Shown here: piece by piece, positions 1-64,000 of the stretch
Layout of the letters: the number at the start of each line of letters is the position of its first letter
How positions within the stretch are numbered: position 1 is the first letter of the stretch
Assembly (NCBI RefSeq): GCF_018383905.1
Contig: NZ_JAGYWA010000002.1
Span: 193,262 to 257,261 of the forward strand
Length of the DNA stretch: 64,000 nt
From: Flavobacterium branchiicola
GTDB taxonomy: Bacteria; Bacteroidota; Bacteroidia; Flavobacteriales; Flavobacteriaceae
Direction: 5' to 3'
Program-made: the position numbers and the translations under genes
Notes under the pieces: generated by a model
Seen by the model: only the letters and a program-made list of their open reading frames with translations
Told to the model about the DNA's origin: nothing
Databases searched by the model: none

Positions 1-660
1 TGACAAACTGGGCGTGCCATGCTTTGTGTCTTAACTTTGCGCGGGCTTCTCCCGATCCCGAAACGTCGGGACGGGACGCTCAGCCTGACAAACGTTATGT
101 TTTTAAACTCTATTTTTGTCATTTCGAGGAACGAGAAATCACACTCGAAACTCGACAACAGTGCGTCCTCACTTGTGTGATTTCTCCTTACGTCGAAATG
201 ACAAACTGGGCGTGCCATGCTTTGTGTCTTAACTTTGCGCGGGCTTCTCCCGATCCCGAAACGTCGGGACGGGACGCTCAGCCTGACAAACGTTATGTTT
301 TTAAACTCTATTTTTGTCATTTCGACGAACGAGAAATCACACTCGAAACTCTACAACAGTGTGTCCTCACTTGTGTGATTTCTCCTTACGTCGAAATGAC
401 AAACTGGGCGTGCCATGCTTTGTGTCTTAACTTTGCGCGGGCTTCTCCCGATCCCGAAACGTCGGGACTGGACGCTCAGCCTGACAAACGTTATGTTTTT
501 AAACTCTATTTTTGTCATTTCGACGAAGGAGAAATCACACTCGAAACTCTACAACAGTGTGTCCTCACTTGTGTGATTTCTCCTTACGTCGAAATGATAA
601 ACTGGGCGTGCTATGCTTTGTGTCTTTACTTTGCGGGGCTTCGACTACGCTCAGCCTGAC
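1..660. repeat. 198-bp tandem repeat, about 3.3 copies
   Basis: Copies start at 1, 199, 397 and 595 (each beginning TGACAAACTGGG or TGATAAACTGGG), so the period is exactly 198 bp. Each full unit holds a GC-rich part (a TCCCGATCCCGA...TCGGGACGGGA palindrome and CGCTCAGCCTGACAAACG) followed by a hairpin that opens TTTGTCATTTCGA and closes TCGAAATGACAAA, at about 115-204, 313-402 and 511-600. The last partial unit lacks the TCCCGATCCCG insert and reads GGCTTCGACTACGCTCAG instead. Because 198 is divisible by three, a frame stays open through the array and encodes a 66-residue repeat. I do not call it a gene, since it has no protein-like composition and similar elements lie in non-coding DNA elsewhere in the window. 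Confidence 0.93.
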
Positions 661-715
661 AAACGTTGTCTTAATACTTAATTCTTCGTACTTAATACAT
701 TTCACAATTCACATT

Positions 716-1636
716 TTACAAAATGCGAACGCCATCCGGATTAATCTTCGAAACATGAATCTCATACGGTAAATTCATTTTTTCGTAAACTTCGCTCATG
801 GCTTTTGCGATTTGGTCTGCGGTTTCTTTTCCTCGGCTTAAAGCAAAAATCGACGGGCCAGAACCTGAAATTCCAGAACCTAAAGCGCCGTTTTCAAGAG
901 CCGTTTGTTTAATTTGATCAAAACCTGGAATTAAAACGCTTCTTAAAGGTTCCACGATTTCGTCGTGAAGTGATCTTCCAATCAAATCATAATCTTTTGT
1001 GTATAATCCGGCAATTAACCCACCTACATTTCCCCATTGCATGATGGCGCTTTTTAGAGAAACATTTTGTTTTAAAACTGAACGAGCGTCAGACGTTTTT
1101 AACTCAATCTGTGGATGAACCACCGTTGCGTACAATTCTTCCGGACTATCAATTCTGATAATATCAAGCGGAGCATAACTTCTTACCAAAGTAAAGCCGC
1201 CTAAAAGGGCAGGAGCTACGTTATCGGCATGTGCGTTTCCGCTGGCTAATTTTTCGCCCTGCATCGCAAACTGAACCAAATCTTTACGAGAATAAGGTCG
1301 GCCTAATAATTCGTTGATTCCGAAAACCGCTCCGGCAGAACTTGCAGCACTGCTTCCGATTCCGCTTCCGGCTTTTATATTTTTATAGATTTCAATTTCA
1401 AATCCAAAGTCCAATTCGTCCAAAGTCGCCAACATCGCCAAAGCCGCCACACCCGAAACGTTTTTCTCGGTTTCAAGAGGCAAATCGGCACCCACGATTT
1501 TAGTAATTCGAACTCCTTTTTGATCTGATTTTCGAACAATCATTTCATCACCCGCATTGTCTAAGCAAAGTCCCAATACATCAAATCCGCAAGAGAGGTT
1601 GGCAATAGTTGCCGGGCAAAAAAGTTTTATTTCCAT
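716..1636 (-). CDS. thrB: homoserine kinase
   Basis: 306-residue GHMP-family kinase that phosphorylates L-homoserine with ATP, the penultimate step of threonine synthesis in the cytoplasm. The ATP-binding GHMP loop GSGIGSSAAS is at residues 90-99, and the C-terminal GSGISGSGPSIFAL motif is present. The length is normal for ThrB. It lies 178 bp downstream of thrA on the same strand and is probably co-transcribed with it, although a repeat-derived hairpin sits between them. thrC would be expected next, but the window ends in repeats, so its presence cannot be judged. The start is the only ATG consistent with the conserved N-terminus. Confidence 0.95.
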   Translation of the reverse strand: MEIKLFCPATIANLSCGFDVLGLCLDNAGDEMIVRKSDQKGVRITKIVGADLPLETEKNVSGVAALAMLATLDELDFGFEIEIYKNIKAGSGIGSSAASSAGAVFGINELLGRPYSRKDLVQFAMQGEKLASGNAHADNVAPALLGGFTLVRSYAPLDIIRIDSPEELYATVVHPQIELKTSDARSVLKQNVSLKSAIMQWGNVGGLIAGLYTKDYDLIGRSLHDEIVEPLRSVLIPGFDQIKQTALENGALGSGISGSGPSIFALSRGKETADQIAKAMSEVYEKMNLPYEIHVSKINPDGVRIL

Positions 1637-1814
1637 TTTTTATAAGGTTCTGAGGTTCTGAGTTGCTAAGGTTCTAAGGTTCTAAGGTTTCTTTGCAAAC
1701 TTTTACCACATGGTTTTTTTTTATAAGGTTCTGAGGTTCTGAGTTGCTAAGGTTCTAAGGTTGTCTAGATAAAAAAAACTTAGAACCTCAGCACCTTAGT
1801 ATCTTAGCACCTTT
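1637..1814. repeat. thrA-thrB intergenic repeats (AAGGTTCTGAG family)
   Basis: A block of about 43 bp, beginning TATAAGGTTCTGAGG and ending GCTAAGGTTCTAAGG, occurs twice in direct orientation (about 1637-1680 and 1718-1762). A third copy is inverted (about 1768-1812, AACTTAGAACCTCAGCACC...). The second and third copies can pair as a long stem in thr mRNA. The same family recurs near 4270, 27487, 39137, 40031-40300, 49429, 49676 and 51787. Confidence 0.85.
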
Positions 1815-4262
1815 TTACACGTTTCCTACTCTAATAACGTCAGCAAAAATTCCTGAAGCGGTTACGGCTGCACCGGCGCCGGCTCCTTTGATCAATAAAG
1901 GCTGATCTACGTAACGATCGGTGTAGAAAAGCACGATATTATCTTTTCCTTCTAAATTATAGAAAGGATGATCTTTTGGAATAAACTGAAGACCTACGCT
2001 TGCTTTTCCGTTTTCGAATTGTGCTACGTATTTCAATCTTGAATCTTTTGCTAAAGCTTCTTTGTAAATGTTTTCAAAATGCTGTGAATGTTTGATTAAC
2101 GAAGCAAAAAAGTCATCGTTGTTTGTTGTTGCCAAACATTCTGCTGGTAAAAACGATTCGTTTGCAATGGCGTCGATGTCCATTTCGTAACCGCTTTCGC
2201 GAATAAGGATCAGGATTTTACGAGCAACGTCAATTCCGCTTAAGTCGATTTTCGGATCTGGTTCTGTGAATCCCTGAACTCCGGCTTCTTTTACCACATC
2301 GTGGAAAGAATTATTCTCATCAAAATTGTTGAAAATAAAGTTTAAACTTCCGGATAAAACCGCCTGAATTTTATGCACTTTATCTCCGGATGCAATTAAG
2401 TTTTTTACAGTATCGATAATTGGCAATCCTGCACCAACATTTGTTTCAAACAAAAACGGAGCGTTATATTGACGAGATAAGTTTTTTAATTTTTTATAAT
2501 TATCGTAAGCAGAAGAACAAGCAATTTTGTTACAAGTTACAACGGCAATACTTTCTTTTAAGAATTTCTCATACATTTCAGAAACGTTTGCGTTTGCTGT
2601 AATGTCTACGAAAATGCTGTTACGTAAATTCAGTTCTCTTGCACGTGCGATAAATTCAGTCGGAATTGCTTCTTCACCTTTATCCAAAGTCGATTGCCAG
2701 TCTTTTAATGAGATTCCGTCTTCATCAAAAAGCATTTTTCTTGAATTCGACAAAGCGATAACGCGAACATTAATTTTTAAAACCTCTTTTAAGAATTTTC
2801 TTTGGCTGTGAATCTGCTCGATGAATTTCTCACCCACATTTCCAACTCCCATCACAAACAAATTCAGCTGTTTTGTGTTTTCTTCGAAGAAATTTTCATG
2901 TAAAGTATTCAGCGCTTTTTTAACGTCTCTTTCGTTAATTACAGTCGAAATATTTCTTTCAGAAGCACCTTGCGCAATGGCACGAATGTTTACGTTGTTT
3001 TTTCCAAGAGTGCTGAACATTCTTCCGCTTAAACCTTGGTGATTTTTCATGTTTTCGCCAACCAGAGCAATAATGCAAAGGTCTTTTTCTACATAACAAG
3101 GATCGATTTTGTTTTGCGAAATTTCGATTTCAAAAGCACGGTTAATTGCTGCTTCGGCATTATCAGCATCCGAATTCAGGATTCCGATACAAATTGAATG
3201 CTCAGAAGAAGCCTGAGTAATAAAAATCACGTTGATTTTTTCCTGAGACAATACTTCAAACAAACGTCTTGAAGAACCTGCAACACCAATCATTCCTGGG
3301 CCTTCAAGCGTTAAAAGCGAAATATGATCAATATGGCTAATTCCCTTTACAACGGTATCTTTTGATAAAACGGTATCAGAAATTAAAGTTCCAACAGCCT
3401 CAGGTTCAAAAGTATTTTTGATTAAAATAGGAATGTTTTTTCTTAAAACAGGCTGAATTGTTGGCGGATACAAAACTTTTGCTCCAAAGTGCGACAATTC
3501 CATCGCTTCCTGATACGAGATATTGGCAATTGGCTGCGCTTGTTTTACAATTTTCGGGTTTGCAGTAAACATTCCGTTTACATCTGTCCATATTTCCAGT
3601 TGTTCCGCATCGATTGCTCCGGCGATAATGGCAGCCGTATAATCAGATCCGCCACGTCCTAAAGTCGAAGTGATTCCGTCTACAGTCTGCGCAATAAATC
3701 CAGGCAGAATATTGATTTTTGCTTCATTTTGAGCAAAATAATCTTTAATTAATTGATTGGAAACCTCGAAGTTTACAACCGCTTTTCCAAAATCGGCATT
3801 GGTTTTTATTAATTCACGACTGTCTTTGTAAACAGCGTCATTATTAATTTGCAGATACGCTTTAGCAATAATAAATGAAGAAAGTAATTCTCCAAAACTT
3901 AAAATAGTGTCGGCAGTTCTTGGAGATAATTCGCCCAATAAGAAACAACCGTCTAATAAAGTTTCTAAGTGATTGATGATTCTTTTTACATGACTCAACA
4001 AACTACTTTGCTCACTTACAGGAATTAATTCTTTTAAAGTGTCAAGGTGTTTTTTCTCGATTTCGGCAACAATATCTCTAAAGCTTTCGTCATTTGCTGC
4101 CGCTTTTGCCGCTGCCAATTGCAATAAATCGGTTACTTTACTTAATGCAGAAACTACAACAACTAGTTTATCTTTATCGGCTTTTTGTTTAACAATTTCG
4201 AGAACGAGTTTTATATTTTGAGCATTGGCTACCGAAGTTCCGCCAAATTTTAATACTTTCAT
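1815..4262 (-). CDS. thrA: bifunctional aspartokinase / homoserine dehydrogenase I
   Basis: 815-residue cytoplasmic fusion enzyme catalysing the first step (aspartate phosphorylation) and third step (aspartate semialdehyde to homoserine) of the threonine and methionine branch. The aspartokinase domain starts at once with KFGGTSV (residues 5-11) and has RGGSDYTA at 203-210. Two ACT regulatory domains occupy about 310-460 and suggest allosteric control by threonine. The homoserine dehydrogenase domain opens with the NAD(P)-binding GVGNVG at 472-477. I place the start at 4262 (MKVLKFGG); a longer in-frame version from 4307 adds 15 residues unrelated to the family. The gene follows a threonine-rich leader peptide, so attenuation control is likely. 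Confidence 0.96.
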   Translation of the reverse strand: MKVLKFGGTSVANAQNIKLVLEIVKQKADKDKLVVVVSALSKVTDLLQLAAAKAAANDESFRDIVAEIEKKHLDTLKELIPVSEQSSLLSHVKRIINHLETLLDGCFLLGELSPRTADTILSFGELLSSFIIAKAYLQINNDAVYKDSRELIKTNADFGKAVVNFEVSNQLIKDYFAQNEAKINILPGFIAQTVDGITSTLGRGGSDYTAAIIAGAIDAEQLEIWTDVNGMFTANPKIVKQAQPIANISYQEAMELSHFGAKVLYPPTIQPVLRKNIPILIKNTFEPEAVGTLISDTVLSKDTVVKGISHIDHISLLTLEGPGMIGVAGSSRRLFEVLSQEKINVIFITQASSEHSICIGILNSDADNAEAAINRAFEIEISQNKIDPCYVEKDLCIIALVGENMKNHQGLSGRMFSTLGKNNVNIRAIAQGASERNISTVINERDVKKALNTLHENFFEENTKQLNLFVMGVGNVGEKFIEQIHSQRKFLKEVLKINVRVIALSNSRKMLFDEDGISLKDWQSTLDKGEEAIPTEFIARARELNLRNSIFVDITANANVSEMYEKFLKESIAVVTCNKIACSSAYDNYKKLKNLSRQYNAPFLFETNVGAGLPIIDTVKNLIASGDKVHKIQAVLSGSLNFIFNNFDENNSFHDVVKEAGVQGFTEPDPKIDLSGIDVARKILILIRESGYEMDIDAIANESFLPAECLATTNNDDFFASLIKHSQHFENIYKEALAKDSRLKYVAQFENGKASVGLQFIPKDHPFYNLEGKDNIVLFYTDRYVDQPLLIKGAGAGAAVTASGIFADVIRVGNV

Positions 4263-4267
4263 TTTGT

Positions 4268-4312
4268 TTTTTCTTAGGTGCAGAGGTTCTGAGTAACAAA
4301 GGTTCAAAGGTT
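4268..4312. repeat. AAGGTTC-family repeat in thrA leader mRNA
   Basis: CTTAGGTGCAGAGGTTCTGAG and AACAAAGGTTCAAAGG are copies of the dispersed intergenic repeat, here lying in the transcribed leader just upstream of the thrA ATG. Confidence 0.7.
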
Positions 4313-4448
4313 GTCAACTGTGAACTGTAACTTAAAACTGTGACTGCTGTTTTTTTCTTTTCTTTTAATGCAATAGTTTTTATGTATCCAATGCCTTTCT
4401 TCTTTTTAGAAAAAAGTATAGATAACCTGTGTTTATATGTAAAATGTA

Positions 4449-4463
4449 TACCCCTAAGGGGTA
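4449..4463 (-). promoter_or_regulatory. stem at the end of the thr leader peptide
   Basis: TACCCC, loop TTA, GGGGTA on the coding strand covers the last Thr codon, the Pro codon and the stop codon of the leader peptide. A ribosome stalled on the Thr run would cover or melt it. A classic U-rich terminator further downstream is not evident by eye. Confidence 0.5.
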
Positions 4464-4555
4464 GTAGTTGTTGTAGTAGAAATAATGGTAGCAGCAATTG
4501 CAACTCTTGTTTGAGTTGTCATTGTAGATTGATATTTTGTGCTGTTACTTTTCAT
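4454..4555 (-). CDS. threonine/isoleucine-rich leader peptide of the thr operon
   Basis: A 33-codon ORF on the thrA strand that ends 191 nt before the thrA start. It begins MKSNSTKYQS. Its last residues include Ile-Ile-Ser, then six consecutive Thr codons (ACT ACA ACA ACT ACT ACC), Pro and TAG. Twelve of the 33 residues are Thr and three are Ile. This matches the logic of enterobacterial ThrL, in which stalling on scarce Thr and Ile tRNAs prevents attenuation. The final codons and the stop lie in a small perfect stem (TACCCC-TTA-GGGGTA) on the coding strand. The function is inferred from composition and position; the sequence is not directly similar to E. coli ThrL. Confidence 0.82.
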   Translation of the reverse strand: MKSNSTKYQSTMTTQTRVAIAATIISTTTTTTP

Positions 4556-4565
4556 TTTGATTTTT

Positions 4566-4573
4566 CAAAAGTA
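4566..4573 (-). promoter_or_regulatory. -7 box of the thr leader promoter
   Basis: TACTTTTG fits the Bacteroidota -7 consensus TANNTTTG and lies 10 nt before the leader-peptide ATG. No clear TTG -33 element was seen. Confidence 0.55.
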
Positions 4574-5190
4574 CAGATTTTAAGCAGTATTAAAAATTCT
4601 TATGGACTTTTTACGAATATTTTAATAATTCAAATCTCAATAATTCAATATTGAGTATTTGGTAAAATTCAATATGTTAAATTGAGGTTTTGATATATTT
4701 CAGATCTGATTTTAGTGGTTTTATTTGAAGTAAACGGCTGATTTTTAATAAAAATTATGCGGAAAAAGGGTAACAGTCTACAATTTTAGTAGGATTATGT
4801 TTTTAAAGTGATGATTTTCACCTTTAGTTTTTTAAGTAATAATTTAAAGTACATATTGGATGATATAAAAGGCTTTCATTCTGTATGTAAAATATTTATT
4901 TAATCTGCTTTAATCTTTTTAAAGCTGCGTGAGAAAATCTATGCGCAAAAGTATTGCACGCAGATTTAAAAAGATTAAAGCAGATATGCGCAGATTAAAT
5001 CTAATTTTTTGAATGAAATTGAATAAAATTAAATTAACGCGATTTGTTATAAAGTACTTTTTTTGTATGATTAGTATTGTGAAATTAGTAAAAGTGACGA
5101 ATTGCTTTTGTTTGATTTTTAATTATTGTGAATAAATGTTGCTTTTTAATATTGATTTGCTGAATTTTGATGTCTTAAAATAAAAATAAT
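4574..5190. other. intergenic region between the thr leader and hutH
   Basis: About 600 bp of very AT-rich DNA between divergent transcription units. It contains the 29-bp inverted repeat at 4903-4985. I see no further gene, and no convincing promoter box for hutH; TAATATTG at about 5148 is one mismatch from the consensus. Confidence 0.7.
4903..4985. repeat. 29-bp inverted repeat (AATCTGC family)
   Basis: The left arm 4903-4931 and right arm 4957-4985 match at 28 of 29 positions (ATCTGCTTTAATCTTTTTAA...). The loop is 25 nt. Related AATCTGC or AATCTGTGG hairpins occur at 47274-47364 and 57016-57068. Confidence 0.85.
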
Positions 5191-6705
5191 ATGAAAGAAG
5201 TCCATTATATAAGTACTGAAACCCTAAGTTTAGAAGCTTTACAAGAAATAATAGTTAATCAAAAAACACTTGAATTATCTGAAGAAGCGAAAGTTAACGT
5301 TCAGAAATGTCGTGATTATCTGGATAAGAAAATGGCATCGCATTCTGAGCCTATTTATGGTATCAATACAGGTTTCGGATCACTTTGTAATGTTAAGATT
5401 TCAAACGAAAACTTATCACAGCTTCAGGAAAACCTTGTAAAATCACACGCTTGCGGAACAGGAGAAGAAGTTCCTGCTGAAATTGTAAAATTGATGTTGT
5501 TGCTTAAAATTCAATCTTTAAGCTACGGGCATTCTGGTGTACAATTGGTAACGTTAGAGCGTTTGGTCGACTTTTATAATAATGATATTCTTCCTGTTAT
5601 ATATACTCAGGGTTCATTGGGAGCTTCTGGAGATTTAGCACCTTTAGCACATTTATCTTTGCCATTATTGGGCGAGGGAGAAGTACTTTTTGAAGGAAAG
5701 AAAATGGCTTCTGCCGAAGTTTTAAAACATTTTAACTGGCAACCAATCGTTTTACAGTCAAAAGAAGGTTTGGCTTTGTTAAACGGAACACAGTTTATGA
5801 GTGCTTACGGAGCACATATTTTACTTAAAGCGTATAAATATTCTTATCTGGCAGATTTAATCGGAACGATTTCTTTAGAAGGTTTTGATGGAAGAATTGA
5901 GCCTTTTAATGAATTGATTCATTTTATTCGTCCTCACAAAGGTCAAATTGTGACAGCGCAACGAATTAATGAATTTTTGGAAGGAAGCCAAATTATAGAA
6001 CAAGAGAAAAAACACGTTCAGGATCCGTATTCTTTCCGTTGCATGCCTCAGGTTCATGGAGCATCAAAAGATGCGATTGATTATGTTCGCAAAGTATTCA
6101 AAACCGAAATTAACTCGGTTACCGATAATCCAAATATCTTTATTGAATCCGACCAGATTATTTCGGGAGGAAATTTCCACGGACAACCATTGGCTTTGGC
6201 TTTAGATTTTATGGCAATTGCTTTGGCTGAATTAGGAAGTATTTCTGAAAGAAGAACGTATCAGTTAATTTCAGGATTACGTAATCTTCCGGCGTTTTTG
6301 GTTGATAATCCGGGATTAAATTCAGGATTTATGATTCCGCAATATACTGCAGCAAGTATTGCAAGTCAGAACAAACAATTGGCAACTCCGTCAAGTATTG
6401 ATAGTATAGTTTCCAGTAACGGACAGGAAGATCACGTAAGTATGGGAGCAAACGGAGCTACAAAAGCATTGCGTGTTATGGATAATTTAGAGCGTATTCT
6501 GGCGATTGAATTGATGAATGCTTCTCAGGCAATTGCTTACAGAGAGCCTTTAAAATCAAGTGATTTCATCGAAATGTTCTTAAGTAGTTACAGAGAAGTT
6601 GTGCCTTTGGTTAAAGAGGATAGAATCTTACATTATGATATTGAGAAGACCGTTGCGTTCCTTGATAGTTTTCAAATTGAAAACGATTTGTTAACAATGG
6701 CTTAA
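5191..6705 (+). CDS. hutH: histidine ammonia-lyase
   Basis: 504-residue aromatic amino acid lyase that deaminates histidine to urocanate, the first step of histidine breakdown. The Ala-Ser-Gly triad that cyclises into the MIO cofactor is at residues 145-147, in GSLGASGDLAPLAHL. The substrate-selectivity pair is Ser85-His86 (NLVKSHACGTG), as in histidine lyases, rather than the His-Leu of tyrosine/phenylalanine lyases, so histidine is the better call. The N-terminal YGINTGFG motif is also present. No other hut gene lies beside it; the next gene is a phosphate-transport accessory gene 48 bp downstream, probably a separate unit with its own promoter. Confidence 0.93.
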   Translation: MKEVHYISTETLSLEALQEIIVNQKTLELSEEAKVNVQKCRDYLDKKMASHSEPIYGINTGFGSLCNVKISNENLSQLQENLVKSHACGTGEEVPAEIVKLMLLLKIQSLSYGHSGVQLVTLERLVDFYNNDILPVIYTQGSLGASGDLAPLAHLSLPLLGEGEVLFEGKKMASAEVLKHFNWQPIVLQSKEGLALLNGTQFMSAYGAHILLKAYKYSYLADLIGTISLEGFDGRIEPFNELIHFIRPHKGQIVTAQRINEFLEGSQIIEQEKKHVQDPYSFRCMPQVHGASKDAIDYVRKVFKTEINSVTDNPNIFIESDQIISGGNFHGQPLALALDFMAIALAELGSISERRTYQLISGLRNLPAFLVDNPGLNSGFMIPQYTAASIASQNKQLATPSSIDSIVSSNGQEDHVSMGANGATKALRVMDNLERILAIELMNASQAIAYREPLKSSDFIEMFLSSYREVVPLVKEDRILHYDIEKTVAFLDSFQIENDLLTMA

Positions 6706-6726
6706 CATTATAGAATATTAATGAAG

Positions 6727-6734
6727 TAATTTTG
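6727..6734 (+). promoter_or_regulatory. -7 box upstream of the DUF47-pit operon
   Basis: TAATTTTG matches TANNTTTG, 19 nt before the DUF47 ATG and just after the hutH stop. Confidence 0.55.
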
Positions 6735-6753
6735 CACTATCAAAAATATAAAA

Positions 6754-7398
6754 ATGTCAATAAACAGTATTTTCCAATTTTTAGTGCCGAAAGACAAGAA
6801 ATTCTTTCCACTTTTTGAAGAGGCTTCAAGCAATTTAATTGAATTAGCTTCTAACTTACACGAAGCTGTAAACCTTCCATTAAAAGAAAGAGAAATTCTT
6901 TTTCAAAAGATTGACGAATTAGAGCAAAAAGGGGAAGACATTACACGTCAGACCAATTTGGAATTAAGCAGAAACTTTATTACTCCATTTGACAGAGAGG
7001 ATATTCATACCTTAATTACTTCTATTGATAACGTTGCCGATTACCTTCATGGTGCAGCAAGCCGTATGAGATTGTATCAGGTTGATAAGATTACAAAATC
7101 TATCAGAAAGATGACAGAAATCAATCTTGAAGCTTGCCAAAACATTGACAGCGCTGTAAAAGAATTGAGAAATTTAAAGAATTTTAAAATCATTAAAGAT
7201 GCTTGTGCCAGAATTAATAAACTGGAAAACAAATCTGATAATGTATATAATAAAGCAGTTTTTGAAATATTTGAAAACGAAACAGACGCTAAAAATATTA
7301 TTAAATATAAAGAGGTGTTATCTGTTTTAGAATCAGCAACAGACAAATGTAAAAGTGTTGCTAACATACTAGAATCTATTTCTGTAAAACATTCTTAA
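6754..7398 (+). CDS. DUF47 (PhoU-like) phosphate transport accessory protein
   Basis: 214-residue all-helical protein of the DUF47/TIGR00153 family, related in fold to PhoU. Its acidic helical motifs (for example LEQKGEDITRQTNLEL and INKLENKSDNVYNKAV) are the metal-binding type E/DxxxD segments of PhoU-like proteins. It sits 30 bp ahead of a PiT phosphate permease, the usual pairing for this family, in which it is thought to modulate the low-affinity transporter. Both genes are probably co-transcribed. The N-terminal residues fit the family and the length is standard. Confidence 0.92.
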   Translation: MSINSIFQFLVPKDKKFFPLFEEASSNLIELASNLHEAVNLPLKEREILFQKIDELEQKGEDITRQTNLELSRNFITPFDREDIHTLITSIDNVADYLHGAASRMRLYQVDKITKSIRKMTEINLEACQNIDSAVKELRNLKNFKIIKDACARINKLENKSDNVYNKAVFEIFENETDAKNIIKYKEVLSVLESATDKCKSVANILESISVKHS

Positions 7399-7428
7399 TT
7401 CAATTTTTCATTCTGAAGTTATAATTTT

Positions 7429-8769
7429 ATGACGCTACTTATATTAATTATAGTATTAGCCTTAATTTTTGATTACATCAATGGTTTTCATGATGCGGCA
7501 AATGCTATAGCGACTGTTGTTGCGACAAAGGTTCTGACGCCTTTTCAGGCCGTTCTTTGGGCAGCATTTTTTAACTTTCTTGCTTATTGGGTTTTCGGAT
7601 TTGGTGTTGCAGATACCGTTGCAAAAACGGCGCACACTATGGAAATAAACCTTGTGGTGATTCTTGCCGGTGTTATCGCGGCTATTTGCTGGAACTTATT
7701 GACCTGGTGGTTAGGGATTCCTTCAAGTTCTTCACATACACTTATTGGTGGTTTTGCCGGAGCGGCGGTTGCACATGCTATTGCAGTTCACGGTTTCTCT
7801 GGATATGTTGGTGAAGATGGAGCAACGCATTACTGGTATCAGATTGTAAGTTGGTACAAAGCCGGAAAAGATGGAGGAATGCCTTCGGGAGTTCTTATTA
7901 TTATTGCTTTTATTGTTCTAGCACCGTTGTTAGGAGCTTTAGCATCGTATTTAATTTCGATTTGGTTATTAAATGCTTCAAGAAAAAGTATCTGGCCAAA
8001 AGTGTTTACAGTGGGATTGATGATTGCTACAATTTGGTTTGTTTATAGTCAAATGGTGACTTATGAAGAGATTATTGAGCACGGAAAACCGCGTTTTGAC
8101 TCTCATTTCTGGAGTGTAGCTTTTGATCCTCATAATATTAAATGGTTTTTAGTAGCTTTTATCATTCTAACAGTAAGTGCTTTTTGTTTGATTTTTAGCA
8201 GCTTAAATCTTCATCAGGCTGATGCGGCATTAAAAAAGATGCAATTATTATCTTCTGCGGCTTTTAGTTTAGGTCACGGAGGAAATGATTCTCAAAAAGT
8301 AATGGGTATTATTGCTGCAGCTGTAGCAGTTTATATCAATACAAATCCTGGTGTTCATATGGATTCATGGTTAGATGTTGTATTGCCAAATGATGATTTA
8401 GGAGTTAAAGGTGTTATGCCGGGTTGGATTCCGTTAGCGTGTTATTCTGCAATTGCAGCGGGAACATTGAGTGGTGGATGGAAAATTGTGAAAACAATGG
8501 GTTCTAAAATCACAAAAGTAAGTTCGTTTGAAGGTGTTGCAGCCGAAACTGCGGGAGCATTGACACTGTACTTTACAGAGCACTTAAAAATTCCGGTAAG
8601 TACAACGCATACCATTACAGGATCTATCATTGGAGTTGGATTAACAAAACGTGTATCTGCTGTAAGATGGGGAGTAACGGTAAGTTTAATTTGGGCTTGG
8701 GTTTTAACAATTCCTATTTCAGCTATTTTAGCAGGATTTGTTTACTTTATCTTAAGCGTATTTATCTAA
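7429..8769 (+). CDS. inorganic phosphate transporter, PiT family
   Basis: 446-residue inner-membrane permease with about ten hydrophobic segments. The two inverted-topology PiT signature regions are visible: GFHDAANAIATVVATKVL near residues 14-31 and SLGHGGNDSQKVMGI near 281-295, plus PSSSSHTLIGG and PVSTTHTITGS, which carry substrate-binding residues. It would import phosphate (or a metal-phosphate complex) driven by an ion gradient. It follows the DUF47 gene by 30 bp and ends at a strong intrinsic terminator. Confidence 0.95.
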   Translation: MTLLILIIVLALIFDYINGFHDAANAIATVVATKVLTPFQAVLWAAFFNFLAYWVFGFGVADTVAKTAHTMEINLVVILAGVIAAICWNLLTWWLGIPSSSSHTLIGGFAGAAVAHAIAVHGFSGYVGEDGATHYWYQIVSWYKAGKDGGMPSGVLIIIAFIVLAPLLGALASYLISIWLLNASRKSIWPKVFTVGLMIATIWFVYSQMVTYEEIIEHGKPRFDSHFWSVAFDPHNIKWFLVAFIILTVSAFCLIFSSLNLHQADAALKKMQLLSSAAFSLGHGGNDSQKVMGIIAAAVAVYINTNPGVHMDSWLDVVLPNDDLGVKGVMPGWIPLACYSAIAAGTLSGGWKIVKTMGSKITKVSSFEGVAAETAGALTLYFTEHLKIPVSTTHTITGSIIGVGLTKRVSAVRWGVTVSLIWAWVLTIPISAILAGFVYFILSVFI

Positions 8770-8825
8770 TAGTACAATAAATTTTGTAAAATGTGAGATG
8801 TAAATCATGTTTTATTAGGATATAG

Positions 8826-8866
8826 AAGAAGCCGATTTCAAATTTGAAATCGGCTTCTTTGTTTTT
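8826..8866 (+). terminator. intrinsic terminator after pit
   Basis: Perfect 32-nt palindrome at 8827-8858 (AGAAGCCGATTTCAAA and its complement) followed by TTGTTTTT. Confidence 0.9.
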
Positions 8867-8897
8867 AAATCCGCTTTTTTCAACGGTTATTAAGTAA

Positions 8898-8905
8898 TAT
8901 ATTTG
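8898..8905 (+). promoter_or_regulatory. -7 box for the SUKH/HEAT gene
   Basis: TATATTTG matches TANNTTTG, 20 nt before the ATG at 8926. No clear -33 TTG. Confidence 0.5.
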
Positions 8906-8925
8906 GTACAAATTTTAGCATTGTA

Positions 8926-10332
8926 ATGAATCAGGAAACCTTAAATCAAATTGAAAGAATAAAGATAAAACTGTTTTTAGCGAAAGAAACGGATAAAGAT
9001 TTTGAAGTATTTGGCGCAGACAGTCATGAGTACAATTTAGGGAAGACTGTAACAGAACAAGATATTTTAAAATTTGAAAATGATTATAAGGTTGTTCTGC
9101 CTGACTCTTATAAAGCCTTTTTACAGCATATTGGAAATGGTGGAAATTCCTATCAGAATGCTGCAGCCGGGCCTTCTTACGGAATATTCCCTTTAGGGAA
9201 AAATATAGAAGAATTCATTTCTAATAATCCGGAAAAGTATCTAAATCAAGATTGCGTTCTTCATCCGGATATGAGTGATGAATTTTGGGAAGGACTAACA
9301 AAGAAAATTGATGAAGATGATGCTATTTCTGATGAAGATTATTATGAAGAATTAGGTGAAATTTTTTCTGGTATATTACCGATCAGTTCTCAAGGGTGTA
9401 CATATTATAACGGACTTGTTTTGAATGGAGAATTTAAAGGGCGAATAATAAATGTTGATATTGACAGACAAAAGCCATTTTTTACTTTCGACTCTAATTT
9501 TTTAGATTGGTATGAAAGATGGCTAGACGAAATTACAGCAGAAACCTCAGTTGGATACGATGATTTGTTTGATTATACATTAGGTGGCGCATCAAAACAT
9601 ATTTTAGAAGTGTTTGGTTCTACAGATGATAAAGAAATCAAGCTGGAATGTTTGTCTGCAATTCTGCGAAAGAAAGAGGTAAATCTGCAAAATTTAGATT
9701 TTTTGGAAAAAGAATATCAATCAGAGAATGGTGATATACAAAAAAAACTGCTTCAAATATTGACTAAATTTGATTATAATCGTGCGTATTCTCATTTAAT
9801 TGATTTTGTTGAAAAAGATTTGCTGACTGTTTTTCAATTTGTATTCTGGTACGCAAAAGAAAAAAGTAGCGATTGGCTGGAGGTGATTAAAGAAAATGTT
9901 TCTAAAGTAAATGATGAGGAAACGTTTAGATTCTGTACTTATTTATTAAAAGAAACGGGTATTGATTATGGTTCAACTTTAATTCCGTTTGCATCGCATT
10001 CAGATAAAGCAATACGAGTAGATGCTTATTATACTCTGGGACAGCTAAAGAATAAAACAGAGTATCTCGAGACTTTTATTTTAGGATTAAATGATAAAGA
10101 AAATAGAGTGGTACATATTACTTTGCAGGCTTTAGATGGTGTAAAAGATAGAAGGCTTTTGAGGCATTATAAAAATATTGCAGAGCGATTTCCTTTAGAA
10201 CAAGATTATATTTTAATTAATCTGGATCATAGACTTAAAGAATTTGATTTATCAACGGAAACTATCAAAAGAATGAATTTTGATCAATCTGAAGATGAAG
10301 TAGAAAAGAAATGGTTTCAGTTTTGGAAATAA
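8926..10332 (+). CDS. SMI1/KNR4 (SUKH) domain protein with C-terminal HEAT-like repeats
   Basis: 468-residue soluble protein. Residues about 35-200 form a SUKH (SMI1/KNR4) domain, recognisable from the FENDYKVVLPDSYKAFLQHIGNGGN stretch and the later LDWYERWLDEI. Residues about 220-440 consist of helical pairs resembling HEAT repeats (KAIRVDAYYTLGQLKN, NRVVHITLQALDGVKD). Bacterial SUKH proteins are commonly immunity proteins against polymorphic or contact-dependent toxins, but no toxin gene is adjacent and the gene stands alone between two terminators. The role is therefore open: orphan immunity or a housekeeping scaffold. No signal peptide is seen, so it is cytoplasmic. Confidence 0.82.
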   Translation: MNQETLNQIERIKIKLFLAKETDKDFEVFGADSHEYNLGKTVTEQDILKFENDYKVVLPDSYKAFLQHIGNGGNSYQNAAAGPSYGIFPLGKNIEEFISNNPEKYLNQDCVLHPDMSDEFWEGLTKKIDEDDAISDEDYYEELGEIFSGILPISSQGCTYYNGLVLNGEFKGRIINVDIDRQKPFFTFDSNFLDWYERWLDEITAETSVGYDDLFDYTLGGASKHILEVFGSTDDKEIKLECLSAILRKKEVNLQNLDFLEKEYQSENGDIQKKLLQILTKFDYNRAYSHLIDFVEKDLLTVFQFVFWYAKEKSSDWLEVIKENVSKVNDEETFRFCTYLLKETGIDYGSTLIPFASHSDKAIRVDAYYTLGQLKNKTEYLETFILGLNDKENRVVHITLQALDGVKDRRLLRHYKNIAERFPLEQDYILINLDHRLKEFDLSTETIKRMNFDQSEDEVEKKWFQFWK

Positions 10333-10333
10333 T

Positions 10334-10370
10334 AAAAATCCCGATTTCAATTTAAAATCGGGATTTTTTA
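10334..10370 (+). terminator. bidirectional terminator between the SUKH and DUF421 genes
   Basis: AAAAATCCCGATTTC / AAATCGGGATTTTT stem with A and T runs on both sides, between two convergent genes. Confidence 0.88.
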
Positions 10371-10372
10371 CT

Positions 10373-10891
10373 TTAAAACTTTTGAAGATTCTTGCGATTA
10401 TGTCTGCGTTTGTAATGCGTTTGTTTTAAGTTTTTTTCATCCTGAGAAATAATACTGATGGTTCCGTCGATCTCGAGCATGGCTAGTTTTATGTTTTTAA
10501 AGAATTCTATTCCATGTTCTCTCATGGCTTCTTTTAGTTCTTCATCCGAAATATCAAGTCTGCTTAAAGCTTTAAAATCTAGTTTTCCATCATGAACTAA
10601 TACTTCGGGTTTATCAAGTATTAAATCGCCTATAACTTTATATCTGCGAGTTAGTTTTTTAATAATATAGTTGATGACAAATAATACTAAAGCAGCGATT
10701 AATCCACCAACTAAACTAGTGTCTGGTCCAACCATGGCGTTTTGTACTGCATTGCTTATCAGTAAAATCAGGATGATGTCGGCAGTGTTTAATTGTGAAA
10801 GTTCTTTTTTACCGAAAATGCGAAGCGCAATGGTCATAAAGAAATAGACAGCGGTACTTCTGAGAATAATATCGAAATAGGGGAAAAGCAT
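10373..10891 (-). CDS. DUF421 (YetF-type) membrane protein
   Basis: 172-residue protein with three N-terminal membrane segments (about residues 8-24, 33-50 and 60-78) containing the family motif RIFGKKELSQLNTADIILILLISNAVQNAMVGPDTS. A cytoplasmic YetF-like domain follows (GDLILDKPEVLVHDGKLDFKALSRLDISDEELKEAMREHGI). This is the DUF421 layout. The biochemical role is not established. It is convergent with the SUKH gene and shares a bidirectional terminator with it. Confidence 0.88.
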   Translation of the reverse strand: MLFPYFDIILRSTAVYFFMTIALRIFGKKELSQLNTADIILILLISNAVQNAMVGPDTSLVGGLIAALVLFVINYIIKKLTRRYKVIGDLILDKPEVLVHDGKLDFKALSRLDISDEELKEAMREHGIEFFKNIKLAMLEIDGTISIISQDEKNLKQTHYKRRHNRKNLQKF

Positions 10892-10911
10892 ATTTTTTTT
10901 ATTAAAGTTAA

Positions 10912-10953
10912 ATAAAAAAGCTTTGTCAAAGTTTTAAACTTTGACAAAGCTGC
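10912..10953 (-). terminator. palindrome acting as terminator of the lipoprotein gene
   Basis: AGCTTTGTCAAAGTTT and its inverted arm (10919-10951), followed on the minus strand by a T run. The same CTTTGTCAAAGTTTCAAAC palindrome occurs at about 44728 and 45346, so this is a dispersed repeat used as a terminator. Confidence 0.75.
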
Positions 10954-10975
10954 TAAAATATAAAGTATTTTTATT

Positions 10976-11596
10976 TTAACCTGAACATTGGCTCCAATTA
11001 CTTTTAATGTCTTTAATTTTCCAAATGTTGTCTTTCTTTTCCAAGTAAACCGACACTCCATATTGATCTTTCTTGGGATAACAATCAATCTCAATGTAAG
11101 CTTTTTGATTATCTTCTGAAAATATAGGGATAGATAATATTATGTAGTTTGAAGCTTTTTCTATTTTAGATACCGAAATTGTTTTTAATTTTTTTGAGAT
11201 ATTTTGGGATAATTTGTGTTTTAAAAAACAATTATTTTGTTCGACAAAATTTATTGAATCTTTGATTTGAAAGAGTTTTTTTCCTTTTGAATTTGCATTC
11301 AAAAGTTTTTCGATATAAATTTCGGTATTTTCAAGAATTCTTGGTAAACGAGGGGGGAGTTTTACAATTTCTATTTTCTTTGTTGGCTCTGCATATATAC
11401 TCTCGGTATTAATCTGGAGTTTTTTTAAACTGCAGCAAACAGTGTAAGAATCTTTAGAATTCTCAAAGTATTTCTGTTGTAGTAAAGTTTCTACTATTTT
11501 ATCAGTTTCAATCTTTCTAATTTTTTCATTATTAGAGCAATCATTTTTGCTGCAACCAGTTATGATTAAAATTAGAAAGATTGTTATTTTTCTCAT
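10976..11596 (-). CDS. hypothetical lipoprotein
   Basis: 206-residue protein with a short lipoprotein signal peptide: MRKITIFLILIITGC, lipidated Cys at residue 15. Beyond that I recognise no domain. It is rich in Lys, Ile and Asn; a second Cys pair (C52-C53) and further Cys residues might form disulfides in the periplasm. The ending DNIWKIKDIKSNWSQCSG resembles the last strand of small NTF2-like or DUF-type periplasmic folds, but that is only an impression. Its codon use and Lys/Ile bias look more AT-rich than the neighbours, suggesting a fast-evolving or lineage-specific gene. Confidence 0.72.
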   Translation of the reverse strand: MRKITIFLILIITGCSKNDCSNNEKIRKIETDKIVETLLQQKYFENSKDSYTVCCSLKKLQINTESIYAEPTKKIEIVKLPPRLPRILENTEIYIEKLLNANSKGKKLFQIKDSINFVEQNNCFLKHKLSQNISKKLKTISVSKIEKASNYIILSIPIFSEDNQKAYIEIDCYPKKDQYGVSVYLEKKDNIWKIKDIKSNWSQCSG

Positions 11597-11628
11597 TTAT
11601 TGGATTTTGAAATAATTGAAACGATTAA

Positions 11629-12999
11629 TTATATCAGTTTAAAATTCTTTTCAATTGCTCTGATCATTTCTCCGGCTATATCTTTATTCGTTGCACCTTC
11701 AATTCCTTCAAGACCTGGAGAAGAGTTTACTTCAAGCAACAAAGGTCCTTTAGAAGAACGAATAATATCAACTCCTGCCACTTTTAAGTCCATTGCTTTT
11801 GCGGCTTTTATCGCGATCTTTTTCTCTTCTGCAGTAACTTTGATTACCGATGCCGTTCCACCAAGGTGGATATTAGCTCTGAATTCGCCCGGCATAGCTT
11901 CACGTTGTATTGCTGCAACGACTTTTCCGTCGATTACAAAACAACGAATATCTTTTCCGTTTGCTTCTTTAATAAATTCCTGAACTAAGATATTGGCATT
12001 TAGACTTTTGAAAGCATTAATAACACTTTCTGCTGCTTTTTTGGTTTCAGCCAAAACAACCCCTTTTCCTTGTGTTCCTTCTAATAATTTTACAATTAAA
12101 GGTGAACCGCCTACCATTTTAATTAAGTTGTCTGTATCAAGCGGAGAATTGGCAAAACCAGTGGTTGGAATGTCAATTCCGCTATTTAATAATAACTGTA
12201 AAGAGTATAATTTATCGCGTGATTGTGTTATGGCTGTAGCCGAATTTAAAACGAAAACTTTCAACGCTTCAAATTGGCGTGTTAGGGCGCAACCATAAAA
12301 CGTAATGCTTGGACGGATTCTTGGAATAATAGCATCAAACTGATTCAATATTTTCCCGCCTCTGTAATGAATTTCAGGGGTTTTTGCGTCCAGCTTCATA
12401 TAACATTCCTTAATGTTCAGGAAATGCATTTCGTGACCGCGCATTTCGCCGGCCTCCATGATTCTTTTATTGCTGTACAATTCAGGATTACTGGCCAAAA
12501 GACCAATTCGTAAACCTGTAGTAGCTTTTTCGGAGTTTTTGTATAATTCTTTAAGTGATTCCGGAGTTGGCTGACCTAATAAGTATTTTTCTTCAGGATC
12601 AACAAGAACACGTCCGCTCATGGCTTCACGTCCTAAAAGCATTCTGAATCCCATTGAATCACGATTGGTCAGTGTCATTTCGATTGGCCATTTTGAATCA
12701 CCAATTTTAATGCTTGTCTGAATTACATAACGGTGCTCTCTAAATCCGCTGGAACTTTTTACAATTCTTTTATCAACAAGAGGAGCTTCGCAATGTATGA
12801 TGGTTTTTATGTTATTCTGAATTGGATTAATGTCGAATTTGACCCAATTGGCATCATTTTTTATAAAAGGCGCTATGTTTAAAGCATGCATTGCCGAAGT
12901 TTTGGCGCCGGAATCAACACGAGCCTTGATTGTCGGGATTCCTAGTTCTGGAAATGCGCACCATTCTTCGCTACCTAAAATGACTTTATTTTGAAGCAT
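11629..12999 (-). CDS. rimK: RimB-RimK fusion: retropepsin-like protease domain plus ATP-grasp glutamate ligase
   Basis: 456-residue two-domain protein. Residues 1-145 form the RimB-type (so-called ATP-dependent zinc protease) domain, with [11 protein letters not shown] at 27-36 giving the Asp-Ser-Gly-Ala motif of retropepsin-like folds and ending [24 protein letters not shown]. Residues about 162-456 form a RimK ATP-grasp ligase ([59 protein letters not shown]). RimK adds glutamate residues to ribosomal protein S6 in E. coli; in Pseudomonas a separate RimB modulates RimK. Here both activities appear on one chain. It is monocistronic, with a terminator of the convergent-side gene clpC upstream. 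Confidence 0.9.
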
Positions 13000-13070
13000 A
13001 TTTTGTTTTTTATTATAGAATTCGAATTCAAAAATAGCTATTTGCTTTTACTAAAGATAGTGATTTCTTT

Positions 13071-13111
13071 AAAAAAAAATGCCCGTTATGTTATGAAAAC
13101 GTAACGGGCAT
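13071..13111 (-). terminator. clpC terminator
   Basis: ATGCCCGTTA (13079-13088) pairs with TAACGGGCAT (13102-13111). On the minus strand the stem is followed by a run of nine T. Confidence 0.88.
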
Positions 13112-13139
13112 GTTATTTCTGTTATAAATTTAAATTAAT

Positions 13140-15686
13140 TTACTGATTTGTTGGTTCTTCTGCTTTGTGAATTTCTACTGAAAGTTCTTGAGAATCGTCT
13201 TTTAAATCCATCATGATTTCATCACCAGAATGTATTTTTGAAGTAATGATTTCTTCCGCCAGCAAATCTTCAACATATTTCTGAATGGCTCTTTTTAGTG
13301 GTCTTGCACCAAATTGTCTGTCAAAACCTTTCTCAGCGATAAAAGCTTTTGCTTTATCAGTAAGACTTAATTTGTATCCTAATTCAGCAATACGAGAATA
13401 CAATTTTTTCAATTCGATTTCGATAATCAAATCGATATCTGCTTTCTCTAATGCGTTGAATACAATTACGTCATCAATTCTGTTTAAGAATTCAGGAGCA
13501 AAAGTTTTCTTCAATGCATTTTCGATAATGCTTTTCGAATTTTCATCGGCTTGTGCTACTTTCGCAGCAGTTCCGAATCCAACACCTTGTCCGAAGTCTT
13601 TTAACTGACGAGCACCAACGTTAGAAGTCATGATAATAATAGTGTTTTTAAAGTCGATTTTGCGACCTAAACTATCTGTTAAATATCCATCATCCAACAC
13701 CTGAAGCATCATATTAAATACATCCGGGTGTGCTTTTTCGATCTCGTCTAAAAGAACAACACAATATGGTTTTCTGCGTACTTTCTCTGTCAATTGACCA
13801 CCTTCTTCGTATCCTACGTATCCCGGAGGTGCTCCAACTAAACGAGAAATGGCAAATTTCTCCATGTATTCACTCATGTCAATACGAATTAACGCATCTT
13901 CAGAATCGAATAATTCTTTAGCTAATACTTTAGCTAATTGCGTTTTACCAACTCCAGTCTGACCTAAGAAAATGAACGAACCAATTGGTTTGTTCGGATC
14001 TTTAAGTCCGGCTCTGTTACGTTGAATAGAACGTGCAATTTTTAAAACTGCTTCGTTTTGACCAATTACTTTATTCTGAATTAATTCAGGCAATTGAGCC
14101 AGTTTATTGCTTTCTGTTTGTGCAATTCTGTTTACAGGAATTCCGGTCATCATAGAAACAACATCGGCTACATTATCTTCTGTAACTTCAATTCTGTTGT
14201 TTTTAGAATCTTCTTCCCATTGTTCCTGAGCTACAGCAAGATCTTTTTCGATGCGTTTTTCATCGTCGCGAAGTTTGGCAGCCTCTTCATATTTTTGTTT
14301 TTTAACTACCATGTTCTTCATTTCGCGCACTTCTTCTAACTGACGTTCCAAATCCAAAATTTGTTTTGGTACATCGATATTAGTGATATGTACACGAGAT
14401 CCGGCTTCGTCCAAAGCATCGATAGCTTTGTCTGGTAAGAAACGCTCAGACATATATCTGTTTGTTAATTTAACACAAGCCTCAATTGCTTCCGGTGTAT
14501 AGGTTACATTGTGGTGATCTTCGTATTTGTCTTTTACGTTATTTAAAATTGCAATAGTTTCCTCAACAGAAGTTGGCTCTACAATTACTTTTTGAAAACG
14601 TCTTTCAAGAGCACCATCTTTTTCAATATATTGTCTGTACTCGTCAAGAGTAGTAGCACCAATACATTGGATTTCGCCTCTTGCCAAAGCAGGTTTAAAC
14701 ATGTTTGAAGCATCAAGAGAACCTGTTGCTCCACCTGCACCTACAATAGTATGAATTTCATCAATAAAAAGAATAATATCATCATTCTTTTCAAGTTCAT
14801 TCATTACCGCTTTCATTCTTTCTTCAAATTGTCCTCTGTATTTTGTTCCGGCAACTAAACTTGCCAAATCCAGCGTTACAACACGTTTGTTGAAAAGAAT
14901 ACGCGATACTTTTTTCTGGATAATACGTAAAGCAAGTCCTTCTGCAATAGCAGATTTACCAACTCCCGGTTCTCCAATAAGAAGTGGGTTGTTCTTTTTT
15001 CTACGGCTAAGAATTTGCGAAACGCGTTCAATTTCTTTCTCGCGTCCTACAACAGGATCCAGTTTCCCTTCTTCGGCCATTTCTGTTAAATCTCTCCCAA
15101 AATTATCTAATACCGGAGTTTTGGATTTTTTGTTTGACTTATTGGCTGGATTATTAAAACTACTTTCTTTAAGACTGTCATCTTGTCCTGAATCGTCATT
15201 ATACGATTCGTTTCTTGGCAAGTTTTCTAAGAATTCTTCTTCGTTTGGAGTCATATTTAAATACTGTTCTTTAGCTATGTCATAATCTATTTTAAGTTTA
15301 TTCAATAGCTTGGTTGTTGGATCGTTTTCGTTTCGTAAGATGCATAAAAGCAGGTGTGCCGTGCTAATTGATGAACTTTGAAATACTTTTGCTTCAAGAA
15401 AAGTGGTCTTCAGGGCTCTTTCTGCCTGTCGGGTAAGATGAAGGTTTTTCTTTTCGGCATTTACTTCAACGCTCTGGTTGGCTGGACTCAGTATTTCTAC
15501 TTTCCTGCGTAAATGATCCAGATCGACTGCCAGGTTATTAAGTATATGAATAGCTTTTCCGTTACCATCTCTTAAAATGCCCAGCATTAGATGTTCAGTA
15601 CCAATAAAGTCGTGTCCTAAACGAAGGGCTTCTTCTTTACTGTATGTAATAACATCTTTTACTCTTGGTGAAAAATTATCATCCAT
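13140..15686 (-). CDS. clpC: ATP-dependent Clp protease ATP-binding subunit ClpC
   Basis: 848-residue HSP100 unfoldase. A double Clp N-domain lies at residues 1-150, followed by an Asp/Ser/Asn-rich linker at 150-195. AAA1 has Walker [10 protein letters not shown] at 238-246. The UVR-like middle segment [19 protein letters not shown] is near 460-480. AAA2 has Walker A GQTGVGKT near 550. The ClpP-docking VGF loop ([11 protein letters not shown]) is present, so it should feed substrates to ClpP for protein quality control. It is divergent from gyrA across a 257-bp intergenic region and ends at its own terminator. Confidence 0.96.
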
Positions 15687-15790
15687 AATATATAATTGGT
15701 ATTGTAAATTTAGTGAATTACAGTTTGAAAAACAAAAACCGTACCCATCGAGAACTACTGTCAGCTAATTGACAAAAAAAATAACAATAA

Positions 15791-15808
15791 AAGCGTTAAA
15801 AAACGCTT
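15791..15808. promoter_or_regulatory. palindrome in the clpC-gyrA intergenic region
   Basis: AAGCGTTAAAAAACGCTT is an inverted repeat lying between divergent clpC and gyrA. It could be an operator or simply a small hairpin; no CIRCE element is present. Confidence 0.4.
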
Positions 15809-15943
15809 AATTTATTAACCAAAAGCGAAATTAAAGTTGTTAATAAATCATTTAAATAAGTGTAAGGAAATAGCTGAAAAAATTTTAAAAAAACGTATCT
15901 TGGCACGCTTTGAAACTAATATAATTATTTAATATAACAACTT

Positions 15944-18586
15944 ATGTCTGAAGGAGAAAAGTTAATTCCCATTAACATAGAAGATGAAATGAAATCAGCT
16001 TACATCGATTATTCGATGTCAGTAATTGTATCAAGAGCACTTCCAGATGTTAGAGATGGCTTGAAACCAGTGCATCGAAGAGTTCTTTATGGAATGTATG
16101 ATTTAGGTGTAACTTCAAGATCTGCCCACAAAAAATCTGCAAGAATCGTAGGGGAGGTTCTGGGTAAGTACCACCCGCACGGAGATACTTCTGTTTATGA
16201 TGCAATGGTACGTATGGCTCAGGAATGGAGTATGCGATATTTATTAGTTGATGGTCAGGGTAACTTTGGTTCTGTTGATGGCGATAGTCCTGCAGCAATG
16301 CGTTATACTGAGGCCAGAATGCGTAAGATATCTGAGGATATTATGGCAGACATCGAAAAAGAAACAGTTGATTTTCAATTGAACTTTGACGATACTTTAT
16401 ATGAACCAAAAGTAATGCCTACCAGAGTTCCTACATTATTAGTGAACGGAGCAACAGGTATTGCAGTTGGTATGGCAACGAATATGCCGCCACACAATTT
16501 AACAGAGGTTATCAATGGTACATTGGCGTATCTTGATAATAACGATATTGAAGTAGACGAATTAATGACGCATATTAAGGCTCCCGATTTTCCAACCGGT
16601 GGTGTAATATATGGTTATGAAGGAGTTCGCGAAGCTTTTAAAACTGGTAGAGGACGTATTGTAATGCGTGCTAAAGTTGGTTTTGAAGAGGTTGACGGTA
16701 GAGAATGTATTATTGTTACCGAAATTCCTTATCAGGTTAACAAAGCCGAAATGATCAAACGTACGGCTGATTTAGTTAACGATAAAAAAATTGAAGGTAT
16801 TGCCAATATTCGTGATGAATCGGATAGAACGGGTATGCGTATCGTTTATATCTTAAAACGTGATGCTACACCAAACGTAGTTTTAAATACCTTATATAAG
16901 TATACTTCTTTACAATCTTCTTTTAGTGTAAATAATATTGCATTAGTAAAAGGGCGTCCACAAATGTTGAATCTAAAAGATATGATTCACTATTTTATTG
17001 AGCACCGTCATGAAGTTGTAGTTAGAAGAACGCAATTTGAATTACGTAAAGCAGAAGAAAGAGCTCATATCTTAGAAGGTCTTATCATTGCTTCTGATAA
17101 TATTGATGAAGTAATTGCGTTAATAAGAGGTTCTAAAAACACAGAAGAAGCTCGTGAAAAATTAATCGAAAGATTTAAATTATCAGATATTCAGGCTCGT
17201 GCAATTGTTGAAATGCGTTTGCGTCAGTTAACAGGTCTGGAACAAGACAAGTTAAGAGCAGAATTTGACGAATTAATGAAGTTAATTGAGCATTTGAAAG
17301 CATTATTAGCGGATATTAATTTAAGAACAGACTTAATTAAAGAAGAACTTATCGAGATTCGTGATAAATATGGTGACGAACGTCGTTCTAAAATCGAATA
17401 TTCTGGAGGAGATGTAAGTATTGAAGACTTAATTGCAGATGAAAATGTAGTTATTACAATTTCGCATGCAGGTTATATCAAACGTACAAACCTTACAGAA
17501 TATAAAACTCAAAATAGAGGAGGAGTTGGGCAAAAAAGCGCCGGAACAAGAGATCAGGATTTCCTTGAGCACATGTTCGTTGCAACCAACCACCAATATA
17601 TGATGTTCTTTACCCAGAAAGGAAAATGTTTCTGGATGCGTGTTTACGAAATTCCGGAAGGAAGTAAAACAGCAAAAGGTAGAGCAATTCAGAACCTTGT
17701 AAACATTGAAAGCGATGATAAAGTAAAAGCTTTCATTTGTACACAAGACTTAAAAGACAAAGATTATATCAATACACATAATCTTGTAATGGTAACTAAA
17801 CAAGGTCAGGTTAAGAAAACATCTTTAGAGAAATATTCTAAACCTCGTGTAAATGGTGTTGCTGCTATTACAATTAAAGAAGGTGACGAATTACTTGAAG
17901 CAAAATTAACGGATGGTGAAAGTCAAATTATATTAGCAGTTAAATCTGGTAAATTAGTTCGTTTTGAAGAAACTAAAACACGTCCGATGGGAAGAACAGC
18001 TTCCGGAGTTCGTGGAATTTCTTTAAAAGACGAAACGGATGAAGTAATTGGTATGGTTACTGTTGCTAAAAATGACGTTGCTGATTCGCAAATTTTGGTT
18101 GTAACTGAAAATGGATATGGTAAACGTACTAAATTAGTTGATGACGACGGTGAAGATGTTTACAGAATTACAAACCGTGGAGGTAAAGGGGTGAAAACAC
18201 TTAATATCACGGAAAAAACAGGAAAATTAATCTCGATCAACGCAGTAACAGATTCTGATGATTTAATGATTATCAATAAATCTGGATTAACAATCAGAAT
18301 GGCTATTGAGGATTTACGTGTTATGGGACGTGCAACTCAAGGTGTAAGATTGATTAATTTAAAAGGAAAAGATTCTATCGCGGCAGTGACCAAGGTAATG
18401 AAAGATGAAGAAGAAGAAGTTGTTGTTGATGAGGACGGAAATGTTGTTGCATCTGCAATCGAAAAAGTGAAACCGGACTTAGAAGTTCTTGAAGATGATG
18501 GTACTGCTGACGACGATGACGATGATGACACTGACGAAGAAGTAGAAGACGAAGATGATTCTGAAGAAGAAGAGTCTGAAGAATAA
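15944..18586 (+). CDS. gyrA: DNA gyrase subunit A
   Basis: 880-residue breakage-reunion subunit of gyrase. The catalytic Tyr is residue 121 ([10 protein letters not shown]). The quinolone-resistance region [13 protein letters not shown] has Thr82 and Asp86 (E. coli 83 and 87); Thr here is, to my knowledge, the normal flavobacterial residue rather than a resistance change. The C-terminal beta-pinwheel carries a variant GyrA box (QNRGGVG instead of QRRGGKG). The last roughly 45 residues form a strongly acidic tail, with a run of Asp and then Glu, as found in several gyrases with tail-regulated wrapping. The start is supported by [28 protein letters not shown]. Confidence 0.97.
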
Positions 18587-18631
18587 ATAATAACCACGAA
18601 AATTAAAATTAAATACAACAAATTGAATATT

Positions 18632-19900
18632 ATGAAAAGTAAATATGTAATACTGGCATCAGCATTATTGATTTCACTAGCTACTTTTGCTCAGAAAGAT
18701 CAGATTAAAAGTGCTGAAAAAGCGTTAAAAAGCGGAGATGCTCAGGGAGCAATCTCAATCTTGAACGATGCTGAAAACATGGTAGCAAATGCTAAAGATG
18801 TTGAGCAGGCTCAATTTTATTTTGTAAAAGGGAACAGCTATTTAGCATTAGCAGATAAAAAAGTTGAAGAAAGTAAAAACTTATCTCTTGCTGCTGACAA
18901 CTACAAAAAACTTATTGAAGTTGAAAAAACATCAGGAAAACAAAAGTATTCAGTTCAGGCTGCTGCTTCAATTACTGATATTAAAGGTAAATTAATCAAT
19001 TCGGCTATTGCAGATACACAGGCTAACAAAAGTGCTGAAGGGGCTAAAAAATTATATGATGCATATGCATTAGATAAAAAAGATACAATTAATTTATACT
19101 ATGCAGCTTCTACAGCTGTAAACTCACAAGATTTTGATCTTGCTTTGCCAATGTATGAAGAATTGAAAAAATTAAACTATTCTGGTAAAGGAACTATGTA
19201 TACAGCAGTAAACAAAGCTTCTGGAAACGATGATAGTTTTGCAAATGCAAAAGAAAGAGATATGGCTGTAAAATTAGGTACACACGAAAAACCTAAAACT
19301 GAAGCTATTCCTTCTAAAAGAGGTGAAATCTACAAAAACTTAGCATTAATTTTAGTTCAAAAAGGACGTACTGAAGATGCTAAAAAAGCAATCGCAGACG
19401 CTAGAAAAGCAAACCCGGATGATACTTCATTAATCTTAACTGAGGCTAATTTATACCTTGAGACTAAAGATTATGATATGTACAAAAAATTAGTTGGTGA
19501 AGCTTTGGAAAAAGATCCAAACAATGCTGATTTAGTATTTAATTTAGGTGTAATTAGTGCTGGTGCAAAGAACAATGCTGACGCTGAGAAATATTACTTA
19601 AAAGCGATTGAAATCAATCCAAACTATACAAATGCTTACCTTAATCTTGCGGCATTAAAATTAGAAGCTGAAAAACCAATCATTGATGAGATGAACAAAT
19701 TAGGTACTTCAGCAAAAGATATGAAACGTTACGATGTTTTAAAAGCACAAAGAGAAAGTGTTTTTAAAGGTGTAATTCCTTACCTTAAAAAAGCTAATGA
19801 GTTAGATCCTAAAAACGAAGATGTTTCTAAAACTTTAATAGGAGTTTACAGCGCTCTAGAAATGACTGCAGAAGCTAAAGCTTTGAAAGCTAAAATGTAA
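18632..19900 (+). CDS. exported TPR-repeat protein downstream of gyrA
   Basis: 422-residue protein with a Sec signal peptide (MKSKYVILASALLISLATFA, cleavage before QKDQIKSAEK) followed by multiple tetratricopeptide repeats, clearest at DTSLILTEANLYLETKDY, ADLVFNLGVISAGAKNNADAEKYYLKAIEINPN and TNAYLNLAALKLEAE. The ATG at 18632 is preferred over an in-frame TTG at 18623 because the signal peptide begins there. It follows gyrA by 45 bp and is likely co-transcribed, a linkage common in Bacteroidota. A role as a periplasmic or outer-membrane scaffold is inferred; the partner is unknown. Confidence 0.9.
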   Translation: MKSKYVILASALLISLATFAQKDQIKSAEKALKSGDAQGAISILNDAENMVANAKDVEQAQFYFVKGNSYLALADKKVEESKNLSLAADNYKKLIEVEKTSGKQKYSVQAAASITDIKGKLINSAIADTQANKSAEGAKKLYDAYALDKKDTINLYYAASTAVNSQDFDLALPMYEELKKLNYSGKGTMYTAVNKASGNDDSFANAKERDMAVKLGTHEKPKTEAIPSKRGEIYKNLALILVQKGRTEDAKKAIADARKANPDDTSLILTEANLYLETKDYDMYKKLVGEALEKDPNNADLVFNLGVISAGAKNNADAEKYYLKAIEINPNYTNAYLNLAALKLEAEKPIIDEMNKLGTSAKDMKRYDVLKAQRESVFKGVIPYLKKANELDPKNEDVSKTLIGVYSALEMTAEAKALKAKM

Positions 19901-19916
19901 TAACTCTTTTTGAGAG

Positions 19917-19956
19917 TGAAAAAAAAACCATCCGCCTGGCGGATGGTTTTTTTTAT
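19917..19956. terminator. bidirectional terminator between the TPR gene and osmC
   Basis: AAAAACCATCCGCC-TG-GCGGATGGTTTTT flanked by A and T runs, between convergent genes. Confidence 0.92.
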
Positions 19957-19969
19957 GTCTTTAGTTTTT

Positions 19970-20389
19970 CTAACTAATTAATTCCGCAGACAATGTAATG
20001 GTAGTATTTAATAATTTAGAAATTGGGCAAATCTCTTTGGCTTTAGCCGCTGTTGCCGCAAATTCTTCAGCAGAAATAGAAGGAACTTTTCCTTTTAAAT
20101 CCAAATGGATTAAAGTTATGGTACCATCTTCAAAAGTTACTGTAGCCTCTGTCGTTAAATCATCAGCAGTAAAACCTCCCTCGTTTAATAAAAAACTTAA
20201 TTGCATTGTAAAACAGCCTGAATGAGCTGCTGCAACTAATTCTTCCGGATTTGTTCCTACGCCGTCTGCAAATCGTGTTTTAAATGATAGCTGAGCATTA
20301 TCCAGAGTTGTACTTTGTGTGCTTATTGATCCTGTTCCTTCCATTCCGGTTCCTTTCCAGTTGGCGTGTGCTTTTCTTGTAAATTTCAT
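19970..20389 (-). CDS. OsmC-family peroxiredoxin
   Basis: 139-residue OsmC/Ohr-superfamily protein. Both redox cysteines are visible: Cys59 in AAHSGCFTMQLS and Cys121 in EICPISKLL. Arg39 of the conserved FKTRFADG segment probably helps position the peroxide. The TRKAHANWKGTGMEGTGSIST start and GTNPEELVAAAHSGCF are typical of the OsmC rather than the Ohr subgroup. It would reduce organic hydroperoxides in the cytoplasm. It is a single gene sharing a bidirectional terminator with the TPR gene. Confidence 0.93.
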   Translation of the reverse strand: MKFTRKAHANWKGTGMEGTGSISTQSTTLDNAQLSFKTRFADGVGTNPEELVAAAHSGCFTMQLSFLLNEGGFTADDLTTEATVTFEDGTITLIHLDLKGKVPSISAEEFAATAAKAKEICPISKLLNTTITLSAELIS

Positions 20390-20628
20390 ATTCTTATTTA
20401 TTTAAAAATTATTGTTAAATGTTATTTGTTTGATTATTAGTTAATAGTGGTAACTCAAATATAATCAATATTTTGCAAAATAATTTTATGAAATTTAATG
20501 AGAATGTTAAGTTTTAGGTTTGTATTGTGGTGGTATTTAACCGCAAAGTGCACAAAGACTTTTTGTATGTGCTGTTTTTTAGAAATACAAAGTTCGCAAA
20601 GCTTTGTCTTATGGAATTGTGCGCAATA

Positions 20629-20732
20629 TTGTCATCCCGAGGAACGAGGGATCTCCGCAAGTAACTCTACAAAGATTGGTAATATTGTTTGCGGAGCTGC
20701 ATGTGAAGATCCCTCGTTCCTCGGGATGACAA
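20629..20732. repeat. perfect 26-bp inverted repeat (TGTCAT hairpin family)
   Basis: Arms 20629-20654 and 20707-20732 are perfect inverse copies (TTGTCATCCCGAGGAACGAG...). An inner CCGCAA / TTGCGG pair extends the stem. It is the same family as the hairpins at 115-204, 313-402, 511-600 and 44596-44698, but with CC instead of TT in both arms. Confidence 0.93.
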
Positions 20733-20756
20733 AAAATGGCGATAAAATGACTCCAA

Positions 20757-20796
20757 CAAAAAAAGGTGCAACGAAAATATCATTACACCTTTTTTA
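20757..20796 (-). terminator. terminator of the DUF349 gene
   Basis: AAAAAAGGTG / ACACCTTTTTT stem, U-rich on the minus strand. Confidence 0.75.
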
Positions 20797-20819
20797 ATTA
20801 TTTGCAGAAACTTAGAGAC

Positions 20820-22811
20820 TTATTCTTGTCCCAAGTTTCTTAATTGTTTTAGTTTGTCTTTCCAAACTTCAAGGCTTTCCTTGTGAATGGCAATGTTTTT
20901 ACGAACCTCAAGAACAATTGAATTTTCTTTTTTAGCATTTTTTGTATTAGCAAAAAACTGAATATTGTTCTCTAATTGGAAAATTTCATTTTGTACTTCT
21001 TCAATTTTACGCATTAAGAAAATCTTTTCGTTGTCCAGTTTACGAGTGTCGTTACTATCAGACAATGAATCGATTCTGTTTGCAAAACGCATCATTTCAG
21101 TTTCTTTTTTGCTTAAACTTAGTTTTTCAAAAAGAGCATCTAAAATTTTATTGAATTTACCTTCAATATGGCGTCTTGAAAAAGGTACTTTTCCGTAGGC
21201 TTTCCAGTTTTCGATGTGTTTTTTAATAGCATCAAGATCTGTTTTATGATCTCCGGTTAACTGATAAGCTCTTAAAATATCCAGATATGCTTTTTTGTTA
21301 TCAAAAGCAGCTACCTCATCTACGTTTTCTTCAGATTTGTGCTCTTTTAATTTATCAAAATAATGGTTGCAGGCATCCTTAAATTCTTTCCAGATTTTGT
21401 CTGAATATTTTTTAGGCACATGACCAATTTGTTTCCATTCTTCCTGAATTTGCTTCATAACCGGAGTTGTGGCGCCAAAATCAGTACTTTCCTGAAGTTC
21501 TTTGGCTTTTGCAACCAAAGCCATCTTTTTATTTAAATTATCGTTCTGGTCTTTTTTGATGTCTTTGTAAAACGAGTTTTTAAAAGCATTAAAATTTCTA
21601 ACAGAAGTTTTAAACGCAGCCCAGGTTTCTTCATTGACTTCTGAAGGTACTTTTCCGGCAGCGAAAAACTCATTTCTAAGTCCTTCAACTTTCTGAATTT
21701 GTACCAGCCATTGAGAGTGCGAGTTTACTTTTTCGGTTCCTAAAACTTCAATTTTACCAATAATTTCTTTTTTGATTTCAAGATTTTGTTGTTCGTTTGC
21801 TCTTTGGCTTTCGAATAAAACTTCTCTTTTATCATGAATTTTTTTAGTCAGTTCGCTAAATTTATTCCAGATAACATCACGGTGTTCCTTAGAAACGGGA
21901 CCAATATCTTCTTTCCAGATTCGGTGTAAATCCTGTAATTCACGGAAAGCTTTGCTAATATCAGTTTCATTTAATAACTCTTCAACTCGCGCAATTATTT
22001 TTTGCTTTTGATCTAAATTGTATTTAAAATCTAAATCTCTTGCTTCACGATCTAAGTGTAAATAGTCGTAGAAATTTTCAACATGAAAATGGTAATTATT
22101 CCAAACGTGATTGTATTTATCTTTCGGAATTGCTCCTGCATTTTTCCATCTTTCTCGTAAATCATTAAAATGTTTAAGAGTGTCTTTGATGTTTTCCTGA
22201 GGATTGATAAGTTCTTTTAACTCTTCAACAATAGCAAGTCTCGCGTCTAAATTTGTTTTTAGATTGGTTTGTAAATGTTTGAAATGAACATTTCTTTTTT
22301 CTCTAAAAACATTGTAGTATTCGTCAAATTTAGATTTTAAAGGAGAGTGATATTCGAATTCTTCATTCGGATCTTCTTTAGAAGCATTGAATTCTTCTTT
22401 TTTCTCTTCTATAAGATGGTTGTATTGTAATAAAAAGGACTTTTTAATTTCTTCTATATGATCTTTTACAGACATCACTTTGTCTGTCTGAATCAGTTTT
22501 TTTAGTTCATCAACAAGAGAATCCATAGAAAACGTGTGATAATCCTGCATAGGGATATCATGACGCTCTTTTAGCGTTTCATCTTCGCTTTCTTCGGCAT
22601 TAGAATTTGTAATAGCATCTAATGCACTTTGATGATTATCTTCTTCTGTAACGGCTGTGTTTTCGCTTTCAATTTCTGAATCTAAATTCACATTTTCAGC
22701 AGCAGTTTCAGAACTCAGTGTTTGAGTTGTATCATCTTGAATAGAATCAGTAATTTCGATTCCTAATTTTCCGTCTGCTTCTTGCAGGTTATCATTCTTT
22801 TCTTCTAACAT
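20820..22811 (-). CDS. DUF349 domain protein
   Basis: 663-residue soluble, highly charged helical protein. The N-terminal 100 residues are acidic and low in complexity. After that come about five DUF349 repeats, each with the pattern W-x-x-x-G-x-(I/V)-P-x7-W-x2-(F/Y) (for example RERWKNAGAIPKDKYNHVWNNY, EEWKQIGHVPKKYSDKIWKEF and ENWKAYGKVPFSRRHIEGKF). A coiled coil ends the protein. The function is not established; the family is widespread in Bacteroidota. A TTTG-N19-TATCTTTC promoter lies upstream. Confidence 0.92.
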   Translation of the reverse strand: MLEEKNDNLQEADGKLGIEITDSIQDDTTQTLSSETAAENVNLDSEIESENTAVTEEDNHQSALDAITNSNAEESEDETLKERHDIPMQDYHTFSMDSLVDELKKLIQTDKVMSVKDHIEEIKKSFLLQYNHLIEEKKEEFNASKEDPNEEFEYHSPLKSKFDEYYNVFREKRNVHFKHLQTNLKTNLDARLAIVEELKELINPQENIKDTLKHFNDLRERWKNAGAIPKDKYNHVWNNYHFHVENFYDYLHLDREARDLDFKYNLDQKQKIIARVEELLNETDISKAFRELQDLHRIWKEDIGPVSKEHRDVIWNKFSELTKKIHDKREVLFESQRANEQQNLEIKKEIIGKIEVLGTEKVNSHSQWLVQIQKVEGLRNEFFAAGKVPSEVNEETWAAFKTSVRNFNAFKNSFYKDIKKDQNDNLNKKMALVAKAKELQESTDFGATTPVMKQIQEEWKQIGHVPKKYSDKIWKEFKDACNHYFDKLKEHKSEENVDEVAAFDNKKAYLDILRAYQLTGDHKTDLDAIKKHIENWKAYGKVPFSRRHIEGKFNKILDALFEKLSLSKKETEMMRFANRIDSLSDSNDTRKLDNEKIFLMRKIEEVQNEIFQLENNIQFFANTKNAKKENSIVLEVRKNIAIHKESLEVWKDKLKQLRNLGQE

Positions 22812-22845
22812 TTTTAAATGTATAAGGTTTTTACTTTAACAGAGC

Positions 22846-22876
22846 GAAAGATAGTAAAGGTGTTTCTAAATACAAA
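22846..22876 (-). promoter_or_regulatory. promoter of the DUF349 gene
   Basis: TTTG at 22873-22876, 19-nt spacer, TATCTTTC at 22846-22853 (one mismatch to TANNTTTG), 34 nt before the ATG. Confidence 0.6.
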
Positions 22877-23058
22877 ATAAATCGTTTGTTTATACGCTAT
22901 TTAGCGATGAAATTCTTATTGTTTGGCTTGATTTAGCAGTATGATATGCTGGTTTTTGCTGATTTAATTGATAAGATAGAAATAATACTTTTATGATTTT
23001 TTGATGAAAAAGAAAGGAATTAAAAGAAATTTCGGCTGAATTAATGATTTGTTTCGAA

Positions 23059-23811
23059 TTAAAACAAAATAAGCAGACCAACTTCTACACCAAAATTATA
23101 TGCTTTTTCACCACCAAAAGCTACGCTGGGATGTACATAAACCAAGTTTGTGGGAGTGATTTTTCGGCCAAATTCCATAAAAGCATTGTTCTGAAAACCA
23201 TCGAGAACATAATTATATCTAAAAGCGACATCTGTAGCAATCCAGTTTTTACCAAAAAACCATAAAAAATTGTTTTCTAAAAGGCTGACGCTAACATCGC
23301 TTCTGTTACTTGATCCTGCAAAACTTTGGGAATGTTCGACAGTCGCAATCCATAAAAATTTCTTTTGTTTGAAGTATTTCGCAAATATACCAGCGGGAAT
23401 AACTACCCATTTTCCGGTACCAAAACTTGGATCTGCGGCAGAATTTGAAATGACACGGGTTCTAAGACCAATACCATTATTTTTTTTAAAGTATGGAATG
23501 TAGCTTATTCCTGCACCAATATCACCAAGTCCGGTTTGGTTTACAGAACTTGAGTTTGTTGAAATTAAAGGAAGATCAAATCTCAGATTCCAGGCTTTAT
23601 TGCCAATTGGTTGTAAAACACGTAAATCGGTAGTATTGAAAGAACCATTCTTGGTATCTAAATACTCGTTGTATATTAGAATAGTTTGCAGAAAATAGTG
23701 ATATCGGGGTTCCGAGAACGGACTATTGCTTCTGTCGACATCTTCATCTTGTGCTGATGCAATAGATGTAATAAGAAAAAAAATGCTAAAGTAAAGTAAT
23801 TGTTTTTTCAT
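23059..23811 (-). CDS. outer-membrane beta-barrel protein
   Basis: 250-residue protein with a signal peptide (MKKQLLYFSIFFLITSIASA, cleavage before QDEDVD). Alternating amphipathic strands follow (WNLRFDLPLI, GIGLRTRVIS, IATDVAFRYNYVL, NFGVEVGLLILF), ending in Phe as outer-membrane barrels do. It resembles the loosely defined bacterial transporter/phenol MetA-like barrel group. The substrate is unknown. It lies 55 bp after aroE on the same strand; co-transcription is possible. Confidence 0.82.
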   Translation of the reverse strand: MKKQLLYFSIFFLITSIASAQDEDVDRSNSPFSEPRYHYFLQTILIYNEYLDTKNGSFNTTDLRVLQPIGNKAWNLRFDLPLISTNSSSVNQTGLGDIGAGISYIPYFKKNNGIGLRTRVISNSAADPSFGTGKWVVIPAGIFAKYFKQKKFLWIATVEHSQSFAGSSNRSDVSVSLLENNFLWFFGKNWIATDVAFRYNYVLDGFQNNAFMEFGRKITPTNLVYVHPSVAFGGEKAYNFGVEVGLLILF

Positions 23812-23866
23812 AACTATCTACAAATGAGTAGACTAATTTACAAAAATTACTTTAACATTTTATTTT

Positions 23867-24616
23867 TTATTTGTTCCAGATTTTCCATGCTTTTTCTGCC
23901 TGAAAAATTAGCATATCATAACCATTCTTAATTACCGCGCCTCGTTCTTTTGCATTTTTTAAAAACTGAGTTTCTGCAGGATTATAAATTAAATCGTAAG
24001 CAATATGTTTATCAGTAAAAAACTCATAAGGAAGATCAGGACAAGCCTCAATATTTGGGCTTGTTCCCACGGGCGTGCAATTGATAATAATTTGGAAATT
24101 ATCAAAAGTAGTGGCATTAATTAAATTATAATCAATGATGTTTTCTTTCGCTTCTCTTGAAACAAAAGTATAAGGAATATTAAGTTCATCCAATGCAAAA
24201 GCAACACCTTTTGATGCACCTCCGGTACCTAAAATCAGTGCTTTTTTATGATGTGGCTCTAATAATGGTTTTAATGATTTTTTAAAGCCGTAATAATCGG
24301 TGTTGTATCCTTTCAATTTTCCACTTTTGGTAAATTTGATTGTGTTTACAGCGCCAATTAGTTGTGCTTTTTTGGATAATTTATCTAAATAAGGAATGAC
24401 TTGTTCTTTGTACGGAATCGTAACATTAAGCCCTTTTAAATCCGGATTGTTTTTGATTAATCCGGTAAGGTGATCAATTTCAGAAATGTCAAAATTTTCG
24501 TAGCTGTTGCCGGCAAAAACTTCGTCGCTAAATTTTTCTGTAAAATACCCTTTTGAAAATGAGTAGCTAATATTACGGCCTAACAAGCCAAATCGTCTTT
24601 TTAGAATACCTATCAT
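23867..24616 (-). CDS. aroE: shikimate dehydrogenase
   Basis: 249-residue enzyme reducing 3-dehydroshikimate to shikimate with NADPH, in the chorismate pathway. It shows the substrate-binding SYSFSKGYF (the SxS motif), the catalytic Lys in NVTIPYKEQV (about residue 69), GYNTDYYGF and the glycine-rich nucleotide loop LGTGGASKGVAFAL. It is somewhat shorter than E. coli AroE but normal for Bacteroidota. Its ATG at 24616 directly abuts the stop of the upstream TPR gene, so translation is probably coupled. Confidence 0.95.
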   Translation of the reverse strand: MIGILKRRFGLLGRNISYSFSKGYFTEKFSDEVFAGNSYENFDISEIDHLTGLIKNNPDLKGLNVTIPYKEQVIPYLDKLSKKAQLIGAVNTIKFTKSGKLKGYNTDYYGFKKSLKPLLEPHHKKALILGTGGASKGVAFALDELNIPYTFVSREAKENIIDYNLINATTFDNFQIIINCTPVGTSPNIEACPDLPYEFFTDKHIAYDLIYNPAETQFLKNAKERGAVIKNGYDMLIFQAEKAWKIWNK

Positions 24617-26011
24617 TTATTTTCTGTGTTTTTCTATGTAATTTTTCACCATTTTTTTTGACCATACAACCGGAAATAAATCTTCGATTAAAATGTAGTT
24701 ATCAAAGTTTAAACGTAACGCATTGCTTAAATGAAACTTTGCCTTTGTGTTGTCTTGAATCATAAAATACAAACCGGCCAAACGATATTCGATTTCGTTT
24801 TCTTCCGGAAAATATTCAGTTGCTTGTAATAAAGTCTGAATAGCGCTTTCAAATTCACCTAAGAACTGAAGAATATCAACCCAAAACAACCAGGTATCTA
24901 AAGCGTAATCTCCAAATTCTACTGCTTTTCTATAGCCAAATTCAGCTTCTTCAAAAAAGTTCATTTGTTTGTTAATCGTTGCATAACGCTTCCAGTACAA
25001 ACGATTCTGATTGTCGATTGCTAATGCTTTATTAACAAAGAATAATGCTTTCTGATAATTCTTCTGACGTACGTAAAAATCGGTTATCGCAATCCAGCCT
25101 TTGTCTAAAAGCGGATCTTCATGAACAGTTTGGTTATAATACTGAAGTGCTTTTACAGCATTTCCCAGTTTTTCATAACATTTTCCAATTCGCAATAAAG
25201 CATAGGAAGTTGCATCGTCTAATTCTATTGTACGATTATAGCTTTCAATAGCTTCTGCGTATTTTTTTAGACGCTCATACGATTTTGCTTTTTCCATAAA
25301 TGCACCTAAAAACTCGTCGTCAATCAGGGTTGCGTAGTCAAAAGCACGAATAGCATTTTCATATTCTTTTACGCCATAGTGAAGACGCCCAAGCTGATGC
25401 CAGGCAATTTCGCTGTATGGGTTTTTATTGATGTAGTCGTTAAGATAAGCAATGGCTTCCTGGTTTTGATCTAAAAATTCAAAACAATAAACCACATTAT
25501 ATAAAGCAGACTGATCTTCTAAATCTTCTTCAAGACATTTTATAAAACTGTCTTTTGCCATCTCAAGGTTATCCATAAAAAGATACTCCATTCCAATCAA
25601 GTTGTACACGTCGGCATAATCGTCTGTATATTGCAGGGCGATTTTAAGTAATTCTACCGCTTTTTCGTGTTGATCTCTTTTAGAACAGATATTGGCTTTC
25701 TGGATATAAATTTCCTCGTTGTTAGGTTCAATTGCATACAACTCATTCAAAAGCTTTTCAGCGATTTCCAGTTTGTCATCGTAAACCAGCATTTCTACTT
25801 GTACTAATTTTAAGCCTGTAGATTTTGGATGTTGGTCTAATGCAAGTTTTAAGGCCTTTTTTGCTAAATTAGCCTTGCCTATATCTAAATAATGAAGAAT
25901 AATTTCTTCAAATTCTTCAGAATCAAAAAAGAGTACTTTGTTAGTTTTTAACATCGACTCAAATTTGGATAGGGATAGGTTATAATCTTCTTCTTCGTTG
26001 CTTAATTGCAT
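24617..26011 (-). CDS. tetratricopeptide-repeat protein
   Basis: 464-residue soluble protein without a signal peptide, made almost entirely of TPR units (for example SALYNVVYCFEFLDQNQEAIAYLNDYINKNPY, TSYALLRIGKCYEKLGNAVKALQYYNQTVHEDP). It is likely a cytoplasmic protein-interaction scaffold. It is the first gene of an operon with aroE (zero-base spacing), a conserved flavobacterial pairing to my recollection. No partner can be named from sequence. Confidence 0.9.
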   Translation of the reverse strand: MQLSNEEEDYNLSLSKFESMLKTNKVLFFDSEEFEEIILHYLDIGKANLAKKALKLALDQHPKSTGLKLVQVEMLVYDDKLEIAEKLLNELYAIEPNNEEIYIQKANICSKRDQHEKAVELLKIALQYTDDYADVYNLIGMEYLFMDNLEMAKDSFIKCLEEDLEDQSALYNVVYCFEFLDQNQEAIAYLNDYINKNPYSEIAWHQLGRLHYGVKEYENAIRAFDYATLIDDEFLGAFMEKAKSYERLKKYAEAIESYNRTIELDDATSYALLRIGKCYEKLGNAVKALQYYNQTVHEDPLLDKGWIAITDFYVRQKNYQKALFFVNKALAIDNQNRLYWKRYATINKQMNFFEEAEFGYRKAVEFGDYALDTWLFWVDILQFLGEFESAIQTLLQATEYFPEENEIEYRLAGLYFMIQDNTKAKFHLSNALRLNFDNYILIEDLFPVVWSKKMVKNYIEKHRK

Positions 26012-26284
26012 ACTTTGTTTTATTTGAAATTAGCCTGTTATAAAATTAGGCAACCATATTATTGATGTGGGGCGGGAAAACTAATTGTTGTGAACAATTT
26101 AATTAACAATATGGACAGAATTTACGTTCTGTTTTTAGTCATAATCTTCTGATATATAAAAGATTATTTAATTATTATTTGAATTTGTAAATCATTAATA
26201 TTCACTTCTTAAAGGATATTATGATTTGTTTTTTTGACTTAAGTGAATTTCATTTTATTGATTGACTTAAAATCTTTTGAATCT

Positions 26285-27481
26285 TTATTTTGCTGCCTCT
26301 GCCTTCATTATTTCGTCCATAACATTCAAAATGATGGCACAACCTTCTTTGATTTCTTCTTCAGAAATGGTTAACGGCGGTGTTATTCTGATAGCGCATC
26401 CTTCGAATAATAACCAAAATAGAATAAGACCTTTATCCTGACAGTTTAAAATAACCTGATTGGTAATTTCTGCAGTTTCAGTCATTGCAGCAAGCATTAA
26501 TCCCTTTCCTCTAACTTCTTTTATCAAAGGATGTACCAAAAGCGATCTGAAGAGTTTTTCTTTCTCCAATGCTTTTGCCATTAAATTTGTTTCAGTTAAT
26601 TCCTGCAAAGTAGCCAAACAAGCTGACGCAATGACAGGATGCCCTCCAAAGGTTGTGATATGACCCAATTTAGGATTTTCGGTTAAAAGATCCATTTTTT
26701 CTGCCGAAGCTGTAAAAGCCCCAACAGGCATTCCGCCTCCCATACCTTTTCCCATAACCACAATATCCGGAACGACATCGTAGTTTTGAAACCCGAAAAG
26801 TTTTCCGGTTCTTCCAAAACCGGGCTGAATTTCGTCAACAATCATCAAAGCTCCAACTTCATCACAACGTTTACGAACTTTTTGTAAAAAGTTATTTTCC
26901 GGCTGAATAAATCCTGCACCGCCCTGAATAGTTTCTAACAGAATAGCAGCAGTTCTTGTCGTTATTTTTTGTAAATCTTCTTCGTTGTTGAAGGTAATAA
27001 AATCAACATCCGGAAGTAAAGGTCTAAAAGCTTGTTTGCGCTCTTCAAATCCCATAACACTCATAGAGCCCATTGTGTTTCCGTGATAAGCATTATGGCA
27101 AGAAATAAGCTGACTGCGGCCTGTAACTCTTTTGGCTAATTTTAAAGAGCCTTCAATAGCTTCTGTTCCTGAATTTACTAAATAAGTTTTGCTTAAAGAT
27201 TCCGGCAGGAGTGAAGCCATTAATTTGCAATATTCTACGGCTGGACTTTGTGAGTATTCACCGTAAACCATTACATGCGAATATTTATCCAACTGGTCTT
27301 TTATCGCCTGATTTACTCTAGGGTGTTGATGCCCAAGCGTGCAAGCCGAAACTCCGGCAACAAAATCTAAATATTTTTTATCGTTTGTGTCGTAGATATA
27401 AGAGCCAACGGCATGTGAAACTTCCATTCCTAGCGGATATGGAGAAGTTTGTGCCTGATATTTTATAAAATCTGGATTCAT
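26285..27481 (-). CDS. class-III aminotransferase
   Basis: 398-residue PLP enzyme of the acetylornithine/ornithine/4-aminobutyrate aminotransferase class. PLP-binding Lys245 lies in VVMGKGMGGGMPVGAF, and the cofactor-stacking DEIQPGFGRTG is at 216-226. The NSGTEAIEGSLKLAKR phosphate-binding loop and FGGHPVIASA motif are also present. It transfers an amino group from an omega- or alpha-amino donor to 2-oxoglutarate; the substrate cannot be fixed from sequence, and no arginine-pathway gene is nearby. Its -7 box falls inside a dispersed repeat (27502-27509). Confidence 0.9.
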   Translation of the reverse strand: MNPDFIKYQAQTSPYPLGMEVSHAVGSYIYDTNDKKYLDFVAGVSACTLGHQHPRVNQAIKDQLDKYSHVMVYGEYSQSPAVEYCKLMASLLPESLSKTYLVNSGTEAIEGSLKLAKRVTGRSQLISCHNAYHGNTMGSMSVMGFEERKQAFRPLLPDVDFITFNNEEDLQKITTRTAAILLETIQGGAGFIQPENNFLQKVRKRCDEVGALMIVDEIQPGFGRTGKLFGFQNYDVVPDIVVMGKGMGGGMPVGAFTASAEKMDLLTENPKLGHITTFGGHPVIASACLATLQELTETNLMAKALEKEKLFRSLLVHPLIKEVRGKGLMLAAMTETAEITNQVILNCQDKGLILFWLLFEGCAIRITPPLTISEEEIKEGCAIILNVMDEIMKAEAAK

Positions 27482-27485
27482 TTTT

Positions 27486-27526
27486 TTAAGGTTCTAAGTA
27501 GCAAAGGTACTAAGGTTCTAAGGTTT
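27486..27526. repeat. AAGGTTCTAAG-family repeat upstream of the aminotransferase gene
   Basis: TTAAGGTTCTAAGTAGCAAAGG and ACTAAGGTTCTAAGG copies of the dispersed repeat. On the minus strand they contain TACCTTTG, a match to the -7 consensus. Confidence 0.8.
27502..27509 (-). promoter_or_regulatory. -7 box for the aminotransferase gene within a repeat
   Basis: TACCTTTG matches TANNTTTG, 20 nt before the ATG at 27481. Confidence 0.5.
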
Positions 27527-27528
27527 TA

Positions 27529-27566
27529 ATTTTAGGCTTAGGTTAAGTTTATTAGCTAAAGCCTAA
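27529..27566 (-). terminator. possible terminator after the OstA-like gene
   Basis: TTAGGCTTTAG and its imperfect complement CTTAGGCCTAA-like arm form a weak stem downstream of the gene. Confidence 0.4.
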
Positions 27567-27652
27567 TTTTCTCTGGATGCTAAAAGCAAAAAAATTGAAT
27601 CAGTTACTTGCAAAAGTTTTATAAACTGACAATTGCATCCAAGAACAAAAAA

Positions 27653-29338
27653 CTATTTTTTATCTTTCGTACTTGTTTTTATTACAGGTTTAGCAACAGG
27701 TTTCTTCTTGTCGTAATTTAAAGTCTCTTTCCTGACTTTCATAGGGACTTCTTTATCTTTGGCTTCCTGATCTTTTCCTTGCTGAATTAATTTTTCGTTT
27801 TCATCATTTTCTTCTTTTGAGAAAATATCATCTTTAGATTTAATTCGTTCATCACCGCGCCAGACTAATCCTCTTAGTTTTCGTGCGTTTTCGGGTAAAT
27901 CGGCTTCAGGATAAATATCTCCGTCTACTTTATTAAAAAAGGTAATCGTTTCTACCGCATTGTTTTCTAAAATCAAATTGATTTTACTGCTCACGTTTTT
28001 ATTAATACCAATAAGCTCCTTTTCATCATTACGCATATAATAAACTACTTCGGTATTTTTAATGACATCTACATCATGCAATTTTCCTTCTTTAAATTTC
28101 CCAAACAAATTGAGCCCTTTTACCTGATTAAAACCGGTTCCGAGAGTATCCCGCGAGACGAGAAAAGTATTATTGAGGACTTTTAAAGAATCTAGTTTTT
28201 TAGTGTTATTATCACCAATTAAATGCATAACATCACCCGTAATCTGGTTGTCACCATTCCATAAAATAGGATTTCCAATCAGTTTGGTCAATGCCGTTTT
28301 AGAATTAGAATGAATAGAATCACATTTACCGCTCATATCTGTTTTGTAGAAACGTACATTATTGTAAGCTCTTAAAATTCTTTCGCCTTCTTTTCCGGTA
28401 ACCATTAATTTTTTTCCGTGAATATAAACCGAATCATTTTCGACTAAATTGATTGCGACCGCTCTTTTGGTAACAAACATAGAATCTTTCAGCTTATAAA
28501 TTTCAGCATAATGACCTTTTACAATTCCTTTATTTATCGAATCGGTAATTTTTACATTTCGCGTTGCCGATGCGAATTCGATATTTCGATTATAAAACAA
28601 ACTATCACCCTCGATGAGTCGGTCGTCGTATTTTATATACGATTTCCTTAAAAAGTGCGCCAGATTTTTCTTGGTGTCATAAAAACCTTTTTCTGTATAG
28701 ATGTAATTGGCTTTACTGGTAATGGTTGAAGGACCAAGCAAATAAGTATGTCCGGAATTACTGTAATAATCCAAATGATTGGATTTAATTACATATTTCG
28801 GATTTGTAATAGTAACTTCAGTCAGGAATTGAAATTTCTTCTGAGTCACATAATACGTACCAGATTTACTCACCAAAGTATTGTCTTTGTTTACAATTGT
28901 ACCTTTAGTATTATAAAAAACTTCCTGAACATTTCTGTCAAAGTTGATGGTATCTGTCTGTAAAGTGGCATCAGGCGAAGTCATAACGGCATTTCCTGTT
29001 GCAAATGCTTTTTTTAGGTTTCCGCTATACTCAGCATATTTACTATTCAAAAATAAGGTATCTCCCTGTACTAATTGTACATTTCCAAATGCTTTTAAGT
29101 AGTTTTCTTTCTGAAAAAAATAGGCTTTATTGCATGTAAGCACAACTCCATCGTGATTTACTTTTACATTTCCGGTTAGTAAAAGACCATCGGGTACTGC
29201 CACCTGATCGATATCAGAAAAGTCGGCATTCTCAATGACGATTGTTTTTGGGGTTTGTGCAGTTTTTTTGGCCTGCGCAGAAATAAATTGTACGCTAAGA
29301 AACAGACAATAAAATATGAAAAAGAGTGATTTCTTCAA
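27653..29338 (-). CDS. OstA/LptA-like LPS export protein
   Basis: 561-residue exported protein. The signal peptide spans about residues 1-21 (ending QFISA, before QAKK). OstA/LptA-type beta-jellyroll repeats follow (GLLLTGNVKVNHDGVVLTCNKAYFFQKENYLKAFGNVQLVQGDTLFLNSKYAEYSG). The C-terminal 60 residues are charged and Lys-rich. By family it should belong to the lipopolysaccharide transport bridge or its OstA-like relatives in Bacteroidota. The start is TTG: an in-frame TGA lies six codons upstream and the signal peptide begins exactly at the TTG, so no ATG is available. Confidence 0.88.
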   Translation of the reverse strand: MKKSLFFIFYCLFLSVQFISAQAKKTAQTPKTIVIENADFSDIDQVAVPDGLLLTGNVKVNHDGVVLTCNKAYFFQKENYLKAFGNVQLVQGDTLFLNSKYAEYSGNLKKAFATGNAVMTSPDATLQTDTINFDRNVQEVFYNTKGTIVNKDNTLVSKSGTYYVTQKKFQFLTEVTITNPKYVIKSNHLDYYSNSGHTYLLGPSTITSKANYIYTEKGFYDTKKNLAHFLRKSYIKYDDRLIEGDSLFYNRNIEFASATRNVKITDSINKGIVKGHYAEIYKLKDSMFVTKRAVAINLVENDSVYIHGKKLMVTGKEGERILRAYNNVRFYKTDMSGKCDSIHSNSKTALTKLIGNPILWNGDNQITGDVMHLIGDNNTKKLDSLKVLNNTFLVSRDTLGTGFNQVKGLNLFGKFKEGKLHDVDVIKNTEVVYYMRNDEKELIGINKNVSSKINLILENNAVETITFFNKVDGDIYPEADLPENARKLRGLVWRGDERIKSKDDIFSKEENDENEKLIQQGKDQEAKDKEVPMKVRKETLNYDKKKPVAKPVIKTSTKDKK

Positions 29339-29625
29339 CTGATTAAATTTTTGTCAAATTTATGAAAAAGGTTAGAACCTGTGGCCGATATTAGGATTAA
29401 TTTATAATTCAAAAACAAAGACTGCTTTGCGGTCGCTGTAATTGTATTTTTTATCAACAAAATAGCGAACTCTCACGTTGTAGTTCGTTATTTTTAATTG
29501 GTTTTTAAACAAATTTCAGCACGTTTTATTTGCGTTATAAAAATTAGATTAAATTTAGGAAACGGTTGTGTGGATTTAAATAAAAACCAACAATCTCAAA
29601 AACCGATCAGATTATATAAAAGAAC

Positions 29626-31497
29626 ATGACAAATAAACGATTTTTTGTTGCAGGAATGGCTGTAACCTTGCTGTTTGCAGCATGTAAAACACAAGATTTA
29701 AAAATGAATACATCACAAAAAGAAAATCATACAGACAAAAAAGTTGTCGTTTATCAGGTTTTTACACGTTTGTTTGGAAATAAAAATACCACCAATAAAC
29801 CCTGGGGAACTATTGAAGAAAATGGAGTTGGGAAGTTTAATGATTTTACAGACAAGGCACTTCATGAAATAAAAGATTTAGGTGTTACTTATATTTGGTA
29901 CACCGGCGTTCCGCATCATGCTTTGGTTCATGATTACACCGCTTTCGGAATTTCAAATGATGATCCCGAAGTAGTAAAAGGGCGAGCGGGTTCTCCGTAT
30001 GCAGTAAAAGATTATTACAATGTAAACCCCGATTTGGCGGTAAATCCTGCAAACAGACTTAAAGAATTTGAAGATTTAATTGCACGCACACATAAAGCCG
30101 ATTTAAAGCTTATTATTGATATTGTTCCCAATCATATCGCCCGAAAATATGAGGGCAAAAGTAATCCTGAAGGTGTAAGAGATTTTGGTGCCAATGACAA
30201 TGTAAATGTTGAATACGATCGAAATAATAATTTCTATTATATTCCGAATGAGCATTTTTTGATTCCCGATGGAGATATTCCGTTAAATGGAGAAAAAAAT
30301 CCTATGATTGATGGTGTATTTGACGAAAACCCGGCAAAATGGACAGGAAACGGTTCTCGAAAAGTTAAACCAGATCAAAACGACTGGTATGAAACGGTAA
30401 AAGTAAATTACGGAATACGTCCTGATGGTTCTAAAGATTTTCCGGAATTACCTGCCGGATTTGATCAGAAATCATATAAAGAACATTTTGTTTTTTGGCA
30501 AGACAAAGATGTTCCTGATTCCTGGAAAAAATTCAAAGATATTGCATTGTACTGGACCGCAAAAGGTGTTGATGGTTTTAGATATGATATGGCAGAAATG
30601 GTTCCGTATGAATTTTGGAGCTATATGAACTCGGCTATAAAAATGAAGAATCCCGATGCTTTCCTTTTAGCAGAAGTTTACAATCCAAAGGAGTACCGAA
30701 ACTATATTCGTTTAGGAAAAATGGATTATTTGTATGATAAAGTAGAAACATACGATAAACTGAAAGATGTCATTCGCGGAAAATCTTCTCCGGATGGATT
30801 ATCAGATATTCAGAAAGGAATGGCGGATATTGAACATCATATGCTTCATTTTCTGGATAATCACGATGAACAACGTTTGGCTAGTCCTGAATTTGCAGGA
30901 ACACCAGAACGTGGAAAACCTTTAATGGTAGTTTCTACAACTATTAGCACCTCGCCAACAATGATTTATTTTGGGCAGGAAGTAGGAGAGGCCGGTAACG
31001 AAGATGCGGGTTTTGGAAAAAAATCGAGAACTTCAATTTTTGATTATATCGGAGTTCCAAATCATCAACGTTGGATGAATGAAGGAAAATTTGACGGCGG
31101 AAAATTATCTGATTTAGAGAAAAACCTTCGTGATTTTTACAAACGATTATTGAATTTTTCGATTAAGAGTTCGGCTTTAATGGGAAGTTTTCAGGAAATA
31201 CAATCTATAAATCGTCAAGATAATGCTGGTTACGATGCTTTGCTTTATTCCTATGTACGTTGGTCTGAAAATCAAAAGCTTGTTGTAATTGCTAATTTTT
31301 CTTCTGATAAAACAAGCGAGTTTGAATTGAAGATTCCTGCAGATATTATTTCAAAATGGAATTTAAAAGAAGGAGAATATCAATTGACAGATCAGTTGGA
31401 TCAAAATAAAAAGTTTACATTAAAGGTTCAAAATGGAGAAGGGAAAGCTAATATTTCTATTCAGCCATCAGAATCACTCATTTTAGAGTTAAAGTAA
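29626..31497 (+). CDS. lipoprotein alpha-amylase-family (GH13) glycoside hydrolase
   Basis: 623-residue lipoprotein with lipobox LLFAAC (Cys20). The four GH13 regions are clear: DIVPNH at 165-170, GFRYDMAE with nucleophile Asp321, LLAEVYN with acid/base Glu350, and FLDNHDEQR with Asp414. A C-terminal all-beta domain ends the protein. It should cleave or rearrange alpha-1,4-glucans or related oligosaccharides in the periplasm or at the outer membrane. It is not embedded in a SusCD locus; its convergent neighbour is a GH130 enzyme. Confidence 0.93.
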   Translation: MTNKRFFVAGMAVTLLFAACKTQDLKMNTSQKENHTDKKVVVYQVFTRLFGNKNTTNKPWGTIEENGVGKFNDFTDKALHEIKDLGVTYIWYTGVPHHALVHDYTAFGISNDDPEVVKGRAGSPYAVKDYYNVNPDLAVNPANRLKEFEDLIARTHKADLKLIIDIVPNHIARKYEGKSNPEGVRDFGANDNVNVEYDRNNNFYYIPNEHFLIPDGDIPLNGEKNPMIDGVFDENPAKWTGNGSRKVKPDQNDWYETVKVNYGIRPDGSKDFPELPAGFDQKSYKEHFVFWQDKDVPDSWKKFKDIALYWTAKGVDGFRYDMAEMVPYEFWSYMNSAIKMKNPDAFLLAEVYNPKEYRNYIRLGKMDYLYDKVETYDKLKDVIRGKSSPDGLSDIQKGMADIEHHMLHFLDNHDEQRLASPEFAGTPERGKPLMVVSTTISTSPTMIYFGQEVGEAGNEDAGFGKKSRTSIFDYIGVPNHQRWMNEGKFDGGKLSDLEKNLRDFYKRLLNFSIKSSALMGSFQEIQSINRQDNAGYDALLYSYVRWSENQKLVVIANFSSDKTSEFELKIPADIISKWNLKEGEYQLTDQLDQNKKFTLKVQNGEGKANISIQPSESLILELK

Positions 31498-31518
31498 AAT
31501 TATAGAATTTATAAAAGA

Positions 31519-31560
31519 AGCTTGTTTAGTGTTAGAAATAACCTAAACAAGTTTTTTTTA
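31519..31560 (+). terminator. terminator of the GH13 gene
   Basis: CTTGTTTAG (31521-31529) pairs with CTAAACAAG (31543-31551), followed by eight T. It overlaps the last bases of the convergent GH130 gene. Confidence 0.88.
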
Positions 31561-32616
31561 TATCTCTTTTAAAAGGGAAATAATGGCGGCTAATGAAAAT
31601 TGAGCACCACAAACAAACTCATCAGAAGCACCATAATAAATAGTGAGTGTATCGCCATCCGGTTCCAGGATATGACCGTTGGTAAAAACTACATTCCCAA
31701 AGAAACCGCTTAACTCATAGTTTGTTTTTGGAAACATAATCGGACTTTCTGTTCGTGAAATAACTTTCGTAGGATTTTCAAGATCCATTAAAAAAGCACC
31801 TAAACAATATTGATGATATTCATTGGCTCCATGATAAATTTCAAGCCATCCTTTTTCTGTTTTAATTGGTGCGGCTCCGGCACCGACTCTTTTACTGTCC
31901 CAAGAATCTTTTCTGGTTTTGATGATGCATTGGTGATTTCCCCAATGAATACCATCCGGAGATGAAGCGATCCAAATGTAATTTCCGCCAATATCTACGC
32001 TGCTTGGTCGGTGCAAGGCATAAAACAAGCCATTTATCTTTTCTTCAAAAATGGCGCAATCTTTATTATGTGCCGGAAAAATCATTCCGTGTTTTTGAAA
32101 ATTCTTCCAATCTGTAGTGGTTCGTAAACCCACACCAACACCATTATCAGAAACAGCAGTAAAAGTCAGGTAATAGCGGCCTTCAATTAAAGAAACACGG
32201 CAATCTTCTATTCCAAAAGTTTCCAGTATTCCTTCACCAACCAAATGCGGATAATTTTCAGGCTCATAAAATTTACGGCCATCATCGCTGCATAATAATC
32301 TAATGTGTGATAATGTGGTTAAGTAATCGGTTCCTTTGTAGTTTATTACTCGTGCATCTGTGGCGATAAGTTTGGGATCGTCTTTTAGGATCTCAATGAT
32401 TTGAATAGTTCCTGCTTCGGTTAAAACTGGAAACGAAATTATATTTTCTATTTGTTTTGGTCTTTCCGCAACCCTTACAGCCAGCCAGATTTTATTCTCA
32501 AATTGAAAAACTCCGGGGTTTAGGAGACAAGTTACTTCTAATCCTTCTCTGCTAGCGGGAATATCTGCAGGAGATAATAAAGGGTTTTCGGTGAAACGAT
32601 TTGCAATGTCTTTCAT
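31558..32616 (-). CDS. GH130-family mannoside phosphorylase or hydrolase
   Basis: 352-residue five-bladed beta-propeller enzyme of glycoside hydrolase family 130. Family features include the catalytic Asp region LETFGIEDCRVSLIEGRYYLTFTAVS, RVGAGAAPIKTEKGWLEIYHGANE and the ending LTIYYGASDEFVCGAQFSL. Most members are beta-mannoside phosphorylases, some are beta-1,2-mannosidases; the subfamily cannot be fixed here. It has no signal peptide, so it is probably cytoplasmic. I start at 32616 (MKDIANRFTENPLLSPADIP); a longer reading from 32817 would overlap the SOD terminator and gene and lacks family similarity. Confidence 0.9.
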   Translation of the reverse strand: MKDIANRFTENPLLSPADIPASREGLEVTCLLNPGVFQFENKIWLAVRVAERPKQIENIISFPVLTEAGTIQIIEILKDDPKLIATDARVINYKGTDYLTTLSHIRLLCSDDGRKFYEPENYPHLVGEGILETFGIEDCRVSLIEGRYYLTFTAVSDNGVGVGLRTTTDWKNFQKHGMIFPAHNKDCAIFEEKINGLFYALHRPSSVDIGGNYIWIASSPDGIHWGNHQCIIKTRKDSWDSKRVGAGAAPIKTEKGWLEIYHGANEYHQYCLGAFLMDLENPTKVISRTESPIMFPKTNYELSGFFGNVVFTNGHILEPDGDTLTIYYGASDEFVCGAQFSLAAIISLLKEI

Positions 32617-32644
32617 ATCTAAGGTCTTAGAAGTATTAAGGTAT

Positions 32645-32680
32645 AAAAAAAGCTGATACAAATTTGTATCAGCTTTTTTT
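32645..32680. terminator. SOD terminator
   Basis: Perfect 36-nt palindrome AAAAAAAGCTGATACAAA plus its complement, immediately after the SOD stop; symmetric, so it can act in both directions. Confidence 0.93.
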
Positions 32681-32684
32681 AATT

Positions 32685-33467
32685 TTATACTTTTTTGACT
32701 TTCTTCAAAGCCTGAATGTAATTTTCGTTTGCTTTCTCCCAGTTTATATGTTTGTAAAAAGCATCTATGTAACTTCCTTTTCTGTTTTGATAATCCAGAT
32801 AATAAGCATGTTCCCATAAATCAATTCCTATAATAGGTGTTCCCGGAATCATGGCATTCTTCATTAAAGGATTATCCTGATTGTCGGTAGTCGTAATTTG
32901 CAATTTTCCGTAACGGTCCACAACTAGCCATACCCAGCCTGATCCAAATTGTTTTTCTGCCTGACCTTTAAACTGATTCGTAAGATTATTAAAAGAACCA
33001 AATTCCTTATTAATTGACCCTGCAAGAGTATCTTTTGGAGTTTGTTCTTTTGGTGTTAATAGGTCGAAATACAAAGTGTGATTGTAATATCCTCCCGCAT
33101 TTTGACGAAGTTTTGCATTACTAAGATCCATCTTTTTAAGAATATCTTCAATTGGCATGTTTTCGTATTCAGTAGAAACAATTTCTTTATTCAGGTGGTT
33201 AGTGTAAGTAACATAATGTTTAGAATAATGTGTTTCTAAAGTAAGCGAGCGAATGTCCGGAGCAAGTCCATCGTACGCAAAAGGAAGTTTAGTAATGCCA
33301 AAAGAACCCGGATCTGCTTTTACATCATCGGGAGTTCCTATTGTTATTTTTTCTTCTTTTGTTGGTAAAGGAACCTCAACAACTTCGGTTAGCTTATTAC
33401 CTTCGTTACAAGAAAATAATGCTAAGAATGAAGCTAAAATACCAAAACGAGTAATGTTTTTCTTCAT
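32685..33467 (-). CDS. lipoprotein Fe/Mn superoxide dismutase
   Basis: 260-residue Fe/Mn superoxide dismutase carrying a lipoprotein signal (LASFLALFSC, Cys20) and a linker of about 35 residues. The metal ligands are His80 (ETHYSKHY), His130 (AGGYYNHTLYF), and Asp and His in GIDLWEHAYYLDYQNRKGSY. It removes superoxide outside the cytoplasm, presumably membrane-anchored in the periplasm or on the surface. It is the last gene of the LUD-cdsA-psd-ACBP cluster, 7 bp after the acyl-CoA-binding protein gene, with a perfect terminator behind it. The usual HANHSLFW motif reads YYNHTLYF, a modest deviation. Confidence 0.92.
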   Translation of the reverse strand: MKKNITRFGILASFLALFSCNEGNKLTEVVEVPLPTKEEKITIGTPDDVKADPGSFGITKLPFAYDGLAPDIRSLTLETHYSKHYVTYTNHLNKEIVSTEYENMPIEDILKKMDLSNAKLRQNAGGYYNHTLYFDLLTPKEQTPKDTLAGSINKEFGSFNNLTNQFKGQAEKQFGSGWVWLVVDRYGKLQITTTDNQDNPLMKNAMIPGTPIIGIDLWEHAYYLDYQNRKGSYIDAFYKHINWEKANENYIQALKKVKKV

Positions 33468-33474
33468 AAGTAAT

Positions 33475-33744
33475 TTATTTTAATGTTAGTGAATTAATGA
33501 TTTCGATATAACATTCTTTTGCTTCATCAACCGAAATATGACTAATCTGCATCCATGCATTTGTTTTGAAAGCATCTCTCAAATCAAAATTTTGTGAATT
33601 ATTATAAACTGCAGTCCCAAAGGTAGCTTGTTTATAATAGGCATAAAGTCTTAACTGCACATCTTGCGGTAAAGAAGCCTGAGTCATTTTTAATGCAGTT
33701 TCAACAGCTTCAGAAAAACGAGTATCTAAATCTTTTATGGTCAT
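33475..33744 (-). CDS. acyl-CoA-binding protein
   Basis: 89-residue four-helix acyl-CoA-binding protein, the family best known from eukaryotes. The core LYAYYKQATFG and later KTNAWMQISHISVDEAKECYIEII fit the family pattern (YxxYKQAT, K-x-x-A-W). It would bind and buffer long-chain acyl-CoA in the cytoplasm. Its start abuts the psd stop with no gap, and the SOD gene follows by 7 bp, so it is part of the phospholipid operon, in line with a role in acyl supply. Confidence 0.93.
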   Translation of the reverse strand: MTIKDLDTRFSEAVETALKMTQASLPQDVQLRLYAYYKQATFGTAVYNNSQNFDLRDAFKTNAWMQISHISVDEAKECYIEIINSLTLK

Positions 33745-34398
33745 TTAAGCTTTTGTAGCAATAATAGTTTTTCCGCCAATTGCTTTTTGGTTTAACTCTA
33801 CATTAATTGGCGTACCTAAAGGTAAAAATAAATCTACTCTTGAACCAAATTTAATAAAACCTGCATCAGTACCCTGAACAACCTGGATACCTTCCTGAGC
33901 GTAGTTTACAATTCTACGTGCCAGTGCACCAGCGATTTGTCTGTATAATATTTGTCCGAAAGTTTCATTTTCGATAACAACCGTAGTTCTTTCGTTTTCT
34001 TCACTAGCTTTTGGGTGCCATGCAACTAAAAATTTACCAGGGTGGTATTTGCTAAATTTTATAATTCCGTCCATTGCATAACGAGTAACGTGAACATTAA
34101 TTGGCGACATAAAGATAGAAACCTGTAAACGTTTATCTTTAAAATATTCACCTTCATATACTTCTTCAATAACCACAACTTTCCCGTCAACAGGAGCAAG
34201 AATATGATCGCTGTTTCTGATTGCAATTCTTTTAGGATTTCTAAAAAATTGCAAAATGATAATCAAAACTACTACGCCTGCAATCTGAACAAGCATTCTT
34301 AGCCAGGAAATATCAATGAATTTGTCGGCAATTAGCAATACGGCAACTGCAAAAATTGTACCTAGTAAAATGGATGGTCCTCCTTCTTTATGAAACAT
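33745..34398 (-). CDS. psd: phosphatidylserine decarboxylase
   Basis: 217-residue short-form phosphatidylserine decarboxylase producing phosphatidylethanolamine at the inner membrane. One or two N-terminal membrane segments lie within residues 10-55. The autocleavage site giving the pyruvoyl group is Gly-Ser in FIKFGSRVDLFLP (about residue 185). MSPINVHVTRYAMDG and YHPGKFLVAWHPKASEENERT are family motifs. The start overlaps the end of cdsA by 11 bp, indicating coupled translation. Confidence 0.95.
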   Translation of the reverse strand: MFHKEGGPSILLGTIFAVAVLLIADKFIDISWLRMLVQIAGVVVLIIILQFFRNPKRIAIRNSDHILAPVDGKVVVIEEVYEGEYFKDKRLQVSIFMSPINVHVTRYAMDGIIKFSKYHPGKFLVAWHPKASEENERTTVVIENETFGQILYRQIAGALARRIVNYAQEGIQVVQGTDAGFIKFGSRVDLFLPLGTPINVELNQKAIGGKTIIATKA

Positions 34399-35278
34399 AA
34401 TATAAAATTTGATAAAATAAAAAAATAATTGGTGCTACAAATATAACACTATCTAGTCGATCTAGGATACCTCCGTGGCCTGGCATAATCGAGCCGCTGT
34501 CTTTGACACCTGAAATTCTTTTAAATTTTGATTCGATTAAATCTCCAATCGTTCCAAAAACACTTACAATTAAAGCGATAATGGTCCAGATTAAAATAGA
34601 TTTACTGCTAAAGTCAGGTTTAGGCTGAATGTAAAGTTTAGAAATTAAAAAACCTGCAAAAGCAGCAAAAACAACTCCGCCCAAAAATCCTTCTATGGTT
34701 TTTTTAGGAGAAACACGTTCAAATAATTTGTGTTTTCCCATAGATTTTCCAACCAGATAAGCAAAAGTATCATTTGTCCAGATCAGGATAAATAACCCAA
34801 GAATAATTTTTGGATTGTAATCGTTGGTTCCAAAAGATATTTTTACAATAAAAACAAAAGGCAATGTAATGTATCCTAATAAATACAAGTATTTTGATGA
34901 GATGCTAACTTTTTGTACAGAATCATAAAACAGAAACAAGATGCACTTAATAGAAACTACCAAAGTAATGGCAAGTAACACTACATCTAGTTGTTGAATA
35001 TTAATTTCTGAATTAATATCTGTTTTAAATAAGTTATTTATAAACAAGATTGTCTGTTTTTGATAATGACTAACCAAAACAATACTGGAGTACAACAAAG
35101 TTCCGAACAAGATCGAAAAAATCTTGTTAAGGTTTACTAAGTTAGAATATTCGTAAATTGTAATAATTAGAAAAATTCCAAAAAGAATAATGAAGCTTTC
35201 GGTAGAAAACAGAATAGATGTTAGGAGTAAAGCGATATAAACAGCACCAGAAATGGTTCTCTTCAGTGTTTCATTCAT
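34388..35278 (-). CDS. cdsA: phosphatidate cytidylyltransferase
   Basis: 296-residue inner-membrane enzyme making CDP-diacylglycerol from phosphatidate and CTP. About eight membrane segments are present. The C-terminal signature SKFKRISGVKDSGSIMPGHGGILDRLDS, with its conserved Lys-Asp and Gly-His-Gly-Gly-x-x-Asp-Arg-x-Asp residues, is intact. It is followed by psd with overlap and preceded by the LUD gene with a 1-bp gap. Confidence 0.96.
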   Translation of the reverse strand: MNETLKRTISGAVYIALLLTSILFSTESFIILFGIFLIITIYEYSNLVNLNKIFSILFGTLLYSSIVLVSHYQKQTILFINNLFKTDINSEINIQQLDVVLLAITLVVSIKCILFLFYDSVQKVSISSKYLYLLGYITLPFVFIVKISFGTNDYNPKIILGLFILIWTNDTFAYLVGKSMGKHKLFERVSPKKTIEGFLGGVVFAAFAGFLISKLYIQPKPDFSSKSILIWTIIALIVSVFGTIGDLIESKFKRISGVKDSGSIMPGHGGILDRLDSVIFVAPIIFLFYQILYYVS

Positions 35279-35279
35279 C

Positions 35280-35885
35280 TTAAAGGTCTTCTAAAAGCAA
35301 TAAATAAAGGTTCTTGGCAACACTTCCGTATTGCGTAAAATCCTCTTCTTTGGCCTTTTCGAAATATTTTATTGTGGTAATGTTAGTTGGATAGTCGCGT
35401 TCGTATTTGCGTTTAATAGCACTTAAGCCATCGCTTTTCATTGGTAAAATCTGACTTGTAGTTGCAATTATAACAATATTTGCAGGTAACTCGTTTGGTT
35501 TGTCCTGTCTGATTTGTTTTGATGAAAATAATATAGAACCTTCATCAGCAATAAGATTTTCGCATGAAGCCAATAAGAATCTTGGGTTTCTTGGCGAAAT
35601 ATAAATTAATTTATTTTCTTCTAATAAATGAAAAAGGCCAGATTCATAGCATAAAACCTCTTTTTCGAACCAATCATTTTCTTCCAGAATATTTTCAAAC
35701 TGTTCAGCAACTTCCTGTTTGTTTTCGCAATACAAAAATTTACCTCCATTTTTCCTGAAATTGAAAATGAATTGTTCATCTAATGATAAATGACTATTTT
35801 GAACTGGATTACGGCCATATTCGCTTTCACCTTCTTCTTCAGAAGACGAATCGCCGGAACCAAATATTTTTTTGAAAAAATTCAT
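35280..35885 (-). CDS. LUD (LutC/YkgG-like) domain protein
   Basis: 201-residue soluble protein. After an acidic N-terminus it has the LUD domain, seen in VLCYESGLFHLLEENKLIYISPRNPRFLLASCENLIADEGSILFSS and ANIVIIATTSQILPMKSDGLSAIK. LUD proteins such as LutC act in lactate use with iron-sulfur partners, but no such partner genes are here. In flavobacteria it heads this cdsA-psd cluster, so its role may differ. Its promoter (TATCTTTG) sits right at the end of the ftsH terminator. Confidence 0.87.
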   Translation of the reverse strand: MNFFKKIFGSGDSSSEEEGESEYGRNPVQNSHLSLDEQFIFNFRKNGGKFLYCENKQEVAEQFENILEENDWFEKEVLCYESGLFHLLEENKLIYISPRNPRFLLASCENLIADEGSILFSSKQIRQDKPNELPANIVIIATTSQILPMKSDGLSAIKRKYERDYPTNITTIKYFEKAKEEDFTQYGSVAKNLYLLLLEDL

Positions 35886-35923
35886 TTTTATATGAAATAC
35901 TTTACATGTTAATTGAAAACGTT

Positions 35924-35931
35924 CAAAGATA
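35924..35931 (-). promoter_or_regulatory. -7 box of the LUD-cdsA-psd operon
   Basis: TATCTTTG, 38 nt before the LUD ATG. Its first bases overlap the T run of the ftsH terminator, and the nearest upstream TTG lies in the terminator's second arm. Confidence 0.65.
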
Positions 35932-35970
35932 AAAAAATCTTAATTCAAAAGGCTATTTTGAATTAAGATT
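35931..35970 (-). terminator. ftsH terminator
   Basis: CTTAATTCAAAA (35939-35950) and its perfect complement (35956-35967) form a stem, followed on the minus strand by TTTTTTT. Confidence 0.88.
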
Positions 35971-36000
35971 TTAAAAAATATTACATATTTACTGAATAAT

Positions 36001-37926
36001 TTACGAAACCACTTCTTCTAAATTTTTGTCAAAAGTACGTTTTCCGAAAATTGCTTCTAAGTCATCTTTAAAGATTACTTCTTTTTCAATTAATATATCA
36101 GCAAGCTGATTTAATTTGTCTTTGTTTTCTTCAAGAATTTCAATAGCTCTTTGGTATTGACCTTCAATTAATTCTGAAATTTCTTTGTCAATAATTTTGG
36201 CAGTTTCGTCAGAATATGGTTTAGAGAAATTGTATTCACTTTGTCCACTTGAATCATAATAAGTAACATTTCCGATTTTATCATTCAAACCATAAATCGT
36301 TACCATTGCACGAGCCTGACGTGTTACTTTTTCTAAATCACTTAACGCACCGGTAGAAATTCTGTCAAAAGTTACCTTTTCAGCAGCTCTTCCGCCCATT
36401 GTTGCACACATTTCGTCTAACATTTGATCTGTTCTTACGATTTGTCTTTCTTCTGGTAAGTACCATGCAGCACCTAAACTTTGTCCACGAGGAACAATTG
36501 TTACTTTAATAAGTGGGGCAGCATGCTCTAGCATCCAGCTTACAGTTGCGTGACCAGCTTCGTGAATTGCGATTGCTCTTTTCTCGTCTGGAGTAATGAT
36601 TTTGTTTTTCTTTTCAAGACCACCAATAATTCTGTCAACAGCATCAAGAAAATCTTGTTTGTCTACAGCTGGTTTATTGTTACGTGCCGCAATTAAAGCA
36701 GCTTCGTTACAAACGTTGGCAATATCTGCACCAGAGAATCCCGGAGTTTGTTTTGCTAAGAAGTCAAGATCAAGACCTTCAACTTTTTTGATAGGAGCTA
36801 AGTGAACAGCAAAAATCTCTGCTCTCTCACGAATGTCTGGTAAGTCAACAAAAATTTGTCTGTCAAAACGTCCTGCACGCATTAAAGCTTTGTCAAGAAC
36901 GTCAGCTCTGTTGGTTGCAGCCAAAACAATTACGTTTGAGTTTGTACCAAAACCATCCATTTCTGTTAGTAATTGGTTCAAAGTGTTTTCTCTCTCGTCG
37001 TTTCCGCCAGACATATTGCTTTTTCCTCTTGCTCTACCCACAGCATCAATCTCATCAATGAAAATGATAGCAGGAGATTTTTCTTTTGCTTGTTTAAATA
37101 AGTCACGTACACGAGAAGCACCAACACCTACAAACATTTCAACAAAATCAGAACCTGATAAAGAGAAGAAAGGAACCTGAGCTTCACCGGCTACGGCTTT
37201 TGCAAGTAACGTTTTACCAGTTCCCGGAGGTCCTACAAGTAAAGCTCCTTTCGGAATTTTACCTCCAAGGTTAGTATATTTTTCAGGGTTTTTAAGGAAT
37301 TCTACAATTTCTTGTATTTCTTCTTTAGCACCTTCTAAACCTGCAACATCTTTAAAAGTTGTTTTGATATCTGTTTTCTCATCAAAAAGTTTAGCTTTCG
37401 ATTTTCCAATGTTAAAAATTTGTCCGCCACCGCCACCTGCGCCACCTGACATTTTACGCATAATGAAAATCCATACACCAATAATGATGATAATTGGAAG
37501 TAAACTGATTAAGATGTCGCTCCAATTGTTTTTTTGCAGGAAATTAAAATCTTTTAATTTTCCTTCACCAACTGCTTTTTCCAGTTTTGTCTGAAAAATT
37601 TGGTCGTTACCAATTTCTAAAGTATAGTGAGGACCTTTGTTTGGTCTTTCAAAAATATCTTTTGCAACTTTTTTGTTTGCTGCATCTTTAAGAGCAGCAG
37701 CAGTCAAGTAAACTTCAGCTTCAGCTTTATTATAAACGATTACTTTTTCAATTTGTCCTTTTTCTAATAAAGTATTGAACTTAGAAGAAGTTAATTGAGC
37801 AGGTTCGCTTAAGTTAGATCCTCCGGTTGCAAAACTTATAAATAAAAAAACTAAAAGTATTGCGGTATATATTAACCAAGGACTTATTTTAAATTTACTC
37901 GGATTTGGATTATTATCTTTAGCCAT
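36001..37926 (-). CDS. ftsH: ATP-dependent zinc metalloprotease FtsH
   Basis: 641-residue membrane-anchored AAA protease. Membrane segments lie at about 16-34 and 138-157, with the intermembrane domain between. A Gly-rich linker (160-170) leads to the AAA domain with Walker A GPPGTGKT at 232-239 and Walker B IIFIDEID near 287-294. The zinc site HEAGH is at 455-459. It degrades misfolded and short-lived membrane and cytosolic proteins. It follows rsfS by 15 bp and ends at a strong terminator. Confidence 0.97.
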   Translation of the reverse strand: MAKDNNPNPSKFKISPWLIYTAILLVFLFISFATGGSNLSEPAQLTSSKFNTLLEKGQIEKVIVYNKAEAEVYLTAAALKDAANKKVAKDIFERPNKGPHYTLEIGNDQIFQTKLEKAVGEGKLKDFNFLQKNNWSDILISLLPIIIIIGVWIFIMRKMSGGAGGGGGQIFNIGKSKAKLFDEKTDIKTTFKDVAGLEGAKEEIQEIVEFLKNPEKYTNLGGKIPKGALLVGPPGTGKTLLAKAVAGEAQVPFFSLSGSDFVEMFVGVGASRVRDLFKQAKEKSPAIIFIDEIDAVGRARGKSNMSGGNDERENTLNQLLTEMDGFGTNSNVIVLAATNRADVLDKALMRAGRFDRQIFVDLPDIRERAEIFAVHLAPIKKVEGLDLDFLAKQTPGFSGADIANVCNEAALIAARNNKPAVDKQDFLDAVDRIIGGLEKKNKIITPDEKRAIAIHEAGHATVSWMLEHAAPLIKVTIVPRGQSLGAAWYLPEERQIVRTDQMLDEMCATMGGRAAEKVTFDRISTGALSDLEKVTRQARAMVTIYGLNDKIGNVTYYDSSGQSEYNFSKPYSDETAKIIDKEISELIEGQYQRAIEILEENKDKLNQLADILIEKEVIFKDDLEAIFGKRTFDKNLEEVVS

Positions 37927-37941
37927 TAGAAAAAATTTTCT

Positions 37942-38313
37942 TTAGTATTTGTTTTCGATTGTAGTTATTTTGGCATCACCCCAAAGGCTCTCGATATTAT
38001 AGTATTCACGAATGTGTTTCTGGAAAACATGTACCACAATATGCACATAGTCCATTAGAACCCATTCTGCATTATCGGTTCCTTCTACGTGCCAAGGCTT
38101 ATCTTTTAAGTCTTTAGATACTGTTTTTTGAATTGAGTTTACAATGGCGTTAACTTGGGTGTTAGAGCTTCCGTTGCAAATGACAAAATAGTCACAAACT
38201 GCCGTGTCTATTTCTCTTAAGTCAAGAATATCGATATCATTTCCTTTTACTTCTTCAATCCCTTTGATTATGTTCGCCAATAGAACATCATTATTAATAG
38301 TCTTTTTCGCCAT
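37942..38313 (-). CDS. rsfS: ribosomal silencing factor RsfS
   Basis: 123-residue Iojap-family protein that binds ribosomal protein uL14 and blocks subunit joining during starvation. It shows NDIDILDLREIDTAVCDYFVICNGSSNTQVNAI and the conserved HVEGTDNAEWVLMDYVHIVVHVF. It is the first gene of the rsfS-ftsH pair and divergent from birA over 93 bp. Confidence 0.95.
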   Translation of the reverse strand: MAKKTINNDVLLANIIKGIEEVKGNDIDILDLREIDTAVCDYFVICNGSSNTQVNAIVNSIQKTVSKDLKDKPWHVEGTDNAEWVLMDYVHIVVHVFQKHIREYYNIESLWGDAKITTIENKY

Positions 38314-38330
38314 GAATTATTTTTATGAAT

Positions 38331-38363
38331 TTGTAAAGTTACCAAATTTTGTGATTATTTTTG
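38331..38363 (+). promoter_or_regulatory. birA promoter
   Basis: TTG at 38331-38333, 22-nt spacer, TATTTTTG at 38356-38363 (full match to TANNTTTG), 43 nt before the birA ATG. Confidence 0.65.
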
Positions 38364-38406
38364 AACCTTAACAAAATATTAAATTAAGTTAATTTAAATT
38401 ACCTGA

Positions 38407-39135
38407 ATGAAACTAATCAAACTCGATGCCATAGATTCTACAAATGACTTCTTAAAGGCATTGTCAAGCAAGGATGAACTTGATAATTTTACTGTGGTAA
38501 CTGCTGAAAATCAGACAAAAGGAAAAGGGCAAATGGGAGCCAAATGGCAGACTGAGGCTGGTAAAAACTTAATTATGAGTGCCTTGGTAAAGGATTTTAT
38601 AATTAGCAATGAACAGGTTTTTAATTTAAGTCTTATTGTTTCATTATCAGTAATTGAAGTTTTAAAAACATTAAATATTCCTGATTTAAGTATAAAATGG
38701 CCTAACGACATTATGTCATACAATAAAAAGATTGGTGGCATATTGATAGAAAATACCCTCAAAAGCGATGGCAGGATCGTGTCAGTTGTCGGAATTGGAC
38801 TGAATGTCAATCAGACTAATTTTACCGAATTGCCAAATGCTTCTTCATTGGCAGTCATTGCCGGAAAGACATTTGATAAGGAAGCTATCGTGGTTTTAAT
38901 TGTTAAAAAAATAAAAGAGAAAATCGAATTTTGGGAAAACAGTAAGACCAATTTTTGGAATGATTATTTCAATTCTCTATTCCGAAAAGGAGTTCCAATG
39001 CCGTTTAAAAATCCCGAAGACAAAAAGTTTATGGGAATCATTCAGGGCGTTTCTTCAGTAGGAAAATTGCAGGTTTTATTGGAAGATGATTCTGTTGCGG
39101 AATTTGATATAAAGGAGATTCAGATGCTTTATTAA
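38407..39135 (+). CDS. birA: biotin--[acetyl-CoA carboxylase] ligase
   Basis: 242-residue biotin protein ligase without the N-terminal DNA-binding domain (class I). The biotinyl-AMP loop is GKGQMGAKWQTEAGKNL (38-54), a flavobacterial variant of GRGRxGRxW. SIKWPNDIM and KKIGGILIE carry the catalytic lysines. It attaches biotin to the carboxylase carrier protein. Since the repressor domain is absent, it should not regulate biotin genes directly. Confidence 0.95.
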   Translation: MKLIKLDAIDSTNDFLKALSSKDELDNFTVVTAENQTKGKGQMGAKWQTEAGKNLIMSALVKDFIISNEQVFNLSLIVSLSVIEVLKTLNIPDLSIKWPNDIMSYNKKIGGILIENTLKSDGRIVSVVGIGLNVNQTNFTELPNASSLAVIAGKTFDKEAIVVLIVKKIKEKIEFWENSKTNFWNDYFNSLFRKGVPMPFKNPEDKKFMGIIQGVSSVGKLQVLLEDDSVAEFDIKEIQMLY

Positions 39136-39136
39136 A

Positions 39137-39172
39137 GGCTCAGAGGGGCAGAGGTTCAGAGGGTCAAAGGTT
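39137..39172. repeat. AGGTTCAGAGG-family repeat
   Basis: AGGCTCAGAGGGGCAGAGG and TTCAGAGGGTCAAAGG copies immediately after the birA stop. Confidence 0.65.
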
Positions 39173-39186
39173 TTCTACTTTGAGGT

Positions 39187-39230
39187 AAAAGGCGTAAAAA
39201 AAGCAAAGTTTTTTTTACGCCTTTTATTTT
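39187..39230. terminator. terminator between birA and the DUF2306-like gene
   Basis: AAAAGGCGTAAAAAAA pairs with TTTTTTACGCCTTTT; A/T runs make it usable from both sides of convergent genes. Confidence 0.88.
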
Positions 39231-39277
39231 TAATAAAACAGTGAAAACCCGTTCAATCCGTAAAATCCGTGTGCCAA

Positions 39278-39928
39278 TTAAGCTTTCAATACCGCTTTAG
39301 GAGCAATTTTTCTATTCCAGTAAATAATGTAGAATGTTCCTAAAATAGAAGGCATTATCCAGGCAATTAAACTTCCGATTCCTAATCCGGCAACAATATA
39401 AGCTGTAATAGAAGCGATTAATGCACCCACCATTTTGCCGATATGTTTTGAAAGCCAGTTTCGATTGGTTTCAGAAAAGTTTTTGAAGAATACAAAATCC
39501 TTAAAAGTCATATAAAACCCAAATCCACCAAAGAAAAGGAATAATATTCCGTTTGCAATACTGTTTAACTGACAGTAAAGCCCCAGTAAAATCATTATAA
39601 CAGAAAAGAACAACATACTTCCAGAAATTATTTTATCAAGTAAATCAGCTTTAGGTTTGTGTTTAAAGCTCAATGCTCTGTTTCCTGAAATCACAAGATA
39701 AATGGTAAACAAGCCAATTAGAAATAAAAATACATTCTGATGATTTGGCATCCAGGAAATAGGAAGCGAAATTAGCGAACTGGTCAACATCCCGATAGAG
39801 AATAGTTTTCCCATTCTTTTATGCAATTTACCGCCTTTTTTAACGATGATACTTCCAATTCCTGTAATTAACCCGATTCCTCCAAAAAAGGCGTGAATGT
39901 AAATTAAAATCTTAATAGCTGGTTCCAT
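39278..39928 (-). CDS. DUF2306-like integral membrane protein
   Basis: 216-residue protein with about seven hydrophobic segments. The N-terminal HAFFGGIGLITGIGSIIVKKGGKLHKRMGKLFSIGM pattern (His in helix 1, then K-x-H-K/R-x-x-G between helices 1 and 2) is characteristic of DUF2306-type predicted membrane proteins, some of which may bind heme. No function is assigned. It is a single gene, with long repeats upstream. Confidence 0.75.
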   Translation of the reverse strand: MEPAIKILIYIHAFFGGIGLITGIGSIIVKKGGKLHKRMGKLFSIGMLTSSLISLPISWMPNHQNVFLFLIGLFTIYLVISGNRALSFKHKPKADLLDKIISGSMLFFSVIMILLGLYCQLNSIANGILFLFFGGFGFYMTFKDFVFFKNFSETNRNWLSKHIGKMVGALIASITAYIVAGLGIGSLIAWIMPSILGTFYIIYWNRKIAPKAVLKA

Positions 39929-40030
39929 TTTGATATGTTTTAGTTTGATGATTCAAACTTCCGTCAAAATTTCAGCAATGAATAATTTTTGTTTCTGAAG
40001 TGTGTTTTTTTGCGTCTGAATTGTTTTTTT

Positions 40031-40300
40031 AAGATGCTAAGGTTCTGAGGCGCTAAGATGCTAAGGTTTTTTTCTTAGGTTCAAAGGTTCATAGTTACAA
40101 AGGGACAAAGGTTTTTTCTAACGAGAAAATCTGCTTAAATCAATAAAAATCTGCGTGACATAAATTTTAAGGTTCTAAGATGCTAAGGTTCTGAGGTGCT
40201 AAGGTTTTTTTCTTAGGTTCAAAGGTTCAGAGTTGCAAAGGGACAAAGGTTTTTTTTTAAAGGTTCAAAGGTTCATAGTTGCAAAGGGGCAAAGGTTTTA
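40031..40300. repeat. cluster of AAGGTTC-family direct repeats
   Basis: A unit of about 55-60 bp (CTAAGGTTTTTTTCTTAGG, then TTCAAAGGTTCATAG and GGGACAAAGG) occurs at about 40060-40113 and 40195-40253, with a shorter third copy at about 40256-40300. Each is preceded by GGTTCTGAGG-GCTAAGATGCTAAGG segments. Confidence 0.88.
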
Positions 40301-40349
40301 AAAGTAAAAATCTGCTTAAAAAAATCATTTTAAACCTTTTAATCTGTGG

Positions 40350-40385
40350 CAAAAAAAAGCCTAATCATTGAGATCAGGCTTTCCT
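40350..40385 (-). terminator. terminator of the SRPBCC gene
   Basis: AAAGCCT / AGGCTTT stem, T-rich on the minus strand. Confidence 0.78.
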
Positions 40386-40415
40386 TTATAATTCACAATT
40401 AATAATTTACCATTA

Positions 40416-40808
40416 TTAAAGTTTGTTCATGTTGTTTGCAAGAGTTTCAATAAACTTTGTGATTGGACCTTTAATCATCATTCCCATCATCGCATTAAAC
40501 TCACCATCGAATACTAATTGAACAGCACTTTCTGAATCAGAAATACTATCAATATTCGAAACTAAAGTAAACGGAAGTTTATCACTTGCAGCACCCAAAA
40601 CAATTTTGTTTGGCGCTACTTTATCTTTCATTTTTAATTTGATTTCCGGCATACCTTTCAATCCAAAAATAAAAGCGTCTTCGCCAATCACTTCAAATTT
40701 AGCGATATTATCCGGCATTAATTTTTCAAAATTCTTTACATCGCTCAATTCAGTAAATAAATCCTGAGCCGATTTCTGAACAGTAACTTTTGGACTTTCT
40801 AAGTTCAT
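40416..40808 (-). CDS. SRPBCC (START-like) domain protein
   Basis: 130-residue protein with the helix-grip fold typical of polyketide cyclase/START-like proteins: an opening strand (PKVTVQKSAQDLFTELSDVKNFEKLMPDNI) and a closing amphipathic helix (GPITKFIETLANNMNKL). It presumably binds a small hydrophobic ligand; the ligand is unknown. The start at 40808 (MNLESPKV) is chosen over an upstream ATG at 40865 that adds a Lys-rich non-conserved stretch. It lies 145 bp downstream of pyrE on the same strand. Confidence 0.88.
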   Translation of the reverse strand: MNLESPKVTVQKSAQDLFTELSDVKNFEKLMPDNIAKFEVIGEDAFIFGLKGMPEIKLKMKDKVAPNKIVLGAASDKLPFTLVSNIDSISDSESAVQLVFDGEFNAMMGMMIKGPITKFIETLANNMNKL

Positions 40809-40857
40809 ATTTGTTATATTTTGTTTTTTTTTTTTACTTAATTCGTAAATAAGAATA

Positions 40858-40888
40858 AATTCCAATTTTTAAATCCCAAATTCCAAAA
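40858..40888. repeat. short dispersed repeat (ATTCCAATTT family)
   Basis: ATTCCAATTTTTAAATCCC and AAATTCCAAA; an inverse relative (AATTGGAATTTGGGATTTTA) lies at about 42338-42373. Confidence 0.6.
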
Positions 40889-40917
40889 AAAAAGAGCGAA
40901 GGGATTTTTTAAGAAAA

Positions 40918-40957
40918 TCTAAAATCTATCCCGATAGCTATCGGGGCTAAAATCTAT
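40918..40957. repeat. CCCGATAGCTATCGGG palindrome with flanking direct repeats
   Basis: ATCCCGATAGCTATCGGGG is flanked by CTAAAATCTAT on both sides. The same 16-bp core palindrome occurs at about 51935-51952. Confidence 0.8.
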
Positions 40958-41598
40958 TCCTGTCCCCAAGTCGATGGACTCTCGTTCCATTCAAGTAGGG
41001 TAGACTGTTGATCTTCGGTAATATATTGTTTCTGAACCGCTAAATCCAATAGATTTTCGTAGTTGCTTAGAGTATATAACTCGATATTAGCGTTTTTAAA
41101 GTTTTCTTCTGCAACATTAAAACCGTAAGTAAAAATCGCTGCCATACCTTTAATATTGGCACCTTCGTTGCGTAAAGCTTCAACAGCCATCAAACTGCTG
41201 TTTCCGGTACTAATTAAATCTTCAACCACAACAACATTTTGTCCTTTTTGCAAAAAACCTTCCACCTGATTTTGTCTTCCGTGCTTTTTAGCCTCCGGAC
41301 GCACATATACAAACGGCAATCCAAGACTTTCGGCAACAAGAATACCAACACCAATCGCACCTGTAGCGACACCGGCGATTACATCAGGTTTCCCAAATTG
41401 TTTTTCAATATTCTTTGCAAACTCGTCGCGAACATAATTTCTGATGCTCGGAAATGAAAGAATTAACCTATTATCACAGTAAATAGGGGATTTCCAACCA
41501 GAAGCCCATGTAAAAGGATTTTCGGGATTCAATTTAATTGCATTTATTTGCAAAAGCAATTCGGCTGTTTTTTCGGCAGTATCTTTATTAAAAATCAT
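40954..41598 (-). CDS. pyrE: orotate phosphoribosyltransferase
   Basis: 214-residue enzyme converting orotate and PRPP to OMP in pyrimidine synthesis. The PRPP-binding motif VVVVEDLISTGNSS is present, along with FTWASGWKSPIYCDNR and YVRPEAKKHGRQNQVEG. The start at 41598 (MIFNKDTAEK) is preferred to an ATG at 41631, which lies inside the divergent NUDIX gene and upstream of the promoter. The -7 box ends only 4 nt before this ATG, so the mRNA is probably leaderless. Confidence 0.96.
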   Translation of the reverse strand: MIFNKDTAEKTAELLLQINAIKLNPENPFTWASGWKSPIYCDNRLILSFPSIRNYVRDEFAKNIEKQFGKPDVIAGVATGAIGVGILVAESLGLPFVYVRPEAKKHGRQNQVEGFLQKGQNVVVVEDLISTGNSSLMAVEALRNEGANIKGMAAIFTYGFNVAEENFKNANIELYTLSNYENLLDLAVQKQYITEDQQSTLLEWNESPSTWGQE

Positions 41599-41602
41599 AG
41601 TA

Positions 41603-41632
41603 CAAATGTATAAAGTTTTTGTGAACGACAAA
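41603..41632 (-). promoter_or_regulatory. pyrE promoter overlapping the NUDIX start codon
   Basis: TTTG at 41629-41632 and TACATTTG at 41603-41610 with an 18-nt spacer, both consensus. The -7 box overlaps the NUDIX ATG (41606-41608), and the predicted transcription start is at or next to the pyrE ATG. Confidence 0.75.
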
Positions 41633-42229
41633 CCACTTTTTTTGACAAATGAAATCTCACGCGAAACAGATTTTCAATTGTTCTTGTTAGAAAGTATTGA
41701 TATCGAACAGCTTATAGTGAAAATTTTTCAAAATAAAATTCAAAAAGCTATTCTTTATCATCCTGACGAAAGTGAGATAATGAAAACCCTTAAAGCCAAA
41801 ATTCCGGTACAAAAAGCCGGCGGAGGTTTTGTATACAATAAGAAAGGCGAAGTCTTATTTATTTTTAGAAACGGAAAATGGGACTTACCAAAAGGCGGGA
41901 TCGAGAAAGGCGAGGACATTGAAGCCACAGCCATGCGCGAAGTCGAAGAAGAAACCGGTGTAAACCAGCTTCGTATTGTCAGTAAATTACAGAAAACCTA
42001 CCATATCTTCAAACGCAACGGAAAATACAAGCTCAAAATCACGCATTGGTTCGAAATGCATTCCGATTTTGAGGGAACTCCGCAAGGACAAATCGAAGAA
42101 GGAATCGAAAAAGTAGCCTGGCTAAACCCAGAACAAATCAAAGAAGCCCTTACAAACTCGTACGAGAATATTAAATTATTGTTTGAAGAAGAAGTAAATC
42201 CGATATTAAAAAGTCCAAAAACAAAGTAA
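41606..42229 (+). CDS. NUDIX hydrolase
   Basis: 207-residue protein. The first roughly 65 residues form an extra N-terminal domain; the NUDIX domain then begins at about residue 70. The Nudix box fits GX5EX7REUXEEXGU exactly at residues 97-119 (GGIEKGE... REVEEETGV), with the metal-binding REVEEE intact. The substrate is unknown, likely a nucleoside diphosphate derivative. It is divergent from pyrE, with only 7 bp between the two ATGs, so its own promoter must lie inside pyrE. Confidence 0.93.
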   Translation: MYKVFVNDKPLFLTNEISRETDFQLFLLESIDIEQLIVKIFQNKIQKAILYHPDESEIMKTLKAKIPVQKAGGGFVYNKKGEVLFIFRNGKWDLPKGGIEKGEDIEATAMREVEEETGVNQLRIVSKLQKTYHIFKRNGKYKLKITHWFEMHSDFEGTPQGQIEEGIEKVAWLNPEQIKEALTNSYENIKLLFEEEVNPILKSPKTK

Positions 42230-42337
42230 TTTTAAAGTAAAATTTAAATTATTTCCACCAATTGGAATTTTGAATTTACCTCAACAGCTTTCAGAATTGG
42301 AATTTTATATTTAAAATTAAAAGATAGCAAATAGGCA

Positions 42338-42373
42338 ACTAATTGGAATTTGGGATTTTAGATTTGGAATTTA
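42338..42373. repeat. AATTGGAATTT dispersed repeat
   Basis: AATTGGAATTTGGGATTTTA followed by GATTTGGAATTT; inverse relative at 40858-40888. Confidence 0.55.
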
Positions 42374-42448
42374 AAAGTTTAACATTGTAATTTATAAGTT
42401 AATTCGTATTTTCGTAACTATGTTATTAACCACTAAATACATAGTTAT

Positions 42449-42679
42449 ATGTCATTTCAAGGATATTTAAAGACAATTAAAGAAAAAACCGGCAACGGTC
42501 CGGCTGAATTTCGAACTTTGGCAGAACAAAAAAGCTTTACACTAAACGGAGAATTAAAACCCGATGTAAAAGCCGGAGATATTGTAAACTGGCTAAAAAC
42601 AGATTTTGACTTAGGTCAGGGACATTCAATGGCAATTTACGCACTCCTAAAAGGAATAAAAGACGAAAACAGCCAATAA
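42449..42679 (+). CDS. DUF4287 domain protein
   Basis: 76-residue soluble protein matching the small DUF4287 family (SFQGYLKTIKEKTGNGPAEFRTLAEQKS at the start, VNWLKTDFDLGQGHSMAIYALLKG at the end). The function is unknown. It stands alone and is followed by an intrinsic terminator set inside a larger repeat element. Confidence 0.9.
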   Translation: MSFQGYLKTIKEKTGNGPAEFRTLAEQKSFTLNGELKPDVKAGDIVNWLKTDFDLGQGHSMAIYALLKGIKDENSQ

Positions 42680-42686
42680 CGATTGT

Positions 42687-42832
42687 AAAAATCAGGGCGT
42701 GCCACCAATAAAAAAAAGACCCAATCAACTTTGCGTTCATTGGGTCTTTTTTTTATTGCTGTCGGGCTTTTGGCGCTACTTCGGTAGCCTGCCTCTATCC
42801 CTCACGCAGCTGTGCGAGAAATTAATTTGTTT
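42687..42832. repeat. structured GGGCGTG...CACGC element interrupted by a terminator
   Basis: Begins CAGGGCGTGCCACC at about 42692 and ends TATCCCTCACGCAGC at about 42813. GCGTG pairs with CACGC, and GCGCTAC-TTCG-GTAGC forms an inner hairpin after TCGGGCTTTT. The DUF4287-gene terminator is nested inside. The architecture resembles the element at 53062-53170. Confidence 0.6.
42711..42754 (+). terminator. terminator after the DUF4287 gene
   Basis: AAAAAAAGACCCAAT / ATTGGGTCTTTTTTT stem with a T tail. Confidence 0.9.
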
Positions 42833-42859
42833 CAGGATTCTTTTCTCTTGACGAAAAAT

Positions 42860-43600
42860 TTAAGAATCACCATTTAATTTTATTAAAAGATTGTTTTCAT
42901 TAAAAACAGCATTAATCACATTATCATTCTTTTCTGCTTTAATTTCATTTCCATTTACAGTTAATTCATAACCTTTTTGAGAAAGATAATTTGTAAAAGC
43001 ATTTTTGTGGTTTACAATTTCAAACGTCGAAATCAATTCCGGAAAAACAGTTAAAATTCTTGACAATTCCTCGCTTTCAGATTTATCTATTATATCAGAT
43101 TTGATTGTTACAACCATTGTTCCCTGACCATAATTTCCAAGATAATAACCACTTGCATTAAACATTTCAGTAGCAATCATTCCTATTAAATGTAGATCAT
43201 TATTTACAGCATCAAATTGCCCAACAGACAATAAACTGATGTTGTGTTCTTCTCCATACTTTTTTAATAAAAGAGCTTGTTTCATAACAGATTCAGCATA
43301 TCCGCCCGCTTTATTTTCCCAGATCCAAAGCCATGTTTCTGAAGAATGCGAAAATGAACCCAAAACCTGCATAGGAAACGTTAGATGATCTCCAAATGAT
43401 ATTTCTTCTTTATCCATATCAACATTCCAGGAAAGTCCGCCAGTTTCATTATAAAGATTTCGTTGCTTCTCTAAAGCTAATGCTCCAAATTTTTCTAAAA
43501 AATCATTTTCAGAATCAAAACTGATAGTTGGATTGTTTTGAGTATTTGTTGAAGAAGCTTTTTCTTCTTTCTTTTTGAAGATATTATCAAATATTCCCAT
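42860..43600 (-). CDS. DUF6882-like protein
   Basis: 246-residue soluble protein. After a Lys-rich, low-complexity N-terminus (residues 1-35) it contains a pattern I associate with DUF6882: a strand with GDHLTFPMQVLGSFSHSSETWLWIWENKAGG followed by ESVMKQALLLKKYGEEHNI. No catalytic residues can be pointed out, and the function is unknown. It is convergent with the DUF4287 gene. Confidence 0.75.
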   Translation of the reverse strand: MGIFDNIFKKKEEKASSTNTQNNPTISFDSENDFLEKFGALALEKQRNLYNETGGLSWNVDMDKEEISFGDHLTFPMQVLGSFSHSSETWLWIWENKAGGYAESVMKQALLLKKYGEEHNISLLSVGQFDAVNNDLHLIGMIATEMFNASGYYLGNYGQGTMVVTIKSDIIDKSESEELSRILTVFPELISTFEIVNHKNAFTNYLSQKGYELTVNGNEIKAEKNDNVINAVFNENNLLIKLNGDS

Positions 43601-43835
43601 TTCTTGATGACTTTATGATTGTTAATGAATATAATATTATTTCAAATATATAGTTTTTATGAGAAGTAAGAAAAATATTAATTGGCTATCAAGTGTTTTG
43701 ATTGAATACGATTTTTCTATTCAACAATTTCGTGTCTCAAAAATCGTACTTTTGTTTATAAGTAGAAAGTAAAGTATATTTTTGATATAAATCATTTTGA
43801 TTGTTTCGTACCAATGTAAATTTGTTTTTTACCTA

Positions 43836-43866
43836 TTGTTTGTTATTACCCTTAATATTATCTTTG
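43836..43866 (+). promoter_or_regulatory. promoter of the XRE regulator
   Basis: TTG at 43836-43838, 20-nt spacer, TATCTTTG at 43859-43866, then only 4 nt to the ATG at 43871. A leaderless mRNA is implied. Confidence 0.75.
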
Positions 43867-43870
43867 AATT

Positions 43871-44275
43871 ATGAGCACAACATCAAAACCAAACCATATA
43901 GGGCGAAAAATCAGCCGAATTCGTGAACTTAGAGACATGAAACAGGAAGCCTTGGCACAAGCTTTAGGAACCAGCCAACAAACAATATCTGCTATGGAAA
44001 ATAGTGAAGAAATTGATGATGAAAGACTGGCTGCTATTGCAAAAGCTTTAGGAGTAAGTGTTGAAGCCCTGAAAAACTTTTCAGACGAAGCTGCAATTAA
44101 TTATTTTAATAGTTTCACAGATAATAGTGCAGGAACATTTAATAATCATTGCACTTTCAATCCATTAGATAAGCTAATTGAGTCTTATGAAGAAAATAAA
44201 CAACTTTACGAACGTTTGCTTCAATCAGAAAAAGAGAAAGTTGAGTTTCTGGAAAAAATATTAAAGGATAAGTAG
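43871..44275 (+). CDS. XRE-family transcriptional regulator
   Basis: 134-residue DNA-binding protein. A Cro/CI-type helix-turn-helix spans about residues 10-68 (KISRIRELRDMKQEALAQALGTSQQTISAMENSEEIDDERLAAIAKALGVSVEALK). A Ser/Asn/Phe linker (NSFTDNSAGTFNNHCTFNPLDK) follows, and then a C-terminal coiled coil (YEENKQLYERLLQSEKEKVEFLEKIL) that probably dimerises it. The target is unknown; it is not in an obvious toxin-antitoxin pair or phage module. Confidence 0.92.
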   Translation: MSTTSKPNHIGRKISRIRELRDMKQEALAQALGTSQQTISAMENSEEIDDERLAAIAKALGVSVEALKNFSDEAAINYFNSFTDNSAGTFNNHCTFNPLDKLIESYEENKQLYERLLQSEKEKVEFLEKILKDK

Positions 44276-44294
44276 TTTATTCTTTTTCACAATC

Positions 44295-44335
44295 AAAAAG
44301 CCTAACAAACGGTAACGTTTATTAGGCTTTTTTTA
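44295..44335 (+). terminator. terminator of the XRE gene
   Basis: AAAAAGCCTAA / TTAGGCTTTTTTT stem. Confidence 0.88.
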
Positions 44336-44346
44336 ATGTCAGAAAA

Positions 44347-44525
44347 ATATTCCGTAGGAATATCTGCCCGGTAGCCCAAAATTTGAATTGCGGTTTTACG
44401 TTCTGTAGGAACGTTTGATTAATAATCAAGATATTTATTTCCGTAAAAAAAACAGGTGTCCCTACAGGACACAATCTGCAACCTTTCTATTTTTTTTCTA
44501 CCGAGCAGATATTCCTACGGAATAT
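44347..44525. repeat. composite inverted-repeat element with nested palindromes
   Basis: Arms 44347-44374 and 44498-44525 match at 27 of 28 positions (ATATTCCGTAGGAATATCTG...). Inside lie two shorter palindromes, ACGTTC-TGTAG-GAACGT (44398-44413) and GTGTCC-CTACA-GGACAC (44456-44472). No coding sequence. Confidence 0.9.
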
Positions 44526-44595
44526 GAAATACTGTTATTAATACTTTGCTGGTGCGTAGGTTTTCTCTGCGGTAACGGGGATTTATTGAATATTT

Positions 44596-44698
44596 TGTCA
44601 TTTCGACGTAAGGAGAAATCACACTAGAAATTCCGCACAGAATATCGCCAATCTTTGTCGAGTTACGGGTGCGATTTCTCCTTTCAGTCGAAATGACA
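44596..44698. repeat. TGTCATTTCGAC hairpin
   Basis: The left end TGTCATTTCGACGTAAGGAG and right end CTCCTTTCAGTCGAAATGACA pair; the same family as at 115-600 and 20629-20732. Confidence 0.88.
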
Positions 44699-44850
44699 GA
44701 CTTTGTGCTAAAACCTTTGAGGAAACCTTTGTCAAAGTTTCAAACTTTGACAAAGGTCTACACGTAAAGCTTTGCGAACTTTATAGCAAACTAAACACAA
44801 TCCCAAGAAAAAAAACTTTGTATACTTTGCGTTAAAAAAAAAACGATAGC
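44697..44850. repeat. left copy of a 154-bp direct repeat flanking the cREC gene
   Basis: Runs from ACTTTGTGCTAAAACCTTTG to TTGCGTTAAAAAAAAAACGA and matches 45313-45467 in order and spacing. It includes the 29-bp palindrome CTTTGTCAAAGTTTC-AAACTTTGACAAAG. Confidence 0.88.
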
Positions 44851-44929
44851 GCGGATTTACAATCCGTGCCCGCAAAGTAAAGCAATCATTATTTACATAA
44901 CTGCTTTCATTGGAGATTGCAAATATACT

Positions 44930-45268
44930 TTATTGAGATTTCAAATGTTTTATATAATTATCAAGCAAACCCTGAATTTGCTGACTTGCAACAGGATTTG
45001 CAGAATGTACATTGAATTTTAAATTCTGTAAATCTAATCCAGAATCATAAACTAGCCATTTTGCACATGCGTAACCATCTTCGGCAATTATATCATTTTC
45101 ATCAAGTCCTAAATCATTATCAAAGCTAATTAATTCCGGCAGTCCATTTTCGAGAATTACTTTCTTAAAATCATGGAAATTTCTAACTACTACAAAATCA
45201 TCATTTGTTAGTTTTTTGTAAACCATATTTACATCTCTAATATCATCGAGAAAGAGTTTGTATGTCAT
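44930..45268 (-). CDS. cyclic-phosphate-processing receiver (cREC) domain protein
   Basis: 112-residue stand-alone receiver-like domain. It has KLFLDDIRDV (Asp8, Asp9), LISFDNDLGLDE (Asp50, Asp52), EDGYACAKWLVYDSGLDL and the diagnostic NVHSANPVASQQIQGLLDNY (His88). Those features separate this family from ordinary response-regulator receivers; it has been proposed by others to process cyclic phosphates in conflict-related systems. No partner such as a ligase or nuclease is adjacent. The gene is flanked on both sides by near-identical 154-bp direct repeats, suggesting mobility. Confidence 0.88.
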   Translation of the reverse strand: MTYKLFLDDIRDVNMVYKKLTNDDFVVVRNFHDFKKVILENGLPELISFDNDLGLDENDIIAEDGYACAKWLVYDSGLDLQNLKFNVHSANPVASQQIQGLLDNYIKHLKSQ

Positions 45269-45312
45269 TTGTTTTAGATTATAAAAAATTTATGGGTATT
45301 TTGTCATTTTCT

Positions 45313-45467
45313 GACACACTTTGTGCTAAAACCTTTGAAGAAACCTTTGTCAAAGTTTCAAACTTTGACAAAGTTCTACACATAAAGCTTTGCGTTCTTA
45401 TCGCAAACCAAACACAATCCCAAGAAAAAAATCTTAGCGAACTTTGCGTTAAAAAAAAAACTATAGC
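45313..45467. repeat. right copy of the direct repeat flanking the cREC gene
   Basis: Matches 44697-44850, with the palindrome CTTTGTCAAAGTTTC-AAACTTTGACAAAG at about 45346-45374. Just before it, ATTTTGTCATTTTCTGACA resembles the left flank of the first copy with the TGTCAT hairpin missing. Confidence 0.88.
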
Positions 45468-47188
45468 AAACGATAAACAGGATACTGCATATGTGCCTTT
45501 TCATAATAAACCGAATGTTTGTAAATCCAGTCCAATTGTGCTTCAGCATTTTTCGCAAATTCGCGGTCGTTTTGTTTTTTAGATTCTAATTCAGCTTTAA
45601 GCGCAGGATTATCTTTTAAAAGCTGTGCTGCAGTATCTTCAAAAATATATTCTGAGTAATGTTCTTTTTGCTGTAAAATCGGATCGAAGAAATTCCAGTT
45701 AAAAAACGAATCAACGCCTTCGGGTTCAAAAGCTTCAAGTAGATATTTCACGCCTTTTTGATTTGTTTGAACCATGTAATCACCTTTTGCGAAAGCCATT
45801 TTAACCATTTTAGAAGTTACGGTTGTATTTCGGTGCGGGTAATGACCTTCGTAGGCAGACGTAACCGTTTTAAAATCGGCAATTCGGTAGCTTTCAACTT
45901 CTATAATCGTGTCGTTTTTAAGCGCAGAATAACTTATGTTATTGTTCTTTAAAAGATCTATAATATTCCAATATCCGCCCGGAATGATATAAGCAGACGG
46001 AATAACAACTTCTTTCTGCGATTTGAATTCTTTAATATACGGAACATCTTTTTTGTACGGTTTACTTCGGTCGTAATACAAGCGATCGCCTGTTGTAGCT
46101 TCGCTTTTCTTGTAACCCGCTTCGTAACCCAGAAAAGAAAATTTGGTCGTTTTAGTGCTGTCCATTTCCCATTTTAAGGTATACGATTTTTTAGGCTGAT
46201 ATTGCTCTAAATTCTTTACGCGGAGTTCTTTGATTTTTTGGTAATTAGCATTAGTAAAATCCAAAGTAGTTTTCATGTATTCGTAAGTCATTTTTACGCG
46301 TTCGGCATATTTTTTCAGCATGTGTGTTTCGACCACAAAACCAATCGTATTAAACAACGAAGTATAACCCGTAGTATATCGCGGACTATCTACAAACTGA
46401 CCAAAACCTTTGTCCGGCGTATCTTTAAACGAATCGACATAAGGTGTCATTTCTATTTTCTTTTGCTGTAAATCTTTCACCAAAGCCGGCATCATTTCGT
46501 TATTCATAAAATCGCCTAAAACCTTTCCTAGTTTGTTGTGTTGCGTCATGATATACGTTAGTTTGTATTGATAATCAGAACCATTACTTACGTGATTGTC
46601 AATAAAGACATCAGCATTTATTTTCTGGAAAATTTCTACAAAACTTTTCGTATTTCTGGTATCGGATTTCATTAAATCACGATTCAGATCGTAGTTTCTT
46701 GCATTTCCTCTAAACCCGTAAACTTCCGGTCCGTCCTGATTGGCGCGTGTTGTCGAATTTCGGTTCAAAGCTCCGCCAATATTATAAACCGGAATACAAA
46801 CCAAAACGGTGTTTTTTGGTGCTTTCAGTTTTCCAGTAGCTAAATCTCTGTAAAATTGCATTGTTGCATCAATTCCGTCCGGTTCTCCGGCATGGATTCC
46901 GTTATTTACAAAAAGAACCGCTTTGGTTTTCTGGATTTTATCAAAATCAAATTCCTTATCAGGATTAAACGTAATCATGTGCAAAGGTTCACCGGAATCT
47001 GTTAATCCCATTTCTTTCATCTGAATCGTTGGGAAATCTGCAGTCAACATTTTAAAATAAGCAATCGTTTCGGCATACGAAGCGGATTGATTTCCGTTTC
47101 CTTTCTCAAAAAACGTATCGTATTTTTTATTGTTCTGCGCAAAAAGCGTGATGGTGAATAGTGAAATGAAAAGGGTAAAAAGTTTCAT
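45461..47188 (-). CDS. exported M14-family zinc carboxypeptidase
   Basis: 575-residue secreted metallopeptidase. The signal peptide is MKLFTLFISLFTITLFA, with cleavage before QNNKKY. Zinc ligands are His99 and Glu102 in GIHAGEPDGID and His199 in FIDNHVSNG. The conserved RNYDLNRD is near 164-171 and the catalytic Glu lies in GFVVETHM near residue 300. It should release C-terminal residues from peptides outside the cytoplasm. I start at 47188 because the signal peptide begins there; the ATG eight codons upstream adds a polar extension. Confidence 0.93.
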   Translation of the reverse strand: MKLFTLFISLFTITLFAQNNKKYDTFFEKGNGNQSASYAETIAYFKMLTADFPTIQMKEMGLTDSGEPLHMITFNPDKEFDFDKIQKTKAVLFVNNGIHAGEPDGIDATMQFYRDLATGKLKAPKNTVLVCIPVYNIGGALNRNSTTRANQDGPEVYGFRGNARNYDLNRDLMKSDTRNTKSFVEIFQKINADVFIDNHVSNGSDYQYKLTYIMTQHNKLGKVLGDFMNNEMMPALVKDLQQKKIEMTPYVDSFKDTPDKGFGQFVDSPRYTTGYTSLFNTIGFVVETHMLKKYAERVKMTYEYMKTTLDFTNANYQKIKELRVKNLEQYQPKKSYTLKWEMDSTKTTKFSFLGYEAGYKKSEATTGDRLYYDRSKPYKKDVPYIKEFKSQKEVVIPSAYIIPGGYWNIIDLLKNNNISYSALKNDTIIEVESYRIADFKTVTSAYEGHYPHRNTTVTSKMVKMAFAKGDYMVQTNQKGVKYLLEAFEPEGVDSFFNWNFFDPILQQKEHYSEYIFEDTAAQLLKDNPALKAELESKKQNDREFAKNAEAQLDWIYKHSVYYEKAHMQYPVYRLL

Positions 47189-47273
47189 GGTTTGGGTTTT
47201 AATAGGAATCAAATATAGGTTTTTTGTTTCAGGTTTAAAGTTTCAGCTTGATGTACTTTGTGGTTATTTATTC

Positions 47274-47364
47274 TCTCGCCGATTTAGCAGATTTTTTGGA
47301 TTTTTATTTTAATGATTTGAAATTAATCTGCTCAATCTGCTCAATCTGCCAAATTTGCGAGAGA
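47274..47364. repeat. CTCTCGC...GCGAGAG inverted repeat (AATCTGC family)
   Basis: Arms 47274-47292 and 47346-47364 match at 16 of 19; the loop contains three AATCTGC-type units (AATCTGCTCAATCTGCTCAA). Confidence 0.78.
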
Positions 47365-47425
47365 CTAAATTTTTACTGTTAAACAACTTGAAACAAAGAA
47401 AACCTGAAACTTGAAACCTTTTAAG

Positions 47426-47433
47426 TACTTTTG
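47426..47433 (+). promoter_or_regulatory. -7 box of the helicase gene
   Basis: TACTTTTG matches TANNTTTG and lies exactly 4 nt before the ATG at 47438; no well-placed -33 TTG. Confidence 0.6.
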
Positions 47434-47437
47434 CAGC

Positions 47438-48796
47438 ATGAAAAAACACCATTCCAACAATATACTTTCGAATTTAGGTATAGAAAGCCTAAACGAAATG
47501 CAGGAAATGGCGCAGGACGCTATTTTAAACGAAAACAATACTTTATTGCTTTCTCCAACAGGATCAGGAAAAACACTGGCTTTTTTGCTGCCAGTTTTAG
47601 AATTATTGCAACCAGAAATCTTATCGGTGCAATGTTTGATTTTGGTTCCGTCACGCGAACTTGGATTGCAAATCGAGCAGGTTTGGAAAAAAATGGGAAC
47701 GCAGTACAAAGTAAATATCTGCTACGGTGGACATTCAATAGATACTGAAATCAAGAATTTAAGCAATCCGCCAGCGGTTTTAATTGGAACACCTGGGAGA
47801 ATTGCGGATCATATTGACAGAGAAACTTTTAGGACAGATAAAATCCAGACGTTAATTCTGGACGAGTTTGATAAATCTTTGCAATTAGGGTTTCACGAGC
47901 AAATGTCTTTTATTATTGCCAGATTGCCAAAGGTGAATAAAAGAGTGTTGGTTTCGGCAACTTCAGATATTGAGATTCCAAAATACACACGCGTTGTAAA
48001 TCCGACGGTTTTAGATTTTATTCCGGAAGAGGAGGAGAAAGCTAATCTTTCGATGAAAATGGTGGTTTCGCCTGCGAAAGATAAATTAGAAAGTCTGTTT
48101 AATTTGATTTGTTCTTTAAAATCAGAATCGGCTATTATATTTTGTAATCACAGAGATGCCGCAGAACGTATTAGCGATACTTTAAACGAAAAAGGAATTT
48201 ATTCGGTTTACTATCACGGCGGAATGGATCAGGATGAGCGTGAGCGTGCCTTGATTCAGTTTAGAAACGGAAGTATCAGTTATCTGGTTACTACCGATTT
48301 GGCGGCAAGAGGTTTGGATATTCCCGAAATGAAACACGTTATTCATTATCATTTGCCTTTAAAAGAGGACGAATTCACACATAGAAACGGGCGTACAGCT
48401 CGTATGCAGTCAACAGGAACGGCTTATGTGATTATTCACGAAAGCGAGAAAAAGCTGGATTATATTGATTATGAAATGTCAGTTTTGAATGTTGATGGAA
48501 ATGTTTCTTTGCCAAAACCTCCTCATTTTCAAACAATCTACATCAGTGGTGGAAAGAAAACAAAACTGAATAAATTTGATATTGTTGGTTTCTTTTCTCA
48601 AAAGGGAAAGCTGGAGAAAGACGATTTAGGATTGATTGAAGTAAAAGATTTCGTTTCGTTTGCTGCAGTAAAATTTAATAAGGTAAAAGATTTACTTACG
48701 GCAGTAAAGGATGAAAAAATGAAGGGCAAAAAGTTTAAGATTGAAGTTGCCCGAAATGTGGTAAAAAAAGAAGAGGAGAAAAACAAAAAGTACTAG
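47438..48796 (+). CDS. DEAD-box RNA helicase (DbpA-like)
   Basis: 452-residue ATP-dependent RNA helicase. The Q-motif-like LNEMQEMAQDAIL, motif I SPTGSGKT, motif Ia VPSRELGLQ, motif II DEFD (in place of DEAD), motif III SAT, motif V TTDLAARGLDIP and motif VI HRNGRTARM are all present. The C-terminal 75 residues resemble the DbpA RNA-binding domain (TKLNKFDIVGFFSQKGKLEKDDLGLIEVKDFVSFAAV), which suggests 23S rRNA or ribosome-assembly work. The start at 47438 is an ATG; an upstream TTG is rejected because it precedes the promoter box. Confidence 0.93.
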   Translation: MKKHHSNNILSNLGIESLNEMQEMAQDAILNENNTLLLSPTGSGKTLAFLLPVLELLQPEILSVQCLILVPSRELGLQIEQVWKKMGTQYKVNICYGGHSIDTEIKNLSNPPAVLIGTPGRIADHIDRETFRTDKIQTLILDEFDKSLQLGFHEQMSFIIARLPKVNKRVLVSATSDIEIPKYTRVVNPTVLDFIPEEEEKANLSMKMVVSPAKDKLESLFNLICSLKSESAIIFCNHRDAAERISDTLNEKGIYSVYYHGGMDQDERERALIQFRNGSISYLVTTDLAARGLDIPEMKHVIHYHLPLKEDEFTHRNGRTARMQSTGTAYVIIHESEKKLDYIDYEMSVLNVDGNVSLPKPPHFQTIYISGGKKTKLNKFDIVGFFSQKGKLEKDDLGLIEVKDFVSFAAVKFNKVKDLLTAVKDEKMKGKKFKIEVARNVVKKEEEKNKKY

Positions 48797-48973
48797 TTTG
48801 AGGAAAATTTGACAAACTGAGTAATTGTTGGTCTATTTGTTTGTTTATCAGGTTTTTGTGGAAATGGAATTTAGTTTTACAATTTTGTGTTAAAAAAATA
48901 ACGATTTGATAGGTGTTTTTTCATAAATTCTGTGTTTTTTTGTGGCAGTAAAAATGTAAACCCCAAATCCATT

Positions 48974-49420
48974 ATGAAAAAGTTTATTACCATTGCCGTT
49001 TTGTTGTTTAGTTTTGTTTCTTTTGCGCAAATCAAAGTTTTAGAAACAGTTCCTGTTGAGAAATTAGGAAAAGTAAACAATAATTACATTCAAAAAATTG
49101 GAGACGAATATACTGTATACTATACTAGTATTCAAAATGATGACGATTCTTCACCTTTGAGAAAATTTTCATTTAAGAATATCAACAATGATTATGCGAG
49201 TCTTTACAGCATTATCATGAATGGTTTCGGTGCGAGCCCTTTGTATGACATCAAATTGGAATTACCTAACAATTACATTTGGTTGCATTACACAGGAAGC
49301 GTTGTTCCGGACAAAGCTACAGTACAATTTATGGTTTCAAGCAAAGAAGCTGCTTCTGCAACAAGTAGTGTATCTGAGCCTTTTGTAAAAGATCAAATCA
49401 ACAAATTATTTCAAAAGTAA
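48974..49420 (+). CDS. hypothetical exported protein
   Basis: 148-residue protein with a signal peptide (MKKFITIAVLLFSFVSFA, cleavage before QIKVLE). The mature part is short and strand-rich (EYTVYYTSIQND, NNYIWLHYTGSVVPDKATVQFMVSS). I recognise no domain. The ATG at 48974 is chosen because the signal peptide begins there. Probably periplasmic. Confidence 0.8.
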   Translation: MKKFITIAVLLFSFVSFAQIKVLETVPVEKLGKVNNNYIQKIGDEYTVYYTSIQNDDDSSPLRKFSFKNINNDYASLYSIIMNGFGASPLYDIKLELPNNYIWLHYTGSVVPDKATVQFMVSSKEAASATSSVSEPFVKDQINKLFQK

Positions 49421-49428
49421 TTTTTTTT

Positions 49429-49465
49429 AAGGTTCAAAGCCTCATAGAAACAAAGGGACAAAGTT
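49429..49465. repeat. AAGGTTC-family repeat
   Basis: TAAGGTTCAAAGCCTCATAG followed by AAACAAAGGGACAAAG. Confidence 0.7.
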
Positions 49466-49487
49466 TTTTGCCTTTGTTTATCATAAC

Positions 49488-49520
49488 AAAAAAGCTGTTC
49501 GATTAGAACAGCTTTTTTTA
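49488..49520 (+). terminator. terminator of the exported-protein gene
   Basis: AAAAAAGCTGTTC-GATTA-GAACAGCTTTTTTT. Confidence 0.92.
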
Positions 49521-49587
49521 TGTTTCAGGTTTGAATGCTGTTGATTTAACCGCAAAGCACGCTAAGTTTTTTTATGAAGGCTTTAAA

Positions 49588-49633
49588 AGTACAAAGTTCG
49601 CAAAGCTTTGTTTTTAAACTTTGCGAACTTTGT
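49588..49633. repeat. TACAAAGTTCGCAAAG inverted repeat
   Basis: TACAAAGTTCGCAAAG pairs perfectly with CTTTGCGAACTTTGTA. The left arm and preceding CGCAAAGCACGC text match 20540-20612 (CGCAAAGTGCACAAAG...). Confidence 0.88.
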
Positions 49634-49675
49634 ATATTTTTTTTTCATTTAAGGTTATTAAAAAGTTAAAGGAAA

Positions 49676-49715
49676 AAACTTAGAATCTCAGTAACTTAGC
49701 ACCTTAGCACCTTTA
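49676..49715. repeat. inverted AAGGTTC-family repeat
   Basis: ACTTAGAATCTCAGTAACTT then AGCACCTTAGCACCTTT, downstream of phnA. Confidence 0.75.
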
Positions 49716-49725
49716 AAAAAAAAAC

Positions 49726-50304
49726 CTATATTTTCTTCACGTATTGTGTAATAATCACAATTTGTTGTCCGTCTACTTTTCCTTCAATGTATTCGGCATT
49801 TTCGTGATCTAAGCGAATGTTTCTTACGGCAGTTCCTTGTTTTGCAACCATGCTTGATCCTTTTACTTTAAGATCTTTGATAAGAACTACAGAATCTCCG
49901 TGTTGTAAAATTACACCGTTGCTGTCACGGTGAACCAATTTGTTTTCGTCGTCTTCACCTTCGCCGGTTGCTTGAGCCCATGCCAGAGTGTCTTCGTCAA
50001 GATACATCATGTCTAACAATTCCTGTGGCCATCCTGCAGCGCGCATACGGCTTAACATTCTCCATGCTACAACCTGTACGGCAACGTTCTCATTCCACAT
50101 GCTGTCGTTTAGGCATCTCCAGTGATTTAAATCGACATTATCAGGGTTTTCAATTTGGTCAATACAAGTATTACAAGCTAATATACTTTCGTCAAGTCCG
50201 CCTTTTTGAGTTGGCAGTACTTGATATACTTTTAAGTTCTCTTCAGCGCCACAAAGTTCACATTTTGATCCGCTACGTTTGTTTAATTCTCTCTCGATGC
50301 TCAT
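49726..50304 (-). CDS. PhnA-domain (YjdM-like) protein
   Basis: 192-residue soluble protein. The N-terminal zinc-ribbon has two CxxC pairs (KCELCGAEE and ACNTCIDQI). The C-terminal PhnA domain has RDSNGVILQHGDSVVLIKDLKVKGSSMVAKQGTAVRNIRL. Despite the historic name, the family has no proven role in phosphonate breakdown, and no phn genes are nearby. A TTG-N20-TAATTTCG promoter lies upstream. Confidence 0.92.
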   Translation of the reverse strand: MSIERELNKRSGSKCELCGAEENLKVYQVLPTQKGGLDESILACNTCIDQIENPDNVDLNHWRCLNDSMWNENVAVQVVAWRMLSRMRAAGWPQELLDMMYLDEDTLAWAQATGEGEDDENKLVHRDSNGVILQHGDSVVLIKDLKVKGSSMVAKQGTAVRNIRLDHENAEYIEGKVDGQQIVIITQYVKKI

Positions 50305-50328
50305 TATTTCTTGTTTATTTTAAAAATG

Positions 50329-50359
50329 CGAAATTACTTATAATTAAAGCGATTTGCAA
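50329..50359 (-). promoter_or_regulatory. phnA promoter
   Basis: TTG at 50357-50359, 20-nt spacer, TAATTTCG at 50329-50336 (one mismatch). Confidence 0.55.
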
Positions 50360-50392
50360 GTTTGTGATATTGTTATCTAAAATTTTAAACTT

Positions 50393-51286
50393 TTATTTTT
50401 TAGATCTTGATTCTAATTTTGTAACCTTCTTTTTTAGATTTTTGATTTCTTTATTTTGTTCTATTGTGTAAAGGGTTAACTCTTCTATTTTTTGAAGCAA
50501 TTTTAGTTGAAAATCTTTCATGTTAAGTCCATTTTCAATCATTTCTTTTTCTGATGCAATTTCAGGAAGATGTTTATTTGTATTGACATAGGTTTCAAGA
50601 TCATCTAATGGAATTAATTTGTAATCTTTTTCAAAAACAAAATCACATCCTCCCAATAAATCTACTTTTATTTCTTTTGCCCTAATTGTTCCGCAAACAT
50701 CAAGTTTATAAGATGGTGTAGTAGTTCCAATTCCTATATTGTTGTTTGAAAAGTTTAGATCTTCAATTATATAAGCATTTACAGTCGTTCCTTGCGGGTA
50801 ATCATTAGCTATGTTTGGGACTACCATTGCATTAGGATTAAAATTTCTATTTGTTGAATATTGATAGATATTTTGATTCATCCCATTTGTTTCCTCGACA
50901 AGTATACTTTTATTGCTATAAGCAAACCAATCAATTGTTTTTAATAAATGGTCCCCATCACCTATTGTAGCTTGTACTTGATTAGATGTAATTCCATTTA
51001 TTTTTGGTTTTAAAACATATACGTTAACCGTAGTTCCCTGAGCAAAATCCTGATCAATGCCTTCTACAAACATCGCATTTGGATTTGTAGGTCTAAATGT
51101 TGAAACGTAGTAGGTTTTACTTTTTGTTCTGTCTGTTTTTTCGACGACTATGTTTTTAGTACTAAATTTTGACCAATCTGTTGTTAAAATTAAATGCGAT
51201 CCGCTGTTAACTGTAGCAACAACTCTTTGTGATGATAAATTATGATTAATAAAAATAAGTGTTAATACAATAAAAAATTTTCTCAT
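50393..51286 (-). CDS. exported tail-fibre-like protein with duplicated N-terminal module
   Basis: 297-residue protein with a signal peptide (MRKFFIVLTLIFINHNLSS). Residues about 22-97 and 103-178 are two related modules; each has V-x-A-T-(V/I)-x-(S/D)-G-x-H-L, DW, (V/L)VE(K/E)T, NPNAM(F/V)V and QGTTVN(V/A)Y. Residues about 185-270 match the Bacteroidota fibre-type C-terminus (NIGIGTTTPSYKLDVCGTIRAKEIKV, NKHLPEIASEKEMIENG), followed by a coiled coil. It may form a surface or secreted trimer; the function is unknown. Confidence 0.83.
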   Translation of the reverse strand: MRKFFIVLTLIFINHNLSSQRVVATVNSGSHLILTTDWSKFSTKNIVVEKTDRTKSKTYYVSTFRPTNPNAMFVEGIDQDFAQGTTVNVYVLKPKINGITSNQVQATIGDGDHLLKTIDWFAYSNKSILVEETNGMNQNIYQYSTNRNFNPNAMVVPNIANDYPQGTTVNAYIIEDLNFSNNNIGIGTTTPSYKLDVCGTIRAKEIKVDLLGGCDFVFEKDYKLIPLDDLETYVNTNKHLPEIASEKEMIENGLNMKDFQLKLLQKIEELTLYTIEQNKEIKNLKKKVTKLESRSKK

Positions 51287-51299
51287 GTCTTTTTTTTTA

Positions 51300-51307
51300 C
51301 AAATGTA
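51300..51307 (-). promoter_or_regulatory. -7 box of the fibre-like gene
   Basis: TACATTTG matches TANNTTTG, 13 nt before the ATG. Confidence 0.5.
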
Positions 51308-51329
51308 CGAATTGTATTATTTATATGTT

Positions 51330-51788
51330 TTATTTCTTAACCCTAACAGCATCCGGAACCAACATTTCATATTCGCCGCCATGACGCAATACATCGCGCA
51401 CAATGCTCGAACTGATAAATGAGGTACTTGCTGCTGTTAATAAAAATACGGTCTCTATTTTAGAAAGTTTTCTGTTGGTATGTGCAATGGCTTTTTCAAA
51501 TTCGAAATCGGCTGGGTTGCGCAAACCTCTTAAAATGAAATTGGCTTCTAGTTTTTTTGCTAAATCTATTGTCAGTCCTTCATAAGTGATAACCGAAACT
51601 TTTGGTTCGTCTTTAAAGGTTTCTTCAATAAAGCGTTTTCTTTCTTCCAGTGAAAACATGTATTTTTTTTCGGCATTGACACCAATGGCAATTACGATTT
51701 CATCAAACAAAGGAATTCCTCTTTTGATAATATCTTCGTGTCCTAATGTAATTGGGTCAAATGATCCAGGGAATATGGCTTTTCGCAT
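51330..51788 (-). CDS. coaD: phosphopantetheine adenylyltransferase
   Basis: 152-residue cytoplasmic enzyme joining ATP and 4-phosphopantetheine to dephospho-CoA. The nucleotidyl-transfer motif is TLGH at 14-17 in GSFDPITLGHEDII, and FISSSIVRDVLRHGGE matches the ISSTxIR motif. The length is normal for CoaD. It follows ddl on the same strand, but a repeat-rich 190-bp gap with a hairpin terminator separates them. Confidence 0.96.
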   Translation of the reverse strand: MRKAIFPGSFDPITLGHEDIIKRGIPLFDEIVIAIGVNAEKKYMFSLEERKRFIEETFKDEPKVSVITYEGLTIDLAKKLEANFILRGLRNPADFEFEKAIAHTNRKLSKIETVFLLTAASTSFISSSIVRDVLRHGGEYEMLVPDAVRVKK

Positions 51789-51835
51789 TTTTTTTCTGAG
51801 GTTCTGAGGTTCTAAGGTTCTGAGATTCTAAGTTT
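51787..51835. repeat. AAGGTTCTGAG-family repeat
   Basis: CTGAGGTTCTGAGGTTCTAAGG and TTCTGAGATTCTAAG directly upstream of coaD. Confidence 0.78.
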
Positions 51836-51885
51836 TGTAGAATGGGAAATTTAGAACGACAAGTTTTTTTTTTTACTTTGTGTGG

Positions 51886-51912
51886 CTTCGACTTCGCTCA
51901 GTCTGACAAACT
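51886..51912. repeat. GGCTTCGACTTCGCTCAG repeat fragment
   Basis: GGCTTCGACTTCGCTCAGTC then TGACAAAC; near-identical to 637-664 in the last unit of the tandem array. Confidence 0.7.
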
Positions 51913-51916
51913 GTAT

Positions 51917-51970
51917 AAAAAATAAGGTTCTGATCCCGATAGCTATCGGGATAGAATCTCAGAACCTTAG
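51917..51970 (-). terminator. repeat-derived ddl terminator
   Basis: AAGGTTCTGA (51924-51933) pairs with TCAGAACCTT (51959-51968) and encloses TCCCGATAGCTATCGGGA. On the minus strand the stem is followed by ATTTTTTATA. Confidence 0.7.
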
Positions 51971-51978
51971 TATCTTTT

Positions 51979-52950
51979 TTAAGCAAGCGCTAACTCAATT
52001 GCATTTGTAAATAATTCTTCCAGAGAAATTCCTGCTGCTCTTGCTTGTTGCGGAATTAAACTTTCGGTTGTTAAACCCGGAATCGTATTCATTTCAAGCA
52101 TGTAGGGTTCGTTGTCTACGATAATGAATTCGCTTCGTGAGAATCCTTTCATTTTTAAAACTTCGTAGGCACGTTTGGCTACTTCGCTTACTTTATGTGT
52201 TAGTTCATCTGAAACTCTCGCCGGAGTAATTTCTTGTGATTTTCCTTCGTATTTAGCTTCGTAATCAAAGAAATCATTGTCGGATACAATTTCTGTAATT
52301 GGCAATACTTTAATTTCGCCTCTCCAATTGATTACACCAACAGAAACTTCGGTTCCGTCAAGGAAACTTTCTATGATGATTTCGTTATCTTCTTTGTAGG
52401 CTACTTCAATTGCAATTGGAAGTTCTGCTTCTGTTTTTACTTTTGAGATTCCGAAGCTTGATCCTGCTTTGTTTGGTTTTACGAAACATGGCAATCCCAC
52501 TTTTTTTACAATTTCTGCAGTATTGATAACGTCACCTTTGTTTAGGTAATAAGAGATTGCCGTTTTGATTCCGTATGGTTTTAAAACTGATAATAAATCT
52601 CTTTTATTGAATGTTAAAGCCGATTGGTAATAGTCGCAAGATGATTGCGGAATACCTAATAACTCAAAATATGCCTGCATTAATCCGTCTTCTCCGGGAG
52701 TTCCGTGAATGGCATTGAATACACAGTCAAATGTGATTTTTTGGTTGTTTACAGTTACTGAGAAGTCGTTTTTATCGATAGCGTATTCAGCATCGTTTTC
52801 GTCTACATATACCCATTTTTCTTTGAAAATATGAATACGGAATCCGTTGTATTTTGTTTTGTCAAGATATTGATGAACGACGTTTCCGCTAATAAGCGAA
52901 ATTTTATATTCACTTGAATATCCGCCCATGATGATGGCAATGTTTTTCAT
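51979..52950 (-). CDS. ddl: D-alanine--D-alanine ligase
   Basis: 323-residue ATP-grasp ligase making the D-Ala-D-Ala dipeptide of peptidoglycan. Motifs seen are MGGYSSEYKISLISG at the N-terminus, FVKPNKAGSSFGISKV, EFIIVDNEPYMLEMNTIPGLTTESLIPQQA (metal and ATP site), and the HGTPGEDGLMQAYFELLGIP core. It is divergent from the PASTA gene. Confidence 0.96.
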   Translation of the reverse strand: MKNIAIIMGGYSSEYKISLISGNVVHQYLDKTKYNGFRIHIFKEKWVYVDENDAEYAIDKNDFSVTVNNQKITFDCVFNAIHGTPGEDGLMQAYFELLGIPQSSCDYYQSALTFNKRDLLSVLKPYGIKTAISYYLNKGDVINTAEIVKKVGLPCFVKPNKAGSSFGISKVKTEAELPIAIEVAYKEDNEIIIESFLDGTEVSVGVINWRGEIKVLPITEIVSDNDFFDYEAKYEGKSQEITPARVSDELTHKVSEVAKRAYEVLKMKGFSRSEFIIVDNEPYMLEMNTIPGLTTESLIPQQARAAGISLEELFTNAIELALA

Positions 52951-53061
52951 GTTTTTGTTTCAGGTTTTAATTTGTTTCAAGTTTCAGGTTGTTGTGAATC
53001 GTAAATTCATTTTTGAAATGTTGAAACTTTTTATTGAGTATATGTTTTTTAATGACTTTTT

Positions 53062-53170
53062 ATGAAACCGAGTGCCCCAGCCCTGATGGGAGCGGCATCC
53101 TTTTGTGTCTCGTTTTTTTTCTAACGAGACGCAAAAGATACAGCGGACAGCAGGAAACAGCTCCTGAAAA
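53062..53170. ncRNA. candidate structured RNA or extragenic element
   Basis: A 15-bp stem CTTTTGTGTCTCGTT / AACGAGACGCAAAAG (53100-53114 with 53123-53137, one T-to-G wobble pair) is enclosed by GGAGC / GCTCC (53089-53093 with 53160-53164). Unpaired CCGAGTGCCCCAGCCCTGAT and AGCGGACAGCAGGAAACAG flank the stem. I recall such flanks recurring in many Bacteroidota intergenic regions with different inner stems. The transcribed strand is unknown. Confidence 0.5.
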
Positions 53171-53267
53171 TTAGAATTTAAAATCTTAAAAAATCCAAAT
53201 TTCAAGGCAATCTAAAGGCTTTCTTGTCTAAAACAAAATTATCATTTTTTTTGAAACGAAATAGCTT

Positions 53268-53275
53268 TATCTTTG
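53268..53275 (+). promoter_or_regulatory. -7 box of the PASTA-rluD operon
   Basis: TATCTTTG matches TANNTTTG, 20 nt before the ATG at 53296; a TTG lies 14 nt upstream of the box, shorter than usual. Confidence 0.6.
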
Positions 53276-53295
53276 CGTCAACTAAAAATAAATTT

Positions 53296-53916
53296 ATGAG
53301 TTTACGTAAGTATTTAACTAGCCGGGTGTTTTTTTTACAAGTATTGAGTGCGGTTGCTATTATTGCGGTTTTGGGTTATTTGTTTATGCATTGGTTGACT
53401 TTTACAACTGATCACGGAAATGAAATTGCGGTTCCGAATTTGTCTAAACTGACAGAGGAGCAAGTAGAGGAAAAACTGGACGAGCTGGATTTAGATTATG
53501 TACTTTTGGATAGTGTTGATTACCGAAGTGAATTTCCGAAATACAGTGTTGTTGAGCAAGATCCGTTGCCGGGAACGAAAGTAAAAGTAGGTCGAAAAAT
53601 ATATATTAAAATTAATGCATCAGGTTTTTCATCTGTAAAAATTCCTGATTTAATTGAGAAAACATATCGTGAAGCGGTTCCAACGTTGAAGGCTTTAGGT
53701 CTTGAAGCGGGAACGATTACTTATATTCCGAATCTTGGAAAAGATATGGTTTTGGAAATGCGTTATAAAGGAAGAAATTTAAAAGTAGGAGACCGCGTAC
53801 TTAAGGCGTCTAAAATCGATTTGGTTTTAGGTGACGGAAAAGCGAGTTATGTAGATGATAGCCAGGCAGACAGTACTGCAACGGAGCCTGTAGAAACCCC
53901 AAAAGATGAACAATAA
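53296..53916 (+). CDS. membrane-anchored PASTA-domain protein
   Basis: 206-residue bitopic protein: a membrane anchor at about 13-35 (VFFLQVLSAVAIIAVLGYLFMHWL), two PASTA domains at about 45-115 (VPNLSKLTEEQVEEKLDELDLDY...VEQDPLPGTKVKVGRKIYIKI) and 118-182 (IPDLIEKTYREAVPTLKALGLEAG), and an acidic tail. PASTA domains bind peptidoglycan or muropeptides, so it likely works at the cell wall, in line with ddl next door. The start at 53296 is used rather than a non-ATG start 24 codons upstream that precedes the promoter. Its stop overlaps rluD by 11 bp. Confidence 0.92.
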   Translation: MSLRKYLTSRVFFLQVLSAVAIIAVLGYLFMHWLTFTTDHGNEIAVPNLSKLTEEQVEEKLDELDLDYVLLDSVDYRSEFPKYSVVEQDPLPGTKVKVGRKIYIKINASGFSSVKIPDLIEKTYREAVPTLKALGLEAGTITYIPNLGKDMVLEMRYKGRNLKVGDRVLKASKIDLVLGDGKASYVDDSQADSTATEPVETPKDEQ

Positions 53917-54952
53917 TATTGAAGAAAACATAGATCTGGAAGACGAATTATTCGAACATTACAGATTTGATGTCCCTAAAGGTCAGGCGTTTTTGCGTAT
54001 TGACAAATACTTAATGAATTTGATTCAGAATGCTACGCGTAACAAAATTCAGAACGCTGCAACTGAAGGTAATATTTTTGTAAATGATATTCCGGTAAAA
54101 TCAAATTACAAGGTAAAACCTTTTGATGTAATAACGGTTATGTTATCGCATCCTCCATACGAAAATCATATTCTGCCGGAAGATCTTCCGATTAATATTG
54201 TTTATGAAGATGATGCCTTTTTGTTAATCAATAAAGAGCCAGGAATGGTGGTGCATCCTGGTCACGGAAATTATACCGGGACTTTGGTGAATGCTTTGGC
54301 GCATCATTTTGATAATTTGCCAATGAATAGCAGTGAGCGTCCGGGATTGGTTCACAGAATTGATAAGGATACTTCGGGACTTTTGGTTGTGGCAAAGACA
54401 GAAGCGGCAATGACGCATTTGGCAAAACAATTTGAAGCTAAAACTACAGAGCGTGAATATATTGCGCTTGCGTGGGGAAATTTTACAGAAGACAGCGGTA
54501 CGATTGAAGGAAACCTGGCAAGACATTTAAAAGACCGTATGCAAATGGCTGTTTTTGCCGATCCTGAGATTGGTAAACCTGCTATTACGCATTATAAGGT
54601 TTTGGAGCGTTTTGGTTATGTGACTTTGATTTCCTGTAAGCTGGAAACGGGCAGAACACACCAGATTCGTGCGCATATGAAACATATTGGGCATCCGCTA
54701 TTTAATGATGAACGTTACGGCGGACATTTGATTTTGAAAGGAACGACCTTTACTAAATACAAACAGTTTATCGAGAATTGTTTCAAAGCATTACCACGTC
54801 AGGCGTTGCATGCTAAAACGCTTGGTTTTGTACATCCAAATACAGGTGAATTAATGCGTTTTGATACAGAATTGCCTCAGGATTTTCAGGATTGTATTGA
54901 AAAGTGGCGTACTTATGTGAAGTCGCATAATGTTGAAGAAGAGGAGAATTGA
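53906..54952 (+). CDS. rluD: RluA/RluD-family 23S rRNA pseudouridine synthase
   Basis: 348-residue RNA-modifying enzyme. An S4 RNA-binding domain lies at about 27-85 and the catalytic domain contains RPGLVHRIDKDTSGLLVVAKT with active-site Asp153, plus LETGRTHQIRAHMKHIGHPLFND. The length and S4 domain fit RluD, which modifies helix 69 of 23S rRNA, though the exact target cannot be read from sequence. It overlaps the PASTA gene and ends at an intrinsic terminator. Confidence 0.93.
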   Translation: MNNNIEENIDLEDELFEHYRFDVPKGQAFLRIDKYLMNLIQNATRNKIQNAATEGNIFVNDIPVKSNYKVKPFDVITVMLSHPPYENHILPEDLPINIVYEDDAFLLINKEPGMVVHPGHGNYTGTLVNALAHHFDNLPMNSSERPGLVHRIDKDTSGLLVVAKTEAAMTHLAKQFEAKTTEREYIALAWGNFTEDSGTIEGNLARHLKDRMQMAVFADPEIGKPAITHYKVLERFGYVTLISCKLETGRTHQIRAHMKHIGHPLFNDERYGGHLILKGTTFTKYKQFIENCFKALPRQALHAKTLGFVHPNTGELMRFDTELPQDFQDCIEKWRTYVKSHNVEEEEN

Positions 54953-55000
54953 ATTAGATAATGTGTCAATTTGATAATTAGATAATTTTTACTGCATATT

Positions 55001-55028
55001 AAAAAAGCTCCTGATGGGAGCTTTTTTT
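55001..55028 (+). terminator. rluD terminator
   Basis: AAAAAAGCTCC-TGAT-GGGAGCTTTTTTT. Confidence 0.93.
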
Positions 55029-55105
55029 ATTTATGACCTTTGGACTTAATAGTAAAAATACGTTTTAAGGCTTAAATAACTTAATGCCTTAATGTTTATA
55101 CTTTT

Positions 55106-55717
55106 TTACAATGTCTTAATGGTTAGATCGGTTATTTTGACTTCGCCGTTGGTGATAAAACCTAATTTTCCTTTTAAGCTTAAATTGCTTTTTTCTAATG
55201 AGCATTCTAGCGAAGTTTCGTCATCAACAGAAAAGACTAAATGGTTGTTTTGTACTTTAATTTTTACCGAATACCAGTTGTTGTTTTGAAGTTGTATTGG
55301 TTTGGTAAATAAGCTTTTTCCGCCTCGTTTTCCGTATTCATCGCTGTTTTTGTGGTAAACACCATTTCCAATCACGATATTCTGATCGATTTGATACAAA
55401 TAGGTTCTAATGTATTTTTCCTTGTCTAAGTTTAGCATTATTTCAAACAATGATTCTTTAGTCATATTTACTCTAAAGTTGATTTCGTAGTTTTCGGGAA
55501 GTTGTTTTTTTGATTCTATAACGCCCCAATGCATTGGTCCTCCGGTTCCTGTAAGGGTGTCTTTTTCTAAAGTCCACTCTTTTGGATTAAAATTCCAGTT
55601 GGATTTTAAGGAAGAAGAGGTATTAAAAGTATATTCTTTTTTTAATGTTGAAATAGTGCCGGAGCATGAGATAAGCAACAATTGCAAAAGCAAAATTGCA
55701 GTAATTTTTGTTTTCAT
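55106..55717 (-). CDS. lipoprotein with LamG/DUF1080-like beta-sandwich
   Basis: 203-residue lipoprotein (LLLQLLLISC, Cys18). The mature part reads as a concanavalin-type beta sandwich resembling DUF1080/3-keto-disaccharide hydrolase folds (WTLEKDTLTGTGGPMHWGVIESKKQL, YEINFRVNMTKESLFEIMLNL, NNWYSVKIKVQNNHLVFSVDDE, GKLGFITNGEVKITDLTIKTL). It may bind or cleave a carbohydrate at the outer membrane. Four bases separate it from the upstream ABC gene, so both probably share one mRNA. Confidence 0.78.
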   Translation of the reverse strand: MKTKITAILLLQLLLISCSGTISTLKKEYTFNTSSSLKSNWNFNPKEWTLEKDTLTGTGGPMHWGVIESKKQLPENYEINFRVNMTKESLFEIMLNLDKEKYIRTYLYQIDQNIVIGNGVYHKNSDEYGKRGGKSLFTKPIQLQNNNWYSVKIKVQNNHLVFSVDDETSLECSLEKSNLSLKGKLGFITNGEVKITDLTIKTL

Positions 55718-55721
55718 TAAT

Positions 55722-56957
55722 TTAATTCTGAGTGATATTTATTTTTCCGATTGAGCCTGTTGGGGTTGGAACAAGTTCAAAAACCGAAGTAGGAGCGAGG
55801 CCGGCTTCAATACGATGCGATACGTACAAAATAGAAACGTTGGTTTCCTGTTTTATAGTGTTGATAAGCTGAATGACCAAATCTACATTTTCATCATCGA
55901 GACCTTCTACAGGTTCGTCAAGAATTAATAATGGCGGATGTTTTAAAACAGCGCGAACAATAAGTGCGACTCTTTGCTGGCCAATAGAAAGATCAATAAA
56001 ACGTTTTTTACGTAATTGCACCATTTGGATAACTTCAAGCCATTGTGATACAATTTGTTGCTGATGTGTGGTTGGTTCTGTATAAAGTCCGATAGAATCA
56101 AAGAAACCGGATAAAATCATTTGTTCGAGTGTATGTCCTTTCTGAAATAAATCGGTCATAGAAGTGGCGTAGATTCCGATTTGTTTTTTAATATCCCAAA
56201 CGCTTTCACCGCTGCCTTTTTTTCTTCCAAATAAATATAAATCCTGACCAAACCCTTTTGGGTTATCTCCGGTTATCAGTGATAAAATAGTACTTTTTCC
56301 GGCACCATTCGGACCAATTAACTGCCAGAATTCACCTTGTTTTATGGTCCACGAAATATTGTCTACAATTTTACGCTCGTCGTAACTCACTGAAACATTT
56401 TCCATTTTAATTAATACACTTTCGTGAAAGGAATGCGGATCTATCGCTTTTGGAATTGCAGCAGTATTTAGGGTTTTAAAATGATTTTCGGTTTTTGAAA
56501 TCGGATGAAGTTTAAATGTATTGTCTCTGATTTCGGCTTTATTGGGAACAAAATTCAAAACATCGACAACGCGATTAATAATTTGAATGATGCCGATATC
56601 GTTTGTCAGATCTTTTAAAGATTCGGCTAGAATTACGCGCGAAGGCTGATCTAAATGGTCAAAAGGATTATCAAAAATGATGAAATCAGGTTTTTGGCTG
56701 ATACAGTATTTTAGAAATTCTTTTTTGCGTTCTCCGGATGAAAAGGTTCTCAATTGGCGATGCGAATCCGGAGCGGCTTCTACGCTGTCATATTGATATT
56801 CTTTTTCGATAAATTTTTCAATTGCAATATCTGAAAACAGAATTCCTTTTTGATTGTTAAAAACGGCTAATTCGTCTTTTGCCTCGCCAGAAAGCAGTGT
56901 TTCTATAAAAGCTTTTTTATTTACCTGATTGGATAAAAGTATGTCCCAGTGTTGCAT
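55722..56957 (-). CDS. double ABC ATPase (ModF-like) with degenerate first half
   Basis: 411-residue soluble protein made of two ABC ATPase halves. The second half is intact: Walker A GPNGAGKST (215-223), signature LSIGQQR, Walker B LLILDEP, as in ModF/photorepair-type proteins. The first half (1-155) has a signature-like FSSGERKK (73-80) and a Walker B ending FDNP, with Asn97 instead of catalytic Glu, but no P-loop: residues 5-22 read DILLSNQVNKKAFIETLL. It therefore probably binds nucleotide asymmetrically. No permease is encoded nearby, so it may be a non-transport ABC protein. Confidence 0.9.
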   Translation of the reverse strand: MQHWDILLSNQVNKKAFIETLLSGEAKDELAVFNNQKGILFSDIAIEKFIEKEYQYDSVEAAPDSHRQLRTFSSGERKKEFLKYCISQKPDFIIFDNPFDHLDQPSRVILAESLKDLTNDIGIIQIINRVVDVLNFVPNKAEIRDNTFKLHPISKTENHFKTLNTAAIPKAIDPHSFHESVLIKMENVSVSYDERKIVDNISWTIKQGEFWQLIGPNGAGKSTILSLITGDNPKGFGQDLYLFGRKKGSGESVWDIKKQIGIYATSMTDLFQKGHTLEQMILSGFFDSIGLYTEPTTHQQQIVSQWLEVIQMVQLRKKRFIDLSIGQQRVALIVRAVLKHPPLLILDEPVEGLDDENVDLVIQLINTIKQETNVSILYVSHRIEAGLAPTSVFELVPTPTGSIGKINITQN

Positions 56958-57015
56958 TTTAAATGTTTTATTTAGGCTAACTATTTTTGGTATTAATAGT
57001 TTATATGTTTTGCTG

Positions 57016-57068
57016 CCACAGATTAAAAAGATTCGAATGATTACGCTCTTGATCCTTTTAATCTGTGG
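57016..57068. repeat. CCACAGATTAAAAAG inverted repeat
   Basis: CCACAGATTAAAAAG (57016-57030) pairs with CTTTTAATCTGTGG (about 57055-57068). No T run follows, so it looks like a repeat rather than a terminator. Confidence 0.8.
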
Positions 57069-57083
57069 TAAATAAGTTTAAGT

Positions 57084-57938
57084 TTAATCTGTTTTTTTGG
57101 TTGCCATTTCGCGATCGTTTCTTGACCATTCGCTCCAGGATCCCACATATAATTTTGGAATTTCAATTCCGGCATAATCCATCGCGAGTAAAGTGTGGCA
57201 AGCCGTTACGCCTGAACCGCAATGTACAATTACATTTTCCGGATTAATAGTACCTAAAACGGCTTTGTATTTTTCGCTTAAAATCGTTGCCGATTTATAA
57301 AATCCGTCTTCATTTAAATTTTCACTAAAAGGAACATTTATAGCTCCAGGAATATGTCCTGCGATTAAATCTAATGGTTCTGTTAATCCGTCAAAACGGT
57401 TTTTATCTCTGACATCGATTACGATATTTTCAGTATTGTTTCTTGCTTTTTCAACTTCTTCAATATCGGCTACAGCCAATTTCCATTGAGAAACTTTATA
57501 TTCGGCAGAATTGAAATGTTCAATTTCAGCACTTACAGGAAAACCGGCTTTTATCGCTTCTTGTAAACCTCCGTTTAAAACCTGAACTTTTTGATGACCA
57601 ATTGCTTTTAACATCCACCAAAATCTTGCAGCGGCATTTGATCCGTTTTTGTCATCGTAAATTATGACATGGCTATTTGGTGAGATTCCAATTTTTGAAA
57701 GTACTTCAGAGAATTTTTCCAAAGAAGGAAGAGGATGTCTTCCTCCGTTTGCAGGATCTTTTTCGACTGTTGCTAAATCACGATTCAAATCGACATAACG
57801 AGCACCTTTTAAATGTTCGTTTTGATAATTTTCCTGAGCATTTATTCCAGCGCGCGCATCGATTAGAATAATGTCAGCTGAATTTTGTAATTGAACTAAT
57901 TCTTCGGGCTGTATAAGGGGGGAAAGTTTATTTGACAT
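57084..57938 (-). CDS. sulfurtransferase (3-mercaptopyruvate type)
   Basis: 284-residue two-domain rhodanese. The C-terminal domain carries the active loop VHCGSGVTACH with Cys240; CGSGVTA is the mercaptopyruvate-type loop rather than the CRKGVT-type of thiosulfate enzymes. The N-terminal domain has Asp-Asp (YDDKNGSNAA) where a cysteine would be, the usual inactive half. It transfers sulfur to cyanide or thiol acceptors in the cytoplasm. It lies 12 bp after the ThuA gene. Confidence 0.92.
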   Translation of the reverse strand: MSNKLSPLIQPEELVQLQNSADIILIDARAGINAQENYQNEHLKGARYVDLNRDLATVEKDPANGGRHPLPSLEKFSEVLSKIGISPNSHVIIYDDKNGSNAAARFWWMLKAIGHQKVQVLNGGLQEAIKAGFPVSAEIEHFNSAEYKVSQWKLAVADIEEVEKARNNTENIVIDVRDKNRFDGLTEPLDLIAGHIPGAINVPFSENLNEDGFYKSATILSEKYKAVLGTINPENVIVHCGSGVTACHTLLAMDYAGIEIPKLYVGSWSEWSRNDREMATKKTD

Positions 57939-57950
57939 ATTGCGTTTTTT

Positions 57951-58805
57951 TTATTTTTTTGAATTCCCAAACAAAAGCAGGGCATTCAAAATCAGTTTAT
58001 TTTGAGTTTCATTTTCAAAAGTATACGAAAGTGTTTTATTGGTTCCATGTTCATAATCAATATCGTTATGTCCCATGTTTACATAAAGCATTTTGTAGTT
58101 TTTATTGGTCCAAACTGCGGGATAATAACCATTATGCCATATTTCGTTTGGTTTTGGTCCAGTTCCTAACGGAAAACTACTTTCGTCAATAGCCAATAGA
58201 ATTTTTATATCGGGATTTTTTCTTAAATCATTGCTCCATCTGTACCATTCGTTTGGTTGCGACTTGAATGTTTTAGGAAGATTTTTTGTTATCGGATCCT
58301 GGTTTTCGACTTTTAAAATTGCCGATGTTGGTTTCCAGGTATTGCTACCATATTCGCCAGATCCTAAAAAAGTATTATGGTACCAATTCCAGTTTTGAGG
58401 ATAAGAGGAATCGTTTAATGCAAAAGCTGAAAAGTGGAATCCTATAAAAGCGCCGCCATTTTCCATGTATTTTTGAAATGCTTCACGCTGTTCTGTTTTT
58501 TCTGGTCTTGTATCGAGAAATAAAACGATTTGATATTTTGATAAAAATGCTGCGTTGAGATTTTCCCAATTACTTGTCGAATCGTATTCAAAATGATTTT
58601 TCTCAGCCATTTTTGGAAACCAATTGTTGGCTTCGTGAACAAAACTTATATGTGCCTGATCGTTTTGTGCGGTATAAAAAGCGATGACCTTGAATTTTGG
58701 CTTTTCTGTTTTATGCTGAGAAATAGCAGAAAAAGAAATTAGAAAAAGCATTACAAGAATGCTTTTTCTAATTGTTTTATCATTTTGATGATCGAAAAAC
58801 TTCAT
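57951..58805 (-). CDS. exported ThuA-domain protein
   Basis: 284-residue protein with a signal peptide (hydrophobic run SILVMLFLISFSAISQ, about residues 15-30). The rest is a ThuA-like (class I glutamine-amidotransferase-fold) domain: FKVIAFYTAQNDQAHISFVHEANNWF, GGAFIGFHFSAFALNDSSYPQNWNWYHNTFLG, YPAVWTNKNYKMLYVNMGHNDIDYEHGTNKT. ThuA proteins are linked to trehalose or other keto-sugar metabolism, usually in sugar clusters; none is present here. It lies between DUF1398 (12-bp gap) and the sulfurtransferase. Confidence 0.87.
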   Translation of the reverse strand: MKFFDHQNDKTIRKSILVMLFLISFSAISQHKTEKPKFKVIAFYTAQNDQAHISFVHEANNWFPKMAEKNHFEYDSTSNWENLNAAFLSKYQIVLFLDTRPEKTEQREAFQKYMENGGAFIGFHFSAFALNDSSYPQNWNWYHNTFLGSGEYGSNTWKPTSAILKVENQDPITKNLPKTFKSQPNEWYRWSNDLRKNPDIKILLAIDESSFPLGTGPKPNEIWHNGYYPAVWTNKNYKMLYVNMGHNDIDYEHGTNKTLSYTFENETQNKLILNALLLFGNSKK

Positions 58806-58817
58806 GAATGATGGTGC

Positions 58818-59207
58818 TTAGCTTGGAATTTTTTCGATCAGTATTTCATTTTCGGCACTATCAAAGTAAGTGCAGGTCATTTCGATAATATCAACTCTCC
58901 ATTTAGCAATACCGCATTGACCGGCATGATTACAAAAGGTTAGGTAATCTGTTTCGCCTTGTTGGTGTTTTACTAAAAATTCGATGAAGAGCTCTTTATT
59001 AACGGTTGCAGCAACACTAATTGGGGTGTATTTTTCATCTGATGTTACAGAATAGTTGTTTACGCCAAAATAGGCAACATGTCCGTCGTTTACGAATGTG
59101 TCATATCCTTTTACGCCTAAAATGATCAGGTCTTGTATATAATTAGGAAAATCGGCACCGGTTTGTACTTTAGCGTGTGCTTCTTTTATTTGCTCGATTG
59201 TAAACAT
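58818..59207 (-). CDS. DUF1398 (YbcV-like) protein
   Basis: 129-residue soluble protein matching DUF1398: MFTIEQIKEAHAKVQTGADFPNYIQDLIILGVKGYDTFVNDGHVAYFG, followed by TDYLTFCNHAGQCGIAKWRVDIIEMTCTYFDSAENEIL. The function is unknown. It is the first gene of a tight three-gene run with the ThuA protein and sulfurtransferase (12-bp gaps). Confidence 0.9.
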   Translation of the reverse strand: MFTIEQIKEAHAKVQTGADFPNYIQDLIILGVKGYDTFVNDGHVAYFGVNNYSVTSDEKYTPISVAATVNKELFIEFLVKHQQGETDYLTFCNHAGQCGIAKWRVDIIEMTCTYFDSAENEILIEKIPS

Positions 59208-59587
59208 ATTATTTTCGTTTTTTTAGATTAGTATTAGTAAAAAATGCTTGTCATGAATTTCACGAAGCAGTACTAATTGATTTATTAAATCAAAAGATAG
59301 TTTTATAAAAACTGGTTGTCCTGAAATTACGAACTATAAAAATACCGTTAACAGTTTTGAAATGCAAAGATTCATTCTTAAAGTTATCAGAAAAAAAGCC
59401 TTCAAATTAGTTTAATGACTTTTGTTGCCAATTATCGATGTTTTATTGAAATTTTATCGATTAAATGGTGTTGATTATGAAAATAATGCATTTAAACGAG
59501 TAATGCGGTACTTCAGGGAACTTCTTTTATTAGCAGGAAAAATGTCTGTAAATTAGTACTAGAATGTTGTAAGCTAAAATTGGTATT
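59208..59587. other. 380-bp intergenic region
   Basis: AT-rich region between divergent genes. I see only a weak TTATCGATGTTTTATTGAA / TTTTATCGATTAAA partial repeat at about 59441-59467. No gene, terminator or clear promoter box. Confidence 0.6.
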
Positions 59588-60280
59588 ATGAAAAAAACAG
59601 TACTTTTACTTCTGCTCGCAGTCCCTACATTTGCACAGGAAATCAATACATTTGACTTTGCCGTTATCAATTCAACCTTAATTTCTGCCAATATTGACCT
59701 TGACAAAGGCAGAAGTGTTGTTGCGGCAAATCAGGATCAATACTCGGCCTATTTTCAATATGCATTTAGTATGTGTGATGACGATATTATTTTTGGAGCC
59801 GGAATCGATAAATCAGAAATTGACCGGACTTATATTGGTTATATCGGGAAGATATGCGGAAAATTCAGAGCAACTATTGGTGTGGGGTATTTAGAATCAC
59901 GGAGTGGTTATGATGGCACTTTTACCGGATTTAGTGTTTCCTGGCATTTTTCTGAAAACACTTATATTGGTGGAAATCTTGAAAACCTGCATTCGACAAG
60001 TGTCGATTATGAAACGGATGAGAGTTTTGATTATTACAAAAAACTGGTTCCAAAAGTTTTTGGAAGCTATGAAATTATTCCCAATGTGATTGCTTTTGGG
60101 CAATTAAGCAGCAGGGTAAATGACATTGCATTAAAATATCAGGTAAACCGTTTTTCTGCGGGCGGATTTTACTCCGGACACAGTGTTGGCGGTATTTTCG
60201 GAACTTTAAATGTCGGTCGGTTTGCTTTCTCTTGCAGTACGACTTTTGATAAGGTAAACTTTGGATTGAAGTTTCAGTAG
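59588..60280 (+). CDS. hypothetical outer-membrane protein
   Basis: 230-residue protein with a signal peptide (MKKTVLLLLLAVPTFA, cleavage before QEINTF). Amphipathic strands alternate with turns (YIGYIGKICGKFRATIGVGYLE, GFSVSWHFSENTYIGGNLENL, FGSYEIIPNVIAFGQLSSRV, AFSCSTTFDKVNFGLKFQ), consistent with a small beta-barrel. No family is recognised. Its stop is one base from the stop of the convergent MscS gene. Confidence 0.75.
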   Translation: MKKTVLLLLLAVPTFAQEINTFDFAVINSTLISANIDLDKGRSVVAANQDQYSAYFQYAFSMCDDDIIFGAGIDKSEIDRTYIGYIGKICGKFRATIGVGYLESRSGYDGTFTGFSVSWHFSENTYIGGNLENLHSTSVDYETDESFDYYKKLVPKVFGSYEIIPNVIAFGQLSSRVNDIALKYQVNRFSAGGFYSGHSVGGIFGTLNVGRFAFSCSTTFDKVNFGLKFQ

Positions 60281-60281
60281 T

Positions 60282-61118
60282 TTATTTTTTAATTGTTACC
60301 ACTCTTTGTGGATACGGAATGTCGATATCGGCCTCGTCAAAACGTTTTTTAATGCTTTGCAATAAATCACAATACATCACAAAACCTTCTGTAGAATTTT
60401 TTGACCATGCCCATGCTTTTAAATTTACACTTGAATCTGCCAGTGCAACAACTCTCGCTATAACCAAAGGTGCTTTTTGCCTTTTGGCTTCGGCTGTTCT
60501 GGTGTCTATAAAAAGTGGATGTTTGGCAATTTCATCCTGCATGATTTCAAGCGCTTTTTCGATATTGGATTCATAACCAATTCCAATTTCGATTAGTTTA
60601 CAGCATTTGGTATCCTGCATGTTGGTGTTGACAATAATTTGATTGCTTATAACTGAATTAGGAATTATGATTCGGTTGTTTTCGGCATCTTTCAGCACAA
60701 CTTGTCTTAAATTAATGTCTTCTACGGTACCGACAAAATTGTTGATCGTGATTTTATCATTGATTTTAAAAGGCTTAAAAATAACTAAAAACACACCGCT
60801 TACGATATTACTCAAGGCTTGTTGCGAAGCTAAACCTGCAACTAACGAAATAACTCCGGCGCCAGCCAGAAAAGAATGTCCGATGATTTTAAATTCGGGA
60901 ATTTGAATTAAAGCAAAAGCAAAACCCAGAATATAAATTACAGTGATGATCAGGTGTTTTAAAAACCTAAAACCGGTTGCATCATATTCCTTATCGTTTA
61001 GTTTTCGATATAAAATATAGCGAAGGACTTTGTCTGTAATTGCACCTAAAAGAATTGTGGTAATGCCAATAATGGCTATGATGATAACTATTCTAAAGTC
61101 ATTTTCGTAATTAATCAT
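60282..61118 (-). CDS. small-conductance mechanosensitive channel (MscS family)
   Basis: 278-residue inner-membrane channel with three N-terminal helices (about 9-30, 52-73, 80-112). The pore helix is SLVAGLASQQALSNIVSGVFLVIFKPFKINDKI, followed by the MscS beta domain (INNFVGTVEDINLRQVVLKDAENNRIIIPNSVISNQIIVN) and a C-terminal alpha/beta domain ending IDIPYPQRVV. It opens under membrane tension to release solutes. It is convergent with an outer-membrane gene, with no terminator between them. Confidence 0.95.
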   Translation of the reverse strand: MINYENDFRIVIIIAIIGITTILLGAITDKVLRYILYRKLNDKEYDATGFRFLKHLIITVIYILGFAFALIQIPEFKIIGHSFLAGAGVISLVAGLASQQALSNIVSGVFLVIFKPFKINDKITINNFVGTVEDINLRQVVLKDAENNRIIIPNSVISNQIIVNTNMQDTKCCKLIEIGIGYESNIEKALEIMQDEIAKHPLFIDTRTAEAKRQKAPLVIARVVALADSSVNLKAWAWSKNSTEGFVMYCDLLQSIKKRFDEADIDIPYPQRVVTIKK

Positions 61119-61132
61119 AAATTTTTATTTTG

Positions 61133-61180
61133 ATAAAAAAATCCAAAAAACAAATAATTAATTTTTGTTTTTTGGATTCT
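61133..61180 (-). terminator. terminator of the thioesterase gene
   Basis: AATCCAAAAAACAAA pairs with TTTTTGTTTTTTGGATT; a T run follows on the minus strand. Confidence 0.85.
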
Positions 61181-61205
61181 ATAAAGTTAAGATAAAAGTT
61201 GGTTT

Positions 61206-61643
61206 TTATAAGCCAACAAAATCATCGCTTTTTGGGAAAATGCTTAACGCTTCAATTGCAATTTCCGGCGTTGGAGAAGCCAGTTTTCGCAATTTTGTGT
61301 CCATCCATGCGCCATCAACAGTAATTGTTGCGCAAAGTGTATCATCTTCTCTTCTAAATTCGTGAATGATTGACCAACGCGAAGCATCGGCTTTCATTTT
61401 TGATGTTTTAGTATGAATAAATATTTTGTCTGAAAGTTTTAGTTCTTTTCTAAAAACACATTCTTCTCTAAACAAAACCGGTCCAAAACCTTGTGTTTGC
61501 ATCACTCGTAAAGTCAAACCTAATTCTTCTAAAATTTCGATACGATGCTGTGCACCAAAATCATAATAAGCACTGTGACGAACGTGAAAATTGGGGTCTA
61601 GATCTGACCAGCGAAAAGAAATCTCTTTAATAAATGAAGCCAT
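61206..61643 (-). CDS. hotdog-fold acyl-CoA thioesterase
   Basis: 145-residue protein of the 4-hydroxybenzoyl-CoA thioesterase-like group. Its N-terminal FRWSDLDPNFHVRHSAYYDFG places an acidic residue at the usual catalytic position and is followed by the long hotdog helix (HRIEILEELGLTLRVM). It should hydrolyse an acyl-CoA; the substrate is unknown. It is a single gene with a clear terminator. Confidence 0.88.
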   Translation of the reverse strand: MASFIKEISFRWSDLDPNFHVRHSAYYDFGAQHRIEILEELGLTLRVMQTQGFGPVLFREECVFRKELKLSDKIFIHTKTSKMKADASRWSIIHEFRREDDTLCATITVDGAWMDTKLRKLASPTPEIAIEALSIFPKSDDFVGL

Positions 61644-61793
61644 TTGTAATTGTATTTTAATTGTATTGCGATCGTTTTTCTGAATTTATTTCTGCAGAAA
61701 GAACAATCATTTTTTAAAAATCGAAATTACAAATAAAAAACAAATGGAATCTTTAGAAAAATCTTAATTTTCTCAAAAAAAATGATGTACAAT

Positions 61794-62267
61794 TTACGCT
61801 CTCTCCACTAAACAATTGTAACAGCCTGGTCTTGCATTGTGAATGTGGATATATTCTATTTGTTCGTTTTTGAAAGTTTGAATAATCTGTTCTTTAAGAG
61901 AATTTCCTTCTGTTACAGAAGCTTCTTTCATCATACCCTTTTTATCATAACCACGTAATGATAGTAATCGATGATTCAGCATCTTCGGGACTTGGTTGAC
62001 TGTGAATACTGGTGTACTTGCTTTTTTACGGATAAAAATGGGGCCGCTTGACTGATAAGGCGAGTTTGTTTTGTGATGCTTGTATGGTAATAGAAGTATT
62101 TCTTCGCCAATTTCTGCATCTTCCAGGCTTATTCTGCAAGGAAAGCCCGGAAATTTATCAACCGTCATTTTAATTGCGCCAATTTTTTCCAGTTCTAAAT
62201 CTGTTAATTCGAAAAAGCCTAAAAATTCTGTATGATTTAAAGGCTTAATTATAAAATTTGCTTCCAT
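61794..62267 (-). CDS. DUF1203 domain protein
   Basis: 157-residue soluble protein of DUF1203: FPCRISLEDAEIGEEILLLPYKHH..SPYQSSGPIFIRK, then NHRLLSLRGYDKKGMM and the ending IHIHNARPGCYNCLVER. The function is unknown. I prefer the start at 62267 (MEANFIIKPL). An ATG at 62288 would add seven residues, but the DNA there (GACTTTTG) looks more like a -7 region than coding sequence. Confidence 0.85.
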   Translation of the reverse strand: MEANFIIKPLNHTEFLGFFELTDLELEKIGAIKMTVDKFPGFPCRISLEDAEIGEEILLLPYKHHKTNSPYQSSGPIFIRKKASTPVFTVNQVPKMLNHRLLSLRGYDKKGMMKEASVTEGNSLKEQIIQTFKNEQIEYIHIHNARPGCYNCLVERA

Positions 62268-62362
62268 GATTTTTTTAGCAAAAGTCATTTTTTTTAACAG
62301 ACTAAAAAATCCAAATCTTGCTATGTTTGCGTGATGTCAGCCTTAACTCGCAGAAGAATAAT

Positions 62363-63148
62363 CTATTTAGAAAGTAATTTTTTGATTTCGTTTGCTATGT
62401 TGTCTAAGTTTCCTTCAACATTTCCCATAGCAGTATATTTTACAATTCCGTTTTGATCAATCACAAAGTTTTTAGGAATTGAATTTACAGCATATTCGTT
62501 CCATATTTTTTGGTTTGGATCAATTCCGAAATTAAAACGAAGACCATCCTGGTTTAATTTGGCTACTTTTTTTGCCACTACATTTTCAGCTTCTCCAATT
62601 GAGATTGCTAAAAGTACAAAATCATCATTTTTAAACGGCTCCAATATTTTTGTTGGAATATCGTAAAACTCCTGTAAGCATGGTCCGCACCAGGTTGCCC
62701 AAAAATTAACGAGGACGACTTTGCCTTTTAAATCAGAAAGTTTTACCTCTTTTCCGTCTATTAATTTTACAATGAAGTCTTTTGCTGTGTCATTTACGTT
62801 CAATATATATTGTTCTTTTTTAGCTATTACTTTTGGTTCTTTTACTACGGATTGATTTTTTTTATCGTTTTCAATTTTTTCCTGTTCCGTATAAATCCCA
62901 ACTACTATAATAAACTCTTTATCACCAATTTTATCACCGAATTTTTTGGCTAATTCGTTTCTTTCTTCTTCGGTAACCCCTTTTGCCATTGACTTAACAT
63001 AACCCTCACTGCCATACTTTTCGACTTGTTCCATCGACACAATTTCATTATTGATTATAATAACGTTTTCAGGCTTTTTTGTCCCTTTATTCTGTGCGTG
63101 AAAAAGGTGCATTGTGAAAAGTAGTGTAAGACAAATAATTTTTTTCAT
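62363..63148 (-). CDS. TlpA-like thioredoxin-domain protein
   Basis: 261-residue exported protein with a signal peptide (MKKIICLTLLFTMHLFHA, cleavage before QNKGTK). A Lys/Glu-rich region of about 100 residues follows, then a TlpA/ResA-type thioredoxin domain with WCGPC (Cys154, Cys157) and the cis-Pro loop SIPKNFVID. It probably reduces periplasmic disulfides or heme-linked cysteines. The N-terminal segment (NVIIINNEIVSMEQVEKYGSEGYVKSM) resembles a small TonB-plug-like piece found in other Bacteroidota thioredoxins. Confidence 0.9.
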   Translation of the reverse strand: MKKIICLTLLFTMHLFHAQNKGTKKPENVIIINNEIVSMEQVEKYGSEGYVKSMAKGVTEEERNELAKKFGDKIGDKEFIIVVGIYTEQEKIENDKKNQSVVKEPKVIAKKEQYILNVNDTAKDFIVKLIDGKEVKLSDLKGKVVLVNFWATWCGPCLQEFYDIPTKILEPFKNDDFVLLAISIGEAENVVAKKVAKLNQDGLRFNFGIDPNQKIWNEYAVNSIPKNFVIDQNGIVKYTAMGNVEGNLDNIANEIKKLLSK

Positions 63149-63238
63149 TGGTTTGGCTTTATAGTTTTGATAAATATAATGCTTTTTTATAAGAGAAGTT
63201 TTAATTATTTACTGCCGATGCAAAAGAGCTACAGGTTA

Positions 63239-64000
63239 TTAATTAGTTAGTTTAGAATGGATTTGCTTCTGTTCGGAGAATTTAAGCAGAAAATCGGCAA
63301 TCATTTCTGTTTCCTCAACAAGAAAGCTAGGATTGAAGTATTTGATATAAGGAAGTAACTCGTCTAATGTGAGAATTTTTACAAACTGAAATTCCTCGAT
63401 TGGTTTTGTATTAGTAAAAAGAACAATGTTTTTTATTGGAACTTTTTTTCTTCCCCAATAATGATGAGCAAAATTCTGATTGATTTTGTTGATTTCATTA
63501 TTCATTATGTTGTATAATGCAAAATTGGTTCTAAGGATTTGTTGAACTGGAGATCGGAAATCTGAATTGTTTATAGAATTTGTGCTCCAATTTTTTGTTT
63601 CGATTAAGAAAATGCCTGCTGGAGAGAGAAGGAGATGGTCAATTTGAATGGAACAAATATGATCGTTATTGCTTTTATTGTAAATTGGAGGTTTAAAAGT
63701 GCAGCAAAAATCATTTATCAAGATGTAGTCGTCTGAGAGTTTTTTGAGTGTGTTTTCTACTTTTTGTTCGCCAATTGCTCCGTAAATGGTATTTTTTAGA
63801 TTTTCAATTATTTCTTTTTTCTTCTCAAATGTTTGTAAATCCAAGAAACTGCTTTCGCTTATTGCATCTTGAAAATTTGAGGTGAGATATTCGAAACGTT
63901 TGTTTTTTCTGGAAAGGGCTTTTTTTGTCTCGTAATTAAATTGAATAATTTCAAAATGAGATTTAATTTGGGCAAACCAAAATTTAGTACAGATCACTAA
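63239..64000 (-). CDS. NERD (nuclease-related) domain protein, partial at window edge
   Basis: At least 252 residues. The NERD core is seen in YGAIGEQKVENTLKKLSDDYILINDFC, IQIDHLLLSPAGIFLIETKNWS (the Asp and Glu-x-Lys positions of a restriction-endonuclease-like site) and SPVQQILRTNFALYN. The first in-frame start inside the window is GTG at 63997, preceded by an open Leu codon at the very edge. The true start may therefore lie outside the window, and I report the gene as running to the end. Confidence 0.85.
   Translation of the reverse strand, partial: LVICTKFWFAQIKSHFEIIQFNYETKKALSRKNKRFEYLTSNFQDAISESSFLDLQTFEKKKEIIENLKNTIYGAIGEQKVENTLKKLSDDYILINDFCCTFKPPIYNKSNNDHICSIQIDHLLLSPAGIFLIETKNWSTNSINNSDFRSPVQQILRTNFALYNIMNNEINKINQNFAHHYWGRKKVPIKNIVLFTNTKPIEEFQFVKILTLDELLPYIKYFNPSFLVEETEMIADFLLKFSEQKQIHSKLTN

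Follow-up and report, generated by a model that had tools for sequence, protein, structure and literature searches.

The thrA gene of Flavobacterium branchiicola is preceded by a short ORF rich in threonine and isoleucine codons. Its last threonine codon and its stop codon lie within a small hairpin (hairpin B), which is followed at a narrow spacing by a conserved motif, (A/T)CATATNNTCC. This Thr-rich ORF is probably a ribosome-mediated attenuator, with hairpin B and the motif as the stop signal. Judged from the sequences compared here, the case for the half of the device that would sense threonine and isoleucine is strong; for the half that would stop the polymerase, we infer that transcription termination is the output.

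A Thr/Ile leader ORF precedes thrA

The window (the whole stretch of 64,000 nucleotides that was analyzed) contains, at positions 4454..4555 of the minus strand, a 33-codon ORF encoding the peptide MKSNSTKYQSTMTTQTRVAIAATIISTTTTTTP and ending with a TAG stop codon at 4456-4454. In agreement with the original prediction, the ORF ends 191 nt before thrA (distance from the stop codon to the ATG at 4262) and contains 12 Thr codons, six of which are consecutive (ACT ACA ACA ACT ACT ACC, 4460..4477, minus strand). The Ile-Ile pair said to stand just before this run is present but not adjacent to it, one Ser being interposed. The stop codon was correctly placed in a small stem: TAG straddles the loop and the first G of the 3' arm of TACCCC-TTA-GGGGTA (hairpin B, 4449..4463, minus strand), which also includes the last Thr codon and the Pro codon. 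The 64-kb window contained a single run of six ACN codons, and none of 100 dinucleotide shuffles contained one.

The 33-codon start is likely since an MK(S/N)NS start was kept in most loci and the inner Met was often replaced by Ile. The start codon is preceded by A at positions -3 and -6, a context reported as favorable in F. johnsoniae (PMC6847099). The octamer TACTTTTG (4566..4573, minus strand), located 10 nt before the leader ATG, is a predicted -7 promoter box according to the consensus TAnnTTTG given in PMC9723704, and the leader is predicted to have a very short 5' untranslated region. A TAnnTTTG box was found 88-138 nt before hairpin B in the 61 leaders kept for this comparison, from which leaders lacking a box were excluded.

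The predicted target of the leader, thrA (1815..4262, minus strand), encodes a bifunctional aspartate kinase/homoserine dehydrogenase I (NF006959, 1048 bits for a cut-off of 726); the thrA genes of the closest named relatives are 96% identical. It is followed, after 178 nt, by thrB (716..1636, minus strand) and, about 1.1 kb past thrB and outside the window, by thrC on the same strand (TIGR00260, 306 bits). The three genes are presumably carried by one transcript. The hutH gene is divergent and lies on the far side of the leader from thrA. The gap between the leader and thrA is about 80 nt longer in the window than in half of the relatives, the long form being present in 40 of the 80 named Flavobacterium loci. 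Comparison with these loci and matches within the genome itself assigned the additional DNA to a dispersed repeat (4270..4345, minus strand), which it resembles, with nine own-genome matches including itself, the other eight spanning about half of the query. A tandem repeat with a unit of about 198 nt and an open frame across it occupies positions 19-659 of the window, between thrB and thrC. The only Rfam match above the gathering score in the window was a Flavo-1 RNA at 53075-53161 (plus strand).

Conservation and distribution of the leader

The conservation of the leader ORF exceeds chance. Thr-run ORFs, searched for upstream of thrA in relatives, were present at each of the 80 thrA loci retrieved for named members of Flavobacterium. 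Across 109 loci of the genus, the five codons preceding the terminal ACC specified Thr in 511 of 545 cells, as ACA, ACT, ACC, or ACG. The stop codon was displaced by 2-28 codons at four loci (L021, L030, L032, and L042), all of which retained hairpin B.

The survey of the family was based on 120 Flavobacteriaceae genomes, one per genus, with a threshold of E ≤ 1e-200 for thrA, which was detected in 88 genomes including that of F. branchiicola. Upstream DNA was inspected in 49 of the 87 other genomes with thrA, the leaders being sorted by eye with the help of patterns, as were those from outside the family. In 43 of these 49 genera, thrA was preceded by a Thr/Ile ORF with hairpin B at its end, some of the 43 having few Thr codons (L131, L138, L142, and L152). 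The other six comprise L146, L159, and L162, in which inspection by eye revealed nothing upstream of thrA, and L155, L156, and L161. In these last three, as in L186-L189, thrA immediately follows the end of an ilvA-like frame, without a leader, and control may have shifted to the front of an ilv operon.

The sample of the phylum comprised 148 genomes, 106 of which contained thrA. Six further members of the family belonged to this sample (L167-L172); the element was present in four of them and absent from two. Outside the family, 37 thrA regions were sorted. Hairpin B preceded thrA in ten (families f2, f4, and f21), mostly together with the motif. Five had a leader and a canonical terminator (four in f3, one in f4), and three, in f8, had their stop codon enclosed by a short hairpin. 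No leader was visible in the remaining 19, which include four f21 genomes with thrA after ilvA. The three f8 leaders (L193, L196, and L198) have their stop codon within a small hairpin such as ACGGGGTGACCCGT, and the terminator scan found no terminator in them.

Codon usage was examined in 57 diverse leaders with hairpin B, 56 from other genera and one from a divergent member of the genus (L166). With the frame-fixing final ACC excluded, the nine codons before it comprised 178 Thr and 129 Ile codons, together 307 of 513, against only 15 and 11 of 513 in the two shifted frames of the same leaders. Two leaders, L190 (chance hairpin B) and L142 (weak stem), were excluded from the composition, codon, spacing, basal-extension, terminator, and pairing counts. 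The peptide varies between genera over its N-terminal two thirds, and the Thr/Ile end and the hairpin are retained. Thr and Ile codons are thus kept in frame across species through synonymous changes, as expected of a ribosome-mediated attenuator. Conservation, in-frame enrichment, synonymous change, and linkage to thrA together bear out the proposal of a Thr/Ile leader before thrA that does not resemble E. coli ThrL in sequence.

Conserved hairpins in the leader

RNAalifold, run unaided on 35 leaders of the genus, returned three hairpins, A, B, and C. In these hairpins 95.0% of the cells were paired and 9 of the 19 pairs were compensatory; none of 500 shuffles matched any of the five measures, and shifting the partners cut pairing to 45-66%. 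Hairpin A (CAACTC-AAACAA-GAGTTG, 4501..4518, minus strand) lies within the ORF, and four of five of its pairs changed on both sides. Hairpin B is nearly invariant within the genus and takes various forms across genera, including ACCCC-UUU-GGGGU, CAACCC-UUU-GGGGUUG, and AACCCGUUAGGGUU. It overlaps the control codons next to the leader stop, an arrangement expected of an attenuator. Hairpin C (4395..4416, minus strand) has a U-rich 5' arm and a purine-rich 3' arm and is not followed by a U tract. Four of its eight pairs changed on both sides within the genus. It is often weak outside the genus, and in 7 of 61 leaders the region contained no hairpin.

A basal extension of hairpin B was considered and rejected: the mean gain over arm swaps was 0.47 kcal/mol in the 57 diverse leaders (p 0.04), and in 19 Flavobacterium leaders the mean was 0.00, with a Wilcoxon p of 0.002 for a negligible shift. 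For L121, L126, L131, and L143, the analyses of the long-range helix P1 (see below), hairpin C, the motif profile, and the second motif copy used earlier placements of hairpin B or lacked it.

A motif at a narrow distance from hairpin B

The motif (A/T)CATATNNTCC is conserved 9-10 nt after hairpin B. The window has a divergent copy, ACATATAAACA (4430..4440, minus strand), a predicted polymerase signal. A pattern requiring NATC after ATAT had no match in the F. branchiicola genome, the copy in the window lacking NATC at that place. The distance from the last G of hairpin B to the motif, which was sought within about 34 nt of the hairpin only, was 10.3 nt (sd 0.44) in 19 of 19 leaders of the genus. 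In the diverse set it was 9.6 nt (sd 1.25), exactly 9 nt in 28 of 46 leaders, 11 of the 57 having been omitted for a motif score under 5. The distance from the motif to thrA had an sd of 20 nt in the diverse leaders and 45 nt in those of the genus. The sharpness of the motif profile arises partly by construction because the best match was taken in each leader.

In many relatives, the 5' portion of the leader ORF contains a second, imperfect copy of ACATATNNTCC (window 4515-4535 and homologous parts). This copy occurs in two different reading frames and is weak in the leader of the window itself. The test for it, from which L126 and L190 were omitted, gave a Fisher p of 1.6e-8 over 57 leaders, which are related and hence non-independent, with p ≤ 0.05 in 15 of the 57 and in 14 of 19 leaders of the genus.

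A covariance model of hairpin B and the motif is largely specific for thr loci

A covariance model of hairpin B and the motif, designated R1, was built from 51 sequences. Its recovery of its own training sequences is by construction, which does not apply to the single copy per genome or to the absence of matches from genomes without thrA. Among 37 genomes of the genus, R1 matched 22 of the 25 with thrA-I and none of the 12 without it. Visual inspection of the three negative genomes with thrA-I revealed a divergent Thr leader in one (G020) and none in the other two. R1 also missed some loci at which hairpin B was seen by eye, such as L173 and L174.

Among 60 relatives, R1 matched 27 genomes at E ≤ 0.5, once each. 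Twenty-five of these matches preceded thrA and one preceded thrB (G342); the remaining one was L253 (E 0.198). The match in G342 is marginal (E 0.088) and is followed, after thrB, by a thrC-like frame recognized by eye. The leader of this genome ends TTTHTITPWG and has a hairpin B of -16.3 kcal/mol, then AUAUUUUCCAUUUUUU. Five matches were obtained at the level of the order, of which L249, L250, and L251 precede thrA, the other two being those of G342 and L253. L252, from the same order, is a Thr leader located before thrB rather than thrA; its hairpin B is long and its tail U-rich. In the phylum sample, 18 of 148 genomes matched at E ≤ 0.05, and 17 of the 18 matches were located 51-161 nt before thrA. 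The other one (G196, E 0.001) was regarded as a chance match, since the gene that follows it is polyprenyl-synthetase-like and has no Thr leader.

Terminators and alternative pairings

A scan for terminators did not find a canonical U-tract terminator between the leader and thrA. The scan was positive for 55 of the 80 named loci, which are close relatives (shuffled mean 0.4), for 5 of 19 diverse leaders of the genus (shuffled mean 0.4), and for 11 of the 57 others (shuffled mean 0.2); the hairpin detected was B in 54, 4, and 10 cases, respectively. Terminators other than hairpin B were thus limited to one leader in each of the three sets (1/80, 1/19, and 1/57). A U-rich tail after hairpin B was missing in most diverse leaders. 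The same scan detected terminators in 17 of 17 hisG leaders and in five of five canonical Thr leaders.

Among the alternative antiterminator pairings that were scored, no candidate was clearly supported. A long-range helix, P1, between the 5' part of the leader and the region after hairpin B (e.g. CGGAC:GUCCG) was good in a few genera and was not general: same-species pairing amounted to -8.0 kcal/mol versus -7.4 kcal/mol for cross-species pairing, with a mean rank of 0.44 and 7 of 61 leaders in the best tenth. Hairpin D, in which the motif would pair with the AUUAUAU that precedes the U-rich stretch of the genus, was rejected, with a mean z of -0.23 and p ≤ 0.05 in 5 of 36 leaders. Pairing of the stretch before the U-rich run with the 3' flank of hairpin B or with the motif gave mean ranks of 0.435 and 0.492, respectively (26 of 28 leaders in both cases).

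No Rfam family, including the T-box riboswitch and other cis elements, approached its gathering score in the 5' region of thrA, and the threonine leader family RF00506 did not match the leader of the window even at E ≤ 10. RF00506 was unspecific in the phylum sample, matching 139 of 148 genomes at E ≤ 1, and its single match over the cut-off (G250) was on a different contig from thrA. The sub-threshold Thr_leader scores of L194 (36 bits) and L195 (31.7 bits) therefore carry little weight.

Proposed mechanism and alternatives

In view of the codons, their placement in hairpin B, and the linkage to thr genes, the element is best read as a device by which the ribosome senses the supply of threonine (and isoleucine). 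The leader ORF is presumably translated, and ribosomes would stall on it. Scarcity of threonyl-tRNA would cause the ribosome to wait on the Thr codons and to hold hairpin B open, and RNA polymerase would continue into thrA. If threonine were ample, the ribosome would exit at the stop codon, which would allow hairpin B to fold again and would probably terminate transcription prematurely. Hairpin B and (A/T)CATATNNTCC would then form a polymerase pause or termination signal, with Rho possibly assisting. They are favored as the stop signal because their spacing is narrow, as in a hairpin-dependent polymerase signal, and because hairpin B is nearly the sole terminator-like hairpin in the leader scan. 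Moreover, half of the named loci tolerate the additional 80 nt or so, which speaks against a local masking of the thrA start; the output would thus be exerted from a distance, with elongation a likelier target than the thrA start site. The geometry counts against hairpin B as the stop: an unstalled ribosome keeping pace with the polymerase would also cover it, so that the polymerase would have to linger just downstream. The lack of a U-rich tail after hairpin B in most diverse leaders, the divergent motif copy of the window, and the low motif scores of 11 of the 57 leaders also weigh against this choice. The original assignment to ribosome-mediated attenuators is supported in part: hairpins A, B, and C are conserved, but neither a canonical U-tract terminator downstream nor a supported antiterminator was found in this class of leaders.

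In a more specific form, which we propose tentatively and hold to be short of an even chance, this attenuator would work by direct overlap. The final Thr codon and the stop codon would provide the 5' arm and the loop of the stop hairpin itself, the signal would be the precisely spaced (A/T)CATATNNTCC without a U tract, and one hairpin would replace the terminator/antiterminator pair. Such a device would be common to Flavobacteriaceae and to distant families of the phylum, a sister family being classical for the same gene.

Rho-dependent termination of the tna type, which does not require a canonical terminator, appears rather unlikely. According to this alternative, a ribosome stalled on the Thr codons would shield a C-rich, G-poor leader, and Rho would load after its release and stop transcription before translation of thrA. 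Base composition is consistent with this proposal outside the genus, where the stretch after hairpin B contained 19.2% C and 7.4% G and the ORF part 20.9% C and 12.2% G (57 leaders), the reference thrA coding DNA of the named loci containing 17.1% C and 19.3% G. However, the Thr codons themselves make the ORF C-rich, the stretch after hairpin B is not C-rich within the genus (13.3% C, 10.3% G), and the narrow spacing between hairpin B and the motif is left unexplained.

We also consider it unlikely that the leader is a classical three-part attenuator. Hairpin B would then be the 1:2 protector or pause hairpin, hairpin C, at the 3:4 place, would stop the polymerase without a U tract, and a stalled ribosome would free the 3' arm of hairpin B to disturb hairpin C. 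The topology and the distance fit, since hairpin C begins about 25-33 nt past hairpin B in most of the leaders in which it was found; its covariation within the genus (four of eight pairs) and the use of a classical design for the same gene in a related family point in the same direction. The absence of a U tract after hairpin C, the detection of C-like terminators in only 1 of 19 leaders of the genus and 1 of 57 others, and the 7 of 61 leaders with no hairpin in the region argue against it, as does the lack of support for a 2:3 pairing.

It is very improbable that the element acts solely at the RNA level, e.g. through a protein binding the repeated ACATAT motif, with an incidental leader ORF: the motif is conserved at the nucleotide level and has an imperfect second copy in the leader, but an untranslated element would not need Thr and Ile codons kept in one frame by synonymous change. 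Although the run is short and repetitive and short ORFs are frequent by chance (102 of at least 25 amino acids in 12 kb), the ORF is almost certainly neither a low-complexity Thr run that arose by chance nor a small protein with a function of its own, in view of the 80 of 80 named loci, the 0 of 100 shuffles, and the divergence of the peptide between genera over its N-terminal two thirds, the Thr/Ile end and the hairpin being kept.

Comparison with known systems

The leader is a defined cis element linked to threonine synthesis, and RNA-based control of amino-acid supply has hardly been worked out in this phylum. For F. psychrophilum, strong clues for leader-peptide attenuation before amino-acid operons were reported, and elements of pheA and hisG were named (PMC9723704). 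Leader-peptide attenuation has thus been proposed in the same genus; the words threonine and thrA are absent from the main text of that article, the supplement of which may list thrA. Leader-peptide-like sORFs are also mentioned for B. thetaiotaomicron (PMC7366714). A literature search covering few subscription journals found no paper on a thr attenuator of Bacteroidota. The statement that such control is little described in Bacteroidota was therefore roughly right, apart from the earlier clues in F. psychrophilum. The genus has good genetics (F. johnsoniae), and, should the motif prove to be a polymerase signal, hairpin-dependent pausing or termination would become accessible to study in Bacteroidota for the first time.

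A second amino-acid leader of the same genome precedes hisG (L219, G000:C31:117591). It is a canonical histidine attenuator, with the leader MFSNQLHHHHFHYCSQAMC; a terminator was present at 17 of 17 hisG loci of relatives. The His and Thr leaders both have a run of the amino acid of their pathway (QLHHHHFHYC for the former). Unlike the Thr leader, the His leader has a canonical terminator, AAAACCCGTTTGAGTACATCAAACGGGTTTT, with a T-rich tail. Since both are present in one genome, the terminator-based design and the hairpin-plus-motif design could be compared in a single strain.

In E. coli, the thrL leader peptide, rich in Thr and Ile codons, is encoded directly before a gene set that begins with thrA. 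The Flavobacterium leader shares with thrL (RF00506) this Thr/Ile-rich composition and this position before a thrA-first gene set. It differs from thrL by the absence of a U-tract terminator and by the location of the last Thr codon and the stop codon inside hairpin B. A Thr/Ile-type leader before thrA is also common to the Flavobacterium element and the canonical Thr attenuators of other Bacteroidia (L191, L194, L195, and L201 of f3; L197 of f4). In contrast to the Flavobacterium leader, the latter have long GC-rich terminators with U tracts, detected by the scan in five of five cases. In L195, pairing of GGAGGAAG with CTTCCTCC likely forms the antiterminator.

The closing comparison is with E. 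coli pyrL-pyrBI, in which the leader ORF enters the stop hairpin and the position of the ribosome directly decides folding. That system senses UTP through the speed of the polymerase. The Flavobacterium leader, if hairpin B is its stop hairpin, and pyrL-pyrBI have in common a leader ORF that enters the stop hairpin, whereas the signal in pyrL-pyrBI is UTP and not an amino acid.
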